Below are positions 1-64,000 of a DNA stretch of 64,000 nt, one piece after another. A program made the translations under genes and the position numbers. Below the pieces are notes generated by a model. The model was not told the origin of the DNA and did no database searches. It was given only the letters and a program-made list of their open reading frames with translations. Each line of letters starts with the position of its first letter. Position 1 is the first letter of the stretch. Origin of the DNA: Desertifilum tharense IPPAS B-1220 (lineage in GTDB: Bacteria; Cyanobacteriota; Cyanobacteriia; Cyanobacteriales; Desertifilaceae); contig NZ_MJGC01000057.1 in the NCBI RefSeq assembly GCF_001746915.1, forward strand, positions 1 to 64,000, written 5' to 3'.

Positions 1-17
1 CTCCCAACTCCCCTCTA

Positions 18-91
18 CCCCAACCCCTAACTCCCAACTCCCAACTCCCTTCTTCCCCAACCCCTAACTCCCAACTCCCAATTCCCTTCTT
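18..91. repeat. Two tandem copies of a 37-bp C-rich repeat
   Basis: Two near-identical 37-bp units (18-54 and 55-91) are built mainly from the heptamer ACTCCCA, with a third unit starting and breaking off at about 92. The reverse complement of the same unit forms the longer array at 52346-52520. It lies upstream of the subtilase gene at 230 and has no coding appearance. Confidence 0.8.
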
Positions 92-229
92 CCCCAATAG
101 GGGTTCTCGCCCCTAGCGACGGGTTGCGCGTCTTGCAGGATACTCAGGTATGACTCAACTTTTATCCTGAATTTAGAGTAGAAGTTGAGTAGTTAGTTAG
201 AATCCCTCAGAATTTTCGGTGAACGCGTC

Positions 230-1975
230 ATGACACCTGAAAAGATTTCACCTGGATTGCTTCTCGCCTTACAAGATTACGATGCCGCAGTTGAACAAGG
301 CGATCGCTTAGGCTTATTTTTACAAAAGCGAACCCTCGGCATTGTGGCCGCAGAAGATAGCCCTAAACCCCCTCGTAGCGTGGTGTTTATCTACTGCGAC
401 GAAAACGCGAATCTTGACCATTTAGCTGAGATTGGCGTCCGCGTTAACCAGCGTCAGGGCAGCGTCCGAACCGCGATCGCACCGATTAATTGTATTGGCA
501 ATCTCTCGGACGATCCAGCCGTGCATCGCATTAAACCCTCGCGCTACCTCCACACTTCAATGGATCGCGCCGTCGAACGGGTTAAGCTGCCCCAATATAA
601 ACTCAACAATAACAATCTCACGGGTAAAAATGTTGTCGTTGGCGTTGTAGACACCGGAATTGACCCCAAGCACCCTGCCTTCCAAGGTCGAATTCTCCGC
701 ATTTGGGATCAAACGCTTCCCGGAAGAGGCGTCAAAGAAGGCGGCTATGGGGTGGAATTGCAAGATCCAATTCTCACCACCTCAATTGATGAAAATGGTC
801 ACGGAACCCATGTAGCGGGGATTGCAGCCGGTCAAGATAGCCTGTATGGAGGCGTTGCCCCCGAAGCCGATTTAGTGATTGTTAAAACCGATTTACAAGA
901 TGCTCACATTGCCGATGGCATTCGCTATATCTTCCGGGTTGCTGGCGAATTAGGTCGTCCGGCGGTGGTGAATTTGAGCTTAGGCGGTCATGCGGATGCC
1001 CATGATGGTTCGGATTCGCTGTCGCAAATTATTGATGCTGAATCGGGGCCCGGTCGGATTGTGTGCTGTGCGGCGGGTAATGAAGGCAATGATAATATTC
1101 ATGCTCAAGCTACGGTTAGCGGGGGCAGAACCCACACCATGCGCTTCCACGTTCCGAGCGATCGCGTTGGCATTGCCTGGTTAAATGGATGGTACTCCGG
1201 AAATTGCGAGTTTGAAGTCTCCGTTCGCACGCCCCTTGGATTTGTGACGCCGTTCCAAAAAATTATTCCCACAGGGAACCCCGTTAAGGAGTACAAGTTA
1301 CCTGACGCGACGATTCAAGTGGTGACGCCGGATCGCGATCCAGCTAATGGCGACTACAATTTCTTCGTGCAGATTCGCGGGGGCATGTTTAAACCCTCCT
1401 TAAAAGGGGGAACTTGGCAATTGCGCCTCCGCAACCTCTCTGAGCGGTCGGGACGGGTCGATGTCTGGACGCTAGACCCCTCGGCTTCTGTCTTGTTTAC
1501 GGGCAATAGCGTGGCGGATTCGGTGAAGATTGGTTCTCCGGGGGCGTCGGCGAGTGCGATTACAGTTGCTTCGTACACCACGAAAACCAAGTGGATGGAT
1601 ATTGATGGAACGCCGCGAGAAGTGGGTCTAGAGTTTGATACCATTTCTGAATTTAGTAGCGAAGGCCCCTTGCGGAATGAGGCCCAAAAGCCAGATATTG
1701 CCGCCCCAGGTGCAATGATTGTGGCTGCCTTAAGTTCGGATTCGGCACCGGAACGCGCTAACCGGGTGAACAGTCGGTTTGTGGTCTTGGCAGGTACCAG
1801 TATGGCGACGCCGTTTGTATCGGGGGTGGTCGCTTTACTGTTGCAAAGCGATTCGACCTTGGAACCGGAGGTGATTAAGGAACGCTTGCGCGAAGTCTGT
1901 GCCATTCCAGGCAAGCCCCCTCTGTGTTTCGATCCGAAGTGGGGTTACGGTTTAATTGACCTAGAAAAACTCTAG
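230..1975 (+). CDS. S8 family subtilisin-like serine peptidase
   Basis: This 581-residue protein is a subtilase with a complete catalytic triad: Asp141 in VVDTGID, His191 in HGTHVAG and Ser524 in GTSMATP. The 333 residues between His and Ser are about twice the spacing of simple subtilisins, so a large insert (roughly residues 290-440) sits between the two halves of the catalytic domain. Such inserts occur in large S8 enzymes. There is no obvious signal peptide: the N-terminus is polar and roughly 130 residues precede the catalytic domain, so it may act inside the cell or leave by another route. The substrate cannot be predicted. The gene overlaps the convergent histidine kinase by 15 bp, and its probable terminator lies inside that neighbour. 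Confidence 0.93.
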   Translation: MTPEKISPGLLLALQDYDAAVEQGDRLGLFLQKRTLGIVAAEDSPKPPRSVVFIYCDENANLDHLAEIGVRVNQRQGSVRTAIAPINCIGNLSDDPAVHRIKPSRYLHTSMDRAVERVKLPQYKLNNNNLTGKNVVVGVVDTGIDPKHPAFQGRILRIWDQTLPGRGVKEGGYGVELQDPILTTSIDENGHGTHVAGIAAGQDSLYGGVAPEADLVIVKTDLQDAHIADGIRYIFRVAGELGRPAVVNLSLGGHADAHDGSDSLSQIIDAESGPGRIVCCAAGNEGNDNIHAQATVSGGRTHTMRFHVPSDRVGIAWLNGWYSGNCEFEVSVRTPLGFVTPFQKIIPTGNPVKEYKLPDATIQVVTPDRDPANGDYNFFVQIRGGMFKPSLKGGTWQLRLRNLSERSGRVDVWTLDPSASVLFTGNSVADSVKIGSPGASASAITVASYTTKTKWMDIDGTPREVGLEFDTISEFSSEGPLRNEAQKPDIAAPGAMIVAALSSDSAPERANRVNSRFVVLAGTSMATPFVSGVVALLLQSDSTLEPEVIKERLREVCAIPGKPPLCFDPKWGYGLIDLEKL

Positions 1976-3715
1976 TTTTGGGGAGTTTGGGGTTTGAGGT
2001 AGAGGCGTGGAGAGCGTCTCTACTTTTTTGGGCGCGATCGCCATTGGTAAGTCAATACTGGCAAGGGTACCTGCGATCGCATCTGACTCAATTCTCAATT
2101 GTCCCCCATGCGCTTCTACAATTTGCTTGACAATGGCTAACCCCAATCCATTCCCGGCGGGTTTGGTGGTATAAAACGGTTGGATAATTTTGGCTAAAAT
2201 TTCTGGGGGAATGGGATCGCCGCCGTTCTGAATTTGCACGCAAACGCGGTTCATCTGGCTGGAAATGCGCGTCTGAATTAACTCGCCTTCACCAACGGCT
2301 TCGCAAGCATTGGCAATGAGGTTAATCAAGACTTGTTTTAGCTTATCGGCATCGCCCCGCACCTGAATCGCGGTTTGGCTAGGGGTAAATTGGATCTGGC
2401 GTCCCATCGCCGAGGGCATCTGGCGCAAGCTATCCAACATCTGGGTAATAAATTGGTTGAGTTCTAATTCAACCTCTTGCAAGGCTTGGGGTTTGGCATA
2501 GGCTAAGATTTCGTTGAGCAAGCGTTGCAGGCGTTCGGCTTCTTCTAAGGCGAGACTTAAACGCGATTGAAAGATCTCGGAGAGTTCGAGTTGCTTAAAG
2601 GCGTTTAAACCTAATAAAACGGTGGTGAGGGGGTTGCGGACTTCGTGAATAATGGTGGCTGCAAATTCTCCGAGTTCTGCTAGGCGTTCGCAACTTAGTT
2701 GGGCTTGCTGGCGTTCGGTAATGTCTCGCGCTAAGGCGAGTTCTAGGGTTTGTCCGCCGCTTTCAAATAAGGCGACTCGGACTTCTACCGGAAAAGTGGT
2801 TCCATCTTGACGCTGATGGATACCTTCGAGGGTTTGGGGCGATCCTAAACGTAACTGCTGGCGCGTGGCGGCCATCTCTTGGGGCGATCGCTTTTTCTCA
2901 ATCTCAAAAACGGTAAACTTCAAAAGTTCCGATCGCGTATACCCTAAGCTGGTACAGGCTTGCTGATTGACATCGATAATTTGATTTTGGTCATTAATCA
3001 CAAAAATGGCATCGGCGGCATTATCTAATAAGGTGCGAAACCGTCCTTCACTTTCTCGCAAGGCGGCTTCTATTTGCTGGCGTTCTTGAATTTCCGCCTG
3101 GAGTTGTTCCACGGCTTGGCGCAATTCGGCGGTGCGCTGTTCTACGCGCAATTCCAACTGATTTTGAGCGAATTTCAGTTCTTCGGTACGCTTGGCGACT
3201 TCGGCTTCTAAGTCTTGGTTAAAGGCGCGTTGCTGTTGATAAAGCTGGTAGTTATCAATGGCGGTGGCGGCGCGTTCGGCAAAAATTTCGGCGAGTTTGA
3301 CTTCGGCGGGCGTCAAGCTGTGCGGTTCTCGTCCAAAAGCACAAATGGTACCGAGAATTTCTCCGGTTGGCGATCGCAATGGGACGCCCAAGTAAGACAA
3401 ATAGCCTTCTGGCAAGTTCCCCTGGTTCAGGCGAGCATCTTCAATCACCACGGGGCTATTCTGGAGGATGACGCGTTCTGCTAGACTGCCGTGGAGAGAA
3501 TAAACGCGATCGCGGTCTTCCCCCAAGTCGCGGGTACTCGCCAACACTTTCTCAACACCCGCTTGGCAGAGGGTGACAACAACCCATTCTAAGTTCAGGA
3601 GTTCGCTCACCCCTTGGGCAATCGATTCGAGATAACCGCTCAGTTGACCCGTCCGATAACTGAGGGACGATAGAATCTCGATGGAGCGTTGTTGGATTTC
3701 TAAAGATTGAGACAA
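1961..3715 (-). CDS. GAF-PAS sensor histidine kinase
   Basis: This 584-residue kinase probably autophosphorylates and passes phosphate to an unidentified response regulator. In order it shows an N-terminal GAF domain (about 20-155), a charged coiled coil rich in Glu, Gln and Arg (about 155-220), a PAS domain (about 222-335), a HisKA domain with H-box IIHEVRNPL (His357) and a HATPase domain with N and G boxes (NACEA, GNGLGL; about 445-555). No membrane segment is visible, so it should be a soluble sensor. The start is a TTG (TTGTCTCAATC); no closer ATG would keep the GAF domain. No response regulator gene is adjacent. Its last codons overlap the convergent peptidase gene. Confidence 0.93.
   Translation of the reverse strand: MSQSLEIQQRSIEILSSLSYRTGQLSGYLESIAQGVSELLNLEWVVVTLCQAGVEKVLASTRDLGEDRDRVYSLHGSLAERVILQNSPVVIEDARLNQGNLPEGYLSYLGVPLRSPTGEILGTICAFGREPHSLTPAEVKLAEIFAERAATAIDNYQLYQQQRAFNQDLEAEVAKRTEELKFAQNQLELRVEQRTAELRQAVEQLQAEIQERQQIEAALRESEGRFRTLLDNAADAIFVINDQNQIIDVNQQACTSLGYTRSELLKFTVFEIEKKRSPQEMAATRQQLRLGSPQTLEGIHQRQDGTTFPVEVRVALFESGGQTLELALARDITERQQAQLSCERLAELGEFAATIIHEVRNPLTTVLLGLNAFKQLELSEIFQSRLSLALEEAERLQRLLNEILAYAKPQALQEVELELNQFITQMLDSLRQMPSAMGRQIQFTPSQTAIQVRGDADKLKQVLINLIANACEAVGEGELIQTRISSQMNRVCVQIQNGGDPIPPEILAKIIQPFYTTKPAGNGLGLAIVKQIVEAHGGQLRIESDAIAGTLASIDLPMAIAPKKVETLSTPLPQTPNSPKLEFF
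1999..2029 (+). terminator. Rho-independent terminator of the subtilase gene
   Basis: GTAGAGGCG (1999-2007) pairs with CGTCTCTAC (2015-2023) through one G-T wobble, and six T residues follow directly. It starts 24 bp after the subtilase stop codon but lies within the 3' coding region of the opposing kinase gene. A related hairpin without a T-run occurs at 41538-41564. Confidence 0.75.
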
Positions 3716-3864
3716 ATTCCGACTTCACGGATAAGATTCTCGACTTCCATCCTAAAATCGCAATCTGCTCGCGTCAAGTTGGGGAACGCCTCTTGCTGCA
3801 ACCAGTCGTAAGGGTTGGAGCGTTATAGTTGATTGCAGAAGCGATCGCCATTGCTGATTTATTC

Positions 3865-4521
3865 ATGACTCCTATTCACAAACCTCATCATCCCTATTCC
3901 GAACCCACCCCGGTTGAAAATCCTTGGATTGAAACGCTCAAAACCTTGGGATTGAGTGCTATTTTTGCCTTTGGTATCCGCACCTTTGTCGCAGAAGCAC
4001 GCTATATTCCTACAGAATCGATGCTGCCGACGCTACAATACCAACCCCAACACGATCGCGTTTTAGTGGATAAATTAAGCTACCACTTTCAGCCACCCCA
4101 ACGGGGCGATATTATTGTCTTTTCGCCTCCCGACCGGATGATGAAATATAACCCGACGTTCGAGGATGAGTTAATTAAGCGGATTGTTGGGCTTCCCGGA
4201 GAAACTGTAGAATTGAGGGACGGTCGCGTTTACATTAACGATCGACGCCTAGAAGAAGATTATGTCGCCTCAGATTTGTATCCGGCCGATCCGGCGATCT
4301 CTGCTTCCGACCATCAACTGACAAAACTTAACGTTTGTCCGGCCGATCAACAATTTCTCTCTGGATCGGTGGTTATTCCCCCCGATTCTTACCTGGTGAT
4401 GGGGGATAATCGCAATAACAGCTATGATTCTCGCTGCTGGGGCGTTGTTCCGCGCGATCGCATTATCGGGAGAGCCATTATGCGGTTTTGGCCGGTGGAT
4501 CGTATGGGTCGATTAAACTAA
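3865..4521 (+). CDS. lepB: Signal peptidase I
   Basis: A membrane-anchored serine protease that removes signal peptides from exported proteins. The catalytic dyad is Ser52 in PTESMLPT and Lys105 in [11 protein letters not shown] (numbered from the ATG at 3865), and the family box [11 protein letters not shown] follows. A single hydrophobic anchor occupies about residues 27-42. Length (218 residues) and N-terminus match cyanobacterial LepB proteins. An in-frame TTG at 3829 with GGAG upstream would add 12 residues; the ATG is preferred because the added segment is encoded partly by a HIP1 octamer and does not look like LepB. Confidence 0.95.
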
Positions 4522-4529
4522 GACCAGCA

Positions 4530-4558
4530 AAAAGGGTGGGTTAAAATCCCACCCTTTT
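4530..4558. terminator. Bidirectional terminator between lepB and ftsH
   Basis: An 11-bp perfect stem, AAAAGGGTGGG (4530-4540) with CCCACCCTTTT (4548-4558), encloses a 7-nt loop. A/T tracts on both sides give a U-tract in either direction. It lies between two convergent genes and can serve both. Confidence 0.9.
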
Positions 4559-4592
4559 ATTTCAGCACTGGAAAATTATCCCAACTGAGCGC

Positions 4593-6479
4593 TTAGAGTT
4601 GCGGTACGTATTGCTCTTTTTCCGGAACTTGGGTATATTCAGCCACAATTTGCCGGAATTCTTCGCCGTCGATGGTTTCTTTCTCAATCAGCAGATCCAC
4701 GAGGCGATCGATGACAACGCGGTTCTCGCGCATGATCCGCTTGGCTTCATCGTAGCAATGCTCCACAATTGAGCGCACTTGAGCATCAATGCGGGAAGCA
4801 ATTTCCTCAGAATATTCCGAACGGGTCATTAAGTCGCGACCGAGGAAGACTTCAGCAGACTGACCTTCTAAGGAAATAGGGCCGAGATCCGACATCCCAA
4901 AGCGCGTTACCATTTGGCGGGCCATTCCGGTGACTTGTTGCAAGTCATTTCCGGCACCTGTCGTCACTTCCGCATCGCCAAAGATGACCTCTTCAGCCGC
5001 GCGTCCGCCGAGTGCGCCAGAAATGCGGGCCAAGAGTTGCGATCGCGAGACCAAGCTTTGGTCTTCACTTGGCGTAAACCAGGTTAAACCCTGGGCCTGA
5101 CCGCGAGGAATGAGGGTAACTTTCTGTACGGGGTCGTGGTCTTTAATTAAGGTGCCAACAATGGCGTGTCCCACTTCATGGTAAGCAATTAAGCGCTTGC
5201 TCTTGCTATCAACCAAGGGCGTCCCTTCCATCCCTGCTACAACGCGGTCAACCGCATCGTTAATTTCTAGCATGGTAATCGCATCTTTGCGTCGCCGTGC
5301 CGTCAAGATCGCCGCTTCGTTCAACAGGTTGGCTAAGTCTGCACCCGTGAAACCCGGAGTCCGACGCGCGATCGCTTCTAGAGAAATTTCCGGCGCTAGC
5401 TTCTTATTGCGGGAGTGGACATCCAGAATTTCCAAACGTCCTTTCACATCTGGCGCATCAACCGTAACTTGACGGTCAAAACGACCGGGACGCAGTAAGG
5501 CAGAGTCGAGAACGTCAGGTCGGTTCGTCGCCGCGATAATGATAATTCCGGTATTGCCTTCAAACCCATCCATCTCGGTTAAAAGTTGGTTGAGGGTTTG
5601 TTCGCGTTCGTCGTTACCGCCGCCAATTCCCGCACCCCGCTGGCGACCTACAGCGTCAATTTCATCGATAAAGATGATACAAGGGGCGTTTTCTTTGGCT
5701 TTTTTGAACAAGTCGCGGACGCGAGAAGCACCGACACCCACAAACATTTCCACAAACTCAGAACCGGAAATGCTGAAGAAAGGAACGCCTGCTTCGCCTG
5801 CGATCGCTTTTGCCAGTAAGGTCTTACCCGTTCCCGGAGGCCCCACTAACAGCACGCCTTTGGGAATGCGGGCCCCAACGGCGGTAAAGCGTTCAGGTTT
5901 TTTCAAGAAGGTAACGACTTCTTGCAGTTCTTCTTTGGCTTCTTCAATGCCAGCGACATCATCAAATAAGACGCCCGTTTTGGCTTCCATTTGGAACCGC
6001 GCCTTAGACTTGGCGAAGTTCATCGCTTGTCCGGGGCCGCCAGGAACGTTGCTGGAACGGCGGAACAAGAAAAACAAACCGGCGATCAACAGTAAGGGGA
6101 AGACTAAGTTACCCAAGAGTCCCCAAACCGCACCATCATTGCGCGGGGGATGGATGTCGAAGTTAACTTGATCGTTTCTCAGCCGAGAAATCAGTTCTGG
6201 GGAGTTGGCCGGTAAGTCTACGCGCAACCGTTGCACGCGGTTGTCTAGTTCTGGGTCAACGGCTTCTACAATGGCGGTTCTGCCACCTTCGTAGAGATCG
6301 ACGCTTGTAACTCTGCCAGCTTCTAAGTATTCTATAAAACGCCCATAGGTCATCCGGGTACTGGCTGTATTAGAGCCGAGTTCGGCAGCAGATTGAGCAA
6401 ACGCACCCTGCCACACGAAAAACCCGATCACTAATGCAGGCAATGCCCACAAAAGAATTACTCTCCAAGAAATTTTCAT
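4593..6479 (-). CDS. ftsH: ATP-dependent zinc metalloprotease FtsH (FtsH2-like)
   Basis: A 628-residue thylakoid or plasma membrane AAA+ protease that extracts and degrades membrane proteins. The sequence shows two transmembrane segments (about 5-27 and 117-139), Walker A GPPGTGKT (213-220), Walker [10 protein letters not shown], the second region of homology around [17 protein letters not shown], and the zinc site HEVGH (434-438). The N-terminal part and the [16 protein letters not shown] region closely resemble Synechocystis FtsH2 (Slr0228), the isoform used with FtsH3 for D1 turnover in photosystem II repair. The FtsH2 assignment rests on recalled similarity. The gene stands alone, with a strong terminator behind it. 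Confidence 0.96.
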
Positions 6480-6709
6480 AACGCGGTTGTCTCTATAACG
6501 AGTCTTACATCAATTAAACAAGCGCCTAAAAATCGGTAGGCTTCTTTGTTTTATGGCGGTTGGACGCTACCAGGGTTGGTTGTCTCAAAAATGGCAACAG
6601 TCTTTACGCCGTTACTGACTTTCTGAGAAACCTTCTTAATCAAATTTAACTTAATAATCGAACTTCAAGCAACTTCAGGGCTAAAATACAGGCTGATTTG
6701 CTTTAATAT

Positions 6710-6737
6710 TTGAATGTTGCAGATATTATGCTATAAT
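6710..6737 (+). promoter_or_regulatory. Sigma-70-type promoter of tRNA-Arg
   Basis: TTGAAT (6710-6715), a 16-bp spacer and a perfect TATAAT (6732-6737) precede the mature tRNA start by 19 bp. Confidence 0.65.
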
Positions 6738-6756
6738 CAAGAATTGTTTGGTCTTT

Positions 6757-6829
6757 GCCCTCGTAGCTCAGTGGATAGAGCAAGGGATTTCTAATCCCTG
6801 GGCCGTAGGTTCGATCCCTACCGAGGGCG
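6757..6829 (+). tRNA. tRNA-Arg (UCU)
   Basis: A 73-nt cloverleaf: acceptor stem GCCCTCG/CGAGGGC (6757-6763 and 6822-6828) with discriminator G, D-arm around AGCTCAGTGGATAGAGC, anticodon stem AGGGA/TCCCT with loop TTTCTAA (anticodon TCT at 6790-6792), and T-loop GGTTCGATCCC. The anticodon reads AGA/AGG arginine codons. CCA is not encoded and no intron is visible. Confidence 0.97.
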
Positions 6830-6835
6830 TCTGTG

Positions 6836-6879
6836 AAAAGTCCTAGTGGGTCTGGCTTTTAGCCCCTACTGGGACTTTT
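6836..6879 (+). terminator. Terminator downstream of tRNA-Arg
   Basis: A long hairpin: AAAAGTCCTAGTGGG (from 6836) pairs with CCCTACTGGGACTTTT (to 6879) with minor mismatch, and the 3' arm ends in TTTT. It begins 7 bp after the tRNA. Confidence 0.85.
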
Positions 6880-7163
6880 GTTATTCAGTCCAGATTGGGG
6901 GATTTTGGATAGCGCTCTCCAACGAGTATTTGTACTCAATCACAACCCAGTTAGGGCTACTTGGGGTGAGATGAGGCGAGAAGCTGGGTTGAGGGGAAGG
7001 GCGATCGCACCCACCCCAAAATCTCCGGATCGGGCGCGTATGATTGATAACTGAGAGCGATCGCGCTCAAAATTCGCCGGATCTTTAATCGCAGTTCCCG
7101 GCAAACAGTGGCAGTTTTTCTCATTTCAATGCTTCCATTGAATCATTGCCTTAGACTAGCCCT
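6880..7163. other. Noncoding stretch before the adenylate cyclase gene
   Basis: No supportable ORF or RNA is seen. It contains two GCGATCGC-like octamers and presumably the 5' leader of the cyclase gene, but no clear promoter. Confidence 0.5.
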
Positions 7164-9326
7164 ATGTCGTTGTTCCCTAGCAGAATCGCTCCCAAACCTG
7201 CAAAACCCAAAAAACTAGGTTTGCGAACCACCCTGGTTTTCCCTTTTGTCCTCCAAGTCGTCACCATTACTGGACTCGTGGGGTGGCTTTCATTCCGCAG
7301 CGGACAAAGAGCAGTCAACGATCTGGCAACTCAACTGCGACAGGAAATTGTCGTGCGAGTGCATGAAGAAGTCGATCGCTATTTGGATGCACCTCAACTG
7401 CTGCATCAATTTAACGCTCAGATTTTTCAGCAAGATTTGTTGAACTTAGAAGATCCGGAGGCTTTGACGCGCTACTTTTGGCAACAGAGTCAACTGTTCA
7501 TTCAGTTTGGGACGATCGCCTTTGCTAACGATCGCGGTGAGTTCTTTGGCGCAAATGGCTTAGAAGATTATGTGGTCATAGCCACACAGAGCGATCGCAC
7601 CCTGCGACGCTACAGCGCGAACCCCCAGGGAGAACCTGAAGCGGTACTCAGCGAACGGTCAGAATACGATGCTAGAACCCGATCGTGGTATAAAACAGCC
7701 TTAAGTGTCGGTCAACCCACTTGGACGGAAATTGAACCTTCCACCATTGGTCAGCGCCTAGATGCCTCAGCCGTTTACCCACTTTACAACCCAGATCGCA
7801 GTTTGCGGGGAATTTTGCTGTGCGATGTCTCGCTATCGGGTTTAGTCACTTTTTTACAAAGTCTCACCATTGGTAAAACCGGCAGCGCCTTTATTGTCGA
7901 ACGTAATGGCTTGCTGGTTGCCAACTCGACTCCAGAATTACCTTACACTCCCGGAAATGGCGATCGCCCTCCCCAACGTCTTAATGCGCTTAACAGTGCG
8001 AATCCCACCCTGCGAACTGCGCTACAAACGCTATTAGAGAGTTTTGGTAACCTCGATCGCATTGAGCGATCGCACCAACTGGAATTTTGGCTAGAAGGCG
8101 AACGCCAATTTCTCCAGGTTGAACCCTTTCAAGACGGCTATGGCATTAACTGGCTGATTTTAGTCATTGTGCCAGAATCCGATTTTATGGCGCAAATCCA
8201 CGCCAACACGCGCAACACGCTACTCCTGTGCTTGCTGGCGCTAGTTGGCGCGATCGCAATGGGTATCCTGACCGCCCGTTGGATTACGCATCCCATTCTC
8301 CGCCTAACGCGCGCCTCAGATGAAATGGCGCGGGGAAACCTCAATCAATATATCTACCTGCCGAACCTGCTGCAAATTATTGAGATTGAAAAGCTCACGC
8401 AATCGTTTAATAGCATGGCAGAACAGCTTAAAACCTCCTTTGATAGCTTAGAAACCCAGAAAAACGCCTTTGCACGATTTTTTCCCACTGAATTCCTCAA
8501 GTTCTTACAGAAACCTGATGTCACCCGCATCGAACTCGGCGATCATGTCAGCAAAGAGATGGCGATCGCCTTTTCCGATATTCGCTCCTTTACCACCCTA
8601 TCGGAAAGTATGACGCCCCAGGAGAACTTTAATTTTGTCAACGCCTATTTGCAACGGGTGAGTCCGGAAATTTGCAAATACAACGGCTTTGTCGTGAAGT
8701 TCATTGGCGATGCGGTGATGGCAGTATTTCCCGATCGCGTTGACGATGCAGTCGATGCGGGAATTGCTCAGTTTCAACAATTACAACAGCTCAATAGCGA
8801 TCGCCAAACCCAAGGACAATTACCCATTCAAATTGGTATGGGAATTCATGTCGGTTACATGATGGTGGGAATGGTTGGCGAACAGAACCGCATTCAAGGC
8901 GATGCAATTTCAGATAATGTCAACCTAACAGCCCGTTTGGAAGGTTTAACCAAATTTTATGGCGCTTCGATGGTCATTTCCGAAGAAGTGGTCAAGCAAT
9001 TGCACCGTCCCGAAAAGTATCAGATTCGCTTCTTAGACCGTGCTATTGTCAAAGGTCGTAGCGAACCGATCGGCGTCTATGAAGTCATGGATGTTGAACA
9101 AGCAGATCGGCGAGCATTAAAGCTGAAAACGCTAGCCGACTTTCAACAAGCACTACAGCAATATTGTCAGGGAAATTTAACCGAGGCTAGACAAGGTTTT
9201 GAGCAGGTCTTAAGAATTAATCCTACGGATAAAGCAGCTCAACTTTATCTCGAACGCATCGATCGACTCAACCAACAGGGAATTCCTGCGAATTGGAATG
9301 GCGTTTGGGCTTTTACTCAAAAGTGA
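7164..9326 (+). CDS. Receptor-type class III adenylate cyclase with TPR tail
   Basis: A 720-residue membrane enzyme predicted to make cAMP in response to an external signal. It has a transmembrane segment (about 23-45), a periplasmic Cache-like sensor (about 50-345), a second transmembrane segment (about 350-373), a HAMP linker (about 372-425), a class III cyclase domain (about 465-640) and a short C-terminal TPR-like segment (about 655-705). Metal-binding aspartates are Asp472 (AFSDIRSFT) and Asp516 (KFIGDAVMAVF). Lys512 and the DAISDNVNLTARLE segment fit an adenylate rather than guanylate cyclase. The gene appears monocistronic. Confidence 0.92.
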   Translation: MSLFPSRIAPKPAKPKKLGLRTTLVFPFVLQVVTITGLVGWLSFRSGQRAVNDLATQLRQEIVVRVHEEVDRYLDAPQLLHQFNAQIFQQDLLNLEDPEALTRYFWQQSQLFIQFGTIAFANDRGEFFGANGLEDYVVIATQSDRTLRRYSANPQGEPEAVLSERSEYDARTRSWYKTALSVGQPTWTEIEPSTIGQRLDASAVYPLYNPDRSLRGILLCDVSLSGLVTFLQSLTIGKTGSAFIVERNGLLVANSTPELPYTPGNGDRPPQRLNALNSANPTLRTALQTLLESFGNLDRIERSHQLEFWLEGERQFLQVEPFQDGYGINWLILVIVPESDFMAQIHANTRNTLLLCLLALVGAIAMGILTARWITHPILRLTRASDEMARGNLNQYIYLPNLLQIIEIEKLTQSFNSMAEQLKTSFDSLETQKNAFARFFPTEFLKFLQKPDVTRIELGDHVSKEMAIAFSDIRSFTTLSESMTPQENFNFVNAYLQRVSPEICKYNGFVVKFIGDAVMAVFPDRVDDAVDAGIAQFQQLQQLNSDRQTQGQLPIQIGMGIHVGYMMVGMVGEQNRIQGDAISDNVNLTARLEGLTKFYGASMVISEEVVKQLHRPEKYQIRFLDRAIVKGRSEPIGVYEVMDVEQADRRALKLKTLADFQQALQQYCQGNLTEARQGFEQVLRINPTDKAAQLYLERIDRLNQQGIPANWNGVWAFTQK

Positions 9327-9505
9327 CTTTTGCAATCTTTTGATTGTTTTAATTGAGTCAAAATAACTATGAAAAATTGCTAACAAACGGGTTGCAATTG
9401 AGCGAACTCCCGCACAATAAAACTGAAGGGGAGAGAGCGCTCAAATACCAGCTTCCCTTGCTTTGAAAGACTAACGGCAACCTCAGCCGATTGAGTGAGA
9501 TTGTT

Positions 9506-10870
9506 ATGACCCTGCCAACCCAACCCACCCTTTTTGGCTTCCCTGCCGTTCGAGGACGATGGTTAATCCTCCCCCTCGGCATTCTCGTCCTTTTGTGTTT
9601 GGGAAGCATTTACACCTGGACAATTTTTGTTAAACCCCTGCAAGAATTACTCCAGTTAAGTGCAACCGAAAGTCTGTTACCCTTCACCGCCGTATTGCTG
9701 TTTTACTCCATCTTTACCACGCTGACCGGCTTATTTCTCGAAAAAATTGGGATTCGCCGTGCGGCTGCCATTAGCGGTTTAATCGTCGGTTTAGGCTATA
9801 TATTATCGAGTTTTGCGAACACCACCCCGCAGTTAGTTCTAGCCTATGGGTTAGTTGTTGGCATTGGAGCCGGAATCGGTTACGGCGTTCCCATCGCAGT
9901 CGCCGCCAAATGGTTTCCCGACAAAAAAGGATTAGCAGTCGGAACCACCGTCATCGGCTTTGGATTATCGCCCTTTATCAGCGCCCCCATCGCCCGACAA
10001 CTGATTACCCTCTACGGCGTTAGACCCACTTTTATCATTCTTGGCGTCGCCTTTAGCGCGATTATTTTAGCGATCGCTCCGTTTCTCGTTTCCCCCCCTC
10101 CCGGATGGCATCCCCAGCCCTCCTCCTCAACGCAGTCAACCGCTAGCCAAAGTAGCGAGACTAATTCCCCTCCCCTGTGGCGAACTCGTCGTTTTTATGG
10201 GTTGTGGGTATGCTATGCCATTGGCGTATTTATGGGTGTTGCAACCATTGGGATTGCTAGTCCTGTTGCTCAAGAAACAATCCGCTTAGATGCAACGACT
10301 GCGGCTTTCAGCGTTTCCATTTTTGCCATCTTTAATGGAGCCTCGCGTCCCTTCTTTGGCTGGTTGACGGACTGGGTTAAACCCAAAAAAGCCGCGATCG
10401 CATCTTACACCCTCAGCCTGATTGCATCCATCCTAATGATTCAGGCCAGCCCCGGCGATGTTCATACCTACCTGGTTGCCTTTTCCCTATTTGCCTTTGG
10501 GTTTGGGGGTTGGCTTGCTTTAGCACCAACCGCTACCCTCAGCCTATTTTCATCTCAAAACTTTGCCCGCAATTATGGCATCATCTTCGCAGCTTACGGC
10601 GTCGGGGCTGTTGCCGGTACGCTGATTGCAGGGCAATGTCGGGATTTATTTGGCAGCTACAACGCCTTCTTCTATCCCACCTTGGTTCTATCGATTGTGG
10701 GGATTCTCTGGGCAACCTTCATGCTCAAAGTCCAACCTCAACGCCGCAGCGAACCACTATTTGCTGAATGCGTCCAGTGCGTCTCTTATAATCCCTTAAC
10801 CCAAACTTGCCAAATTGCCACCAGTGGAGCAAGCGATACTCTAGAATGCAATAACTTTCAAGCACTGTAA
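9506..10870 (+). CDS. MFS transporter, oxalate/formate antiporter-like (OFA) family
   Basis: A 454-residue integral membrane carrier with about 12 hydrophobic helices and the segment GSIYTWTIFVKPLQELL near the N-terminus, typical of OFA-type MFS proteins. Transport substrate is unknown; OFA members exchange oxalate/formate or carry other small organic acids. The ATG at 9506 is preferred over an in-frame TTG at 9491. The extreme C-terminus carries four cysteines (ECVQC, then two more within about 30 residues), an unusual soluble tail that could bind metal or form disulfides. Confidence 0.88.
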   Translation: MTLPTQPTLFGFPAVRGRWLILPLGILVLLCLGSIYTWTIFVKPLQELLQLSATESLLPFTAVLLFYSIFTTLTGLFLEKIGIRRAAAISGLIVGLGYILSSFANTTPQLVLAYGLVVGIGAGIGYGVPIAVAAKWFPDKKGLAVGTTVIGFGLSPFISAPIARQLITLYGVRPTFIILGVAFSAIILAIAPFLVSPPPGWHPQPSSSTQSTASQSSETNSPPLWRTRRFYGLWVCYAIGVFMGVATIGIASPVAQETIRLDATTAAFSVSIFAIFNGASRPFFGWLTDWVKPKKAAIASYTLSLIASILMIQASPGDVHTYLVAFSLFAFGFGGWLALAPTATLSLFSSQNFARNYGIIFAAYGVGAVAGTLIAGQCRDLFGSYNAFFYPTLVLSIVGILWATFMLKVQPQRRSEPLFAECVQCVSYNPLTQTCQIATSGASDTLECNNFQAL

Positions 10871-11169
10871 CCTCAACTTGAAAGACGATTGACACTTATA
10901 AAAGTGACCACTTGCAACGAACGAACGGACAAATACGACTCACCATAGTAGATAGAAGTGTATCTCTACATCCTTTAACCAAGCATGGGTATCAAGCGGC
11001 TGGGCTAGGAATTGAGGCTTGACAAAGTACCGATAGGCTTCCTGGAAAACCGCAGGAACCTCTTGTAGACCAACCTAGACAGACGCTTTCCGAATGTTTG
11101 ATGGAATGGGGGAAGAGGTCGCATCTAATCTTCTGGATTGTCTTCGAGCAGTGAAGGGGTGAGCGTAAA
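10871..11169. other. Noncoding stretch between MFS gene and small secreted protein
   Basis: About 300 bp with no supportable ORF on either strand. A short hairpin CACTT-ATAA-AAGTG lies just after the MFS stop codon, without a T-run. A TTGACA at 10889-10894 has no convincing -10 partner. Confidence 0.45.
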
Positions 11170-11589
11170 ATGAAATTGAATCCTTGGATTGCGGTTCCGA
11201 TTCTGGTTGCTACAGGATTAGCATCCCTAGGCAGCACGACCAGTCAGGCTCAGGTGATTTTGCAACCTAACTTTCAGCCCAACCCGCAAACTCTCAGTTC
11301 TGGAGTTTCTGGCGGATCGGGGGGAACAGAATGCGGCGCTTTGCCCGCTACACCTAACGCTGTGGTTCAGCTTGCGGCTGATATTACATCCATGCGTTTT
11401 ATTGTGCAAGGCGATGGACAACCGACGTTAATGATTCAAGGGCCGCAAGGAACATCCTGTATCTTGTCTGATAATCTCTCAGGTGGCGTGCTTGAGGTAC
11501 CGGGATATTGGGAACAAGGGACTTATTCTTTGTATGTGGGCGATCGCGCTGGCGGTTCGCACAACTATACCCTATCAGTTTCCCGATAA
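11170..11589 (+). CDS. Small exported protein of unknown function
   Basis: 139 residues. A signal peptide is clear: Lys3, a hydrophobic core and a probable cleavage site after SQA or AQA near residue 28. The mature part has a Gly/Ser-rich linker (about 44-52), two cysteines (Cys55 and about Cys97) that could form a disulfide, and a compact beta-rich C-terminus (GTYSLYVGDRAGG) like small pre-peptidase C-terminal or Ig-like folds. I do not recognise a named family. Confidence 0.75.
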   Translation: MKLNPWIAVPILVATGLASLGSTTSQAQVILQPNFQPNPQTLSSGVSGGSGGTECGALPATPNAVVQLAADITSMRFIVQGDGQPTLMIQGPQGTSCILSDNLSGGVLEVPGYWEQGTYSLYVGDRAGGSHNYTLSVSR

Positions 11590-11635
11590 AAGAGTGGGGT
11601 TCAACGTTCGCAACTTGAAGACGGCTGAACCCGTT

Positions 11636-12022
11636 TTACTCCTCAATTTGCTTAACAGCGATTTCAACTGCATCAATATCAATCGTTCCTGCTGGAGTCA
11701 GGCGATTAAATTTTCCTTGAGCAACCTGGATCGGCTCGCCGCAGTTGGGACAGCGACATTGAGTTTTATTTAAAGCGGTAAACTCGTGGTTGCACACCGG
11801 GCAATCATCCTGAATCAGATTGCGTTGCAACCACCAGCGAAAGCCGAAAAAGCCGATAACAGGCGCAATCAGAATAAAAGCAAATAGAATTAAAACCGAT
11901 TGCACCAGCCACCCTAGTCCAATGGCTCCCAGCAACCAAGCAACACCGAGAACGATCAGCCAAGTGCTAAGACCGGAAAGATTGAGTTGTATTTGTTTAA
12001 AGCTATCTGGGTTCACAATCAT
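11636..12022 (-). CDS. Membrane protein with C-terminal zinc ribbon
   Basis: 128 residues. Two hydrophobic segments (about 19-37 and 41-62) are followed by a CPVC...CPNC zinc-ribbon motif (about 74-96). The family has no function I can name; similar short proteins occur in cyanobacteria. The gene is convergent with the exported protein gene before it and sits between that gene and the decayed element locus. Confidence 0.75.
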   Translation of the reverse strand: MIVNPDSFKQIQLNLSGLSTWLIVLGVAWLLGAIGLGWLVQSVLILFAFILIAPVIGFFGFRWWLQRNLIQDDCPVCNHEFTALNKTQCRCPNCGEPIQVAQGKFNRLTPAGTIDIDAVEIAVKQIEE

Positions 12023-12167
12023 CTCCTACAGGGTACGAACCAACCGATCTCCATCTTAAATGTCGTAACCGGACTCCTGCTACATCCACAAGAGCGAGCG
12101 TTATTTGAAATCTTGGGGAGTAGGATGGAGCTTTGTGGGAAAGCGAACAGATGCACCGCGTTTACCT

Positions 12168-12639
12168 GGAGAGTGAAAAAAAATGGAGAGCGATTTTTTT
12201 CGGGGGAGATGGAGCAGAGGACACGGTAAGATGGCTCCATGTCTGATTCACCTGAACCTGTCATCTACCAACTCAAAGTGGCACTACTGGGCATCAGTCC
12301 TATGATCTGGCGTCGCCTGCTGGTTAAAAGTGACAGCACGATCTTTCGCTTTGCACTACACGCTACAGATAGCAATGGGGTGGGAAGACCTCTGCTGGTA
12401 ACAAGTATTCTCTCTTCACGCCGCTCTAAATTCTTCGGTTTGCGAGGAGGCGGGTGTTTATTAGGAAGCAACATTGCCGAAAATGGCTGTTGTACCAAAG
12501 CTCAAGGTCTATCTCAAAGATAGATGCTGCTGAGCCGATGATGACGAGAGTTTGCCGAAAAGGGTCTAACTCGGCAATGTTAGCGCTGGGGTCTAGCTTT
12601 GCGCTCCAGTTCAATCTCCCCCATTTTTTTTCACTCTCC
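12168..12639. mobile_element. Non-autonomous inverted-repeat element with 5-bp target duplication
   Basis: The ends are perfect 19-bp inverted repeats, GGAGAGTGAAAAAAAATGG at 12168-12186 and its complement at 12621-12639. The pentamer TACCT flanks both ends (12163-12167 and 12640-12644), as expected of a target-site duplication. Just inside the ends, both sides share a second similar block (GGGGGAGAT), which suggests the original terminal repeats were longer. No transposase is encoded in the 472 bp; instead the element carries a frameshifted fragment of a pRiA4b ORF-3-like gene. This is the form of a MITE-like or internally deleted insertion sequence. The family cannot be assigned. Confidence 0.8.
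12239..12390 (+). pseudogene. Frameshifted pRiA4b ORF-3-like fragment inside the element
   Basis: The ATG at 12239 begins YQLKVALLGISPMIWRRL, the hallmark N-terminus of the plasmid pRiA4b ORF-3-like family, whose function is poorly known. After SDSTIFR (about 12350) the family motif continues in the +1 frame as LHYTLQIAMGWED (from 12351), so one extra T has shifted the frame. A stop follows soon after in the shifted frame, and the remaining two thirds of the family domain are not recognisable. This is a dead remnant. Confidence 0.7.
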
Positions 12640-12795
12640 TACCTAGATGAATTGGGTGCGATCGCTCAACTGCCTTTGGGGGTTGCTTTAATGGTTTTAA
12701 CGTTGTTGGATTTCTCGACCTTGGCGGATTTGGAGTTATGGCTGGCGAACCTGGAACAATAGGAATGGCATATTAGACGAGATCGAGAATCGCGG

Positions 12796-13914
12796 CTATT
12801 TAGAGTGCAATAGCTTTGCGAGTTGATGCACCAAGGCTTCTTGACCAAAACCTGCGATCGCCTCTTGACGGAGAAATTGACCGTCACAGCGTCGGTCTTC
12901 CCCTTTGAGGATTTCGATGCAAGCCTCAGCCACTGCATCGGGGTCGCGGTGGGGGACTTGCCAGCCGAGGCGTCCATCTTGTAAAGGATCAGCAGAACCA
13001 TCGCTATTGCCTGATAAGACGGGAATGCCACAAGCCATCGCTTCTAGATAAACAATGCCAAATCCTTCTTGAGAGGGCATGATGTAGGCATCGGCAACGC
13101 GGTAATGATCTACAAGGTCTTCGGTGGGGACAAACCCGGCAAAGACAACGCGCGAGCTAACGCCTAAATCTTGGGCAAGTTGGGCTAACCTCGGTTGGTC
13201 GTCACCGCGTCCAATCACTAAATACTTGACTTCTGGGAAAATTTGTGAAATGCGGGGTAAGGCCCGAATCGTGACATCCACACCTTTGTAGATATCGCCC
13301 GGCCACAACCGCGCCACTGTCATGAGGACTTTTGCACCCGCGAGGTGATAGCGTTCGATTAAATGCTGGGGTTTGGGGCCTGGGGTAAACGCCTCGCCAT
13401 CAATCGCACAGGAGAGCATATCGAACTTCTGGGGTTCAACTTGGTTGGCTTGGCTGGCGCGATCGCGACTATAGCGGCTAATCGTCCAAATCCGATCGGC
13501 GCGTTGCAAAGCTTGGCGATCTGCTAGGGGCAAGGTTTCCCATACCTCTTTACCATAGGTCAAAACGGTATAGGGAATTCCCAACGGCTGACAGAGCATT
13601 CGCACCAGTGGGGCTAAATTAATATGACCGCAAAACACCCGCTGCGGTCGCCGCAACAGCAGCGCCGACCCTAGCGCCGCCCCCAACCGAACGCGACCTC
13701 GCCATGCGGGATTGTCCTTAAAATAGCGAAATTGCAGTTCTGGATGTCCTTCAAAGGGGTTAACGCAGCCTTCCCCATCCCGCAGTAAAAACACCTCAGC
13801 CTGTCGGTGGGGTTCTCTTTGGGCTAGTTTGAGATACGCTCGGAAAATGTCTTTAACATAAGACTGAATTCCGCCTTCGCGCTCAAAGATTTCTAAAAAA
13901 ACAAATAAATCCAC
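12796..13914 (-). CDS. GT4-family glycosyltransferase
   Basis: A 372-residue GT-B fold enzyme, predicted to move a sugar from a nucleotide donor to a polysaccharide or lipid acceptor. Features are an N-terminal acceptor domain, the linker motif TVARLWPGDIYKGVDVTIRAL (about 202-222), and the donor-binding segment SQEGFGIVYLEAMACGIPVL with the EX7E glutamates (about 288-306). No transmembrane region is seen. It lies 44 bp downstream of the GDP-mannose-dehydratase-like gene on the same strand. The pair probably serves exopolysaccharide or glycan synthesis, possibly with a GDP-deoxysugar donor (inference). Confidence 0.9.
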   Translation of the reverse strand: MDLFVFLEIFEREGGIQSYVKDIFRAYLKLAQREPHRQAEVFLLRDGEGCVNPFEGHPELQFRYFKDNPAWRGRVRLGAALGSALLLRRPQRVFCGHINLAPLVRMLCQPLGIPYTVLTYGKEVWETLPLADRQALQRADRIWTISRYSRDRASQANQVEPQKFDMLSCAIDGEAFTPGPKPQHLIERYHLAGAKVLMTVARLWPGDIYKGVDVTIRALPRISQIFPEVKYLVIGRGDDQPRLAQLAQDLGVSSRVVFAGFVPTEDLVDHYRVADAYIMPSQEGFGIVYLEAMACGIPVLSGNSDGSADPLQDGRLGWQVPHRDPDAVAEACIEILKGEDRRCDGQFLRQEAIAGFGQEALVHQLAKLLHSK

Positions 13915-13958
13915 TGCTGTCTATTACTCAAAGCCTGAGTTTCACAAAAACCGACGGT

Positions 13959-14951
13959 CTATTCGACGATGTACTGCGATCCAGTCTGCAAGCGCTGCAA
14001 ATCTTTTAGCACCATCTTTTCTAACAGTTGCTCGAAACTGACCTTGGGTTCCCAATTTAATTGACGTTTGGCTTTACTGGGGTCAGCCACGAGATGAAAA
14101 TGTTCGTCCGGTCGCAGCAAGTTGGGGTTAACGGTGACGTAGCGCGTCCAGTCTAAGCCCACGCAATCAAAGGCGGCGGCGACGAGTTCCCGGACGCTGT
14201 GGAGTTGTCCGGTACCAATCACATATTCTTCGGGTTCGTCTGCTTGCAACATCCGCCACATCGCTTCAACGTGATCGCCTGCATATCCCCAGTCGCGCTT
14301 GGCGTCTAAATTGCCCATTTCAAGAACCTGAGTTAAACCCAGTTTAATCGAAGCAGCCGCAATCGAAACTTTGCGAGTGACGAAGTTGGCGGGACGCCGA
14401 GGTGACTCGTGGTTGTATAAGATGCCGCTACAGGCGAATAAACCATACCGCTCGCGCTGATGTACCATTGTCCAGTGCGCGTGTAATTTAGCGGCGGCGT
14501 AGGGGTTTTTGGGGCGAAAGGGCGTGTTTTCGTCTTGGGGCGATCGGTCTACATCGCCAAACATTTCGGAACTGCTGGCTTGGTAGAAGCGGGTTTGCAA
14601 GCCTGCGTGTCTAACGGCGGTGAGGAGGCGGGTGGCGGTTCCGGTGACTAAATCAAGGGTAGCTAGGGGGTCGTTCCACGAGTCGGGGACGAAACTGGGG
14701 GCCGCGAGGTTATAGATTTCGTTGGGTTGCAGTTGTTTGACGGCTTCGGTGAGGGCTTCGCTGTCGGTGAGTTGGAGTGCGTAAATTTCGACCTGATTGG
14801 CTAAAGCGCCGAGTTTGGTCAGGCTGTTTTGTCGATTGGGGGGGACTAATCCCACGACGCGATAGCCTTTTTCTAATAACAGACGGCTGAGGTAATAGCC
14901 GTCTTGACCCGTAATCCCTGTAATTAGTGCTGTTTTCGCCATCCTTGCCAT
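13959..14951 (-). CDS. GDP-mannose 4,6-dehydratase family protein
   Basis: An extended short-chain dehydrogenase (330 residues) predicted to convert GDP-mannose to GDP-4-keto-6-deoxymannose with bound NADP. It shows the cofactor loop GITGQDGYYL, the active-site segment SSSEMFG, the YxxxK pair in NPYAAAKLHAH, and the GDP-sugar region NHESPRRPANFVTRK typical of Gmd. An upstream in-frame start at 15026 exists, but the ATG at 14951 has AGGAG four bases before it and gives the normal N-terminus. A second ATG lies at 14942. It is followed by a GT4 glycosyltransferase gene. Confidence 0.9.
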   Translation of the reverse strand: MARMAKTALITGITGQDGYYLSRLLLEKGYRVVGLVPPNRQNSLTKLGALANQVEIYALQLTDSEALTEAVKQLQPNEIYNLAAPSFVPDSWNDPLATLDLVTGTATRLLTAVRHAGLQTRFYQASSSEMFGDVDRSPQDENTPFRPKNPYAAAKLHAHWTMVHQRERYGLFACSGILYNHESPRRPANFVTRKVSIAAASIKLGLTQVLEMGNLDAKRDWGYAGDHVEAMWRMLQADEPEEYVIGTGQLHSVRELVAAAFDCVGLDWTRYVTVNPNLLRPDEHFHLVADPSKAKRQLNWEPKVSFEQLLEKMVLKDLQRLQTGSQYIVE

Positions 14952-15178
14952 GAATCTCCTGAAGCGTTTAATCTGCGGTCGGCGCAAGTGACGCGATCGC
15001 CCCGATTGGTCATGGGCGACTTCCAAAACGGTGCGGTTGTTCGCTCTACAACAACGTCCACCTGCGATCGCTTCCGTCCAAGCTCCAATCTCTGCATTTT
15101 AGCCAAGCACCCCTAACTGCTGCCAAATCCTAGCAAAGAATACCGGAGAACGGAAATCCGAACCGGACTGAGTTTAAT

Positions 15179-15616
15179 CTAGCTTTTAGAAACGCCCAAC
15201 AGTTGCTTCACAATCGATAGGCAATTGCGATCGTCTGGGTAGCGTTCGTACCGGACGCGATCGGCTAGGCGTCGCAATAAGAACCAGCCATAACCCCCTT
15301 CGCGCAGTTCCCCAGGTTCTGGTTCTGTTAAGCCGTCGGGATTAAAAGGTTGACCGCGATCCCAAATCCGAATCTCTAAACGGTCTTCCCAAAGGGTCAA
15401 TTCAAGATCGATGGGGGTTTCTGGCGAGAGGTTGTGATGGGCATGACGCACTGCATTGGTAAATCCTTCAGCCAAGGCGAGTTGCAAGCGATACAGTTGA
15501 TTTTCTGGCCAGACGCGTTCTTGAAGATTGTCCTCCCAAAATTGCTCAAACCACTCTTGAACTTGGTTGAGGAGGCTCAGATCGCTTTTGACGGTCAGGT
15601 AGGCTTGCTGCAACAT
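15179..15616 (-). CDS. RsbW-like anti-sigma regulatory kinase
   Basis: A 145-residue GHKL ATPase of the anti-sigma factor type. N-box residues ALAEGFTNAVRHAHH and the G-box DRGQPFNPDG plus GGYGWFLL bind ATP. Such proteins sequester a sigma factor or phosphorylate an anti-sigma-factor antagonist. The ATG at 15616 with GGAG five bases upstream is preferred over an in-frame TTG at 15634. It follows petD on the same strand, separated by a long inverted repeat, and resembles the protein encoded at 55858-56283. No antagonist or phosphatase gene is adjacent. Confidence 0.88.
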   Translation of the reverse strand: MLQQAYLTVKSDLSLLNQVQEWFEQFWEDNLQERVWPENQLYRLQLALAEGFTNAVRHAHHNLSPETPIDLELTLWEDRLEIRIWDRGQPFNPDGLTEPEPGELREGGYGWFLLRRLADRVRYERYPDDRNCLSIVKQLLGVSKS

Positions 15617-15637
15617 AGCACTCCGTTTTGCCAAAAC

Positions 15638-15702
15638 AATTGACGCCTGTTGGTGTTGCTCAGAAGTTTATCTTTCCTCTGGTCAACCGACAGGCGTCAA
15701 TT
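15638..15702. promoter_or_regulatory. 13-bp perfect inverted repeat between petD and the anti-sigma gene
   Basis: AATTGACGCCTGT (15638-15650) is repeated in inverted orientation at 15690-15702 with a 39-nt interval that can pair further (GGTTG with CAAC). It fills most of the spacer between petD and the anti-sigma gene. It could be a petBD terminator or processing hairpin, or an operator; there is no T-run directly after the stem. Confidence 0.55.
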
Positions 15703-15720
15703 CAGTCTAGAACTGTTGGT

Positions 15721-16203
15721 TTAGAACAGACCCAACGTGAACGATTTGTCAATGGGGAAGGTAGCGCCAACGCCCAACCAAAGGGTAATTAGCGTACTCA
15801 CCAAAAAGACAGTGGTTGCGACTGGACGCCGGAAAGGGTTCTGGAACTTGTTAACGCTTTCAATGAAAGGCACTAATATCAGTCCTAGGGGAATAAGTCC
15901 CGTTAAGACGATTCCCAACAATTTGTTGGGGATAGTCCGCAGAATTTGGAAGGAGGGATATAAGTACCACTCCGGTAAGATTTCCAGAGGCGTTGCGAAG
16001 GGATTAGCCGGTTCGCCAACCAATGCTGGATCGAGGACAGCAAGGGCTACGACACAGCCAATGGTACCTAGAATTACAACGGGGAAGATATACAACAGGT
16101 CATTCGGCCAAGCAGGTTCGCCGTAGTAGTTATGACCCATGCCTTGCGCTAACTTTTCCCGCAACTTGGGATCGGTAAGATCGGGCTTTTTGATAGTTGC
16201 CAT
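15721..16203 (-). CDS. petD: Cytochrome b6f complex subunit IV
   Basis: 160 residues with three transmembrane helices, part of the thylakoid b6f complex that oxidises plastoquinol. The quinol-site motif PEWY lies at residues 77-80 (Glu78), and the length and sequence are typical of cyanobacterial PetD. It lies 69 bp downstream of petB on the same strand, the usual petBD operon. Confidence 0.98.
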
Positions 16204-16272
16204 AACGGTGTTCTCGTGGTTGAGGTCAATAGGATAATTCAGCGGGTGAGAATGTCGGATTCTCGTTTGAGT

Positions 16273-16941
16273 TTACAACGGTCCAGAAATACCCTGCTTG
16301 CGAATCATCAAGAAGTGTAACAGCATGAAGACTGCAATTAACCAGGGTAAAACAAAGGTATGAAGGCTGTAGAAACGGGTGAGGGTGGCTTGACCCACGC
16401 TGGTACCGCCCCGCATTAACTCAACAATTGTGCCACCGACAACGGGGATGGCATCGGGTACGCCACTCACGATTTTAACCGCCCAGTAACCCACCTGATC
16501 CCAAGGCAAAGAGTAGCCGGTTACGCCGAAGGAAACGGTGATTACTGCCAAAATGACGCCAGTCACCCAAGTCAGTTCGCGGGGCTTTTTGAAACCGCCG
16601 GTCAGGTAAACCCGGAAGACGTGCAGAATCATCATCAGCACCATCATGCTGGCAGACCAGCGATGGATGGAGCGAATTAACCAACCAAAGTTAACGTCGG
16701 TCATCAGGTACTGAACGGAAGCAAAGGCTTCGGTTACAGTGGGTTTGTAGTAAAACGTCATGGCGAATCCAGTGGCAAACTGGATTAAGAAGCAAGTCAG
16801 CGTGATGCCTCCCAAGCAATAGAAAATATTAACGTGGGGAGGGACGTACTTGCTACTAACATCGTCAGCAAGGGCCTGAATTTCGAGGCGTTCTTGAAAC
16901 CAGTTATATAGTTTGGAGTCTGTTACCTGTTTGGTAAACAT
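16273..16941 (-). CDS. petB: Cytochrome b6
   Basis: 222 residues, the haem-carrying core of the b6f complex. Haem b ligands are His93, His107, His194 and His209, and Cys42 in FYCLGG anchors haem c-n covalently. It matches the 222-residue form of cyanobacterial PetB, numbered seven higher than the 215-residue form. It heads the petB-petD operon and is divergent from ctpA; both promoters must lie in the 231 bp between them. Confidence 0.98.
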
Positions 16942-17172
16942 GAAGCAAGGGGTCCTAAAAATGCATTGCCTTGGAGTGACATACTTCCAACGTTGGGGTC
17001 GTTGGGTGGACGTGAGTGGCGTTCAGCGTACCCAGTACAGGGAATGGCTAAACAGTCCGCTAGAGACAACAAATGCTCTGCCACGCCTTTGAACATTGCT
17101 TTGGTGTATGTTCGTCCGTTCTCTAAAAAATGTAACATAGCCAAAAGATTAAAATACTTGTTACAGATTGTT

Positions 17173-18420
17173 ATGTTTAAGCGAGTTTTTCAGGTGGTTT
17201 TCTGGCTGTTGCTGCCAATGGCGATCGCAGCTTTGAGTTTTAGCTCTCCAGCCTATGCGCTAACGGACGAGCAGAAGCTGTTTAATGAGGTTTGGCGGCT
17301 GGTGGATCGTTCCTATGTCGATGAAACCTTTAATCACCAAAATTGGTGGCTGGTGCGTCAGAAGGCGCTGAGTAAACCGTTTGCCAATCGCGAGGAAGCG
17401 TATGAAGCGATTTCGCGGATGCTAAAGAGTTTGGACGATCCGTTTACGCGCTTCCTGAAGCCGGATCAATACCAGAATTTGCAGGTGACGACCTCTGGAG
17501 AACTGACGGGGGTGGGGTTGCAAATTGCGATTGAAGCGCAGACTGGGATTTTAACCGTGATTGCGCCAATTGCCGGATCGCCTGCGGAGGCGGCGGGGAT
17601 TCAGCCGTTCGATCGGATTGTGGCAATTGATGGGAATTCGACGCAGCAAATGACCTTAGAAGAGGCAGCAGACCGGATGCGAGGCCCTGCGGGGACTCGC
17701 GTAACCTTGCTGGTGGAACGGGGCGAACAGGGGGCAAATCCGGTGGAAGTGGTGCGCGATCGCATTACCCTGAATCCAGTCTATGCGGATGTGCGATCGG
17801 TGAGTGCAGGTGAGAAATCTTTACCTGTGGGTTACATTCGGTTAAGTCAATTTAATGCCTACGCCACCCCTGAACTCACTCAGGCGATTAATAAGCTAGA
17901 AACCCAAGGCGCGAAAGCCTATATCCTCGATTTACGCAATAACCCAGGCGGCTTATTACAGGCGGGGATTGAAATTGCTCGTTTGTGGCTAGATAATGGC
18001 ACGATTGTCTATGTGGTCAATCGTCAGGGGATTTTTGATAGCTTTGATGCCACCGGAACCGCGCTAACACAAGCACCTTTGGTGGTTTTAGTCAATCACG
18101 GTACGGCAAGTTCTAGCGAAATTTTAGCCGGGGCGCTTCACGATAATCACCGAGCAATCTTAGTGGGTGAGAAAACCTTCGGAAAAGGGCTAATTCAATC
18201 TTTGTTTGACTTATCCGATGGTTCGGGTTTAGCTGTGACGATCGCTAAATACGAAACCCCCGATCATCAAGATATTAACAAACTGGGAATTCAACCCGAT
18301 CGCGAAGTGGTCAGCCAAACCCCGATATTACCCACTCAAATTGCAACAGATGCCGATCCACAATATCAAGCGGCGATTGAGTTGTTAACGCAAGGTTCCT
18401 TACTAGCGGATGCAGCTTAA
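17173..18420 (+). CDS. ctpA: D1 C-terminal processing protease CtpA
   Basis: A 415-residue S41 protease exported to the thylakoid lumen or periplasm, where it trims the D1 precursor so the manganese cluster of photosystem II can assemble. A signal peptide (about 1-31, SPAYA), a PDZ domain (about 95-185) and a catalytic domain follow. Ser313, Lys338, Asp253, Arg255 and Glu316 fall at the same numbers I recall for the critical residues of Synechocystis CtpA. The ATG at 17173 is chosen because it directly precedes the signal peptide, although the frame is open further upstream. Confidence 0.96.
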   Translation: MFKRVFQVVFWLLLPMAIAALSFSSPAYALTDEQKLFNEVWRLVDRSYVDETFNHQNWWLVRQKALSKPFANREEAYEAISRMLKSLDDPFTRFLKPDQYQNLQVTTSGELTGVGLQIAIEAQTGILTVIAPIAGSPAEAAGIQPFDRIVAIDGNSTQQMTLEEAADRMRGPAGTRVTLLVERGEQGANPVEVVRDRITLNPVYADVRSVSAGEKSLPVGYIRLSQFNAYATPELTQAINKLETQGAKAYILDLRNNPGGLLQAGIEIARLWLDNGTIVYVVNRQGIFDSFDATGTALTQAPLVVLVNHGTASSSEILAGALHDNHRAILVGEKTFGKGLIQSLFDLSDGSGLAVTIAKYETPDHQDINKLGIQPDREVVSQTPILPTQIATDADPQYQAAIELLTQGSLLADAA

Positions 18421-18434
18421 AGCCCTCACCCTAA

Positions 18435-18454
18435 CCCTCTCCCCAGGGAGAGGG
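18435..18454. terminator. GC-rich hairpin after ctpA
   Basis: CCCTCTCCC (18435-18443) and GGGAGAGGG (18446-18454) form a perfect 9-bp stem 15 bp after the ctpA stop codon. There is no T-run, so it may stabilise the transcript end or be a dispersed intergenic repeat rather than a simple terminator. Confidence 0.5.
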
Positions 18455-18562
18455 AACCGGAGTTTAACTCCCTATCATCTTCCCCACTCAGCACACTGCT
18501 ACGCGGAAGCTAACGCAACAGCACTTTCTACTCAGCACTCTTTGTCCCCCCATCCTCTTCTC

Positions 18563-18586
18563 ACTCGGAACTCGGAACTCGGAACT
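18563..18586. repeat. Short heptamer repeat ACTCGGA
   Basis: Three consecutive ACTCGGA units, the last variant, followed by ACTTTGC-ACTC. The pattern is the same seven-base spacing as the arrays at 27921 and 52592. It lies between ctpA and glpK, in low-complexity C/T-rich DNA. Confidence 0.6.
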
Positions 18587-18626
18587 TTGCACTCTTTTCC
18601 CCCCATCCCCCCATCTCCCCACCTCC

Positions 18627-20126
18627 TCACCTCCAATATTTCACCCGTTCTACCGCTTTTTGCCATTGCTGAAAATGGGCTTGTGCTGAGGCTGCACCTG
18701 TGCCAGGGTGGAAAGTGCGATCGCATTCTCGGCTAGTCACTAATTCCTGGTAATCTGACCAGAAGCCAGCGGTTAAACCTGCGCCAAACGCGGCACCTTG
18801 GGCGGTAGCCTCTTGGATGGTAGGGCGTTCTACGGGGATACCCAGCACATCGGCTTGAAATTGCATCAGAAAGTTGTTGCGACACGCGCCGCCATCCACT
18901 TTCAGCAGGTTGATGGGCGTGGGAGAATCTTGATTAATCGCGTCTACCACTTCTTTGACTTGATAGGCGATCGCTTCTAGGGTAGCCCGAACCAAATGTT
19001 CTCGCCGAACGCCCCCTGTTAGCCCCAGGAATGCACCTCTGGCAGTCATATCCCAGTGGGGTGCGCCTAAACCGCTAAAGGCGGGTACAAAGCAAACGCC
19101 AGCGGTATCGGGGACTTGTTGCGCTAGGGTTTCGGTTTCGGGTGCGGAGTCAATTAAACCTAAGCCATCGCGCAACCATTGAATGCAAGCGCCTGTGGTA
19201 AACATTGCCCCTTCTAAGGCATAGTTCGCCTCAATTTGCCCGTTGTGGCGGCGAGTCCAGGCGATGGTGGTCAGCATTTGGTTTTGCGATCGCACTGCGG
19301 TTTTCCCGGTTTGAGCGATCAGAAAGCTGCCCGTACCATAGGTGCATTTTACCGTACCAGGGCGATCGCAGCCATGAGCAAATAAGGCCGCCTGTTGATC
19401 GCCAAAAACTGCTGTAATTGGGATTTCTGCACCAAAAAGTTGAGAATCGGTAATGCCAAATTCGCTTAAACTGGGTTGAATCTGGGGCAGCCATTCACCG
19501 GGAATCCCAAATAGTTCTAATAAGCGGTTATCCCACTCCTGCTGTATTAGATTCATCAGCAGAGTACGGCTAGCATTACTATGATCGGTCGCGTGAACCT
19601 TTCGCCCTGTAAGATTCCACAAAATCCAAGTATCAATCGTTCCAGCTAAAATACGATTCCGTTCAATCTCTGGATGCGTTTGATTTAACCCATCCATTAA
19701 CCAAGCTAACTTAGTCGCAGAAAAATAAGCATCCAGCACTAACCCCGTGCGAGATTGAATCTCTTCAGCATGACCTAACTCAGCCAGTTGATGGCATAAT
19801 GGGGCAGTTCGTCGGTCTTGCCAAACAATTGCCCGATGCAGGGGTTTTCCCGTCATTTTATCCCACAGCAAGCAAGTTTCTCGCTGCACCGTTAACCCCA
19901 AAGCCGCGATTTGTTGAGCAGAAATACCCGTATTTTTGATAACTTGCTGAATGCAGTGCAACGTATCTTGCCAAATCTCGTTTGGGTCATGTTCCAACCA
20001 ACCGGGATGGGGATAATATTGGGTGAGTTCTTTATAAGCTTGTCCGGTAATTTGTCCAGCTTTATCAAATAAGATAGCGCGGTTGCCAGTCGTACCGAGG
20101 TCGAGAGCGAGAATATAATCAGACAT
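18627..20126 (-). CDS. glpK: Glycerol kinase
   Basis: A 499-residue FGGY-family kinase that phosphorylates glycerol to sn-glycerol 3-phosphate with ATP, feeding lipid synthesis. It has the N-terminal phosphate loop LDLGTTGNRAILFD, a central FGDQQAALFAHGC segment, the KCTYGTGSFL loop and the C-terminal LLKVDGGACRNNFLMQ signature. Length matches the family (about 495-500). No glycerol transporter or GlpD gene is adjacent. Confidence 0.96.
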   Translation of the reverse strand: MSDYILALDLGTTGNRAILFDKAGQITGQAYKELTQYYPHPGWLEHDPNEIWQDTLHCIQQVIKNTGISAQQIAALGLTVQRETCLLWDKMTGKPLHRAIVWQDRRTAPLCHQLAELGHAEEIQSRTGLVLDAYFSATKLAWLMDGLNQTHPEIERNRILAGTIDTWILWNLTGRKVHATDHSNASRTLLMNLIQQEWDNRLLELFGIPGEWLPQIQPSLSEFGITDSQLFGAEIPITAVFGDQQAALFAHGCDRPGTVKCTYGTGSFLIAQTGKTAVRSQNQMLTTIAWTRRHNGQIEANYALEGAMFTTGACIQWLRDGLGLIDSAPETETLAQQVPDTAGVCFVPAFSGLGAPHWDMTARGAFLGLTGGVRREHLVRATLEAIAYQVKEVVDAINQDSPTPINLLKVDGGACRNNFLMQFQADVLGIPVERPTIQEATAQGAAFGAGLTAGFWSDYQELVTSRECDRTFHPGTGAASAQAHFQQWQKAVERVKYWR

Positions 20127-20294
20127 AGAATATTCCGGGAAATGCGTGCTTGGCTGAATCCGGTTGATGAAGTATAGTCTATCAAAACCAGATCCCAGAA
20201 TTCTTGGAGAAGTTGGGGATCTCTGTTCCCAATTTAACTGAAAAGCACTGTATGTTTTATTTTGATTTTCAAGATTTATTTAACAAATTCAAAT

Positions 20295-20906
20295 ATGATC
20301 GTTACACTGATTGGAATGTCGAATATCGGTAAAAGCTATTGGTCAAATCAATTAACAACAATAGGCTTTGAGCGCTTTGATTGCGATACAAAAATCGCTA
20401 ATAAACTTAGCCAGCAGCTAAGAGAACCAACTATTTCTCTGCAAACTATCGGAAACTGGTTAGGACTTCCTGATACCGCCAATTTTCAGGAACGAGAAGC
20501 GCAATATTTAGCCTGCGAAGCTGAAGTCATGCAGGAGGCGATTGAGTATAGTATGGAAAATCGCGATCGCAATCTTGTTATCGATACGGGTGGAAGCGCT
20601 ATCTATATCGGTGAAGAGGTATTTACTCAACTACGCGCCTTTGGTGAAATTGTCTATTTAACCATTCCTGCTGAAGTTCACCAAATGATGCTTCAAGACT
20701 ATCTTAATCGCCCTAAACCTTTGATTTGGAATGGAATGTTTCAGCCAATGCCTAATGAAAATAGGCATAAAACTTTCTCTCGATGTTATTCACAGTTAAT
20801 TGCTCAACGAGATCGGCTTTATGAAAAAGTATGTACGCTTAAGTTAGACTATCAATTTTATCGACAACCGGGTTTAACGGCTGAGTTTTTTTACAGCATA
20901 TTGTAG
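20295..20906 (+). CDS. P-loop kinase, shikimate kinase-like
   Basis: 203 residues with Walker A GMSNIGKSYWS near the N-terminus, an acidic FDCDTKIA segment like the shikimate kinase D-D motif, and VIDTGGSAIY in place of the usual substrate-binding GGG. Base composition is AT-richer than its neighbours. It may be a shikimate kinase paralogue with another substrate; it is longer than AroK (about 170-190). The ATG at 20295 is preferred over an in-frame TTG at 20262. Confidence 0.75.
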   Translation: MIVTLIGMSNIGKSYWSNQLTTIGFERFDCDTKIANKLSQQLREPTISLQTIGNWLGLPDTANFQEREAQYLACEAEVMQEAIEYSMENRDRNLVIDTGGSAIYIGEEVFTQLRAFGEIVYLTIPAEVHQMMLQDYLNRPKPLIWNGMFQPMPNENRHKTFSRCYSQLIAQRDRLYEKVCTLKLDYQFYRQPGLTAEFFYSIL

Positions 20907-20945
20907 CAAGGGTAACTGAATAAATTGTTTTAATTCTCAATAAAA

Positions 20946-20977
20946 AAACCTGCTATTCCTCAAAGATAAGCAGGCTT
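20946..20977. terminator. Possible terminator between convergent genes
   Basis: CCTGCT (20949-20954) pairs with AGCAGG (20969-20974), extended by A/T pairs across one mismatch and flanked by an A-run on the left and TTAAA on the right. It lies between the kinase gene and the convergent exported-protein gene. Confidence 0.5.
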
Positions 20978-21002
20978 AAATCAGTTAACCAAGAATTATG
21001 GA

Positions 21003-21515
21003 TTACAAGCTGGGTACCTGGGGTTGAGCCATCTGAATTGTTACCTTATAACCCCTTTGACTAGGAGCAATATTGGGATTGTCTTCCGCTTCAATTCGCA
21101 AAATTGCTACGCGAACTTCTTCACCCTTCCAAAAGCCAATTTGAGTTTCATCAACTCCCGAAGCTGCATATTGGTTATTTTCGACCCATCCTTGCTTCGT
21201 TAACATTGGTTTTAGGGCATTCCGAAGTTGAGCCGCATTTTGAAAGTTTTGTCTAGAAACTGTTGCGCTTAAAACGCAACTTTGACCCCCTACACCGCTT
21301 ACCATATCGTTAAATGGGGCGGGATTTTGTGCAAGGGGAGAATCGCTTAATTTCAGCAGATAAGCCATCTCCATTTGCACATCCTCGCAATCATCCCAGG
21401 CGGGGCTAAACCGTCCAGCTTGGGCAATTGTTTGGGCAGACAAAGGCATTGCAGAAAAAGCTAGCGTACCGATGGCAAGACTTGCAAAAACTTGTTGAAT
21501 TTTGGACGCAACCAT
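21003..21515 (-). CDS. Exported protein of unknown function
   Basis: 170 residues with a clear signal peptide (KIQQVFASLAIGTLAFSA, cleavage after AQT or AQA near 28-33). The mature protein has two cysteines (about 43 and 80) and no domain I recognise. It lies 50 bp downstream of the large subtilase gene on the same strand and may be co-transcribed with it, but nothing shows a functional link. Confidence 0.75.
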   Translation of the reverse strand: MVASKIQQVFASLAIGTLAFSAMPLSAQTIAQAGRFSPAWDDCEDVQMEMAYLLKLSDSPLAQNPAPFNDMVSGVGGQSCVLSATVSRQNFQNAAQLRNALKPMLTKQGWVENNQYAASGVDETQIGFWKGEEVRVAILRIEAEDNPNIAPSQRGYKVTIQMAQPQVPSL

Positions 21516-21565
21516 CTGAGTTCTCCTAAAAAATAATCACAGTCGGAATGAATTGCTTTTGGCAA

Positions 21566-24004
21566 TTATTGATTCAATTGAACTTGCAAGCCAATTCCAT
21601 TCGGATTTGCAGTTTCAATCAAAATTTGAGCAACTCTATCGGGGGTGAGATTCGGATTCGCTTGGAGCATTAATGCAATCACTCCCGATACGTGAGGCGT
21701 AGCCATTGAAGTTCCGCTAAGTTTGTTATAGCTTCCGCCCGGTAAAACCGATAAAACCTCATAACCCGGAGCTGTTACGTAGCTGCGCGGCTGGGTACCT
21801 GCGGGGTTAGAGAAAGTGGTATATTCGTTATCGCGGCTAATAGCACCAACTGCGATCGCCAAACCTTGAGTGCTTAAAATAGCTGGAAAAATTGGCTCTG
21901 TCACGCCTTTATTGGCGCGTTCATTTCCAGAAGCAATAACCGCAACAACGCCTCGTTCTTTGGCATACCGCAGAGCATCTTCCACCAGTTCAATATTAGG
22001 AATTCTCCAATCTGGATCGAAACCAAGACTCATTTGCAGAATCCTCGCGCCATTATCCACGGCATAACGGATTGCATTAGCAATAGGTTGTGCAAAATCT
22101 TCAATTTTCTCCACACCCGTTGCTCTAATCGGCATAATCGTCGCTTCATGAGCAACCCCTACGGAGTTAACTGTTTGACCATTGGATAGTACCCAATCTG
22201 CATTATCATTGCGAGCCGCCACAGTCCCCGCAACATGAGTACCGTGAACTTCTTTAGGCGGTGGTTGTGGATTGTTGTCGTTGTCTACAAAATCCCAACC
22301 GCGCACATCATCCACGAAACCATTATTGTCATCATCAATGCCGTTACCAGGGATCTCCCCGACATTCACCCACATATTGTCTTTTAAGCCGGGGTGTTCG
22401 CCATCTACGCCATCATCAATGACAGCGACAATTACCCCTTTACCCGTAAACCCTCGGTTCCATACCGCCGGAACCTGTATCAGATTTAAGTCACCCGCAT
22501 TGTTGATATCGACTGAAGGTGAATATTCAGAGGGTGCAAACGGCATTTCGCCAATTGCTCGTGCCACTGCGGCGGCGGCATCAATGCGACCATAACCGTA
22601 GAGGCTTTGGAACGAAGGTTGCGCGGAGATAGCTGAAAGATTCAGGCTGTAAGGAGTTGTTTCGGCTTGTAAGTCCATTTGACTTACCCCGATAAAGTAT
22701 TCTCCCGCAGGCAAACCTAGAAATGATAAGCGCGGTTCGACAGCGTTTCCATCTTCAATTGCCAAGCGCTCTACTAAACCCGGAAATATTCGCCAGACTT
22801 CACCCTCATCGACCTGACCATTATTGTTAATATCTTGGAGGAGTTCGATTTGAACGCGAGAGCTATCAATATTGCTTAAGTTGATGTCGATATTGCTGGG
22901 CGCATCCAAAGAAAATCGGTAGGTTTTAACCGGATCGTCGCCGGAAAGATTTCCATCAAAGCGTGTTGGGGTTTGACCTAACAATCCCACATCCACAGCA
23001 GTTTCTAGGGGAAACTGAATTGGCGTAACTTCTAAGGTCAGTTCGTACTCTGTATCGCCCTCAAATTGAGAAACGATCGCATAATAGCGATCGCTAGGAT
23101 AAAGGCTATGAATTTCAATAACATCGGCTTGTGTCCCGGCATTTTGTGAGAGGGCTACAAGTTCGGTCAGTTCAAATATGCCGTTATTATTCCGGTCATT
23201 GTAGAGGGAAAGGTCGGCATCCGCAGTGAGGTTATCTAAGGTGATTTTGATCCGGTTGGCAGTTGCCAGCGCGAAGTTATAAATCTGCTCAGACGCTCCA
23301 GTCCCGACAAAGAGGTCGCTTGCTGCTGAAAAACCTTTTAGACTCCCATTTTCGGCTAACTGAGATATTTGAAAAGTTGTATTGTTACCACTAATGGGCT
23401 TGCCGTCAGCAATGATTCCAAAGCGGACGCTAGTACCTGGGCGTTCTTCTGCTTCACCAAATTCAAGATAATGAGCAATGGCTGTAGTTTCGCCTCGTGC
23501 CACGGCTTCAGCAACATCAGGGTTATTCGTTAAGTAGTCGCGCGGGGTAAATACGTCCTCAAACTCAGGGCGGCGGATCGGGTTGAGAGGATCGCTGAAT
23601 TCGCGGTTTTCAAACTGACCGAATTGTAAGAAATGTTGGTAAGCAGTCAGCGGATCGGGCGTTTGTCGGCTACTTTCAACTGCTTCTAAGATATCTGGGT
23701 TGTAAGCTAGGTAATAGTCTGTGTTGAATTGAGCAATGGGGTCGCGATCTTCAAACTGTCCTTGGGTTAAGAAGTGGTCGATGGCTGTGGTCTGACCGCT
23801 ACTGACAGCTTCGGCAACATCATTGTAGAAGGATAGGTAAAATTCGGGGTCGAAAAATAGGCTGGGGGCGCGACCTTCAAATTTACCAAAGTTCTGGAAG
23901 TGTTCTAGCGCAGAAGAAACAACTCCTGTGTTTAAGCCTTCGGCTACATCAGGATTTGTGCTGAGGTAAAAGTTGGAATCGAAGTTTGTGTTGATGTCGA
24001 GCAT
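21566..24004 (-). CDS. Surface-type subtilase with N-terminal repeats and PPC-like domains
   Basis: An 812-residue S8 peptidase. Four repeats of about 40 residues occupy 8-47, 50-90, 92-138 and 150-190, each with a YLxxNPDVAEAV core followed by a HFxxFGxxExR end. Two beta-rich segments (about 215-330 and 335-455) resemble pre-peptidase C-terminal domains. The catalytic domain (about 510-805) has Asp530 (VIDDGVDG), His587 (HGTHVAG) and Ser766 (GTSMATP). A calcium-loop-like DDDNNGFVDD segment lies near 560. No classical signal peptide is seen. The NPDVAEAV repeats are common in secreted cyanobacterial proteins, so export to the surface is likely. Confidence 0.9.
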   Translation of the reverse strand: MLDINTNFDSNFYLSTNPDVAEGLNTGVVSSALEHFQNFGKFEGRAPSLFFDPEFYLSFYNDVAEAVSSGQTTAIDHFLTQGQFEDRDPIAQFNTDYYLAYNPDILEAVESSRQTPDPLTAYQHFLQFGQFENREFSDPLNPIRRPEFEDVFTPRDYLTNNPDVAEAVARGETTAIAHYLEFGEAEERPGTSVRFGIIADGKPISGNNTTFQISQLAENGSLKGFSAASDLFVGTGASEQIYNFALATANRIKITLDNLTADADLSLYNDRNNNGIFELTELVALSQNAGTQADVIEIHSLYPSDRYYAIVSQFEGDTEYELTLEVTPIQFPLETAVDVGLLGQTPTRFDGNLSGDDPVKTYRFSLDAPSNIDINLSNIDSSRVQIELLQDINNNGQVDEGEVWRIFPGLVERLAIEDGNAVEPRLSFLGLPAGEYFIGVSQMDLQAETTPYSLNLSAISAQPSFQSLYGYGRIDAAAAVARAIGEMPFAPSEYSPSVDINNAGDLNLIQVPAVWNRGFTGKGVIVAVIDDGVDGEHPGLKDNMWVNVGEIPGNGIDDDNNGFVDDVRGWDFVDNDNNPQPPPKEVHGTHVAGTVAARNDNADWVLSNGQTVNSVGVAHEATIMPIRATGVEKIEDFAQPIANAIRYAVDNGARILQMSLGFDPDWRIPNIELVEDALRYAKERGVVAVIASGNERANKGVTEPIFPAILSTQGLAIAVGAISRDNEYTTFSNPAGTQPRSYVTAPGYEVLSVLPGGSYNKLSGTSMATPHVSGVIALMLQANPNLTPDRVAQILIETANPNGIGLQVQLNQ

Positions 24005-24600
24005 AGGGGCTTGGGGAGACAGTCAAACGAATTTAATGCATTTGCCAACAGACTTGAAGCTAATCTGGTGCAGAGAACGAGCAGTAAGAATTACCCCCAG
24101 AGAGTTGAGGTGAATTAAAGTTTAAGAATTGCTTGGTTCTGCGTTTGGAAAACGAACCATCAAGGCAATTTGGATAATTTGAAGCAACTTCTCAAGTCAG
24201 ACTTTGGGAAACTGCACCTCAAGCGAATAGCCAGTAAGTGTCAGGGTATCGAAGTGGCTCAAGAGGCTTGCTGAGTTGGCTCGGAATATCTTCGCAGTCT
24301 GTACGGGTTTTTCTAGGTATTTGGTTTGAGTGCTGTACTCTTTTAAACTAGTAACACGCGCTCTAATCATTAGGCTACTGAGGGAAATACTGAGATCGTC
24401 TTAGGACGTTGGTTTAAATCCGTAGTATCCTGGAGTGCGTAGCAGAAACTGGTCAGCAAGAGCGATCGCTATCTTTCCGGCTGACAAGAATTATACTTAT
24501 GGAGCTAGCGCGATCGCCGTTGTAGAAATTGTCTCCATAACTCAAATCCCCAGTTTTTCTAGAAAACCGGGGACTTCAAGTCTTGTTGAACGTTCAACAG
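24005..24600. other. 600-bp noncoding stretch with two palindromes
   Basis: No convincing ORF. A stem of CCCC-A-GTTTT and AAAAC-C-GGGG lies at 24548-24572. A perfect 16-bp palindrome, TGTTGAACGTTCAACA, sits at 24584-24599, directly after the yajQ stop codon; either could help end yajQ transcription. The upstream region of the large subtilase gene also falls here, without a recognisable promoter. Confidence 0.5.
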
Positions 24601-25092
24601 CTAGCGATAGTTGGTAAACTGCAAAGCAATGGGGAAATCTTCTTGTTTGATTCGTTGAATGACTTGTTGTAAGTCATCTTTAGATTTTGCTGTCACCCGC
24701 ACTGCGTCGCCTTGAATAGACGATTGAATCTTCTTAAATTCATCGCGGATCAGTTTGGTGATTTTCTTGGCAATTTCTTGATCGATGCCTTTTTTGAGTT
24801 TAATTTCTTGGCGAACTCGGTTGCCACTTGCCGAGTCTACTTTGCCGAATTCAAAGATTTTCAAAGATAGCTTACGACTTGCCGCTTTTTCGTTCAAAAT
24901 TCCATGAACGGCGTCTAGAGTAAACTCGCTATCGGTATTCACGGTAATGGTATCTTCACCCAATTCTACCGTTGTTTTCGTGTCTTTGAGGTCGTAGCGA
25001 CTGCCAATTTGACGATTGGTTTGATCGACAGCATTCACCAATTCTTGACGGTCAAAATCGCTGACAATATCAAAGGAAAAGGTAGAAGCCAT
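24601..25092 (-). CDS. YajQ family nucleotide-binding protein
   Basis: 163 residues covering the whole YajQ family: [20 protein letters not shown] at the N-terminus, the [13 protein letters not shown] segment, and [20 protein letters not shown] with [11 protein letters not shown] at the C-terminus. Members bind nucleotides; some bind cyclic di-GMP and act as effectors in other bacteria. The ATG at 25092 gives the family length, although the frame is open to 25314. It is downstream of the MAPEG gene on the same strand. Confidence 0.95.
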
Positions 25093-25145
25093 AATAAATT
25101 TCTGAGAACCAATTAAGAGGGATAAAACAGATGAATCAACCCAGA

Positions 25146-25577
25146 TTAGAGCGTAACTTGACTGACGGCCCTGAGACTGAGAATAATTAAGGTTAAACTG
25201 CTGGCCGAACCGATACCAAACATCAGCGATCGCCCAATGGGGATATCCAGAATATAGAATACCGAATAGAACGCGCGGGCAATCGGAAATGCGATCGCCG
25301 CCCCAATGGCCCAACTCGAACTCACCCCAGACACATAGGCCATCAAAGCCGCCGCCGTATAGAGCGAGAAAGCTTCAAACGAATTCTGATGCGCCCAAGT
25401 TGCTCGTTTGGCATAGTCTGGCAGCTTATCGAGCATCGCGCGGGGCGTTTTGAGGTATTCCATGCCCCCTTGTGCCCGCGCATAGGCAACCACCCCAAAC
25501 GGCAGGTAGATCGAAACGGCTGCCGCTGTTAGGGAATAAAGGAGAACCGCAGGAATTGACATCTCAGGGAGATTCAT
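25146..25577 (-). CDS. MAPEG family membrane protein
   Basis: 143 residues with four hydrophobic helices and the segment [16 protein letters not shown] typical of the MAPEG superfamily (membrane-associated proteins in eicosanoid and glutathione metabolism). Bacterial members are poorly characterised. It sits between a SLOG-like gene (8 bp upstream) and yajQ on the same strand. Confidence 0.88.
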
Positions 25578-25585
25578 CTGACAAA

Positions 25586-26089
25586 TTAATCAAAATAGAA
25601 TAACGTCACGACCTTACGCTGTTCCTCTGCCTCTTGACAAGTTTTCAGCAAGGTCACGCTATCGTGAAAAGCAAAACAAATCAATTGCTGACAGCGCGAA
25701 ACAATCTCCGCATTGCAGATCGCGCTGGCTTCAGCTAGGGATAAACCATTATTTTCTGGCTTTTCCACCAGATGCATCACTTCTTCGAGTTGCTTGCGGG
25801 ACTCTAGCGGCTGGCGATCCAAACTTTGGGGCAAAATCACCGTCAACAAATTTGGATCTGCCCGCATCGCCCCGCGAATGGCTGCGGCATTCGTGCCCGT
25901 TGCACCAGAGGTCAACAAGCGATTTCCGGATAGAACCAGAGCATAACTCATCATCTCAATTAAATGCTGATGAGTGATCGGAACGTGGCGCGATCCCAGC
26001 AGCGCGATCCGCTTCGATCCCGTTTGTTGGATCGTTGCGAGTTCTTGTGCTAACTCATCAATCTTGGGGAGATCTAACGATTGACTCAA
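25586..26089 (-). CDS. SLOG-like Rossmann protein (DprA/LOG-related)
   Basis: 167 residues. A glycine-rich strand-loop (IALLGSRHVP), the segment LLTSGATGTNAAAIRGA and a later Ser/Cys-rich strand resemble the nucleotide-binding Rossmann fold shared by DprA, LOG and TIR-linked SLOG proteins. It lacks the full DprA domain and is distinct from the genuine dprA at 62129. Function is unknown; a role in binding a nucleotide is inferred from the fold. Confidence 0.65.
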   Translation of the reverse strand: MSQSLDLPKIDELAQELATIQQTGSKRIALLGSRHVPITHQHLIEMMSYALVLSGNRLLTSGATGTNAAAIRGAMRADPNLLTVILPQSLDRQPLESRKQLEEVMHLVEKPENNGLSLAEASAICNAEIVSRCQQLICFAFHDSVTLLKTCQEAEEQRKVVTLFYFD

Positions 26090-26275
26090 AGTCAGTAAGT
26101 CTTGGGCTGAACAACCTCGCTATTTTAGCAGATTCACAGGAATTGGCTCATGGCAAATTGCGAATTCTCGCTCAAGGTTGCACAGACCCTAAATGCAGAG
26201 CGCCTCCGTGCGATCGCGAAGACCCCATAGAGGCGCTTAAGGGATTGAAACCCAAGGCGTGCGGTGCCCAACATC

Positions 26276-27391
26276 TTAACGCGTCACAGCCGGAGCCAAG
26301 TCCAACTGCGCCAGCAAGCGATCGAGTTCTAATTCCTCCGCCATCATCTGCCGAATGCAGTCTACTTTTAGAGGTTCATTGACCCGCACTTTACCAAAGG
26401 TTTGGTCAATAATTTCAACCGTCGTCAGCGTATCGAGGTCTACTGAAAGAATCGGGATTTCTAGCTCTTCAGCGCGACTGAGAATCAGATCGGATGGGGG
26501 AATTTGACCCGTCAGTACCAGACATTGCGTGGAGGTTTCCAGGGCTGCCAGTTGAATGTCTGTGCGATCGCCCCCAGTCACCACCGCCATATTCCGCCCC
26601 TTGCGGAAATACTTCAAGGCAGAATTGACATTCATCGCCCCAATTCTCAGGCTTTCCACCATCAAATTCAGACGATCCGGACGACACAACACTTGCGCCT
26701 TCAACTGATGAACCAATTCTTCAACGCTAACGCTGCGGAGGAGTTGGCTGCGAGGTAAGCGCCCAAACACGCGTACCCCTTGGGCTTCTAAAAAGGGCTT
26801 ATGGTCGCGATCGAACATCTCCAGCCGATCGGTCCTAATATCATTAATCAGCACCCCCAGAAGGCGATCGCCCAAACGCCGTTTTGCAGCTAACAGCAAA
26901 TCTGCGGTGAGTACAGGGTCAAACCGAGACACCAGCAACACCGGCGCATCCAAAATTTCAGCCACTTGGAGAAGCGACAAACCGAACAAACTGCCTTCAT
27001 CCAGCGTTCCGGGACCTTCAAGCAGCACCAAATCGCCATCGGCTTGGTGGCGATATTTTTCCAAAAGTGCTGGATAATCGGTTGCGTCTTCCCCGCTGAG
27101 GCGTCGGTCGATCGTCTTTTGATCCAAACAAACTAACGTCGGTCGGAGGCGCTGGGGTGGCAGCGCAAGCGTTTGCGCCACGAACTCGACATCCGCATCC
27201 ATTAAGCTCGCATCTTGGACGTTAAAGCACGTTCCCAATGGCTTACCATAGGCGATCGTTAGACCCTGCTCTTGAAACTGTAGAGCTAATCCCAAGATCG
27301 CGGCCGACTTACCACTGTAAGCCTCTACGGAGCCAACTATTAAATATCGTGCAGATTTCGGCACATTTCCACTCCCAAGCGAGTTATTCAT
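26276..27391 (-). CDS. BioD-like P-loop plus DRTGG-domain protein (phosphotransacetylase family)
   Basis: 371 residues. The N-terminal half is a dethiobiotin-synthetase-like NTPase (YLIVGSVEAYSGKSAAILGL, about 16-36). The C-terminal half is a DRTGG domain (VVTGGDRTDIQLAAL, about 270-285) of the kind found at the N-terminus of long phosphotransacetylases. The catalytic phosphotransacetylase domain itself is missing, so this is unlikely to be a Pta enzyme; a regulatory or sensing role is an inference. It overlaps the EbsA gene by 8 bp, indicating translational coupling. Confidence 0.85.
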   Translation of the reverse strand: MNNSLGSGNVPKSARYLIVGSVEAYSGKSAAILGLALQFQEQGLTIAYGKPLGTCFNVQDASLMDADVEFVAQTLALPPQRLRPTLVCLDQKTIDRRLSGEDATDYPALLEKYRHQADGDLVLLEGPGTLDEGSLFGLSLLQVAEILDAPVLLVSRFDPVLTADLLLAAKRRLGDRLLGVLINDIRTDRLEMFDRDHKPFLEAQGVRVFGRLPRSQLLRSVSVEELVHQLKAQVLCRPDRLNLMVESLRIGAMNVNSALKYFRKGRNMAVVTGGDRTDIQLAALETSTQCLVLTGQIPPSDLILSRAEELEIPILSVDLDTLTTVEIIDQTFGKVRVNEPLKVDCIRQMMAEELELDRLLAQLDLAPAVTR

Positions 27392-27758
27392 CTAAGCGTA
27401 GCAGCTTACGATAAAAGGCTTGTGAAAAATCGGTCGTATGATGGCGGCGATAATTCGTCAGCAGTTCAATTAAGAAATCGACAAACTCATAATTTGCCAT
27501 CATGACCTCATAGCTCAGTTCCGCATTCCCATCAAATTGCAGCCGACAGCGCGTCATGTCTGCTGGCAAATTAGAAACATACCAAGTTGCCAGAAAAGGA
27601 ATACTCTCACCTCCCTCGATTTTGCGCTGTCCTTCTAACGAAGCATTTTGATAAAGGCTGATCGCGTAAGGCAGTAGATTCCGTTTCCCCCCTTGATAAT
27701 AGGGAGCATAAACACCTACAACGCGTTGATCGGCGGGCTTAATTTGGTCAATGGCCAT
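27384..27758 (-). CDS. ebsA: EbsA family protein (type IV pilus/biofilm regulation)
   Basis: 124 residues with VYAPYYQGGKRNLLPYAISLY, GGESIPFLATWYVSNLPADMTRCR and a C-terminal FYRKLLRLDE, which I recognise as the cyanobacterial EbsA family. In Synechococcus elongatus EbsA is needed for biofilm self-suppression and pilus biogenesis, in a complex with PilB and Hfq (known for that species). The gene is the first of a two-gene unit with the DRTGG protein. The prepilin peptidase at 46587 is the only other pilus gene in the window. Confidence 0.82.
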   Translation of the reverse strand: MAIDQIKPADQRVVGVYAPYYQGGKRNLLPYAISLYQNASLEGQRKIEGGESIPFLATWYVSNLPADMTRCRLQFDGNAELSYEVMMANYEFVDFLIELLTNYRRHHTTDFSQAFYRKLLRLDE

Positions 27759-27920
27759 GCTTTAACTCTTCCTTTGTCGTGCGGACTGCCTCAAGGATTT
27801 ACCCAGAATCTCTCCAACAATAGTATTCCCAAAAACCCCTTGATGCGATCCAATTCGTTCTGGATTTTGAGCCTTCTGCGGTTGAAGGGGACAAAAGCGC
27901 TTCTCTAAGTGCTTCTCTAA

Positions 27921-28130
27921 GTGCTGAGTGCAAAGTGCTGAGTGCTGAGTGGGGAAGTTAGTGCTGAGTGCAAAGTGCTGAGTGCTGAGTGGGGAAAGGA
28001 GTGCTGAGTGTAAAGTGCTGAGTGCTGAGTGGGGAAAGGAGTGCTGAGTACAAAGTGCTGAGTGCTGAGTGGGGAAAGGAGTGCTGAGTGTAAAGTGCTG
28101 AGTGCTGAGTGGGGAAAGGAGTGCTGAGTT
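27921..28130. repeat. Five tandem 40-bp units built from heptamers
   Basis: Exact 40-bp periodicity: units start at 27921, 27961, 28001, 28041 and 28081, and a sixth begins at 28121 and fades by 28130. Each unit holds three copies of AGTGCTGAGT, reverse complement of the ACTCAGC heptamer, plus a spacer of G and A. Units differ by single bases. Just before it, a 12-mer (CTTCTCTAAGTG) is repeated. There are no CRISPR-like unique spacers. Confidence 0.92.
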
Positions 28131-28240
28131 AAAACCGAGTGAGTCTCATCCTTTGAGCAGTTCACCCCTGTCCTCACCTGACTGAGTACAGCGATAAAAT
28201 CCTAATCACCCATTCCCTAGTTCGCGATCCTTCCCCTAGA

Positions 28241-29263
28241 ATGAAGGGCAACCGTGTGCCCTCATACTATCTAAGCAAGATGACTCCTCTGGTTGCCAAC
28301 TACTATCTCACTTATCGGTGTAATGCACGCTGCCACTTTTGCGATATCTGGGCATTAGAACCCGGCAAAGAAGCCGATTTTGCTACCATTCAGCAGAATT
28401 TGCAAGACTTGCAGCGACTCGGCGTCAAGTATGTTGATTTTACAGGTGGCGAACCGCTATTACATTCTCAGGTCGGGGAAATCTTGTCAGAAGCCAAACG
28501 CCTCGGCTTCATGACTAGCCTCACCACCAATACAATTCTTTATCCCAAACGGGCTGGCGAAATTCAAGGAAAGGTAGATTTCCTCAACTTTTCCCTGGAT
28601 GGTGCGGACGCTGAAACCCACGATCATTCGCGAGGCGTGCGGATTTTCGATACCTTAGTCGAATCAGTGGCGATCGCCAAATCCCTCGGTGAATACCCGG
28701 TTCTCAACCACACCGTCACGGCGCAAAATTATCACCGCCTGCACGAGGTTGCCCAACTCGGCCAACGCTTAGGGGCGAGAATCTGGCTCAATCCGGCATT
28801 TACGGCTCACGAGCATTACAACTCCAAGAAGAACCCGACGGCCGAAATGGTGGAAGCCATGCGCCAAAGTGCTAGGGAATACAACAATCTTGGTTACAAT
28901 AAAGCTGCATTGGCGTTTATTGAAGCCGGGGGCAATGACACTCAAAATCCTCGCTGCAAGGCGGTGGATGCGGTGATTGCAATTTCACCGAACGACGAGC
29001 TACTTCTTCCTTGCTACCATTTTGCTCAAAAGGCGGTTCCCATCAATGGCAACTTGTACGAACTTTACCGAGAATCGGAAGAGGTCGAACGTTTCCGGCA
29101 ATCGCAAGGCAAACTGTCAGTTTGTGAGGGTTGCACCGTTTGGTGTTATCTGATACCCAGCTTCTTTAAAGGTGTTGATAAGTATTGGTTGTTGAATCAA
29201 GTTACTTATGCCGGAGAATTCCTGGCCAGAAAACGATTTTTACAAGCAGTCGGAGTCTCTTGA
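28241..29263 (+). CDS. Radical SAM/SPASM-like enzyme
   Basis: 340 residues. The radical SAM cluster motif CNARCHFC (about 28-35) is followed by TGGEPLL. C-terminal cysteines (PRCKAVDA, LPCYHFA, VCEGCTVWCY; about 240-310) suggest an auxiliary Fe-S cluster as in SPASM proteins. The reaction and substrate are unknown. The last 56 bp overlap the start of the downstream glucosyl-diacylglycerol synthase gene, so the two are translated from one message, and a role in glycolipid or envelope chemistry is inferred from that. It lies just after the 40-bp tandem array. Confidence 0.9.
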   Translation: MKGNRVPSYYLSKMTPLVANYYLTYRCNARCHFCDIWALEPGKEADFATIQQNLQDLQRLGVKYVDFTGGEPLLHSQVGEILSEAKRLGFMTSLTTNTILYPKRAGEIQGKVDFLNFSLDGADAETHDHSRGVRIFDTLVESVAIAKSLGEYPVLNHTVTAQNYHRLHEVAQLGQRLGARIWLNPAFTAHEHYNSKKNPTAEMVEAMRQSAREYNNLGYNKAALAFIEAGGNDTQNPRCKAVDAVIAISPNDELLLPCYHFAQKAVPINGNLYELYRESEEVERFRQSQGKLSVCEGCTVWCYLIPSFFKGVDKYWLLNQVTYAGEFLARKRFLQAVGVS

Positions 29264-30629
29264 ACTCCCGTTACCTGATTTTTCCCTCTCCGATGAGGAG
29301 GATGACTCGACCGGATCGTATCGCGGATACGAAGGTCGCAGACGTAAGGCAGCAGTCTTACTGACAGTCATCTGGAGCGGTACGATCGCACTGCATCTCT
29401 TTTCCTGGGGCATTTGGTTTGTGTTGGGCGTGACCGCTTTAATGGGGATTCATGCCGTTCGGATTTTGTCGGCGCGACCGATTGCTTCGCCCGAACCGTT
29501 ATTTGAGACGGATCTTGAGCAATATCCGTTTGTCTCGCTGATGGTGGCGGCGAAAAATGAGGAAGCGGTGATCGCTCAGTTGGTGAAAATGCTGTGCAAT
29601 CTCGATTACCCCAGCGATCGCTATGAGGTTTGGGTGATTGACGATTACAGTACGGATCGCACCCCGGTTTTATTAGAAAAACTGGCGCGACAGTACGACC
29701 AGTTACAGGTGTTTCATCGCTCGGCGACGGCAACGGGAGGTAAGTCTGGGGCGCTCAATCAGGTTTTACCGCTCACCCAAGGGGAAATCCTCGCCGTTTT
29801 TGATGCGGACGCTCAGGTGACGCCCGATCTGTTGCAGCGCGTGATTCCCCGATTTCATCGCTCTCAGGTGGGGGCGGTACAACTGCGAAAAGCGATCGCC
29901 AATGCTTCTGTAAATTTCTGGACGCGGGGACAGATGGCGGAAATGGCACTCGATAGCTATTTCCAACAGCAACGAACTGCGATCGGCGGAATTGGCGAAT
30001 TGCGCGGAAACGGTCAGTTTGTCCGGCGCAAGGCGATCGAACGCTGCGGGGGATGGAACGAAGAAACGATTACCGACGACCTCGATTTAACCATTCGCCT
30101 GCATTTGGATGATTGGGATATTGAGTTTGCTCTAGAACCTGCCGTTCAAGAAGAAGGCGTCACTCGTCCAGTCGCCTTGTGGCATCAACGCAACCGTTGG
30201 GCGGAAGGGGGATATCAGCGCTATTTAGACTATTGGCGCTTGATTGTCCGCAACCGCATGGGCTGGCGGAAAACTTGGGATTTATTCATGTTTTGGATTA
30301 TCCAGTATTTCTTGCCGAATGCAGCGGTTCCCGATTGCTTGATGGCGATCGCGCGCAGCAAACTCCCCGTGTATAGTCCCGTAACGGCATTGATGCTGCT
30401 GATGTCTGTCGCCGGGATGTTTGGCGGTTTGCGTCGCATTCAACACGCCCATCCTCATCCCCAATCGATCTTTACCACCTTCATCCAAACCGTGCGCGGA
30501 ACGTTTTATATGTTCCACTGGTTATTGATTGTGGCAACCACATCCGCCCGGATTTCCGTTCGACCCAAACGGCTAAAATGGGTGAAAACCTTGCACCAAG
30601 GCAGCGGTGAAGAGAGTTTCGAGTTCTAA
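29208..30629 (+). CDS. mgdA: GT2 glycosyltransferase, probable monoglucosyldiacylglycerol synthase
   Basis: 473 residues. GT2 motifs are VIDDYSTDRT, FDADAQV, ITDDLDLT and QRNRWAEGG (Q-x-x-R-W), with membrane helices at about 50-85 and in the C-terminal third (360-450). It resembles Synechocystis Sll1377, which transfers glucose from UDP-glucose to diacylglycerol as the first step of cyanobacterial galactolipid synthesis (identity from memory). Its ATG at 29208 lies inside the radical SAM gene, and no later ATG, GTG or TTG occurs before the conserved region, so the overlap is real. Confidence 0.85.
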   Translation: MPENSWPENDFYKQSESLELPLPDFSLSDEEDDSTGSYRGYEGRRRKAAVLLTVIWSGTIALHLFSWGIWFVLGVTALMGIHAVRILSARPIASPEPLFETDLEQYPFVSLMVAAKNEEAVIAQLVKMLCNLDYPSDRYEVWVIDDYSTDRTPVLLEKLARQYDQLQVFHRSATATGGKSGALNQVLPLTQGEILAVFDADAQVTPDLLQRVIPRFHRSQVGAVQLRKAIANASVNFWTRGQMAEMALDSYFQQQRTAIGGIGELRGNGQFVRRKAIERCGGWNEETITDDLDLTIRLHLDDWDIEFALEPAVQEEGVTRPVALWHQRNRWAEGGYQRYLDYWRLIVRNRMGWRKTWDLFMFWIIQYFLPNAAVPDCLMAIARSKLPVYSPVTALMLLMSVAGMFGGLRRIQHAHPHPQSIFTTFIQTVRGTFYMFHWLLIVATTSARISVRPKRLKWVKTLHQGSGEESFEF

Positions 30630-30683
30630 ACGAACCGTTCCATTCCGTCCCCTCAACCGCGAGAAGCAGCATCTCGCGGTTTT

Positions 30684-31496
30684 TCAGTCAATACTAATTT
30701 CTATGCGGCGGTTGCGCTGGCGATTCACTTCCGTGTCATTGTCTACAAGGGGGCGAGTCTCGCCAAATCCGATGGTTGTCCACCGATATTGAGTATTGAG
30801 ACGATCGGTTAAATATTGCTGAACGGCTTGAGCGCGTTCTAATGACAGAATTTGATTGGTTTCAGCGTCGCTGGTATTGTCTGTATGGGCAGCAATGCGA
30901 ACGGCCGCTTGCGGGTGATTTTGTAACTCAACGACAATATTGTCTAAAACGGGTAAAATATCCTCTCGCAGCAAGCTTTCATTGCGACTAAAGAGAACAT
31001 CGCTCGGTAACGTCACGAAAAACTTAGCAGGCGTTTGCACCGCTTTTCCCCTTCCCAACGCCTCTGAGAGTTGTTGCAAGCGAACTTCTAAAGGGCGATC
31101 GCTTTTCGCAGTCCCGAATTGAGTTTCTAGGGCGGCGGTACTGGCGAGCAGTTGTTGATATTGGGTTTGGAGTTGTTGCAACTCGGCTTGCAGCGTTTGC
31201 TGTTGTTGGGCGGTTAACTGGGGAGAGGCTTGCTGAGTGGCAATTTGCGAGGCGGCTGGGTTGCTCAAAATACCTCGATTCAGCAAATCTGGAGAAGAAC
31301 GCCGAATTCTCTCAAACAGGGGTTCTTCCGGGTTAGAGGCAGGGTAAAAATGGGCGATCGCCACCCCCACAAAAAAGGCTAGCCCGCCCCCGACGCCCAG
31401 TAGCAGCAGGCGAAATAGAATAATCAAGACTTGTCGAAAGGCACTTCCACTCCTAGAAGGAGGCGGGATTTTTTGAGGGGCTTTAGATTCAGTCAC
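30684..31496 (-). CDS. OmpA/MotB-type C-terminal domain protein with membrane anchor
   Basis: About 270 residues from a GTG at 31496. A hydrophobic anchor (QVLIILFRLLLLGVGGGLAF) is followed by a Pro/Gln-rich region, a coiled coil of Gln and Leu, and a peptidoglycan-binding OmpA-like domain (IAAHTDNTS, LSLERAQAVQQYL, GFGETRPLV, NRRIEI). It probably tethers a membrane complex to the cell wall. The frame stays open to a TTG at 31619, but the extra 41 residues look random and the start is uncertain. Confidence 0.85.
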   Translation of the reverse strand: MTESKAPQKIPPPSRSGSAFRQVLIILFRLLLLGVGGGLAFFVGVAIAHFYPASNPEEPLFERIRRSSPDLLNRGILSNPAASQIATQQASPQLTAQQQQTLQAELQQLQTQYQQLLASTAALETQFGTAKSDRPLEVRLQQLSEALGRGKAVQTPAKFFVTLPSDVLFSRNESLLREDILPVLDNIVVELQNHPQAAVRIAAHTDNTSDAETNQILSLERAQAVQQYLTDRLNTQYRWTTIGFGETRPLVDNDTEVNRQRNRRIEISID

Positions 31497-31777
31497 CGGC
31501 TTTTTAACAGGTACGCTACACCACCAAGATGCTATCAAAAACTGAGGGACAAGCGAATGATGGCGATCGCTCTGCCTTGTCCATTCTCCCTCACTTACAG
31601 CCACTTGCCGGTAAAACAAGGATAAATACCAGCGTTCGCGCCTGCAAATTGCTACACTTCACTCAAGTTTTCGGCTCAATGCTACGACTTTCACTGAATA
31701 ATTTAACAAAGGCTGACCCCAAAAAATGTTTGTCTAAAATAAGGTAATCTCATTAATTTTGCTACACAGGAGCTAAC

Positions 31778-32362
31778 TTGACCACGATCGCCGCCAAAGA
31801 CAAACCCACCAAATTAACCCCAGAAGAATACTTTGCTTGGGAAGAACAGCAACTTGAAAAACACGAACTGATTGACGGGGAAGTTTACGCCATGAGCGGT
31901 GGGAGCAAAAACCATAGCCTCATCTCCGTCCGACTCATTACCTTATTCGCCAACCATCTAGAAGGAAGTAGCTGCGAAACAGCTAACTCAGACCTGAGAG
32001 TTAATATTGCTGAAACTAATAATTATACTTATCCAGATATCAGCATCACCTGCGACGAACGCGATCGCGCCACAACCCAATATATTACCTACCCCTGTTT
32101 AATCGTTGAAGTTCTCTCAAAAACTACCGAAGCTTACGACCGTGGGGGAAAATTCAGAATGTATCAAAATAATCCCGTTTTGAAAGATTACCTATTGGTA
32201 AGTTCCACCGCCATCGAAATCGACCTGTATCACAAAAATGATGCGGGACAATGGATGATCGTTAACTATGGAGAAGGCGACACTATTGAACTCAAAAGCA
32301 TCAATCTCAGCTTTTCCATTGAACAAGTTTATCGCGGTCTAAACCTTACCCCAGAACCTTAA
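31778..32362 (+). CDS. Uma2 family (DUF820) endonuclease-like protein
   Basis: 194 residues with the family pattern: LTPEEYFAWEE, HELIDGEVYAM, SDLRVNI, YPDISITC, LIVEVLSKTTEAYDRGGKF. Asp and Glu in the latter two segments resemble the PD-(D/E)xK nuclease active site. These genes are very numerous in cyanobacteria and their role is unproven. The start is TTG at 31778, fixed by AGGAG at 31768-31772 five bases upstream; the next ATG would remove the conserved N-terminus. Confidence 0.92.
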   Translation: MTTIAAKDKPTKLTPEEYFAWEEQQLEKHELIDGEVYAMSGGSKNHSLISVRLITLFANHLEGSSCETANSDLRVNIAETNNYTYPDISITCDERDRATTQYITYPCLIVEVLSKTTEAYDRGGKFRMYQNNPVLKDYLLVSSTAIEIDLYHKNDAGQWMIVNYGEGDTIELKSINLSFSIEQVYRGLNLTPEP

Positions 32363-32371
32363 TCGATTCAA

Positions 32372-33154
32372 TTACTGGCGATCGCCTTGAGCGTATTGTT
32401 GGGCTTGTTGCAGTAAAGTTGGGGCGACTGGATCGGCGGGAGTGAAGGCGCTATCGGGAAAGAAGAAAAGTTGTCCGCTAGCCAGAACCAGAAAAATGAC
32501 TTCCCGGAAGGCTAAAAAGGTGGTTTGTCCGATGCTCCAATCCTCCGGGAGGGGACTAGGGTAAGGGATGACGTTGTAGCCTTGGGCGCGAAATTCAAAC
32601 AGCGATCGCCATAAATGAGGCGGATCGGTGATTAATAGTAGGGTGGGATAGTCTTGAGGGGGAAGAATGGCGGCGGTAAATTGGGCGTTTTCCCGCGTTG
32701 TTAGGGAGCAATTTTCGCCATTGAGAGCAGTATCGGGAATTTGATTGGCGCGTAAAAGTTCGAGGGTGGGGGGTGTATCGCCCGTACCGCTGACGAAAAT
32801 TAGAGGAGATCGCCCAGACTGCCACAGTTGGGTAGCGGCTTGCACGCGTTCGCTTCTGAGGGGTTCTCCGCGCCCTAAGATGGCGATCGCATTCACGGGA
32901 ACCCCCGGATCGCTAGGCAGAAAAAGGGCATCTTTAACGCCCACTGTTAAGACAATCACGGTCAAAACCAAACCCGCGATCGCATAAAACACGGGAGAAC
33001 GGAAAAACCTGCGCCGATGGTGGGGATGGCGAACCAGCCAAAAAATTAGAAAGCCGATTGCCCCTGAAATTATCAAGATTAAGATGGGGGAATCCCAACT
33101 GACCCATAGAGGAAATTGAGTAAAGGGGCGATCGCATGAGGGAGAGTCAAACAT
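32372..33154 (-). CDS. YdcF/ElyC/SanA family (DUF218) membrane protein
   Basis: 260 residues. Two hydrophobic segments at about 20-40 and 55-75 anchor a DUF218 domain (NAIAILGRGEPLRSERVQAA, IFVSGTG, LLITDPPHLWRS). Homologues affect envelope integrity and envelope-sugar metabolism in E. coli; the activity is not established here. The start overlaps the tmk stop by 8 bp, so the two are co-transcribed. Confidence 0.88.
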   Translation of the reverse strand: MFDSPSCDRPFTQFPLWVSWDSPILILIISGAIGFLIFWLVRHPHHRRRFFRSPVFYAIAGLVLTVIVLTVGVKDALFLPSDPGVPVNAIAILGRGEPLRSERVQAATQLWQSGRSPLIFVSGTGDTPPTLELLRANQIPDTALNGENCSLTTRENAQFTAAILPPQDYPTLLLITDPPHLWRSLFEFRAQGYNVIPYPSPLPEDWSIGQTTFLAFREVIFLVLASGQLFFFPDSAFTPADPVAPTLLQQAQQYAQGDRQ

Positions 33155-33803
33155 CGAGATGGCTCCATTGTTGCAGGCGATCGCTTAACAGGCGCTGAAT
33201 TTCTGCCTGAACGGCTGTTTCCGACGCCCCCGCATCCAAACGCACGATCCGTTCTGGGAATTGTTGGGCGAGGGTGGCGAACCCTTGTTGCACGCGCTGG
33301 TGAAAGGCGAAATCGGCTTGTTCCATGCGATCGGCTTTTCCCCGTCGATAAGTCCGCGCTAACCCGGTTTTGACTTCCACATCCAGCCAGAAAGTTAAGT
33401 CGCTTTGCAATCCCCCAGTGGCGATCGCATTGAGTTGTTCAATTAGGGTTAAACTCAAACCGCGCCCATATCCTTGATAGGCCATGGTGGAGTCGGTAAA
33501 GCGATCGCACAAAATAATCGCCCCTTGGCTTAAATACGGTTGAATAAATTCCTCAATATGTTGCGCGCGGTCGGCGGCATAGAGTAAAAGTTCTGTAGTC
33601 GATGCGATGCTCTCTCCTTCTAAAAGTAGTTGGCGCAGGGATAACCCTAATGGGGTTCCTCCCGGTTCGCGAGTGGCGATCGCACTCGTATAGGGTAAGC
33701 GATGTTCCGCAATTTGGCGACGCAACCACTCGCAGGTGTATTGAATTTGGGTCGTTTTCCCTGCCCCTTCACCGCCTTCAAACACAATTAACCGACCTTT
33801 CAT
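33147..33803 (-). CDS. tmk: Thymidylate kinase
   Basis: 218 residues. Phosphorylates dTMP to dTDP for DNA synthesis. P-loop FEGGEGAGKTTQI (8-20), the DR motif in ILCDRFTDSTMAYQGYGR (substrate binding) and a lid region RTYRRGKADRME are present. Length is normal (about 205-220). It is the first gene of a unit with the DUF218 protein. Confidence 0.96.
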   Translation of the reverse strand: MKGRLIVFEGGEGAGKTTQIQYTCEWLRRQIAEHRLPYTSAIATREPGGTPLGLSLRQLLLEGESIASTTELLLYAADRAQHIEEFIQPYLSQGAIILCDRFTDSTMAYQGYGRGLSLTLIEQLNAIATGGLQSDLTFWLDVEVKTGLARTYRRGKADRMEQADFAFHQRVQQGFATLAQQFPERIVRLDAGASETAVQAEIQRLLSDRLQQWSHLDV

Positions 33804-33926
33804 GGAACTGTTTTCCTAACCTACAGCGTCAAACCGCCCAGTCTTAACCTGAAAATTCTCAGTTAAAACTATTCAGCCATCAGATTATTAACGATAATGG
33901 GATATCAGCTCAACTCAAGGCCACCT

Positions 33927-34781
33927 ATGATGAAAGTCAACGTCTTGGCTGCGATCGCTTCGTTAAGCTTCGCTCCATCTCTTTTCCTTCCGGGTCTAGT
34001 TGCTCCCGCGTTCGCCGAAAATGTCGAACACGTCAGACAACTGCTCTCGACTAAAGAATGTTCGGGGTGCGACTTAACTAATGCCGGTTTGCGTTTAGCC
34101 AATTTAACGCGAGCCGATCTCAGAGGGGCCGATCTGAGCGGCGTCAACCTCGATCAAGCAGATTTGACGGGAGCCGATCTCAGTGGCGCAAATCTCACCG
34201 GGGCTGTGTTATTCCGCACCAACCTCACTGGCGTCAATTTAACCGGGGCCAACCTCACGGGGGCTAATCTCAACGGGGCCTATTTAGCCCATGCCAACCT
34301 TTCTGGGGCTAATCTCAGTTATGCAAACTTGATGGGGGCTTTTTTAGGCAATGCTAATATCGCTGGTGCCCTCTTTTTAGAGACGGCGAATCTGCAAGGC
34401 GTCCAAGGTTTGCCCACGGGCGTGTTGCAACCTGAAGATTACTATCGGATTGGTTATGAAAATGCCAGGGTGGGAAATCATGCTGCCGCGATGGATCAAT
34501 ATAACCAAGCGCTGAAGCTGAATCCGACCTTTGCGGCCGCTTACTTAGGTCGCGGGGTGACGCGCCTCCAGTTAGGGGATACCAATGGTGCGATTGAAGA
34601 TTGGACGCGGGCCGAAACGTTATTTACCAACCAAGGGAATGAAAATGGGGCGCAAATTTCCCAGCAGTTTATGACAGCCACCCAAGAACGCCTCCGCGCT
34701 AGTCGCCGTCGCAGTGGCGGGAGTTTCGTGAGTTTAATGAACTCGTTGGTGCCGCTGTTGTTGCAGTTTTTAGTGTTCTAA
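33927..34781 (+). CDS. Exported pentapeptide-repeat protein with TPR segment
   Basis: 284 residues. A signal peptide (about 1-28, cleavage at AFA) is followed by a pair of cysteines (ECSGCDLTNA), about 20 A(D/N)LxG pentapeptides forming a right-handed quadrilateral helix (about 50-150), a TPR unit (DQYNQALKLNPTFAAAYLGRG, about 190-230) and a short hydrophobic C-terminus. Family members often bind proteins; a target is unknown. The ATG at 33927 directly precedes the signal peptide; an upstream ATG at 33897 would add ten residues. It overlaps the convergent glsA gene by 12 bp. Confidence 0.88.
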   Translation: MMKVNVLAAIASLSFAPSLFLPGLVAPAFAENVEHVRQLLSTKECSGCDLTNAGLRLANLTRADLRGADLSGVNLDQADLTGADLSGANLTGAVLFRTNLTGVNLTGANLTGANLNGAYLAHANLSGANLSYANLMGAFLGNANIAGALFLETANLQGVQGLPTGVLQPEDYYRIGYENARVGNHAAAMDQYNQALKLNPTFAAAYLGRGVTRLQLGDTNGAIEDWTRAETLFTNQGNENGAQISQQFMTATQERLRASRRRSGGSFVSLMNSLVPLLLQFLVF

Positions 34782-35621
34782 TAGAGCGATTTGTTTGAGG
34801 AGAAATAATCCTTGAATGGAGTTTCCTGCTGGATCTAGGGGAGGGCTATAAATGGCGATCGCGCCTTCCCCAGGAACCCAAGAGAGCAATAAGCCGCTAA
34901 CGCTAGATTTGGTGGGAATTCCCACTTCTGCGGCAAAGGCGGCTGAGGCTTGGTATAAGCCGCACTGACGGACAATCTCGGTGACAATCTCGCGGGTTTT
35001 GCCCGGTTGAGCCAGCAGTAAACCCAGTTGGGCTACATCGGCGATCGCGCCCGACAAGCAGCATATCTCCTGGTAAATGTCAAGCACTTGTAACGACGAT
35101 TGGGTTAGCAATCCGGCTTGCTGCAAGCGTTCGGCGATCGCCAGATTGCGTTGATTGGGTACAGAACGCACTGAGGCTAACATCGCCTCATCTAGAAATA
35201 GCTGACAGTTGGCGGATTGATTCAGCCACTCGCGCAAGCACTCCGGATCGGGAAGCAAATTGCACAGCGCGATCGCCCCGCTATTAATCATGGGATTGCG
35301 AGGGAATCCCCCATCCGCCTCAAGCTGTTCTAGGGAATTGAACGGTAACTCAGACGCCTCTCGCCCTACCTGCTGAAAAACCGATTCCTCTCCCAGGCAT
35401 TCCAAGAGAAACAACAGCAACAACGGCTTCACAACACTCATCAAGGGAAACATTAACTCAGGATTGCCCCGCGTCCAACTCTCTCCCTTCAAGTTCCGCA
35501 TCTGCAAAGCGAAAGCGTTAGGTTCAACCTCCGCAAGGCGGGGAATATACGTTGGGAGTTGTCCGGTTAGCGATCGCGCCTGTTGTTCCCATACCTCCCA
35601 CTGCGCCAGATTTAGCCGCAT
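34770..35621 (-). CDS. glsA: Glutaminase
   Basis: 283 residues. Deamidates glutamine to glutamate and ammonia. The catalytic Ser-x-x-Lys is S62-V-V-K65 (MSVVKPLL), followed by the PRNPMINSGAI segment (Asn site) and SSVSGLLL. Several family positions are altered or short, and the protein is shorter than E. coli GlsB (about 308), so activity is likely but not certain. It overlaps DUF6464-like gene by 10 bp upstream. Confidence 0.9.
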   Translation of the reverse strand: MRLNLAQWEVWEQQARSLTGQLPTYIPRLAEVEPNAFALQMRNLKGESWTRGNPELMFPLMSVVKPLLLLFLLECLGEESVFQQVGREASELPFNSLEQLEADGGFPRNPMINSGAIALCNLLPDPECLREWLNQSANCQLFLDEAMLASVRSVPNQRNLAIAERLQQAGLLTQSSLQVLDIYQEICCLSGAIADVAQLGLLLAQPGKTREIVTEIVRQCGLYQASAAFAAEVGIPTKSSVSGLLLSWVPGEGAIAIYSPPLDPAGNSIQGLFLLKQIALLEH

Positions 35622-35938
35622 CCCTCCTCATCCTTCCCCTGGTAGTAGGGACACCCCTGACAAGGTCCGCTAGGGTTCACCGCGCAGCGAAGATAGGCAG
35701 AACGGGCATTAAAGCGACAACTGAGATCGCCGATAATAATACCAACGCCTTCAATGGATTCGCACTCCGGCGGTAACGCATAAAACCGCGTTTCTTGAGC
35801 ATAGCGCCTCCGGTAGGCGGCAATTTCTAAGGCATTTGCAAGGCGTTCTCGTCCCTGTCCCTCTGCTTTGTGCATCATCCACAGAGAAATCAAGGGGGGG
35901 AGTAAACCAACGACAAATACGACAAGGACTTCTAGCAC
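35612..35938 (-). CDS. Small membrane-anchored cysteine-rich protein (DUF6464-like)
   Basis: 108 residues from a GTG. One N-terminal membrane segment (about 2-20), then a soluble part with IEGVGIIIGDLSCRFNARSAYLRCAVNP and four cysteines including CQGCPYY. It resembles a small cyanobacterial family that I believe is DUF6464; function unknown. It overlaps the downstream glutaminase gene by 10 bp. Confidence 0.72.
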   Translation of the reverse strand: MLEVLVVFVVGLLPPLISLWMMHKAEGQGRERLANALEIAAYRRRYAQETRFYALPPECESIEGVGIIIGDLSCRFNARSAYLRCAVNPSGPCQGCPYYQGKDEEGCG

Positions 35939-36001
35939 AGCAATTGATTCTAGCGGTCGCTAGTATCACTCTAAACGATTTTTTGAGGTTGGCGATCGCT
36001 G

Positions 36002-36562
36002 ATGAGCAAACTCCAAAAGTGGAAAACCTTAACATCTCAACTGGTTTTAAACGATCGCTGGTGTCGGGTACGCCGCGATGAGGTTGAGTTACCCAATGGT
36101 TGCATTGTGGATGATTATTTTGTTAATCTCAGACCCGATATTGCCCTAATCGTCCCGATTACGCCCGATCGAGAGTTGGTATTGGTGCGCCAATATCGTC
36201 ATGGGGTGGGTGAAATTTTAGTAGAGTTTCCCGCCGGTGCGTTCGATAGCCACCAAGAAGATAGCCAGCAAGCCGCCATGCGAGAATTGCAGGAAGAAAC
36301 AGGTTACACGGCGTCCAGTTGGGTGAAACTGGGGACGCTGTACGATAACCCGGTGAAAGATACCAACAAAATTCATATTTTTTTAGCCCAATCTGCGATC
36401 CAGACCACTCAGCAGGTTTTAGACTTAACCGAAGACATTGAGTTACTGCGAGTCCCCCTTGCAGATGCCCTCCATTGGATGTTGCAAGGACAAATTTGCG
36501 TTTCAGGCAGTATTGCAGCTTTAACTTTAGCGTTCAATTACTTAAATTCTCAAAATGTCTGA
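36002..36562 (+). CDS. NUDIX hydrolase, ADP-ribose pyrophosphatase-like
   Basis: 186 residues. The NUDIX box is GAFDSHQEDSQQAAMRELQE followed by ETGY, with one residue more than the standard G-x5-E spacing. Upstream VRQYRHG and the general length match ADP-sugar pyrophosphatases that clear nucleotide-sugar metabolites. Its stop overlaps the ATG of the acetyltransferase-like pseudogene by 8 bp, so the two were once co-transcribed. Confidence 0.9.
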   Translation: MSKLQKWKTLTSQLVLNDRWCRVRRDEVELPNGCIVDDYFVNLRPDIALIVPITPDRELVLVRQYRHGVGEILVEFPAGAFDSHQEDSQQAAMRELQEETGYTASSWVKLGTLYDNPVKDTNKIHIFLAQSAIQTTQQVLDLTEDIELLRVPLADALHWMLQGQICVSGSIAALTLAFNYLNSQNV

Positions 36563-37063
36563 ATTATCGAAGACTGAGAAAGAAAAGATGCTGGCTGGCG
36601 AGTTATATTTTGCAGCCGATCCGGAGTTGGTGGGGTTGCGGAAAAATGCAGCGCGGTTGACTCGCTTATACAATGCCACCACAGAGGAAGAAGGGGACTT
36701 GCGATCGCGCCTGTTGCAAGAACTGTTCGGTACCCTAGGGGAAAAAGCAACGATCGAACCGCCATTTCGCTGCGACTACGGGTTGAATATTCATAGCGGC
36801 GATCGCTTATACCTCAATTACAATTGCATCATCCTCGATTGCTGTGAAGTCCGGATCGGCAATGATGTAATGTTGGGGCCAAACGTGCAACTCTACACGG
36901 CTTACCATCCCACCGATCCGCATATTCGTCTCATGGGGTTAGAACTGGCTGCCCCGATTGAGATTGGCGATAATGTGTCGTCACCAAGAATATCCCGGCT
37001 AACGTTGTGGCTGTGGGAAATCCTTGTCGAGTTATCCGGGAACTCGACTCAGAAGGCACTTAA
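36555..37063 (+). pseudogene. Broken maltose O-acetyltransferase-like gene
   Basis: The N-terminal MaaT-type domain (EKEKMLAGELYFAADPEL) and early left-handed beta-helix turns are intact, including the catalytic-type histidine in YTAYHPTDP. After IGDN (codon ending 36974) the frame is lost. The normal C-terminus (VVTKNIPANVVAVGNPCRVI) is readable in another frame from 36977 to a stop at 37061-37063. About 73 bp, encoding some 24 residues of hexapeptide coils, is missing compared with homologues. As read, translation continues in the wrong frame to 37127, into the convergent gene. The enzyme is probably dead. Confidence 0.82.
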
Positions 37064-37707
37064 GCCTGTTTTTGGGCAACAACCGCATAGAACGGATCGT
37101 TTCCACCAATCCCTAACATTTGCATAAAACCCGGCGTATTAGAAAGACGTTTAATCGTTTCCGGGGGGCTAAAACCGGGAACTGATTGAATATAGCTTTT
37201 GACCAGTTCCACTCGGCTTTCTTCAGTTCCTTCTCGCCAAGCTTGAATGGCCTTTTGATAGAACATCCGGTTAGAAAAGCTAATAATGGCAATTCCACCG
37301 GGTTTGAGAATGCGGTGAATTTCGGTGAAGATGGCATCGGGGTATTGGAGATACTGCACCGAAACGCAATTGAGAACGGCATCAAATTCGTTATCGGCTA
37401 GGGGAATTTTCGGATCTTTATTGAGATCTTGGACGAAGTAATGGTCTAAGCGGGGATTTTTGGCGAGTTCTTCGACGTTCAGTCCATGTCCTTCCACATG
37501 AGCAAATTCGATTTCTTCTGGTAGATGGGAAACCCAACTACTCATTAAATCTAAAATCCGCGTATTGGGCTTGAGGCGATCGCGATAGAGAGTGGTTAAT
37601 TGGGCAATAAAGTTATCGTCTACGTGGGTGACGAGGCGGGGAAAGGCGTAGAAATCTGTATCGTCTGTGGGATCGAGCTTCGTTCTTTGATCGGGTCGCA
37701 GTAACAT
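37060..37707 (-). CDS. SAM-dependent methyltransferase
   Basis: 215 residues of a class I methyltransferase fold: RILDLMSSWVSHLP (motif I), the VEGHGLNVEEL acidic strand, DAVLNCVSVQYLQYPD and LKPGGIAIISFSNRMF (motif III). The substrate is unknown. The stop overlaps that of the old acetyltransferase frame by 4 bp. Confidence 0.88.
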   Translation of the reverse strand: MLLRPDQRTKLDPTDDTDFYAFPRLVTHVDDNFIAQLTTLYRDRLKPNTRILDLMSSWVSHLPEEIEFAHVEGHGLNVEELAKNPRLDHYFVQDLNKDPKIPLADNEFDAVLNCVSVQYLQYPDAIFTEIHRILKPGGIAIISFSNRMFYQKAIQAWREGTEESRVELVKSYIQSVPGFSPPETIKRLSNTPGFMQMLGIGGNDPFYAVVAQKQA

Positions 37708-37809
37708 AACGATGGGTCATACAGGGCACTGTTACATTTTGACATCCTCCCACCACTAATTCGGAGTACCGAATATAGCAAGGAATTCCCAAGCCTTCGT
37801 AAAAAACGG

Positions 37810-38418
37810 TTACGGCGATCGCTCTCCAGAATTGGGCACCAGGGGTTCTAGAGTCGGTCTTTCCTGGGGGGAGGGTTGGCGCATCCGCATGACAAATTCC
37901 GAGACTAAGGTATAGCCTAAATAGGCGGGTAGAAGCATCGAAGCAATCAGTGCGATCGCCCCTAGCCACGTCAGCGGAGTCATCGTTGGGCCATAGTGAC
38001 AGCGATAGGGATCGATGGCAAACAGATCGGTTTTCACCCCATTTCTAGCGCTAATCGGACGCTTGAACCGAACGCGGCGATCGTCTAACTTTTCTAATAA
38101 CATCCAACCCGCCTCTGCCTCTTCTTCGCACAATTGAGCAAAGACTTCAGCGTCGCGAAACACATCGCTATTGGCTCGGACAATCTTATATTCCCATTCT
38201 TCCGGGCGAGTCGATGCAGCGCCGTTGCTCCCCGGTTCAGAAATTTGCCAAGGTTGAACATCAGCCGAATCTTGGGGAGTCTCGTAGGGCGTCAACAGTT
38301 CTTCCTCCTCAAAACGCTTGCTCAGTAGGTATTGCCATCGATATAACCAACCACCACCCAGTAGGGCTTGCACTCCCAAACTCCCGACAAACAAGCTACC
38401 CATCATCAATCTGAACAT
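37810..38418 (-). CDS. Membrane protein of unknown function downstream of ribD
   Basis: 202 residues from the ATG at 38418. Two hydrophobic segments (about 4-26 and 145-170) flank a soluble, acidic middle with WEYKIVRANSDVF and WMLLEKLDDRRVRFKR. The segment resembles short DUF4177-like modules, but I cannot name a function. The in-frame TTG at 38424 would overlap the ribD stop. Either way it is coupled to ribD. Confidence 0.75.
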   Translation of the reverse strand: MFRLMMGSLFVGSLGVQALLGGGWLYRWQYLLSKRFEEEELLTPYETPQDSADVQPWQISEPGSNGAASTRPEEWEYKIVRANSDVFRDAEVFAQLCEEEAEAGWMLLEKLDDRRVRFKRPISARNGVKTDLFAIDPYRCHYGPTMTPLTWLGAIALIASMLLPAYLGYTLVSEFVMRMRQPSPQERPTLEPLVPNSGERSP

Positions 38419-38420
38419 AA

Positions 38421-39509
38421 TCAAGGCTGTAAATACCCTTCGACTAGCAAATCGTTACCTATCATCTGATAACGCCATCTTAAGAGCGGTAAAGCTTGCG
38501 TCATTGCTGTTAATCCTAATTCACCAACGGGCGATGGAGCCATCTCGCCCCCAATGATTTTCGGAGCAATGAAGGCGAGAACTTTCTGCACCGCACCATC
38601 AGCGATCGCGCTGGCGGCTAACGTCCCCCCGCATTCCCACAAAACCGAGAGAAACTGGCGTTCGGCTAAATGCGCGATCGCCTCCTTCGGCGTCAAGGAC
38701 GACAATTCCACCACCTCAACCCCTTTCTCCCGCAGCAGTTGTTGCATTTCCGGATTGGCTCCCGTCTCGGTTAAAACCAGAGTGGGGGCAATTTGGACTT
38801 CCCATAATTGAGCGATCGCGGGTAAGTCTAAACTCCGGCTCATCACCACCCGCAACGGATTGCGATCGCTTGCGCCATGCGTCGTCAGCAGCGGATTGTC
38901 CCGCCTTACTGTATTGCCTCCAATAATAATGGCATCGCACCCCGCCCGCAGTTGATGGACGCAGTGGCGAGCCTCTGTACCCGTCACCCAAGCGCTATGA
39001 CCCGTACTGGCGGCAATCTTACCATCCAGGGTCATCGCATATTTTAAGATGCCGAACGGTCGGTGGTGGCGCACTCGATACACAAACGCCTCATTAAGTT
39101 GCTGACAAGCCTCCGTTTCTACCCCCACCTGCACCTCAATTCCCGCCGCTCGCAAGCGTTCGATCCCCTGACCGGAAACGCGCGGATCGGGGTCTACCAT
39201 GCCCACCACCACCCGCCTAACCCCGGCTGCAATCAGTGCCTCTGTACAGGGGGGCGTGCGGCCGTAATGGTTGCAGGGTTCTAAATTGACGTATACGGTG
39301 GCTCCGCGCGATCGCGCTTGGGCGGCGCGGAGGGCAAAGACTTCAGCATGGGGTTCTCCCGCTTTGGGGTGGAAACCTTCCCCCACAATTTCCTCACCTT
39401 GAACAATAACGCAGCCAACTAGCGGATTTGGAGCAGTTTGACCGAGGGCGCGTTGGGCAAGTTCCAAACACCGAGACATCATTTGAGCGTCAAAATTTAA
39501 AGGAGTCAT
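38421..39509 (-). CDS. ribD: Riboflavin biosynthesis deaminase/reductase
   Basis: A 362-residue bifunctional enzyme for the second and third steps of riboflavin synthesis. The N-terminal deaminase has the zinc site H54-A-E56 and PCNHYGRTPPC (Cys79, Cys88). The C-terminal reductase begins near 150 (KYAMTLDGKIAASTGHSAWV). The ATG at 39509 is preferred over an in-frame TTG at 39548 that adds an unrelated peptide. No FMN riboswitch is recognisable upstream. Confidence 0.95.
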   Translation of the reverse strand: MTPLNFDAQMMSRCLELAQRALGQTAPNPLVGCVIVQGEEIVGEGFHPKAGEPHAEVFALRAAQARSRGATVYVNLEPCNHYGRTPPCTEALIAAGVRRVVVGMVDPDPRVSGQGIERLRAAGIEVQVGVETEACQQLNEAFVYRVRHHRPFGILKYAMTLDGKIAASTGHSAWVTGTEARHCVHQLRAGCDAIIIGGNTVRRDNPLLTTHGASDRNPLRVVMSRSLDLPAIAQLWEVQIAPTLVLTETGANPEMQQLLREKGVEVVELSSLTPKEAIAHLAERQFLSVLWECGGTLAASAIADGAVQKVLAFIAPKIIGGEMAPSPVGELGLTAMTQALPLLRWRYQMIGNDLLVEGYLQP

Positions 39510-39677
39510 TAGATTAGTAGAATCGGGCACTTGAGGGTTGAGCGGCAACGTCTATCAGCACTGTGTCAATAAAAAGACTGATTTTAAATTCAGCCTTAAG
39601 AACAGCCACAGTAAGTGTATAGTTTCCTAAGCTTGCTTCAAGCATTTGTAGGTGCTGTCCCATTTTTTGGATTTGAG

Positions 39678-41525
39678 ATGAAAACACCGAAGTCGATTAA
39701 GAAAGCCCTTAGCCGAAAATCTAATTGGTGGAGTCAATCAACCGCAACCGTTGTAGCTGTTGGAGTCACCTTATTTTCAGTTAATCCAACCGTGACATCG
39801 GGAGCTTGGGGACAAACGGAAGACCAAACCCAGACTACTTTGCAAGAGCCTGGGGGATTGAGTCGCTTTTTACTGCCTTTTGGCGGGACTTCAGACCTCG
39901 TGAGAGGCGATGTCAGAATTGATGGTCGTCGCGTGTTTTCCGTGGCGGCTCCCGCTGCGGCGCAATTGGCGGATAGTACCAATGTTTTACCGCTAGAGCA
40001 GCGCATTGCTGATATTGAAAGAACGCTTCAGTCGGTTGTTGAACAGAATTCTGACGATATTGATGTCACCGCCGCCATTGATGCCCAGTCTCGGCTGCCC
40101 GTGCTTTCTGTTTCAGTCAATGGGCAACCCAGTCAGTATTTAATGACGGTGACGACGCTGGATGCTCAAATTTATGGTCTAGACCCCAATACATTAGCCG
40201 ATCGCTTCACTCAACGCCTTCAAGAGGGGTTGTCCGCTGCCCACCAAGAGCGCCAACCGGAATTTTTGGTGCGTCAAGCGTTGCTAGCAGGGACAATTTT
40301 AGCGATCGCCCTGATTGCTAGCTCTTTGATGCTGAAGTGGCAAAGGCACCTGAAAAGCGAGCAAGAAGAGATTTGTCAAAATCTACCCCAAAATTCCGAT
40401 CTGACTGGCGAACCACCCGTGGATGGGATGTCGGACTCGCTGACAAGCATCTCGACGGTAGAGCATCAGATGACGCAACTCCAAAAGCGCAATATCAAGG
40501 AAATTCAGCGCCGCCTCTTGCAAGTCGGTCAACTGGCAAATTGGGGGAGCAGTACCTATCTAATTTTGGGATTATTTCCCCATACCCGCTGGTTGCGACC
40601 ATTGGCGATCGCTGGCTTGCAAATTCCCCTCACCATTCTGGCTATTGGGGTGGGGACTTACTTAGTCGTGCGCGTTAGCGCCGTGCTGATCGATCGGTTT
40701 TTTGTGGCCCTCGAACGGGGAAATTTTGGCGATCCGGAAGCCTCGCAGCGCATGGCTTTGCGTTTTTCCACCTTTTCGCAAGTCTTTAAAGGGATTACCG
40801 CCGTAACCCTTGGAGGGGTGGGGATCTTATCGATTCTATCTGTCGTGGGCGTTAATATTGGCCCGCTCCTCGCCGGGGCCGGGATTTTGGGTTTGGGCAT
40901 TTCCTTTGCCGCCCAAAGTTTGATTAAAGATACGATTAACGGGTTCTTTATTCTGCTCGAAGACCAATACGCCGTGGGCGATGTGATTGCGGTGGGAACG
41001 GTTTCTGGGTTGGTGGAGAATATGAACCTCCGCATTACTCAACTCCGCAATGCTGAAGGGCGGTTGATTACGGTTCCCAATAGCGAAATTGCGATCGTCG
41101 AAAACCTTTCTAAAGATTGGTCGCGGGTGGATGTGGCGATTGATGTTAGTTATGGTTCGGATGTCGATCGCGCTCTGAGCATTATTGATGAAGTGGCTCA
41201 AAAGATGAGCAAGGAACCCGTCTGGCGGGAAAAAATTATCGATCCCCCGCAGGTGCTAGGAATCGATCAAATTAGTCATATGGGGGTGCTGATTCGCGTT
41301 TGGATTAAAACTAAGCCGCTAGAGCAGTGGAGTGTGGCTCGCGAGTACCGCCGCCGCTTAAAAATTGCTCTCGATCAACAAGGAATTGCGATTGGCGTGC
41401 CCCAGCAGTCCTTGTGGTTGCCCAACTCTAGTGAAAAGCTGGCTCAAACGCTACTGGATGCTAAGGATAAGGCTCAAGATTTACAGGCTTCAGACGGTTC
41501 TTCACCGAGGAATGGCGCGAGCTAA
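39678..41525 (+). CDS. MscS family mechanosensitive channel
   Basis: About 615 residues. A signal-like segment (about 18-40) leads to a periplasmic region, then membrane helices near 205-225 and across about 290-425. The MscS pore helix and beta domain follow: GAGILGLGISFAAQSLIKDTI, then NGFFILLEDQYAVGDVI and LITVPNSEI. Members open under membrane tension and release solutes in osmotic downshock. The ATG at 39678 is preferred; a GTG at 39615 would add 21 residues. Confidence 0.9.
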   Translation: MKTPKSIKKALSRKSNWWSQSTATVVAVGVTLFSVNPTVTSGAWGQTEDQTQTTLQEPGGLSRFLLPFGGTSDLVRGDVRIDGRRVFSVAAPAAAQLADSTNVLPLEQRIADIERTLQSVVEQNSDDIDVTAAIDAQSRLPVLSVSVNGQPSQYLMTVTTLDAQIYGLDPNTLADRFTQRLQEGLSAAHQERQPEFLVRQALLAGTILAIALIASSLMLKWQRHLKSEQEEICQNLPQNSDLTGEPPVDGMSDSLTSISTVEHQMTQLQKRNIKEIQRRLLQVGQLANWGSSTYLILGLFPHTRWLRPLAIAGLQIPLTILAIGVGTYLVVRVSAVLIDRFFVALERGNFGDPEASQRMALRFSTFSQVFKGITAVTLGGVGILSILSVVGVNIGPLLAGAGILGLGISFAAQSLIKDTINGFFILLEDQYAVGDVIAVGTVSGLVENMNLRITQLRNAEGRLITVPNSEIAIVENLSKDWSRVDVAIDVSYGSDVDRALSIIDEVAQKMSKEPVWREKIIDPPQVLGIDQISHMGVLIRVWIKTKPLEQWSVAREYRRRLKIALDQQGIAIGVPQQSLWLPNSSEKLAQTLLDAKDKAQDLQASDGSSPRNGAS

Positions 41526-41537
41526 TGGGCTTTAGGG

Positions 41538-41564
41538 TAGAGGCGTCTTGGGGGAACGTCTCTA
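41538..41564. repeat. Hairpin repeat TAGAGGCGT/ACGTCTCTA
   Basis: TAGAGGCGT (41538-41546) pairs with ACGTCTCTA (41556-41564) with one G-T wobble, between the convergent mscS and rhomboid genes. The same sequence is used as the terminator at 1999-2029. It is a dispersed inverted repeat, possibly terminating mscS without a T-run. Confidence 0.6.
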
Positions 41565-41570
41565 TCTGGC

Positions 41571-42329
41571 TCAAACGGAATCGCGATCGGAGAATAACCC
41601 CAACAGCGGCGCTAAGATGGCACCGAAGGCGAAGCCGCCCGCGTGCGCCCAATAGGCAATTCCGCCACTTTCCATCCCAATATTCGCTGGGGCGTTGAGG
41701 CTGGCTAAACCGTAGAAGGCTTGCTGTAAGAACCAAATCCCCAGGAAGAAGAAAGCCGGAATCCGGACAGTGGTGACGAAGAAGCCCAGAAAGATGAGGG
41801 TGAGGACTCTGGCTTGGGGAAAGCGGAGAATATAGGCTCCCATGACGCCTGCGATCGCGCCACTGGCTCCCAAGGAGGGAATGCCGGAGTTTTGCGAGAA
41901 AAACCACTGGGATAACCCGGCAAGTATCCCGCAGGCGAGGTAGAAGATGACGTATTTAACCCGCCCCAAACGCTCTTCAATATTGTTGCCAAAAATCCAG
42001 AGAAACAGCATATTTCCGCCTAAATGCAAAAACCCCCCATGTAGAAATTGGGAGGTAATCAGCGTCATCCATTCGGGAATTGGGCTGCGGGTGGGTTCTC
42101 CGGCAAAACTGGCGGACAGTTCTCGCGGAACAATCGCAAATTGATGATAGAACGCATCCAAGTCGGCAGGCGAAAGGCTCAGTTGATACAGAAAAACAAT
42201 AATGTTTGTGGCGATCAGAGCGTAGGTGACGTAAGGTACGATTTTGGTCGGATTTTCGTCTTTGATGGGAAACACGGGCGTTCGTCCTGAATCTAACGCA
42301 GTATGGGCAAAAGATACCGCATTTCTCAT
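41571..42329 (-). CDS. Rhomboid family intramembrane serine protease
   Basis: 252 residues with six or so membrane helices. The catalytic dyad is Ser156 in GASG and His229 in AHAGG; HGGFLHLGGNMLFL is the conserved HxxxN-type loop. It should cut transmembrane substrates in the lipid bilayer; no substrate is known. It lies 103 bp downstream of petJ and has its own start. Confidence 0.93.
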   Translation of the reverse strand: MRNAVSFAHTALDSGRTPVFPIKDENPTKIVPYVTYALIATNIIVFLYQLSLSPADLDAFYHQFAIVPRELSASFAGEPTRSPIPEWMTLITSQFLHGGFLHLGGNMLFLWIFGNNIEERLGRVKYVIFYLACGILAGLSQWFFSQNSGIPSLGASGAIAGVMGAYILRFPQARVLTLIFLGFFVTTVRIPAFFFLGIWFLQQAFYGLASLNAPANIGMESGGIAYWAHAGGFAFGAILAPLLGLFSDRDSV

Positions 42330-42365
42330 CCATCAGTCTTCTAACTTGCGGTGAATTTTAGCCAA

Positions 42366-42388
42366 CAAAAAGCCCGCGAATGCGGGCT
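42366..42388 (-). terminator. Terminator of petJ
   Basis: AGCCCGC (42371-42377) and GCGGGCT (42382-42388) form a 7-bp stem with a 4-nt loop. On the minus strand it is followed by five T residues, 45 bp after the petJ stop. Confidence 0.88.
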
Positions 42389-42432
42389 GAAGGATGAAAA
42401 TCAATTCTCTTGAAAACGGAACTTGAGGGTTA

Positions 42433-42765
42433 TTACCATCCGCTTTTTGCCTGTTCTAGGACGTAGGAGGCGACATCGGCGATTTGTCGATCGCTAAAAC
42501 GAGCGCCAAATGCTGGCATGGAGTTTTTCCCATATTCGATTTGGTTCATAATCGCGTCTAGGGAGTCCATGTTGTATTTTTTTAAGGCTTCTAGCTTCAG
42601 CGTCTTAGTTCGCATCACTAAGTTTGTACCGCCAACGTGACAAGCGGCACAGTTAGCGTTAAAAATTTTCTCACCATTCGCGAGATCTGCCGCCAATCCA
42701 GGATGGGCAAAGCCGACTGTTAATACAAGCGTTGCTAACAAAAGAACGGACAAAAACTGTCTCAA
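42433..42765 (-). CDS. petJ: Cytochrome c6 (c553)
   Basis: 110 residues; a lumenal electron carrier from cytochrome f to photosystem I or oxidase. A signal peptide ends near GLA-ADLANG (about residue 25). Haem attachment is C39-A-A-C42-H43, and the axial methionine is Met83 in NSMPAFG. The mature length of about 85 is normal. In cyanobacteria with both genes it replaces plastocyanin when copper is scarce; here the two are adjacent and on the same strand. Confidence 0.97.
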   Translation of the reverse strand: MRQFLSVLLLATLVLTVGFAHPGLAADLANGEKIFNANCAACHVGGTNLVMRTKTLKLEALKKYNMDSLDAIMNQIEYGKNSMPAFGARFSDRQIADVASYVLEQAKSGW

Positions 42766-43043
42766 TGTGGTTTTCCTCTCTTTTTAACGGCCCCTTTCAG
42801 TGGCTTCATCAATCTTGTTTACCATTCTATAGCTGTAGCTATGACGCTTAGGGGTAGCTGAATGGCGATTCCTGTAGGGAACGCTTTGCCAATCAAAGAT
42901 TAACCTGATGGGTTTTTGACTCAGCACTTTAGCTATCAGATTTTGGCGACTCGCGAAGCCCAGAATCTGCTACGGCGGTATGGCTTGAACCTGACAGCCA
43001 AAGAGAGGAAAATTCACGTTTGATAGGCAGTGCTAGGGGAATT

Positions 43044-43463
43044 CTAGCCTTCTACAACCACTTTACCGACCATGCCAGCGCCCCGGTGAGGTTGGCAGTA
43101 GTAGGTGTAGGTTCCCGGTGCTGCGTCGGCGGGGAAGGTGGTTTCAAAGGATTCGCCAGGGCTGAACAGCAGGTTTTCGTGAGATAAGGCTTTGGCTACG
43201 GATTTATCGCCAGAGGGGGTATCGGTTGCGTCAAAAACGACATTGTGAGGGGCGAGTTTGTTCATGTTCCACTTCACGGTGTCGCCCGGTTTGATGGTGA
43301 CGGTTTCAGGAACGAACTTGAGCAGCCCGTTGTCTGCACCCATTTTGACTTCAACGGTGTCTGCCAAAGCGGGTTGAGTGATGGCGCTGAACGCACCCAA
43401 GACGAGGCTAAAGGCGATCGCAAACAGACCGAAGCGGCGTGCGACTTTTGCTAAAAAAGACAT
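43044..43463 (-). CDS. petE: Plastocyanin
   Basis: 139 residues with a 34-residue signal peptide (cleavage ALA-DTVEV), giving a 105-residue lumenal blue-copper protein that carries electrons to photosystem I. Copper ligands are His73, Cys123, His126 and Met131, mature numbering 39, 89, 92 and 97, as in Nostoc-type plastocyanin. GGAGGA lies three bases before the ATG. It is upstream of petJ, with 278 bp between, enough for a separate petJ promoter. Confidence 0.98.
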
Positions 43464-43501
43464 AGATCCTCCAGAAATTCAGAGTCTTTAGGTTTTTTAT
43501 A
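43464..43501 (-). promoter_or_regulatory. petE leader with Shine-Dalgarno and candidate -10
   Basis: On the minus strand TATAAA (43501-43496) is a candidate -10 box and GGAGGA (43472-43467) is a strong ribosome binding site directly before the ATG. No good -35 box is visible, so regulation by another factor is possible. Confidence 0.4.
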
Positions 43502-43647
43502 CAATGTTTTGAGGCAGCGATCGCGCCTCTAGTCCATTTTCGGATGATTTTTTGTCGGTCAAACTCAACGAGCTATTGACCAAAATGGTTGGTAGCAAAG
43601 GGTTTGAGTTCTATGAAATTTTTTTCGGGTGGGTTGGCTTTACGGAG

Positions 43648-44148
43648 TTAAAACGTTTTTGCGCCCCATCCGGGTGCTTTTTGAGCGGCTCTCAGGATAA
43701 AGGCCGCTAGGTTTTCCACCTGGGTTTGCGACATCCAGCTTTCCGGCACATCTCGACAGAAGTAGTTTTCTTCGCGGCCATCATAGGTCATGGGCACTCG
43801 CATGTAGTTGACCAACCCTTCAATACTATCGCGGGGCGGTGTGGCTCCGGCAAGGGCATCGAGGGAGAGGGAAACGGTGGGCGAGGGGAGGGTGGCTCCG
43901 CCGACATGACAGTTGAGGCAATTTTGTTTAAATAGGGCTTTGCCTTCGGTAAGGTCTTCGGGGGTAAAGGTTTGCGTTTGTCCCTGGGAATTGGCTTGGA
44001 GTTCCACAGGATTGGCCGCTTTCAGATATTGCAGGACGTAGGGGTCGATGGAGCCGGCGATCGCGCTTTGGGACCAACCCCACAGCCAAACAGCGGCGAT
44101 CGCGATCGCTACCCACAGGTGGCGAACTGAAAACAATTGATGTCGCAT
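43648..44148 (-). CDS. psbV2: PsbV2 (cytochrome c550-like protein)
   Basis: 166 residues with a lumenal signal peptide (about 1-31, AIAGS). Haem is bound at C77-L-N-C80-H81. At the position of the distal His of PsbV there is Cys131 (NYFCRDV), mature about Cys100, matching the His/Cys haem coordination I recall for Thermosynechococcus PsbV2. Its function is unclear; it can partly substitute for PsbV. It lies between psbV and petE on the same strand. An upstream in-frame start at 44205 is less likely. Confidence 0.92.
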   Translation of the reverse strand: MRHQLFSVRHLWVAIAIAAVWLWGWSQSAIAGSIDPYVLQYLKAANPVELQANSQGQTQTFTPEDLTEGKALFKQNCLNCHVGGATLPSPTVSLSLDALAGATPPRDSIEGLVNYMRVPMTYDGREENYFCRDVPESWMSQTQVENLAAFILRAAQKAPGWGAKTF

Positions 44149-44308
44149 ACAGCTAAAACCAGTGAAGGGCAGGGGATGCAGTTGAGGAGCGATGAGACCC
44201 GTCACCAGACCTCGCTCTTCTGGCGTTAAGAAGGGGGGCCGAACGGTGGGTTCTTTGGTTATAGAACCCGTTCTTAACTTGACAGTTGCCCCCTCTTATG
44301 CATTAAGC

Positions 44309-44800
44309 TTAACGGTAGGACTTCCCACCCCCCCAGAAATCGCCCAGGATTTTGGGTTGCATGAGAATATGACCCGCAACAGACACGAGATCGTCATCGG
44401 TGAGGTTTCTCATCACCGGGAAGATATCGGCACTTTCCCGACTGGGGTGTAACTCAGCAATGCTGGTTTCGCCATCGAACGTGGTGGGACTCTTCATGTA
44501 GGCCACCAACGATTCAACATTATCGCGGGGAGGGGTTGCCAAAGAAAGGGTTTCTGGATCGAGACCCACGTTGGGATCGGTTTTAGTAATTCCCCCAGCG
44601 TGGCACTGGGCGCAGGCATAGTTAAACAAACGTTTTCCTTCTCGCACCTGTTTGAGGTTTAAAACCATCGTTTTCCCTGAGTTATTCAGGGGGACAGTGC
44701 GCGTTGCTTCATCCAGTTCAGCCGCAGTAGCATTTCCTACAAATAACTGAAAGGTGAAAAATACAGTGGCCACAGCAAGCCAAATGTATCTTTTTAGCAT
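44309..44800 (-). CDS. psbV: Cytochrome c550, extrinsic photosystem II subunit
   Basis: 163 residues, the normal family length. The signal peptide ends at ATA-AELDEA (26 residues). Haem is bound at C63-A-Q-C66-H67 with distal ligand His118 (mature 41 and 92), as in all PsbV. It binds the lumenal side of photosystem II near the manganese cluster. AGGGAG precedes the ATG at 44800; the frame is open further upstream but that part is noncoding in appearance. Confidence 0.97.
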   Translation of the reverse strand: MLKRYIWLAVATVFFTFQLFVGNATAAELDEATRTVPLNNSGKTMVLNLKQVREGKRLFNYACAQCHAGGITKTDPNVGLDPETLSLATPPRDNVESLVAYMKSPTTFDGETSIAELHPSRESADIFPVMRNLTDDDLVSVAGHILMQPKILGDFWGGGKSYR

Positions 44801-45008
44801 GGTTCTCCCTAAAAAAAATTGAGTTCTCTTATGGAATGCTGGATGCATTTTGGAGCTATTGCCCCAACCTTGAGCCGGGGAAAATTTGACAATCTTTCCC
44901 CCATCCTCTGGAGTTGCAGGTTCATTATCGGCGCTCGATCTCGCTTGAGTCAGCTCAACCGAGCTAGCCAATTTTCAGGCATCCTCAAGGATAGTGGGTT
45001 CGATCCCC

Positions 45009-45197
45009 CTATCCTCGATCCTCTGAATTTTGCTGCGCTGTAATTTTTTGAATCAGCGCTTTGACATCCTCTAACGCCAAGCGGGTTTTTGAGGATTTAT
45101 AGGAAATTCCGAGTTGATCGCACAATTGGAAGAGTTCTTCCACAGAAAGGTTGTAATCTTCGGCAATGTCTGCGATCGCCAAATCGGCAAAACCCAT
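45009..45197 (-). CDS. Small IF-2 N-terminal-like domain protein
   Basis: 62 residues, one compact helical domain: IADIAEDYNLSVEELFQLCDQLGI, SSKTRLALEDVKALIQKI. It looks like the isolated N-terminal subdomain of translation initiation factor IF-2, which is known as a separate small gene in cyanobacteria. Function unknown. It sits between accD and psbV on the same strand, with its own start. Confidence 0.78.
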   Translation of the reverse strand: MGFADLAIADIAEDYNLSVEELFQLCDQLGISYKSSKTRLALEDVKALIQKITAQQNSEDRG

Positions 45198-45308
45198 AAT
45201 GATTGCACTACAGAATAAGGTTGAGTTGTTTTCCTATGAATATCATGCCACTGCGGGGTATCTTTCCCAAGTCAATCGTCCAACGGGGATCGAAAAGCGT
45301 CTTTTAAA

Positions 45309-46244
45309 CTAACGCGGCTTGGCTAGCACAGTCGGGCTGAGGGTATCGGTTTTCAAGGAATGCTCTGCACTCAAGGGCAGGGGAACAGCAGGCTGGTGCA
45401 GGCGAATCAGTTGGGCTAGGGTTTTCTTTAACTGGGTGCGCGGTACGATCGCATCCACAAAGCCATAACTGAGCAAATATTCTGAAGTCTGGAAATCATC
45501 CGGCAACTTCTCGCGCAGGGTTTGTTCGATCACGCGCCGTCCGGCAAACCCAATCGTTGCTTTGGGTTCGGCAATGATAATATCGCCTAACATGGCAAAA
45601 CTAGCTGTCACGCCGCCCGTTGTGGGGTGGGTGAGGATGGGAATATAAAGCAGGCGAGCAGCGCGATGGCGTTCTAACGCGCCAGAAATTTTCGCCATCT
45701 GCATTAAACTCAGCATCCCTTCCTGCATCCGCGCCCCACCAGAAGCACAGACAATAATGACCGGGAGGCGTTTTTGCGTAGCGTATTCAATTAAACGGGT
45801 CAGTTTTTCGCCAACCACCGATCCCATACTGCCGCCCATGAAGCGAAAATCCATAACTCCCAGGGCAACGGGCAGCGAGTCAAGTTGGCCGATGCCCGTT
45901 TGAACCGCATCCACCAGTTGAGTTTTGTCCTGCATTTCCCGCAAGCGATCGCTATATTGCTTGCGGTCTTTAAATTTTAACGGGTCATCCGGTCGCACTT
46001 GCTCGTTGAGCGGCTTCCAGGTTGTGGCATCAATCAATTGTTGAATTCGTTCGGGACTAAACACCCGCATGTGGTGGTCGCATTCGCCACAAACCATCTG
46101 GTTTGCCTGGAGGTCTTTCGTGTAGGACAACACGCCACAGGCTTCGCACTTGCTCCACAGTCCATCTGCAATTTCTCGCTCTTGCCGCTCTTGACCTATC
46201 GGCTCAGATTTCCGTCTGTTTGCAAACCAATCAAATAGAGACAT
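45309..46244 (-). CDS. accD: Acetyl-CoA carboxylase carboxyltransferase subunit beta
   Basis: 311 residues. Forms the carboxyltransferase with AccA, making malonyl-CoA for fatty acid synthesis. An N-terminal zinc ribbon has Cys33, Cys36, Cys52 and Cys55 (CEACG, CGECD). The crotonase-like core shows [19 protein letters not shown] and [16 protein letters not shown]. Length is typical. Transcription runs towards the 62-residue gene and psbV. Confidence 0.96.
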
Positions 46245-46276
46245 GAAAACGGCTATTTCCTTATGATTCAGCGATT

Positions 46277-46564
46277 TTATAACTCATTCGTTTCGGGTCG
46301 ATCGGACTCCGGAGCGCTCTCCTCGACCTCACTGAGTAAAAGCAAGGCTGTCCATTGGTCCGCCGATCGCACTTGGAGCGCGGCTGGACACCCCATCCCT
46401 AAATAGGATGACGGCCCGATGTCCAGAATGCGCGTGGGAATTTGGTGTGCTTCTAGCAATTGTTGCAAAAGTTCAGCTTCCCAACGAGCGCTCGTCGTCT
46501 TGATTGTGATCCATATCACGAAATTGATCCTATCAGGAGTCTGAGCAATTTGAGAGTTTAGCAA
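46277..46564 (-). CDS. DUF2007-like small protein
   Basis: 95 residues. [21 protein letters not shown] and an [16 protein letters not shown] end match the small DUF2007-type 'putative signal transducing' domain. Function is unknown. It lies 22 bp after pilD and 32 bp before accD, all on the same strand. Confidence 0.75.
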
Positions 46565-46586
46565 AAAGTTTTCTCTTCCTGGAATC

Positions 46587-47381
46587 CTAGGAGAAAAAGA
46601 ATTGTAAATAAGTAGAAACGATCCATTCGCCCCACAAGGCAGCGATCGCCGTTCCTAGGGCTAAAAACGGCCCGAATGGCATCGGCTGACGCCGGGAAAG
46701 CCATCCGAGAGCGATCGCGACGGTTCCCCCCACAGCGCCCAACAAACACGCCAGAAAGCCAGCCAGCAGCAGCAATTGCCATCCTAGCCAAGCCCCCATC
46801 ATCGCCGCCAGTTTAGCATCGCCTCCCCCCATCGCCGCTTGTCCAAAGGCCAGAGAACCCCCAAGGGTCACTAAATCAAAGAGCCAAATTCCCAAAACCG
46901 CGCCCGTCACCGCACCGATAATGCCTGGAATGCCTGCCATGACACCTTGAAAGACAATGCCCAATACCAAACCCGACTTCGTGAGGGCATTGGGAAGCGT
47001 CATCGTGTCAATATCAATCAACGCAAGTGCTAACAGCCAACTAAATAACGCCCAATAGCCAACCGTTTGCACCACAGACAGGCCAAATTGCCAATAAATC
47101 AGCAAAAACAACAGCCCCGTCACCGTTTCAACCAGCGGATAGCGAACTGAAATCGGCTGGCGGCAATTGCTACAGCGCCCGCGCAACCTCAACCAACCCA
47201 AAATTGGGATATTTTCCGTTGCCTTGAGGCGATAGCCGCATTTTGGACAGCGGGAGGGGGGCCAGAAAATTGAGAGGCCCTCCGGAATGCGATACACCAC
47301 CACATTTAGGAAACTGCCAATGGCAGATCCCAACAAAAACACCAAAATAAACGCAGGTAAAGTGCCTAGCGCCTCCATCAT
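46587..47381 (-). CDS. pilD: Type IV prepilin peptidase
   Basis: 264 residues with about eight membrane helices. It cleaves and N-methylates type IV prepilins at the inner membrane. The cytoplasmic zinc motif CPKCGY...CSNCRQPI, the aspartates of LIDIDTMTLPN and GGGDAKLAAM are all present. The ATG at 47381 with AAGGGG upstream is preferred; the frame is open to 47444, overlapping the upstream small gene. Confidence 0.95.
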   Translation of the reverse strand: MMEALGTLPAFILVFLLGSAIGSFLNVVVYRIPEGLSIFWPPSRCPKCGYRLKATENIPILGWLRLRGRCSNCRQPISVRYPLVETVTGLLFLLIYWQFGLSVVQTVGYWALFSWLLALALIDIDTMTLPNALTKSGLVLGIVFQGVMAGIPGIIGAVTGAVLGIWLFDLVTLGGSLAFGQAAMGGGDAKLAAMMGAWLGWQLLLLAGFLACLLGAVGGTVAIALGWLSRRQPMPFGPFLALGTAIAALWGEWIVSTYLQFFFS

Positions 47382-47407
47382 CACCCCTTTCGTCCTACGG
47401 CGGCGAT

Positions 47408-47665
47408 TTAATCGGCCTGAATGAAGGTAAAAGGAATAAAACATTCATCCAGCAGCAAAGCGGGCAATTTTTTAAAGATTAAATGTCCGCGATAGTGATA
47501 GCGATGGATGACGACTCCCAAGGGCGTTTCCAAACGCTGGGGATGAACGGTGCGATAGGTTTGATAGATTTGTCGTGCTGCTCGCAGCAACACGGGGTCA
47601 TACAATGCAGGTTGGGTGTCCGGTTGCGTCCAGTTGTTGGGCGACTGCGGGATAGCTTGAACCAC
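47408..47665 (-). CDS. Small conserved protein of unknown function
   Basis: 85 residues from a GTG with AGGGA upstream. PALYDPVLLRAARQIYQTYRTV and LETPLGVVIHRYHYRGHLI suggest a compact helical-beta fold, and it resembles small cyanobacterial proteins I cannot name. It is directly upstream of pilD and probably in its operon. Confidence 0.65.
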   Translation of the reverse strand: MVQAIPQSPNNWTQPDTQPALYDPVLLRAARQIYQTYRTVHPQRLETPLGVVIHRYHYRGHLIFKKLPALLLDECFIPFTFIQAD

Positions 47666-47751
47666 TGGCTTTTTTCCCTCGATCTTAGTCAGACTTTAGT
47701 GTATCCAGAGCCAGAGGACAAGAGCAGAAATTCGGAGAAAAAGAGGTGGGA

Positions 47752-48939
47752 ATGCGACTGAGTTTGTGTGCGATTGTCAAAAATGAGGAAGCGTCCTTAA
47801 TGAACTGCCTGATGAGCGTTAAGGATGTGGTGGATGAGATGGTGGTGCTAGATACGGGTTCAACCGATCGCACGGTTGCCATTGCGAAGGCATTTGGGGC
47901 AACGGTGGGGTTTTATCCGTGGCAGGATGATTTTGCAGCCGCCCGCAATGAGTCGTTGAAGTTTGCGACGGGCGATTGGATTTTGGTGCTAGATGCCGAT
48001 GAGGTGCTGAAGCCGGAAATTGTGCCGCAAATTCGCCAAGCGATGCAAAACGAACATCATTTGTTGGTAAATTTAGTCCGCCAAGAGGTGGGCGCTACTC
48101 AGTCGCCTTACTCGTTGGTGTCGCGCCTGTTTCGCTGTCATCCGGAGATTCAGTTTACCCATCCCTATCATGCAATGGTGGATGATAGCGTGGCGAGTTT
48201 GCGCGATCGCGAAAATCATTGGCAAGTGGTGAGTTTGTCGGCGGTGGCGATCGAACATTACGGCTATCAACCGGGGGCGATCGCGGGTAAGAATAAGCTG
48301 GCGCGGGCGAAAACGGCAATGGAGGCTTATTTAAGCGAATTTCCAGAGGATACCTATACGGCGAGTAAGCTAGGGGCAATTTACGTCCAACTGGGGGAAA
48401 TCACTCAAGGGATAGCCCTGCTAGAACAAGCGATTCCCAAGGAGGGCGATCCGTTGGTTTTGTTTGAGTTGCACTACCATTTAGGGATTGCCCAAACGCG
48501 CCTAGAAAATTTCAATGCCGCGAAGATGCATTATCAGGCGGCTTGCGAGTTACCGATTTTGCGATCGCTCAAACTGGGGGCTTATCTAAACTGGGGAAAC
48601 TTACTCAAAGCAGAAGGTAATCTAGGCGGCGCGATTTTAGCCTATCAGCAAGCTTTGGCAATCGATCCGCAGTTTGCTGCGGCTTACTATAACTTGGGGA
48701 TGGTTTGCAAACAGTTGGGGAAAATTCCCGAAGCGATCGCCGCTTACCAAAGCGCGATTCAACTCAACCCCCACTACGCTGAAGCTTACCAAAATCTGGG
48801 CGTTGCGTTCCTCAAAGGGGGAAATGTCCCCGCCAGTCTCAAAGCCTTTAGCCAAGCGATCGCCCTCTATCAGAAATCCAATCCTCAAGAAGCGCAACGC
48901 ATCCGCCAAGAACTGCAAACAATGGGATTTAAAGTTTAA
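47752..48939 (+). CDS. GT2 glycosyltransferase with C-terminal TPR repeats
   Basis: 395 residues. A GT2 domain (CAIVKNEEASLMNCLMSV, VVLDTGSTDRT, VLDADEVL; about 5-200) is followed by TPR repeats (about 235-395, three clear copies such as AAYYNLGMVCKQLGKIPEAI). Fusions of this type are thought to glycosylate proteins or make surface glycans; the acceptor is unknown. The ATG at 47752 has GAGG six bases upstream; a GTG at 47746 is possible. Its last four bases overlap the convergent cyclase gene. Confidence 0.88.
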   Translation: MRLSLCAIVKNEEASLMNCLMSVKDVVDEMVVLDTGSTDRTVAIAKAFGATVGFYPWQDDFAAARNESLKFATGDWILVLDADEVLKPEIVPQIRQAMQNEHHLLVNLVRQEVGATQSPYSLVSRLFRCHPEIQFTHPYHAMVDDSVASLRDRENHWQVVSLSAVAIEHYGYQPGAIAGKNKLARAKTAMEAYLSEFPEDTYTASKLGAIYVQLGEITQGIALLEQAIPKEGDPLVLFELHYHLGIAQTRLENFNAAKMHYQAACELPILRSLKLGAYLNWGNLLKAEGNLGGAILAYQQALAIDPQFAAAYYNLGMVCKQLGKIPEAIAAYQSAIQLNPHYAEAYQNLGVAFLKGGNVPASLKAFSQAIALYQKSNPQEAQRIRQELQTMGFKV

Positions 48940-50552
48940 TCTACCTTTCGCTGGCGCTTGGTTTGATAGACTTCAATCGGTCGATCGATGCCTTTAAACC
49001 GATAGCTTCCCATTTTCTCAAATCCCTGCTTCATCCGAAGGGCGCTAAAGGTTTCCTCGCTGATCACGCATTCTCCCGGCGGACAAATCGATTCCATCCG
49101 GGAGGCCAAATTAATCGTCGGCCCCAAAACGGTATAGTCTACCCGTTGAGAACTGCCAATATCTCCCACAACCGCTTTACCGCTATTAATGGCAATTCGC
49201 AGTTGGATGGGTTCGCTCCAACGCGCTTGAGCATTGAGATGTTCTAAACGAGCCAGCATCGCTCTAGCCGCCGCAACGGCGCGATCGGCATGGTCGGGCT
49301 GCACTTCAGGCGCGCCAAAAAATGCCATAATACAATCGCCAATAAACTTATCAAGCGTGCCTCTGGCTACAAACACCTCCTGGAGCATCTCCTCAAAAAA
49401 GCCGTTCAGCAATTCCGCAATTTGGGAGGGTAAGAGGCGTTCGGACAGGGCAGTAAAACCGACAATATCGGCAAATAGAATGCTAATTTCGTATTCTGCT
49501 AAGGGCAAACGTCCGCCGTCTAAGGCTCCAGCCACCATCATTTGCTGGACAACTGCCGGGGTATGGTAGCGTTCGAGGCGCTGGCGGATAATTTCTTCGC
49601 TGCGGAGTTTGCGAGCCATGAGCCACCGCTGCACGCTAGCGGCGACGAGGTTGCCTAAAGCGGAGAAAAAACTCAGGTCTTCTTCGGCTTCTAGGGTACC
49701 GTGATGGGAAGAAAGACGAGCATCGGCATAGAGAACGCCGACAACTTTTTGATCGTCCCACAGGGGAACGGCCATTGCGCTGCGGATGCCTTTGGTGAGA
49801 ATGCTGTGTTCGCCTTCAAAACGAGCATCCATTTGAGCGTCGGCGGTTTGGATGGCGACGCGTTCGGCAAAAACTTTTTGACAGATGCTATGACTGATCC
49901 AACTGCCATCGGCGGCTAAGTCTTGGTTTTCGGCGTTGCGAGTTGCGGCGTTGAGCAGTTCGAGGAGGCCGTTTCCTTTCATGTCGATCAGTAAAGCAAG
50001 GCGTTCGATACGTTTGAGATCGCGGAAAACGACTTCTTGGACTTTGGAAAAGATGGCTTCGATAGACTCGGCGCTGTTGAGGCCTTTACTGATTTCTACC
50101 AGGTCTTTGAGGCGGGCGATCGCTTTTTGGGGATTGTTTCCGCTGGTTCCTGCATCGACTTGCAGCCAAAGCTGCTGAAGGTCTTTGACGTTTCTTAAGA
50201 TCGTGGTGCCATCGGTAATCACTTCAACTCCCGAACGGCGGAGTTGTTCGCTTTCCATTAAGACAACGCCGATATAGACGACGCCGACTTGCACGAGGTC
50301 GGCATGATGGATGTATTGCGGTGCAGTGACGGGAACTTGATTGAGTAGGGTTCCGTTTAAACTCCCTAAGTCTTCAATCATCCACATGCCATCGCTGTTG
50401 CGAACGAAGCTGGCATGACGCCGGGAAACGCCAAAAAAAGGTAGGCATAAATCGCATTCTGGCGATCGCCCTAGGGTAAAGCGATCGCTGCTAACCGATA
50501 CGGTGCTTTCTGGACTCCCTTCGACCTGTAGACGTAGCTTCAGTTCTGTCAC
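48936..50552 (-). CDS. FHA-GAF class III adenylate cyclase
   Basis: 538 residues from a GTG with GGAAG/GGAGG upstream. An FHA domain (about 10-95; TLGRSPECDLCLP, SRRHASF, SLNGTLLN) can bind phosphothreonine, a GAF domain (about 160-315) follows, then a class III cyclase (about 345-525). Metal aspartates are Asp362 and Asp406, and the adenine-type Lys402 precedes GDCIMAF. There is no membrane segment. It probably makes cAMP under control of protein phosphorylation and a GAF ligand (inference). Confidence 0.92.
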   Translation of the reverse strand: MTELKLRLQVEGSPESTVSVSSDRFTLGRSPECDLCLPFFGVSRRHASFVRNSDGMWMIEDLGSLNGTLLNQVPVTAPQYIHHADLVQVGVVYIGVVLMESEQLRRSGVEVITDGTTILRNVKDLQQLWLQVDAGTSGNNPQKAIARLKDLVEISKGLNSAESIEAIFSKVQEVVFRDLKRIERLALLIDMKGNGLLELLNAATRNAENQDLAADGSWISHSICQKVFAERVAIQTADAQMDARFEGEHSILTKGIRSAMAVPLWDDQKVVGVLYADARLSSHHGTLEAEEDLSFFSALGNLVAASVQRWLMARKLRSEEIIRQRLERYHTPAVVQQMMVAGALDGGRLPLAEYEISILFADIVGFTALSERLLPSQIAELLNGFFEEMLQEVFVARGTLDKFIGDCIMAFFGAPEVQPDHADRAVAAARAMLARLEHLNAQARWSEPIQLRIAINSGKAVVGDIGSSQRVDYTVLGPTINLASRMESICPPGECVISEETFSALRMKQGFEKMGSYRFKGIDRPIEVYQTKRQRKVD

Positions 50553-50727
50553 TACTTCCAGACCTCCTTGAGCCTTCGCAAACCAGGCATATTAATCCCT
50601 CTACGGTTAAAGAGTTGCACACCAGATCGGCGAGAGCCAATTTTTTGAGAGTTTTGGTTCTTAAACGCCAGTCGATGTCCCTTAGATGATGGTTTAAGTT
50701 CCGAGCGCGACAACACACAGATAAACA

Positions 50728-51231
50728 GTGGCAACAAGCGCGATCCTAGCTCAGGTCTCTAGCCGTGCAACTAACTATTATCGCCGATCGCTTTGGGGAA
50801 ACGCGCGATCTTATGGGATTGGTCTATTCTTGAGTAAATTCCTCAAGAGGAATATTCGCTTGAGTCTAGACTCGAACCCTGTATTGGAAAAAATACGGAG
50901 GCGCGAACAAGCTGAATCTATTTGGGGTTGTTCTCTCTCTAGGCAGATCGTGACTTTACTCTATACAAAGTTAGAGACGACCTTAAAAACAGGAACCTGG
51001 AAGTTAAATCTCACAGGGGATGACAAGATTTCTCAACTTGCTAATCTAGTGGTAGAGAGCCAAAATTTTGGTTCGTTGCGGATTCATGAGTCTTACAATT
51101 CAGGAATTTCTCGGTTGTCAATTGAATCTCTCTGTAAAATAGGGCTTCCTCAACAAGGTGCATCTAAATTTCTTGACCTTGTAGCCCAAAACGTCAAACT
51201 TGGTCAATTGCTTTCAAGGAGAACGGTGTAG
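50728..51231 (+). CDS. Protein of unknown function
   Basis: 167 residues from a GTG, but the start is uncertain; the first 35 or so residues look weakly coding. The body (about 60-167) is polar and mostly helical, with SIWGCSLSRQIVTLLYTKLE and a basic N-terminal part. No domain is recognised. The stop shares one base with the next gene's GTG, so the two are coupled. Confidence 0.55.
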   Translation: MATSAILAQVSSRATNYYRRSLWGNARSYGIGLFLSKFLKRNIRLSLDSNPVLEKIRRREQAESIWGCSLSRQIVTLLYTKLETTLKTGTWKLNLTGDDKISQLANLVVESQNFGSLRIHESYNSGISRLSIESLCKIGLPQQGASKFLDLVAQNVKLGQLLSRRTV

Positions 51232-51464
51232 TGTCATTGTCACAGTCAACCCGCATCTTAAACACGCTTAGGCAGCCTTCTGAACAACCTAGGACTTTCT
51301 ACAGTATCTATCAGTCAGGCAATGCGATTGAAATCCGCTCTGGCTGCAACGACTATCAAGAATTACGCTTAATTAGCTCTTGTTTTTCTTACGAGCAAGC
51401 TTGCGAGATAGCACAAAATTTGGCAAATGTCAAGCAAATGCCCGTTCAAGATTGGGTCCAATAA
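51231..51464 (+). CDS. Small protein of unknown function
   Basis: 77 residues from a GTG with AGGAG nine bases upstream, inside the end of the previous gene. RTFYSIYQSGNAIEIRSGC and YEQACEIAQNLANVKQMPVQ are seen, with no family I recognise. The two genes form an isolated pair between the FHA cyclase and ylqF; a two-gene module such as toxin-antitoxin is possible but nothing directly supports it. Confidence 0.6.
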   Translation: MSLSQSTRILNTLRQPSEQPRTFYSIYQSGNAIEIRSGCNDYQELRLISSCFSYEQACEIAQNLANVKQMPVQDWVQ

Positions 51465-51484
51465 CACCTAGCTGCAACCTTTAA

Positions 51485-52333
51485 TCAAGAGGGAGGTAAT
51501 TCCAGGGGAACGGCACCCAATAGTCCTTTACGGAAATCAGCAAGCAGTTGACGCGCAGTCCGCTCAACATCTCCAAGAAAGCGAGTTTCTGCTAAGGCGG
51601 CCAGATACGATTCAGCACTCAGTTGAGTTAGGTCTAACTCTCCGTAGCGCGATCGCAACCCCCCCAACGTATCAACCTCAGCACTGAGGTGTTGCAGCAA
51701 TTCCAACAAACCCACAGCCACCCGTTGATTATCATAAGAGGCTTCGCCAATATCATCGCAAATCGCCAGCTTTAAGGCGTCCTCTTGATTCTCAAGCTTT
51801 GCTGGAATAATACCCGGTGCGTCCAATAGCTCAATCGCTTCAGAAATTCTCACCCAACGCAACTGACGCGTCACGCCAGGGCGGGCGGCACTCTCCACCA
51901 CCCGTCGCCCCAACAGGCGATTAATTAGTGCTGACTTGCCAACATTGGGGAAACCAATCACCACCGCCCGAACAGGACGCGGCAGCATACCGCGATCGCG
52001 CCGTCGCTGATTCATCGCCTCCCCCGCCCGTTGCGCCGCCTGTGTCACCCCAGAAATCCCCTTTCCCAGCTTGGCATTCGTAAAATAAACGGGTTCCCCC
52101 ATCGACTCAAACCACTCTGTCCACCGCTGCTGGACGGCAGGTGGAATCGTATCCAAACGATTAAGCGTCAAAACCCGCCCTTTTTCCCCCACCCACTGCT
52201 TCACCTGGGGATGTTCTGTTGCCAGAGGAATTCGGGCATCCCGAACCTCCAATACCACATCAACGCGCTTGAGTTGTTCTTTCAGCGCTTTTTCGGCCTT
52301 GGCAATATGTCCGGGATACCACTGGATTGACAT
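51485..52333 (-). CDS. ylqF: Ribosome biogenesis GTPase YlqF/RbgA
   Basis: 282 residues of the circularly permuted GTPase fold: G4 LNRLD and G5 come before G1 GFPNVGKSA, then G2 and G3 LLDAPG. It helps a late step of 50S subunit assembly. WYPGHIAKAEKAL is the family N-terminus. The gene starts directly after the 37-bp repeat array, so its promoter must cross or lie within that array. Confidence 0.93.
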   Translation of the reverse strand: MSIQWYPGHIAKAEKALKEQLKRVDVVLEVRDARIPLATEHPQVKQWVGEKGRVLTLNRLDTIPPAVQQRWTEWFESMGEPVYFTNAKLGKGISGVTQAAQRAGEAMNQRRRDRGMLPRPVRAVVIGFPNVGKSALINRLLGRRVVESAARPGVTRQLRWVRISEAIELLDAPGIIPAKLENQEDALKLAICDDIGEASYDNQRVAVGLLELLQHLSAEVDTLGGLRSRYGELDLTQLSAESYLAALAETRFLGDVERTARQLLADFRKGLLGAVPLELPPS

Positions 52334-52345
52334 GGGGAAAGAGGG

Positions 52346-52520
52346 GAGTTGGGAATTGGGAGTTGGGGAAGAGGGGAGTTGGGGATTGGGAGTTAGGAGT
52401 TAGGGAAGAGGGGAGTTGGGGATTGGGAGTTAGGAGTTGGGGAAGAAGGGGGTTGGGGATTGGGAGTTAGGAGTTAGGGAAGAGGGGAGTTGGGGATTGG
52501 GAGTTAGGAGTTGGGGATAC
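52346..52520. repeat. Array of about five G-rich 36-38-bp units
   Basis: Units of about 37 bp, composed of GGGAGTTGGG, ATTGGGAGTTAGGAGTT and GGGGAAGAG-like blocks, are repeated about five times with small changes; the first unit is shorter at 30 bp. The array is the reverse complement of the 18-91 array. It occupies the upstream region of ylqF, starting 13 bp before its ATG. Confidence 0.88.
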
Positions 52521-52522
52521 CG

Positions 52523-52644
52523 ACTCAGCACTCAGCACTCAGCACTCTTTTCCCCCCACCTCCCCATCTCCCTCCCCCCACCCTCTTTCCCACTCAGCAC
52601 TCAGCACTCAGCACTCAGCACTCAGCACTCAGCACTCAGCACTC
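52523..52644. repeat. ACTCAGC heptamer arrays between ylqF and the universal stress gene
   Basis: Three ACTCAGC copies at 52523-52543, a C/T-rich stretch, then seven perfect ACTCAGC copies at 52592-52640 ending in ACTC. The second array stops two bases before the stop codon of the universal stress protein gene. Confidence 0.95.
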
Positions 52645-52645
52645 C

Positions 52646-53059
52646 TCAAGGGACAATCAACACGGGGCAGGGAGAGAGATTGATCACGCGGTTGGTGACG
52701 CTATCTTGGAGGCCTTCTTCGGTTAGGCCAATGCCTCGACAGCCCATGACAATTAGATTTGCGTCGATCTCATCGGCAACATCGCAGATTGCAAAGGCGG
52801 CTTTTCCTTGGCGTTCGATGATTTCTGCCGAGATGCCTTGCTCAGAAAAAAGGGTTTGGGCATTTTTCAGCAAGGTTTCTACAAGCTCTGGCGAGGCCAT
52901 GCGATCGCTCTGAAGGGTTTCGCCTTCTCCTTCAGGTTCTTCGAGAACCGAAAGCAGAATTAATCGACTACTATATTTCTTCACAATATCAGCAACAACA
53001 TCCGCCGCTTCGCGGGCTTCGCGGCTTTGATCGATAGGAAATAGCACCGTCTTAAACAT
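52646..53059 (-). CDS. Universal stress protein (UspA family)
   Basis: 137 residues, a single Usp domain: VLFPIDQSREAREAADVVAD, NLIVMGCRGIGL and the C-terminal SVTNRVINLSPCPVLIV, with the ATP-loop type G-x2-G. It may bind ATP and respond to stress. The stop codon is immediately next to the seven-copy heptamer array, so the 3' UTR consists of repeat DNA. Confidence 0.92.
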   Translation of the reverse strand: MFKTVLFPIDQSREAREAADVVADIVKKYSSRLILLSVLEEPEGEGETLQSDRMASPELVETLLKNAQTLFSEQGISAEIIERQGKAAFAICDVADEIDANLIVMGCRGIGLTEEGLQDSVTNRVINLSPCPVLIVP

Positions 53060-53178
53060 TTAGGTAATACCTCCGGTACACCGACTCCGATAAAATGTGG
53101 ACGACGCAGAAGTTACAGGTTACTGCATACTAGGCTCAACTTAGCGCCTAACAACAGATTATCTAGGAGGTTTATCCT

Positions 53179-54381
53179 GTGTCCAAGAAAACTGTAGCAA
53201 ATTTATCGTCTTCCGATTTATCCGGCAAGAAGGTGTTGATGCGGGTAGACTTCAACGTGCCGCTAGACAATGGCAGCATCACTGATGATACCCGTATCCG
53301 GGCCGCCTTACCAACGATTCAAGACTTAACAAGTAAGGGAGCTAAGGTGATTCTTTGCTCTCACTTTGGGCGTCCGAAGGGAAAAGTGAATGAAGGAATG
53401 CGCTTGACGCCTGTGGCGGCGCGCCTTTCTGAGTTGTTGGGCAAACCTGTGGTTAAAACCGATGACTGCATTGGCGATGAAGTTGCGGCTAAAGTTGCTG
53501 AACTCAAAGATGGCGATGTGATGCTGTTGGAAAACGTGCGTTTCTACGCCCAAGAGGAAGCGAACGATCCGGAATTTGCCAAGCAGTTAGCGTCGGTTGC
53601 GGATCTGTACGTGAATGATGCTTTTGGTACGGCTCACCGCGCCCATGCGTCTACAGAAGGCGTTACGCACCACCTGAGTCCGTCTGTAGCAGGCTTTTTG
53701 ATTGAAAAGGAACTCAAGTACCTACAAGCAGCAATTGAGAACCCTCAGCGCCCTCTAGCGGCGATTATTGGCGGTTCTAAGGTGTCGTCTAAGATTGGCG
53801 TGATTGAAACGCTTTTAGACAAGTGCGACAAGTTGCTGCTGGGCGGTGGCATGATTTTCACGTTCTACAAGGCTCGTGGCTTGAATGTCGGTAAGTCTTT
53901 GGTGGAAGAAGACAAGCTGGAGTTGGCGAAGTCTTTGGAAGCGAAGGCGAAGGAAAAGGGCGTGGCGCTGTTGTTACCGACGGATGTGGTGGTTGCGGAT
54001 AATTTCGCGGCTGACGCTAACTCGCAGACGGTGAGCGTTGAAAACATCCCGGATGGCTGGATGGGGTTGGATATTGGCCCGGATTCTGTGAAGATGTTCC
54101 AACAGGAGCTATCGGACTGCAAGAGCGTCATCTGGAATGGTCCGATGGGGGTGTTTGAGTTTGATAAGTTTGCTGTGGGGACTGAAGCGATCGCGCGCAG
54201 CCTCGCTGACTTGACGAAGCAAGGCACCACTACCATTATCGGGGGCGGTGACTCGGTTGCGGCGGTGGAAAAAGTGGGCGTAGCCGAGCAAATGAGCCAT
54301 ATTTCTACGGGCGGCGGCGCTAGCTTGGAGTTACTTGAAGGTAAGGAACTTCCTGGTATTGCAGCCCTAGACGAGGCTTAA
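53179..54381 (+). CDS. pgk: Phosphoglycerate kinase
   Basis: 400 residues; transfers phosphate between 1,3-bisphosphoglycerate and ADP, and in the reverse sense in the Calvin cycle. [34 protein letters not shown] and the C-terminal [11 protein letters not shown] nucleotide loop are present. Start is GTG at 53179, fixed by AGGAGG eight bases upstream; the alternative ATGs lie inside the domain. Confidence 0.98.
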
Positions 54382-54392
54382 TTTGGGTGATA

Positions 54393-54421
54393 GGTTTGGG
54401 CGGGCAATTTGCCCCCCAACC
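54393..54421. terminator. Stable hairpin after pgk
   Basis: GGTT-GGG-GGGCA pairs with TGCCC-CCC-AACC with two one-base bulges. It lies 11 bp after the pgk stop, without a T-run, and is a probable transcript end. Confidence 0.55.
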
Positions 54422-54600
54422 TCAGTAAAATCTCAATCTTGATTTTTCTTCGATCGCTTTTAATCGTTCGTAAGGGGGGTTTATCTTGGCAATTTTGTCA
54501 GGAAAACGTTCACCCTTGGGGGGAACTCGATTGATAAAAACTTAACAATAATGGGGTTAACTCTAAAGTTTTTTTAAAGACAAGTTACAGGTGAAGCTTT

Positions 54601-54822
54601 ATGCACGCGGATATCAAATCTCATGCTGGCATTAGCTATGCAATTTCCGAAAAGTATATGATTCATCCTTGGACGGGCGATCGCTATTTTGCTGGCTACC
54701 AAGTGGATTTTCTGCCCTCGGATGGTTCGCCTGCGATTGTGGTTGGCTTTGCGAAGACTTCTAAGCTCGCGGAATGTAAGGCAAAAGAGTGCATCGATCG
54801 ATTTGGCGATGAATTTTTCTAG
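54601..54822 (+). CDS. Small conserved cyanobacterial-type protein
   Basis: 73 residues; YMIHPWTGDRYFAGYQVDFLP and ECKAKECIDRFGDEFF are the distinct parts, with no signal or membrane segment. I recognise no named family, but codon use and a clean end support a real gene. A CAGGTG-AAG leader precedes it, with no strong Shine-Dalgarno sequence. Confidence 0.65.
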   Translation: MHADIKSHAGISYAISEKYMIHPWTGDRYFAGYQVDFLPSDGSPAIVVGFAKTSKLAECKAKECIDRFGDEFF

Positions 54823-54870
54823 GCGGACAAATTGCTGAGTATGAACCCCTTGTTAGAGCGGTAATAAAAA

Positions 54871-54903
54871 GGCTGACTAGGGGATAAAATCTCTTAGTCA
54901 GCC
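54871..54903 (-). terminator. Hairpin terminator oriented to the minus strand
   Basis: GGCTGACTA (54871-54879) and TAGTCAGCC (54895-54903) form a perfect 9-bp stem. The T-run is on the minus strand (five A residues at 54866-54870 on the plus strand), so it would end transcripts coming from the right. No minus-strand gene lies within the next 950 bp. Confidence 0.65.
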
Positions 54904-55857
54904 ACAAGCCGCCTATTTAAATCCACCATTTTCTTTCAAGCCTGTCAACATTGACCTTTTAGGGCAAATCCTACAAATTAAACCCTAAATGATTACATTT
55001 TTGTATCTTATTCAGCAATTTCCAGAGTCTTTTTGGCAATTGAATCAACAGAGTTCGCAAGATCGGTACTCGTAGTTTTTTCTGGATTCAGCTATCACTT
55101 TTAACCTGCTTCTAAGCAAGATGGCTGCTGGCTATAACCGTCTATTGCTTTAAGCGAAGCAATCTAGGGTTGTGGGATGAATGCCATTTGCGGTAGCGTT
55201 TGCTCGCCGAGAGGCTTGTTATACGCAATTACCCGGATACTCTACTGCTGGCTGCGGGCGCGCCGTCAGTGCCACAAGTCCCCCAAAGCAGCGCGCACAG
55301 AACCCGATAGGGGGTTACATTTGGATCGAATATAGTTACAGAAAATATCTAAATTCTTTAAAAAATCTACCTATAGAGTGATGCTTTTAGGATCGATTTT
55401 TGGGGTTTAGGAGCTTTTTCGCGGATCTGGCAGCTATACGGAACGCCGCTTACCCGAACCCCATCTGGGAGCGATCGCGCCATCACCCCCCTAGTATCTG
55501 AATCTTAAAGTGAAGCGAAATCCCCTTTTTCAGGAGGTCTTTGACTCCGGTTCCCCTAATATAGCGGCGGGGTAGGGGGTAGAACAATATTAGAAGACTG
55601 ATGGATACACAATAGGTTGAGGGGGGAGAGCAGAAAGCAGATGCAGTCTATGCCTTTACCTCTTCTGCACGCTGCTCCCTGCAAGGAGGGTGGGGATGAG
55701 GGTTAACCAAGTTGAACCCCTCCCGAACCCTCTTGTGAGCCTTCACGATAGAATTGAGCGATGTAGCCTTCCGAGAAGCTAAAGGAAAAGACGAGCAGGA
55801 GATCGGGTGAATCCCCTAACCCAGATACGTAGGGACAAATCCATCAAGCTGAGAAGA
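54904..55857. other. About 950 bp without a protein gene; possible structured RNA region
   Basis: No convincing ORF is present. Several inverted repeats are visible: ATTGCTT/AAGCAAT (55144-55163), GGAG/CTCC near 55533-55549, and a long imperfect hairpin of about 60 nt from 55624 (GGGA-GA-GCAG pairing with CTGC-TCCC). None matches a family I can name; RNase P, tmRNA and SRP signatures were looked for and not found. A noncoding RNA is possible but unproven. Confidence 0.3.
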
Positions 55858-56283
55858 TTAGGCATTTTTGTCCGGTAGATTGGCTTCCAACTTCAAACAG
55901 TTACGACCATCAATCTGCAAGCGGTACTCTACTCGATCCATCAAGCGATTCATGATCAGCCAACCGTAGCCTCCTTCCTGCTTCTCTTCGGGGTTAGGCG
56001 GTAAATACGTGGCTAAATCGTATCCTTTCCCGTGATCCCAAACCTCTAAGGCGATATCTCGGCTTTTCAGTTCTAGACGAATTGAGACGGGTAAATTAGG
56101 TTGATCGCGATGAGCATGACGGACGACGTTCGAGTAAGCTTCTACAAGCGCTAGGCGCAACCGATTGGACTGTCGAGGCCAGTCTACCGAATCACCTAAC
56201 TCAACTTCTAAACAACCGAGTAACCAAGACTCGACAATCGCTAAAAACTTCAGGTCACTCGGAACATTAAGCTCAGTTCTCAT
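55858..56283 (-). CDS. RsbW-like anti-sigma regulatory kinase
   Basis: 141 residues of a GHKL-type ATPase with ALVEAYSNVVRHAHRD (N-box) and DHGKGYDLATYLPP...GGYGWLI (G-boxes). It probably controls a sigma factor or a phosphorylated antagonist. It starts three bases after the stop of the RsbU-like gene and is surely co-transcribed with it, a typical partner-switching pair. It is related to the orphan at 15179-15616. Confidence 0.9.
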   Translation of the reverse strand: MRTELNVPSDLKFLAIVESWLLGCLEVELGDSVDWPRQSNRLRLALVEAYSNVVRHAHRDQPNLPVSIRLELKSRDIALEVWDHGKGYDLATYLPPNPEEKQEGGYGWLIMNRLMDRVEYRLQIDGRNCLKLEANLPDKNA

Positions 56284-56286
56284 TAA

Positions 56287-57978
56287 CTACAGAACCTCCA
56301 GAGAGAGTAGAGTTTGGTCATCTTCCTGAACGGTATTATCAGCTCGAACGCGGTCTAGTAACTCAGTCAGATCGAGGGGTTGAGGCTGTTGAGTCAATAG
56401 TTGCCACAGCCCTTCCTGGTTTAGCATAGAATTGCTTCCCTGCATACTATCATTCCCTTGATGACTGGGCGATTTAGCTTCTGTAATCCCGTCGCTGGTT
56501 AGCAAAAAGACCTCGCCAGATGAAAGGGTGAGGCGTCCAGCTTGTCCTTTCCAAGTCGGCAAAATTCCGAGGGGAATTCCGCGAGTTTTCAAGAAATTGG
56601 GTTCTACAGTTAAAGCATTTCCGGTTTGAGAAAGCTCTGATAGAACTTGGCGATGAGACCAAACAATGGGGTAAATATGCCCAGCATTGGCATACACTAA
56701 CTCCCCAGTTGAGGGAGTATAACGAGCCAGAGCCATTGTGATAAAGCAGTTATTACTGACTAAATCTTCAAGCAGGGAACTATTTAAGTTTTGCATGACG
56801 ATGTTCGGTTCGAGCGAGCCTTCTTGGGATAGCTCGCGACGCAGTACCGAGATCGCACTTGCCATAAACAAAGCCGCAGGAACGCCTTTTCCGGAAACAT
56901 CGCCAACCGCCAGCCAAATATCGCCGTGCGGGTGAACGTAGACTTCAAAGAAGTCGCCTCCCACTTCTCGCGCCGGGTAGCAGCAGGCTTGAATGTTCAA
57001 ACCCTCAATTTCCGGCCAGCTTTGGCGCAGGAGGTTGGTTTGAATTTGGCGCGCCACTTCAAGTTCGGCCCGCAGTTGTAAGGCTTGTTCTTGCGATCGC
57101 TGATAGAGTTTCGCCTGAGACAACGCTAAAGCCGCTTGTTCGGCGACTCCTTCGAGGAGGCGAATATCTTCTGGAGGTAAACGCGAGTGGTTGCCATACT
57201 GATAGACATACAGAATGGCGAGAAAATCCTGCTGATAGGTCAGCGGTACCATCAGTTGCAACGTCAGATTATCATCGCTTTCTTGGGTAATCAGAGTTTC
57301 GCGACTTTGGAGAATCTGTTGCAAGCTGGCTTCAATGGCTTCTGAAGACGGTGCATTGGGGTCGGCTTCAGCGTCCGCTGCTTGATAGCAGAAGCTTTCG
57401 GGTGCGAGGCGATCGCCTTCAATCGGCCGCAGCAAACAGTAACTCGCATCAAAGGTCTGACCAATGGTCTCGACAATGGTTTGGAGCATACTGCGATAGT
57501 CCAAAGACTCGCGAATGGCACTCATCACCGCATTCATCAGCGATTCGCGCCGCAGGGTTCGTCGCAGTTCGTTGGTTCTTTGTTTAATAACTTGGTAGGT
57601 TTCGGCCGCTTGCTTGACCACGGCCATCAAGTCGGTAGGGTTCCAAGGCTTGACAATATACTTGAACACCTTTCCGGCATTAATGGCTTCTACCAAGTCT
57701 TCAACATCGGTGTAACCTGTTAAAAGAATCCGGATCGTATCCGGAAACCGCTCTACCGTTTTGCCTAAAAATTCAGTTCCGTTCATTTCCGGCATCCGTT
57801 GGTCGGAAATGATTACAGCCATTTCTCCTTCTTGATCGAGAATTTGCAGGGCATTCTTGGCGCTGTCTGCCCGAAAAACTTGAAAGTCGCGGCGAAACGT
57901 CCGGTACAGCAAATCCAGGTTGTCGCGTTCGTCGTCAACCACTATTAATTTGAGTTTGCGCCCATCTCCCTGACTCAT
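56287..57978 (-). CDS. Response regulator-GAF-PP2C phosphatase (RsbU-like)
   Basis: 563 residues. A receiver domain (about 8-125, phosphoacceptor Asp59 in VIISDQRMPEMNG, Lys in YIVKPW) is followed by a GAF domain (about 160-300), a short coiled coil and a SpoIIE-type PP2C phosphatase domain (about 330-560; GGDFFEVYVHPHG, GDVSGKGVPAALFM, LLTSDGITEA) with metal-binding Asp residues. It should dephosphorylate an anti-anti-sigma factor when its receiver is phosphorylated and is paired with the RsbW-like gene. No antagonist gene is seen nearby. Confidence 0.93.
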   Translation of the reverse strand: MSQGDGRKLKLIVVDDERDNLDLLYRTFRRDFQVFRADSAKNALQILDQEGEMAVIISDQRMPEMNGTEFLGKTVERFPDTIRILLTGYTDVEDLVEAINAGKVFKYIVKPWNPTDLMAVVKQAAETYQVIKQRTNELRRTLRRESLMNAVMSAIRESLDYRSMLQTIVETIGQTFDASYCLLRPIEGDRLAPESFCYQAADAEADPNAPSSEAIEASLQQILQSRETLITQESDDNLTLQLMVPLTYQQDFLAILYVYQYGNHSRLPPEDIRLLEGVAEQAALALSQAKLYQRSQEQALQLRAELEVARQIQTNLLRQSWPEIEGLNIQACCYPAREVGGDFFEVYVHPHGDIWLAVGDVSGKGVPAALFMASAISVLRRELSQEGSLEPNIVMQNLNSSLLEDLVSNNCFITMALARYTPSTGELVYANAGHIYPIVWSHRQVLSELSQTGNALTVEPNFLKTRGIPLGILPTWKGQAGRLTLSSGEVFLLTSDGITEAKSPSHQGNDSMQGSNSMLNQEGLWQLLTQQPQPLDLTELLDRVRADNTVQEDDQTLLSLEVL

Positions 57979-58146
57979 GCCGTACTTTACTCCCGGTAAA
58001 TTTGACTTTTGTTGGCTTCAGTTGAGTTAATCTCATGAGTCTGCATTTACAGCCAATTCATACCGATTTTAGTTTGCGATTGTTGCCCTAGTCAGATTTT
58101 TATCCGAATTTCTAGCAACTGTGCAAATTTTCGACCTTTTTTCACG

Positions 58147-58198
58147 AAAAAATGCAAAGTTATCAATGACGCGCGGGTCTATTTTTAACTTTGCATTT
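58147..58198 (-). terminator. Terminator of the NarL-type regulator gene
   Basis: A 13-bp perfect inverted repeat, AAATGCAAAGTTA (58150-58162) and its complement (58186-58198), with a 23-nt loop. On the minus strand a run of six T residues ends the stem. It starts 18 bp after the regulator stop codon. Confidence 0.8.
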
Positions 58199-58216
58199 CT
58201 CAGGTACGGTTCGGTA

Positions 58217-58942
58217 CTAGCCGACTAAACCCGAACGCAAGGCTCGAACTGCGGCTTGAGTGCGGTCATCAGCACAGAGCTTGTTGAGAATATTGCGGAC
58301 GTGGGTTTTGACGGTGCCGACGGTAATGTAAAGCTTTTCAGCGATCGCCGCATTGCTACAACCAGCCACAATTAACTCCAGCACTTCCAATTCGCGCTCG
58401 GTTAAGGGGTAAGCTTCTAGCATTTGGCTGTATTCGGGTTCGGCGGCGCTGATGGTAACTTTTTCCGCTTCTTCCTTCGTCATCGTACCGGTCGCGTTTG
58501 TGGGTTGGCTGCGGGCCTGTTGCAGCACTACCCTAGCGATCGCCGGATCGATCCAGCTATGACCTTCTTGGGTGAGTTGCAAGGCTTCGAGCAACTTATC
58601 AAGGCTGACATCCTTCATGCAGTAGGAATCTGCCCCAGCGGCAAATGCAGCCAAGACAGTATCATCGTTATCCTGCATCGTTAAGATCAACACCTTCGGG
58701 GTTTCGCCCCCCTCTGCTTGCACCTCTTTGAGACGGCGAGTCAGTTCAATTCCGTCAATATCCGGCAAACCAATATCTACAATTGCGATATCCGGTTTCA
58801 CAGAAGACAACAGTTTCAATCCCTCTGTGCCATTTGCCGCTTCGCCAATGACCTTGACTTCGCCACGCTGCTGCAAAGCCGTCCGCAAACCGACGCGAGT
58901 CAGATCGTGGTCTTCAATTAAAACAACACTAATTTCGCTCAT
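58217..58942 (-). CDS. NarL/FixJ-type response regulator
   Basis: 241 residues. Receiver domain with phosphoacceptor Asp56 (IAIVDIGLP) and Lys in CMKDVS, a linker, and a LuxR-type helix-turn-helix (about 178-235; LTERELEVLELIVAGCSNAAIAEKL, VGTVKTHVRNILNKL). It binds DNA; target genes are unknown. The ATG at 58942 with GGA upstream is preferred over one nine bases upstream at 58951. It is divergent from the large hybrid kinase at 59360, which could be its partner, but this is inference from position. Confidence 0.92.
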   Translation of the reverse strand: MSEISVVLIEDHDLTRVGLRTALQQRGEVKVIGEAANGTEGLKLLSSVKPDIAIVDIGLPDIDGIELTRRLKEVQAEGGETPKVLILTMQDNDDTVLAAFAAGADSYCMKDVSLDKLLEALQLTQEGHSWIDPAIARVVLQQARSQPTNATGTMTKEEAEKVTISAAEPEYSQMLEAYPLTERELEVLELIVAGCSNAAIAEKLYITVGTVKTHVRNILNKLCADDRTQAAVRALRSGLVG

Positions 58943-59359
58943 CGTCAACATCCACTACGCATGTTCATTAAAAACAAAGTCTAAACAATACTTGGTTAAA
59001 GGTGGGACACTAGAGACACCGATTCACCGATCTAGCTTAGGTTGATTTTCACATTATCCCACTGATATTCTCTACCCAACCAAAGGTGGGAACACAGAAT
59101 CTGGTTTCTGGGCTAACCGACAAGCGGCACAGTCGCTCCTCAAATCTTAGGATAGAGAAAATTCTCCATTAACCTTGACAGAGAATCCGTAAAAAGTTAC
59201 TAGCACTTCTGACCGCGATCGCGCGATAGTGAGAGCAGAACCAGTAAAATCCATAACGGATTGCTAGTTCAGTTTCACCGTTCATGCAGGGGAGCAATCG
59301 CTGCTTTACCGGATGAGCGCTACTTGTCTAGGCAATGACCGCGCAAAAGCACACTTGGG
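58943..59359. other. Divergent intergenic region between regulator and kinase
   Basis: 417 bp with no supportable ORF. It must hold the promoters of both the NarL-type regulator and the histidine kinase. A HIP1-like palindrome lies near 59216-59226. No clear binding site was found. Confidence 0.45.
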
Positions 59360-62101
59360 ATGGAACAGGTTCTTAAAATTTTGGTTGTCGATGACGACCA
59401 AGTGGATCGCATGGCAGTGCGACGCGCACTGAAGCAAGGGGGAATGAGTATAGAACTCGCAGAGGCAACCGACTGTGTGAGTGCCCTAAACGAACTTCGC
59501 TCTTCGCAATTTGACTGCGTTTTCCTCGATTACCGTTTGCCGGATGGAGACGGGCTAACGCTGCTGCAAGCCGTAAATCAAGCCGGAATTCGCGTGCCTT
59601 TGGTGGTGTTAACGGGTCAGGGGGACGAACAAATTGCTGTGGAGTTGATGAAGGCGGGTGCAGCGGATTACCTCTCTAAAGATAAGATTTCGGCGGATCA
59701 TCTGGCTCAAATCCTGCGGAATGCGATTCGGATTCATACCGCAGAGATGCAGGCGGCTTTAGCAACGCAAAAGCTCAAAGAAAGCGAACAGCGCTATCGC
59801 TTTGTGCTAGAGGGGTCTAATGATGGGATTTGGGATTGGGATTTACGGGAAAATCAAATTTATTGGAACGATCGCCTCTTAGAGATTACGGGGTTATCCC
59901 GCGATCAGTTTCCGGGAACTTATGAGGCGTTTATTCAACTGCTGCATCCTGACGACCAAGAGCGCATTCAGGCAGCGATCGCCGATCATTTAGAGAACAA
60001 TAGCGAATATAACGTAGAGCTGCGCCTGCGTCACAGTTCGGGAGAATATCGCGTTTGTACCAGTCGCGCTAAGGCGCAACGTTCCTTAATCGGTCAGCCG
60101 TTTCGGATGGCGGGGATTATTAGCGATATTACCGAACGCAAGCGGGTTGAGGAAACCCTGCGCTTTTTGGCTGAGGCTTCCGAACGGGTGTCTAGCACGT
60201 TAGATTATCAGCGATCGCTGGAAAACTTAGCCAGTTTTGTGGTGCCGCAATTTGCCGATTGGTGCGCGATTCAGGCCGTTGATGCCAGCCACACGCTAGA
60301 ATGCGTTGCTGTGGCCCATGTCGATCCCGATCGCGAGGATGCGGTTTGGGAACTGCAACGGCGCTATCCGGTCGTTCCAGACTTGCCTCAATGTCGCGAG
60401 TTTGGGTTGGACGGGGCGGAAAATCCCTTCGATCGTGCGGGTTGCGAAGTCAGCGATGAGGAGTTTGAATCCGAACATCTGGAGTTATTGCGATCGCTCA
60501 ATTGTCGTTCTTATTTGTGCGTGCCGATGCGCGTGGGAATGCGGACGATGGGTTCGATTTTGCTGGTGATGTCGGATTCGTTGCGGCGATATACAAGAGC
60601 AGATATCACCCTAGCGGAAAACCTGGCGCGGCGGGCGGCTTTAGCGGTGGAAAATGCCCGTTTGTATAATGAAGCGCAACTGGCGGGGGAAAATTTGCGG
60701 CGGGCGATTCAGATTTTGTGCGAACAGCAGCAACAGTTACGCACCCTGCAACGCTTGACCAATTTGCTCAATCAACGTTTAACTGATTTGCCGGAACTGC
60801 TACAGGTGATTGTGGATGCAACTTGCGAAGCGATCGCCGATGCTGAATTTGGTTTGATTCTTTTGTACAATCCCCAAAGCGACCAACTGGAGTTAACTGC
60901 AACGGCCGAACTCGGTTATCAGCGCTTGCGCTTGCGCGATCCGGGTGAAGATGAGCAAGATTTACTCAATCGGGTTTTTCTCAGCGGCGATTCATTGCTA
61001 TTGCAAGGGATTGAAGAGGAAAAAACGCTGTTAGGCGTGTCGCCTGCGGCAGTTTGTGCTGTACCGATTGAATCAGCCCAAAAGGGGCGTTTAGGCGTGC
61101 TGGCGATTGGCAGTTGGGAAGATCAGCGCGCTTTTGATGGCGAGGATCGGCGGCTGTTGATTGCCTTTGGGGAACAAGCGGCGATCGCGATCAATAATGC
61201 TCAAATGATTAGCGATCTTGAAGAACGGGAAGTTCGCCTTGAAACCACCAATCAACTCTTGACGCAACAAAACCGCGAACTCGACAGACAGCGCCAGCAA
61301 ATTGAGTTACAAAATCATAAACTTCAAGAGGCGGCCCGCTTAAAATCTCAGTTTCTGGCTACCATGTCCCACGAGTTGCGAACGCCGATGAATGCCATTA
61401 TTGGGTTTTCGCAACTGCTGCTGCGCCAGCGCCAGCACTCGCTTGCCCCTCAGCAAGAGGATATGATGCAGCGCATTCTCAGCAATGCCAAACATCTGCT
61501 GACCATGATTAACGATATTTTGGATTTGTCGAAGCTGGAAGCCGGACGCATTGAACTGAAATTGGCGTCTTTTGACCTCATGGATTTGGTGGAATCCACC
61601 GTGAGTGAATTGCATTCCCTAGCCGCCGAAAAGCATTTAAGTTTGACCCTCGATCCTCAACTGGTCAATCCCTGGATCGTTAACGATCGCGATCGCCTGC
61701 GTCAAGTTCTCGTTAATCTCCTCTCCAACGCCATTAAATTTACAGAAACGGGTGGAGTGAGAATCACCCTTTGCGAAATCAATAACGACGGGTGCGATCG
61801 CCTGGGAATTGAAGTCTGCGATACTGGCATTGGCATCGCCCCTGACGATCTTTCACATATTTTTGAAGAATTTCGCCAAGTCGATCAAACCACCACCCGC
61901 AAGTATTCGGGAACGGGCTTAGGTTTGGCGATTACCGATTGGTTAGTCCAAATGATGCAAGGGCAGATTACCGTTGACAGCGAACTGGGACGCGGTTCCA
62001 CCTTTTATGTAGAATTTCCTCGGATTGTCGAAAAGCTGGAAATTAGCGCGACTCACCGGCGGTTGCTGCTGGGGAATCAGGAGGTTTCTAGGGAATCCTA
62101 A
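59360..62101 (+). CDS. Receiver-PAS-GAF-GAF sensor histidine kinase
   Basis: 913 residues. An N-terminal receiver (1-125, Asp57 in VFLDYRLPDGDG), a PAS/PAC domain (about 145-270), a GAF domain (about 280-440), a second GAF domain (about 470-615), a coiled coil (about 620-660), HisKA with SHELRTPMNAIIGFSQL (His671) and HATPase (about 775-895; GTGLGLAI). It is soluble and its receiver is at the N-terminus, so it acts in a relay with another kinase. It reads divergently from the NarL-type regulator and is followed by dprA 27 bp downstream. Confidence 0.93.
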   Translation: MEQVLKILVVDDDQVDRMAVRRALKQGGMSIELAEATDCVSALNELRSSQFDCVFLDYRLPDGDGLTLLQAVNQAGIRVPLVVLTGQGDEQIAVELMKAGAADYLSKDKISADHLAQILRNAIRIHTAEMQAALATQKLKESEQRYRFVLEGSNDGIWDWDLRENQIYWNDRLLEITGLSRDQFPGTYEAFIQLLHPDDQERIQAAIADHLENNSEYNVELRLRHSSGEYRVCTSRAKAQRSLIGQPFRMAGIISDITERKRVEETLRFLAEASERVSSTLDYQRSLENLASFVVPQFADWCAIQAVDASHTLECVAVAHVDPDREDAVWELQRRYPVVPDLPQCREFGLDGAENPFDRAGCEVSDEEFESEHLELLRSLNCRSYLCVPMRVGMRTMGSILLVMSDSLRRYTRADITLAENLARRAALAVENARLYNEAQLAGENLRRAIQILCEQQQQLRTLQRLTNLLNQRLTDLPELLQVIVDATCEAIADAEFGLILLYNPQSDQLELTATAELGYQRLRLRDPGEDEQDLLNRVFLSGDSLLLQGIEEEKTLLGVSPAAVCAVPIESAQKGRLGVLAIGSWEDQRAFDGEDRRLLIAFGEQAAIAINNAQMISDLEEREVRLETTNQLLTQQNRELDRQRQQIELQNHKLQEAARLKSQFLATMSHELRTPMNAIIGFSQLLLRQRQHSLAPQQEDMMQRILSNAKHLLTMINDILDLSKLEAGRIELKLASFDLMDLVESTVSELHSLAAEKHLSLTLDPQLVNPWIVNDRDRLRQVLVNLLSNAIKFTETGGVRITLCEINNDGCDRLGIEVCDTGIGIAPDDLSHIFEEFRQVDQTTTRKYSGTGLGLAITDWLVQMMQGQITVDSELGRGSTFYVEFPRIVEKLEISATHRRLLLGNQEVSRES

Positions 62102-62128
62102 AAACAGTGGCGTACTTTCTAGATTCCT

Positions 62129-63265
62129 ATGGCAGCAGAGAGAATTTATTGGTTAGCTTGGTCGCAAGTTCCGGGGATAGGCCCAGTTTTAATCAAACGC
62201 TTGCAACAACAGTTTGGCAGTTTAGCGATCGCTTGGAACGCCCCCGCGAAGGATCTGGTGCAAGTGGAAGGTCTAGGACGAACCAGCGTAGAAGCCCTCG
62301 CCGCCAAGCGCCAGCAGATTCACCCCGAAGCGTTTTTTACCGAACACCTCAAAACCAATCCCCACTTCTGGACGCCCGCCGATCCTGAATATCCGCGCTT
62401 GCTTCTAGAAATTCCCAATCCTCCACCCGTTTTATACTATCGCGGCACCGTCCATTCAGCGGAAAATCAAGGTTCCAAACCCACGGTGGGGATTGTGGGA
62501 ACTCGCGAACCCACCGAATATGGCAAACGCTGGACTCGCCGCCTCAGTCGCCTGTTAGCCCAACGCGGCTTTACCGTCGTTTCCGGAATGGCCCAAGGCA
62601 TTGATACAGAGGCGCATCGCGGTTGCTTGGAAGCGGGAGGACGCACTATTGCTGCCTTGGGGACGGGGGTCGATTTAGTCTATCCCCCGCGCAATCGGTC
62701 GCTGTACGATGATATTCTTCAACAGGGTCTAGTGGTGAGCGAGTATCCGGCGGGAACTCAACCCAACCGGATCAATTTTCCTCAACGCAATCGGATTATT
62801 GCGGGTTGGAGTCGGGCAATTTTAGTGATGGAAGCGCCTACCCAGTCGGGGGCGTTAATTACAGCCCACATGGCTAATGATTTTGGTCGGGATGTTTATG
62901 TTCTACCCGGCCGCTTGGACGATCCGCAATCGGCTGGCTGTTTGGGACTCCTGAGTAAGGGCGCGCAAGCAATCCAAAATGAGGGATACTTGATGGAGGT
63001 TTTGGGGGCAATGCCTCAGTTGGATGTACCAGAACAACTGAGTTTGTTTGAAACGCCAGAATCCCCGCCCCAAGCTACCCCAGATTTAAGCCCAGAGTTA
63101 GCGAAGGTGTTTCAGGCTTTAACTCTAGAACCGATGGGGCTAGATCAAATTGTTGAGCAACTTCAAATTGATACGGGTGCAGTTTTGAGTGCTTTATCGC
63201 AGCTAGAATTAATAGACTTGGTGACTGGGTTGCCTGGACTGCGCTATCAGCGAAATCCGAGTTAG
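62129..63265 (+). CDS. dprA: DNA-processing protein DprA
   Basis: 378 residues. Loads RecA on incoming single-stranded DNA during natural transformation. An N-terminal helix-hairpin-helix/SAM-like part (IYWLAWSQVPGIGP; about 1-70) leads to the Rossmann core (VGIVGTREPTEYG, VVSGMAQGIDTEAHRG, NRIIAGWSRAILVMEA, SGALITAHMANDFGRDVYVLPG), and a C-terminal winged-helix (about 310-375). It starts 27 bp after the kinase gene and could be co-transcribed. Confidence 0.96.
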   Translation: MAAERIYWLAWSQVPGIGPVLIKRLQQQFGSLAIAWNAPAKDLVQVEGLGRTSVEALAAKRQQIHPEAFFTEHLKTNPHFWTPADPEYPRLLLEIPNPPPVLYYRGTVHSAENQGSKPTVGIVGTREPTEYGKRWTRRLSRLLAQRGFTVVSGMAQGIDTEAHRGCLEAGGRTIAALGTGVDLVYPPRNRSLYDDILQQGLVVSEYPAGTQPNRINFPQRNRIIAGWSRAILVMEAPTQSGALITAHMANDFGRDVYVLPGRLDDPQSAGCLGLLSKGAQAIQNEGYLMEVLGAMPQLDVPEQLSLFETPESPPQATPDLSPELAKVFQALTLEPMGLDQIVEQLQIDTGAVLSALSQLELIDLVTGLPGLRYQRNPS

Positions 63266-63385
63266 CAAAATAGCGATCGCGCTTTAGGGAACAAACAAAG
63301 GAATTTTAGCTTTCCTTCTAGAGATATACCGTCTCTTAGAGAAAATTGATGTAAGCTAGTTTAGCTATCTGGTCTATAGCAAAGT

Positions 63386-63413
63386 GCTGTTACGCTGACT
63401 TCTGCGTAGCAGC
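63386..63413. repeat. Imperfect hairpin of a dispersed intergenic repeat type
   Basis: GCTG-T-TACGC (63386-63395) pairs with GCGTA-G-CAGC (63404-63413). It lies between dprA and the partial permease gene. Related short inverted repeats are common in cyanobacterial intergenic DNA. No T-run follows. Confidence 0.45.
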
Positions 63414-63484
63414 CTGCTAAGTCAAAAACTAGTTAGTCAGGTTAATTTTTTATCTTTTCCTAACTTTAATTATCTGAGCGATCG

Positions 63485-64000
63485 ATGCGTGAAAAATCGA
63501 ATTCCAATTTACTCGATCGGCTAAATAACTCTCAATTAATTCGCTATTTGTTGTTGTTTACGCTGGGTTGGGCAATTACTCAGTTATTGGCTTATTTTGA
63601 GCAAGTTATTATTGTGTTTACGCTTGCTGCCATTTTTGCCTTTTTATTAAATTATCCCGTGCGTTGGCTTAGGCGATTTTTGCCTCATGGGGTTGCAGTT
63701 TGTATTGTATTTTTGCTCAGTTTAGTGCTTTTGGGCGGGTTGTCGCTGACGATTGGCTTGGCAATTCTTTCTCAAGGCGAACAGTTATTAAACCAATCAA
63801 CGATTTTAATTAATTCAGTTTTACCCTTAATTGAAAGATTAGAAAACTTTTTGGAACGGGTGAACGTTCAAGTTGATTTTGCAATTTTAGAAGAACAGGT
63901 TCGCAATCAGATTTTTACGGGTATTGGAGCGGGATTGCTGACGTTACAAAATTGGCTTACTCGCTTAATTGACCTCATTTTGATTGTGGTGATTGCGTTC
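63485..64000 (+). CDS. AI-2E family transporter (partial, cut by window end)
   Basis: 172 codons without a stop reach the end of the window, so the 3' part is missing. At least four hydrophobic helices are visible (about 18-35, 38-57, 67-95 and 155-172); QVIIVFTLAAIFAFLLNYPV is the family's second helix and loop. The PerM/AI-2E permease family (usually about 340-370 residues) may export autoinducer or other molecules; the substrate is not known here. Confidence 0.85.
   Translation, partial: MREKSNSNLLDRLNNSQLIRYLLLFTLGWAITQLLAYFEQVIIVFTLAAIFAFLLNYPVRWLRRFLPHGVAVCIVFLLSLVLLGGLSLTIGLAILSQGEQLLNQSTILINSVLPLIERLENFLERVNVQVDFAILEEQVRNQIFTGIGAGLLTLQNWLTRLIDLILIVVIAF

Follow-up and report, generated by a model that had tools for sequence, protein, structure and literature searches.

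A mini-transposon with ISKra4-type ends in the genome of Desertifilum tharense IPPAS B-1220

MITEs are short elements with inverted ends and a flanking target duplication that carry no transposase and have an autonomous parent. Among larger transposons, the closest described systems are found in the ISKra4 family (p-MULT 4). In the available portions of Guerillot et al. (2014; PMC3942029), a branch carrying pRiA4_Orf3 is placed in the ISAzba1 group of that family, inverted repeats of 18–39 bp with a terminal C are described, and direct repeats of 8–9 bp are stated for elements of the p-MULT superfamily. Among 12 pRiA4_Orf3 elements listed there, five carry a serine recombinase and one a tyrosine recombinase, and cointegrate resolution was proposed for the recombinase-bearing elements. 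Two further elements, whose names we take from record annotation, are of the same general kind. ISSysp7 (Picosynechococcus sp. PCC 7002, pAQ6 and pAQ7) is ~2.8 kb long and combines an ISKra4-like transposase, a pRiA4b ORF-3 gene and a serine resolvase (PF00239, pAQ6 copy); no exact duplication flanks the two copies compared. ISKpn19, from enterobacterial plasmids, carries pRiA4b ORF-3, a serine resolvase (PF00239) and an ISKra4 transposase, and the copy we inspected has a 9-bp duplication at its 2851-bp boundary (7 or 11 bp at neighbouring boundaries); the parts of PMC5034289 and PMC8377239 at hand state no value for its duplication length. The term 'ISKra4' does not occur in the accessible text of a review of prokaryotic MITEs (PMC10969869), and among listed papers on ISKra4 together with cyanobacteria or MITE, titles and the opening lines of abstracts mention no mini-element like the one described here.

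This element comprises 472 bp (12168–12639) of contig NZ_MJGC01000057.1 of D. tharense IPPAS B-1220 and lies in a 64-kb window, the whole stretch of DNA that was analyzed. The initial annotation had proposed a mobile element with exact 19-bp inverted ends, TACCT on both flanks, imperfect inner repeats beside the ends and no transposase. These structural details were borne out: the arms are complementary at 19/19 positions with 434 nt between them, TACCT adjoins both, an imperfect inner pair is present at 12202–12213 and 12611–12622, and the transposase is indeed absent, though a truncated piece of a pRiA4b ORF-3 gene survives (Table 1). A scan of the window for perfect inverted pairs (at least 14 bp, spacing 60–3000 bp) returned five, and only the 12168/12639 pair had a flanking direct repeat (3–12 bp). 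Allowing up to three mismatches, the 19-bp end matched the window at the two arms only (shuffled sequence, n = 100, mean 0.00), and the same two matches were the only ones in the whole assembly (6.09 Mb, 132 contigs) at up to two mismatches. The window holds a second perfect 19-bp inverted pair, ACTGCGAAAAGCGATCGCC, at 29882–31112; it is 1.2 kb across, lacks a flanking repeat and contains GCGATCGC.

Table 1 Features of the element and its insertion site (window coordinates)
Feature	Position	Strand	Remarks
Left piece of interrupted host pseudogene	12128..12162	+	Homologous to two 276-aa DUF2887+DUF4351 paralogues
Left target-duplication copy, TACCT	12163..12167		TACCT once in paralogue L085; TATTT once at same place in L086
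Outer left terminal inverted repeat	12168..12186	+	19/19 versus right end; first 17 bp (12168–12184) outside canonical family end
Canonical 26-bp ISKra4-type left end, GGAGAGCGATTTTTTTCGGGGGAGAT	12185..12210	+	Identical end (0 substitutions) in six other loci
pRiA4b ORF-3 gene remnant, first ~51 codons	12239..12392	+	PF07929 match; frameshifted between 12343 and 12351, truncated
Interior segment	12388..12581		84% identity to decayed element in G014
114-bp block	12468..12581		Common to four copies in three genomes; TTGCCGA direct at 12474 and 12552, inverted at 12568–12577
Right arm	12582..12639		93% over 43 bp (12597–12639) to solo right end in genome; resembles right ends in G276 and G146
Right terminal inverted repeat, 19 bp	12621..12639	-	Complementary to left arm
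Right target-duplication copy, TACCT	12640..12644		Matches left copy
Right piece of interrupted host pseudogene	12640..12762	+	Own internal deletion versus paralogues

Of 291 genomes of the order, 35 (own genome included) contain matches to the element, and most matches outside the own genome (38/49) begin at element position 13–19, that is, near 12185. The 26-bp end that starts there is identical at 26/26 positions in L041 (right end), L043, L047, L050, L053 (right end) and L057, while the two versions in L046 carry 4 and 5 substitutions. We read the imperfect inner repeats as the inner GGGGGAGAT half of this family end and attribute its 17-bp offset on the left to the additional outer 17 bp there. 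The right tip reads ...CTCTCC, and the 19-bp perfect repeat fits the published length range and terminal C (PMC3942029, available portions). The left arm in addition matches PF07929 (pRiA4b ORF-3) with an E-value of 4e-6 and 27.1 bits against a cut-off of 26.6; tblastn recovers the remnant in two pieces (aa 1–35 and 38–51), with the frameshift between 12343 and 12351.

Two loci with such ends are full-size elements, L041 (2958 bp) and L046 (2889 bp), in which the PF07929 gene is followed by genes for an ISKra4 transposase and then a tyrosine recombinase (Phage_integrase). Their transposases score 396 and 385 bits, respectively, with the ISKra4 model NF033572 (cut-off 205). The L046 transposase has matches in 11/291 genomes at E ≤ 1e-60 and in 2149 plasmid records at E ≤ 1e-40; four of these records show 80–90% identity and the other 2145 less than 60%, and records annotated as ISSysp7 and ISKpn19 are among them. 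Exact peptide patterns, which detect close relatives only, found none in viral contigs. The transposase of ISSysp7 is 54% identical to that of L046 and its ends, GAGAGTGATTAAAAACGGGGGAA, are similar, but it differs in having a serine resolvase instead of the tyrosine recombinase. ISKpn19 has a gene set of the same kind (pRiA4b ORF-3, a recombinase and an ISKra4 transposase) and similarly built ends, but with another end sequence. An ISKra4-type transposon is also present on Chroococcidiopsis plasmid pB (L113, NZ_CP097482.1), where the transposase matches in pieces and is unannotated in the PLSDB gene table.

The ends are thus homologous to those of elements encoding an ISKra4 transposase, and a pRiA4_Orf3 gene, a feature of the branch, stands beside the left end as a frameshifted remnant. 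No open reading frame for an ISKra4 (p-MULT 4) transposase occurs in the 472 bp; this is expected of a non-autonomous derivative, and we therefore file the element as a derivative rather than an autonomous member. It is very probably an internally deleted, transposase-less descendant of transposons that combine pRiA4b ORF-3, an ISKra4 transposase and a tyrosine recombinase. Judged by gene set, the relatives would fall within the ISAzba1 group: the full-size ones have the same kind of equipment as its pRiA4_Orf3 branch (pRiA4_Orf3, ISKra4-type transposase, site-specific recombinase), with long inverted repeats and a terminal C. As far as the available portions of PMC3942029 describe that group, the element here differs from it in lacking the transposase, in having a 5-bp rather than an 8–9-bp duplication, and in its doubled left end. 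What had been an orphan repeat is now tied to a transposon family with mixed equipment, a Mutator-like DDE transposase and a Tn3-style resolvase.

The flanking DNA supports an insertion. It is a fragment of a DUF2887/DUF4351-type gene; its own Pfam matches are weak and below the cut-off (E ~0.2), and it is homologous to two 276-aa open reading frames elsewhere in the same genome (L085 and L086), both of which match DUF2887 and DUF4351 over the whole profile length. These full-length paralogues sit on contigs C90 and C121. When the flanks are joined with a single TACCT, they align without gaps across the junction at 60/71 positions in L085 and 78/95 in L086, and give an open frame resembling the paralogues. 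L085 contains GCGTTTACCTAGATGAA exactly, and L086 has TATTT at the position of TACCT. The homology to the paralogues begins at ~12128 on the left, and the right piece is internally deleted relative to them. At the locus itself, ten genomes of the family were searched, own genome included: the right neighbor (a glycosyltransferase) was matched in 9/9 others and the left neighbor too in six, and none of the 25 matches in the other family genomes spans the junction. The two neighbor genes are 55–60 bp apart (match to match) in 6/6 of these genomes versus ~785 bp here, the latter distance derived from window coordinates. These six genomes lack the surrounding gene fragment as well as the element, and so are not base-exact empty sites; the clean, gapless empty sites are those of the two paralogues in the same genome.

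A search of the 132 contigs found no second full copy of the element. What it did find is an isolated right end of this type of mini-element (L008 5005–5047; G000:C50:13004–13046), 93% identical over 43 bp; the matches in the genome include no left partner for it. The genome has no ISKra4 transposase at E ≤ 0.001, no PF07929 match besides the remnant in the element, and a single distant match to the tyrosine recombinase (30% identity, E 6e-7). The assembly is in 132 contigs, and a further copy could possibly be missing from it. The copy is most likely immobile and stranded now; with a single full copy and no transposase found, movement within the own genome is not demonstrable by comparing copies.

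The initial annotation had held that mobility would be refuted if no other copy existed and relatives showed the same DNA at this place. The first part applies to this genome, where its proposed search for further copies yielded the solo right end only, but the second does not, as 6/6 relatives lack the element. The autonomous relative that it had looked to for support does exist, in elements with homologous ends and an ISKra4 transposase such as L041 and L046. Mobility as claimed is thus supported by the gapless paralogue empty sites, by element-free relatives, by ends common to transposase-bearing elements and by 5-bp duplications at two of those. Like prokaryotic MITEs in general, the element is short, has terminal inverted repeats and a target duplication, lacks a transposase and appears to derive from an autonomous element. 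It departs from MITEs generally in its number: one full copy and a solo right end in this genome, with short related copies in other genera. The evidence supports a once-mobile mini-transposon, a MITE-like non-autonomous element, as the best reading. It is a real mini-transposon of a known kind, and its noteworthy details are the 5-bp duplication and the doubled end.

Two relatives also have exact 5-bp repeats at their flanks: ACGTA in L046 (L093 is the same element) and TAAAA in L111, from Nostoc linckia NIES-25. These are the two out of 15 distinct end pairs among the relatives that have an exact flanking repeat. The other 13, which include five ISSysp7-type pairs, some decayed ones, a 288-bp mini-element in G014 and one pair (L098) that is probably spurious, have none of 3–10 bp. 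The duplication here, at L046 and at L111 is 5 bp and not the 8–9 bp in print, a size that rests on three copies and that may be a feature of a sub-branch.

The left end raises the question of which unit moved. Outside the canonical end it has 17 extra bp that are an exact repeat of the right tip, and the GGGGGAGAT half is missing from its usual spacing relative to this outer end. One possibility is that the original left tip was 12185 and that these 17 bp arrived once the element was already in place, either copied from the right end by conversion or brought in with the end of another element. The exact duplication of the right tip fits such an addition, as does the fact that family ends begin at 12185. 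TACCT abuts 12168 and not 12185, however, and the paralogues run on directly across that junction; a later addition would need to have landed exactly between the duplication and the tip, and we consider it quite unlikely. The simplest reading of this junction is that the outer 17 bp belonged to the unit that moved. Provided that it moved in this doubled form, the GGGGGAGAT half would be dispensable at its normal distance on one end.

The interior also has counterparts in other genera. Apart from its likeness to a decayed element in G014 (84% identity over 12388–12581), its 114-bp block recurs in the 288-bp mini-element of G014, which consists of both ends and the block without a target duplication, and in an end fragment in G224, likewise beside such ends; the three other copies of the block lie in two other genera. 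With 12388–12581 as query, 386 genomes of the phylum yielded matches in the own genome and G014 only, G224 not being among the matches, and an exact 25-bp scan of genome contigs returned one record, the MAG UBA11370, which is probably the same place as the G224 copy. The core of the block has four occurrences in 3/291 genomes of the order (own genome included), in copies with these ends; the same search found no parent element combining the block with a recombinase. The heptamer TTGCCGA occurs in the block twice directly and once inverted. G276 and G146 have right ends resembling the right arm, and neither this arm nor the interior matched plasmids at E up to 0.1. Other candidates were set aside. 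An Rfam search of 11900–12900 (E up to 1) gave only sR41 (E 0.52, 15.6 bits against a gathering threshold of 54), taken as chance; tblastn with the L041 and L046 proteins (E up to 0.1) found neither a transposase nor a recombinase gene piece in the element; and a G007 match to a right-arm motif, with one mismatch and no element end beside it, was likewise taken as chance.

How the copy arose can be pictured as follows. A DDE transposase of ISKra4 type, acting in trans, would have bound to the terminal repeats and cleaved the DNA at the outer GGAGAG tips. Joining to a staggered 5-bp target, TACCT, would have placed the element in a DUF2887/DUF4351-type gene fragment, the gene presumably being broken already; loss of the transposase source would then have left the copy immobile. 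The extra left 17 bp would come from the end of a second copy, through fusion or conversion at a TGG microhomology before or after the jump. The single full copy in the genome speaks for two other accounts. In one, the TACCT duplication was made by a full-size ISKra4-type transposon that landed at this site and then shrank to 472 bp by decay in place, so that the mini-element itself never moved. On family and insertion this account agrees with the best explanation, the only difference being when the deletion took place; the frameshifted, truncated ORF3 remnant and the decayed, rearranged 1179-bp copy (L043) elsewhere speak for it. It has to face the fact that copies in other genera, themselves short or decayed, also have 12388–12581 and the right arm, suggesting that some of the reduction is older than the insertion, as well as the 288-bp copy with both ends in G014, even if that copy has no duplication. 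We regard decay in place as unlikely but still a credible course. The other account, a non-mobile repeat or regulatory palindrome flanked by TACCT through chance, has next to no probability given homologous ends on transposase-bearing elements, the gene remnant of the same type and the paralogous empty sites.

A side observation concerns mechanism. In 6/6 relatives examined (L041, L046, L094, L096, L110 and L111), the tyrosine recombinase gene is preceded by an inverted pair, TTACCAACTT-8 nt-AAGTTGGTAA, at -67 or -68, in which the spacer varies and substitutions number two at most, and a direct copy follows at +28, 77–78 bp further on; base-shuffled sequence gives 0.04 motif matches per 200 bp. 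L110 and L111 are near-identical at the site and L046 and L094 alike, so these are fewer than six independent cases, and L110 is an incomplete element without a matched left end or ORF3. This three-part site is a candidate resolution site of the tyrosine resolvase in ISKra4-type transposons. According to the portions of PMC7157771 at hand, the irs of Tn4430 adjoins its tyrosine resolvase gene and consists of an inverted core and two direct repeats; given this likeness, cointegrate resolution is plausible for the tyrosine-recombinase relatives. Serine resolvase (PF00239) takes the place of this enzyme in 4/4 elements scanned, namely ISSysp7 (pAQ6), ISKpn19 and another two relatives. The 5-bp duplication in three copies, where 8–9 bp are in print, together with the three-part site in 6/6 relatives, is a hint of Tn4430-like cointegrate resolution in the sub-branch.

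The mini-element does not bear the relatives' recombinase motif, AAGTTGGTAAAA, which has one match in it at three mismatches and none at two or fewer. Its TTGCCGA copies form an inverted pair ~20 bp apart and a direct copy ~78–80 bp away, in reversed orientation compared with the relatives' site; the likeness was noticed post hoc and carries low weight. One might go further and suppose that the sub-branch moves like Tn3, with 5-bp duplications, cointegrates and resolution by the tyrosine recombinase at an internal site, and that the 114-bp block is a diverged resolution site kept for in-trans resolution of the mini-elements' cointegrates, but we consider this combined proposal improbable and speculative. 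Finally, G053 contains two ISSysp7-like copies (L101 and L108) in head-to-tail order, their ends separated by 7 bp, an arrangement that might result from tandem insertion or a circular intermediate.
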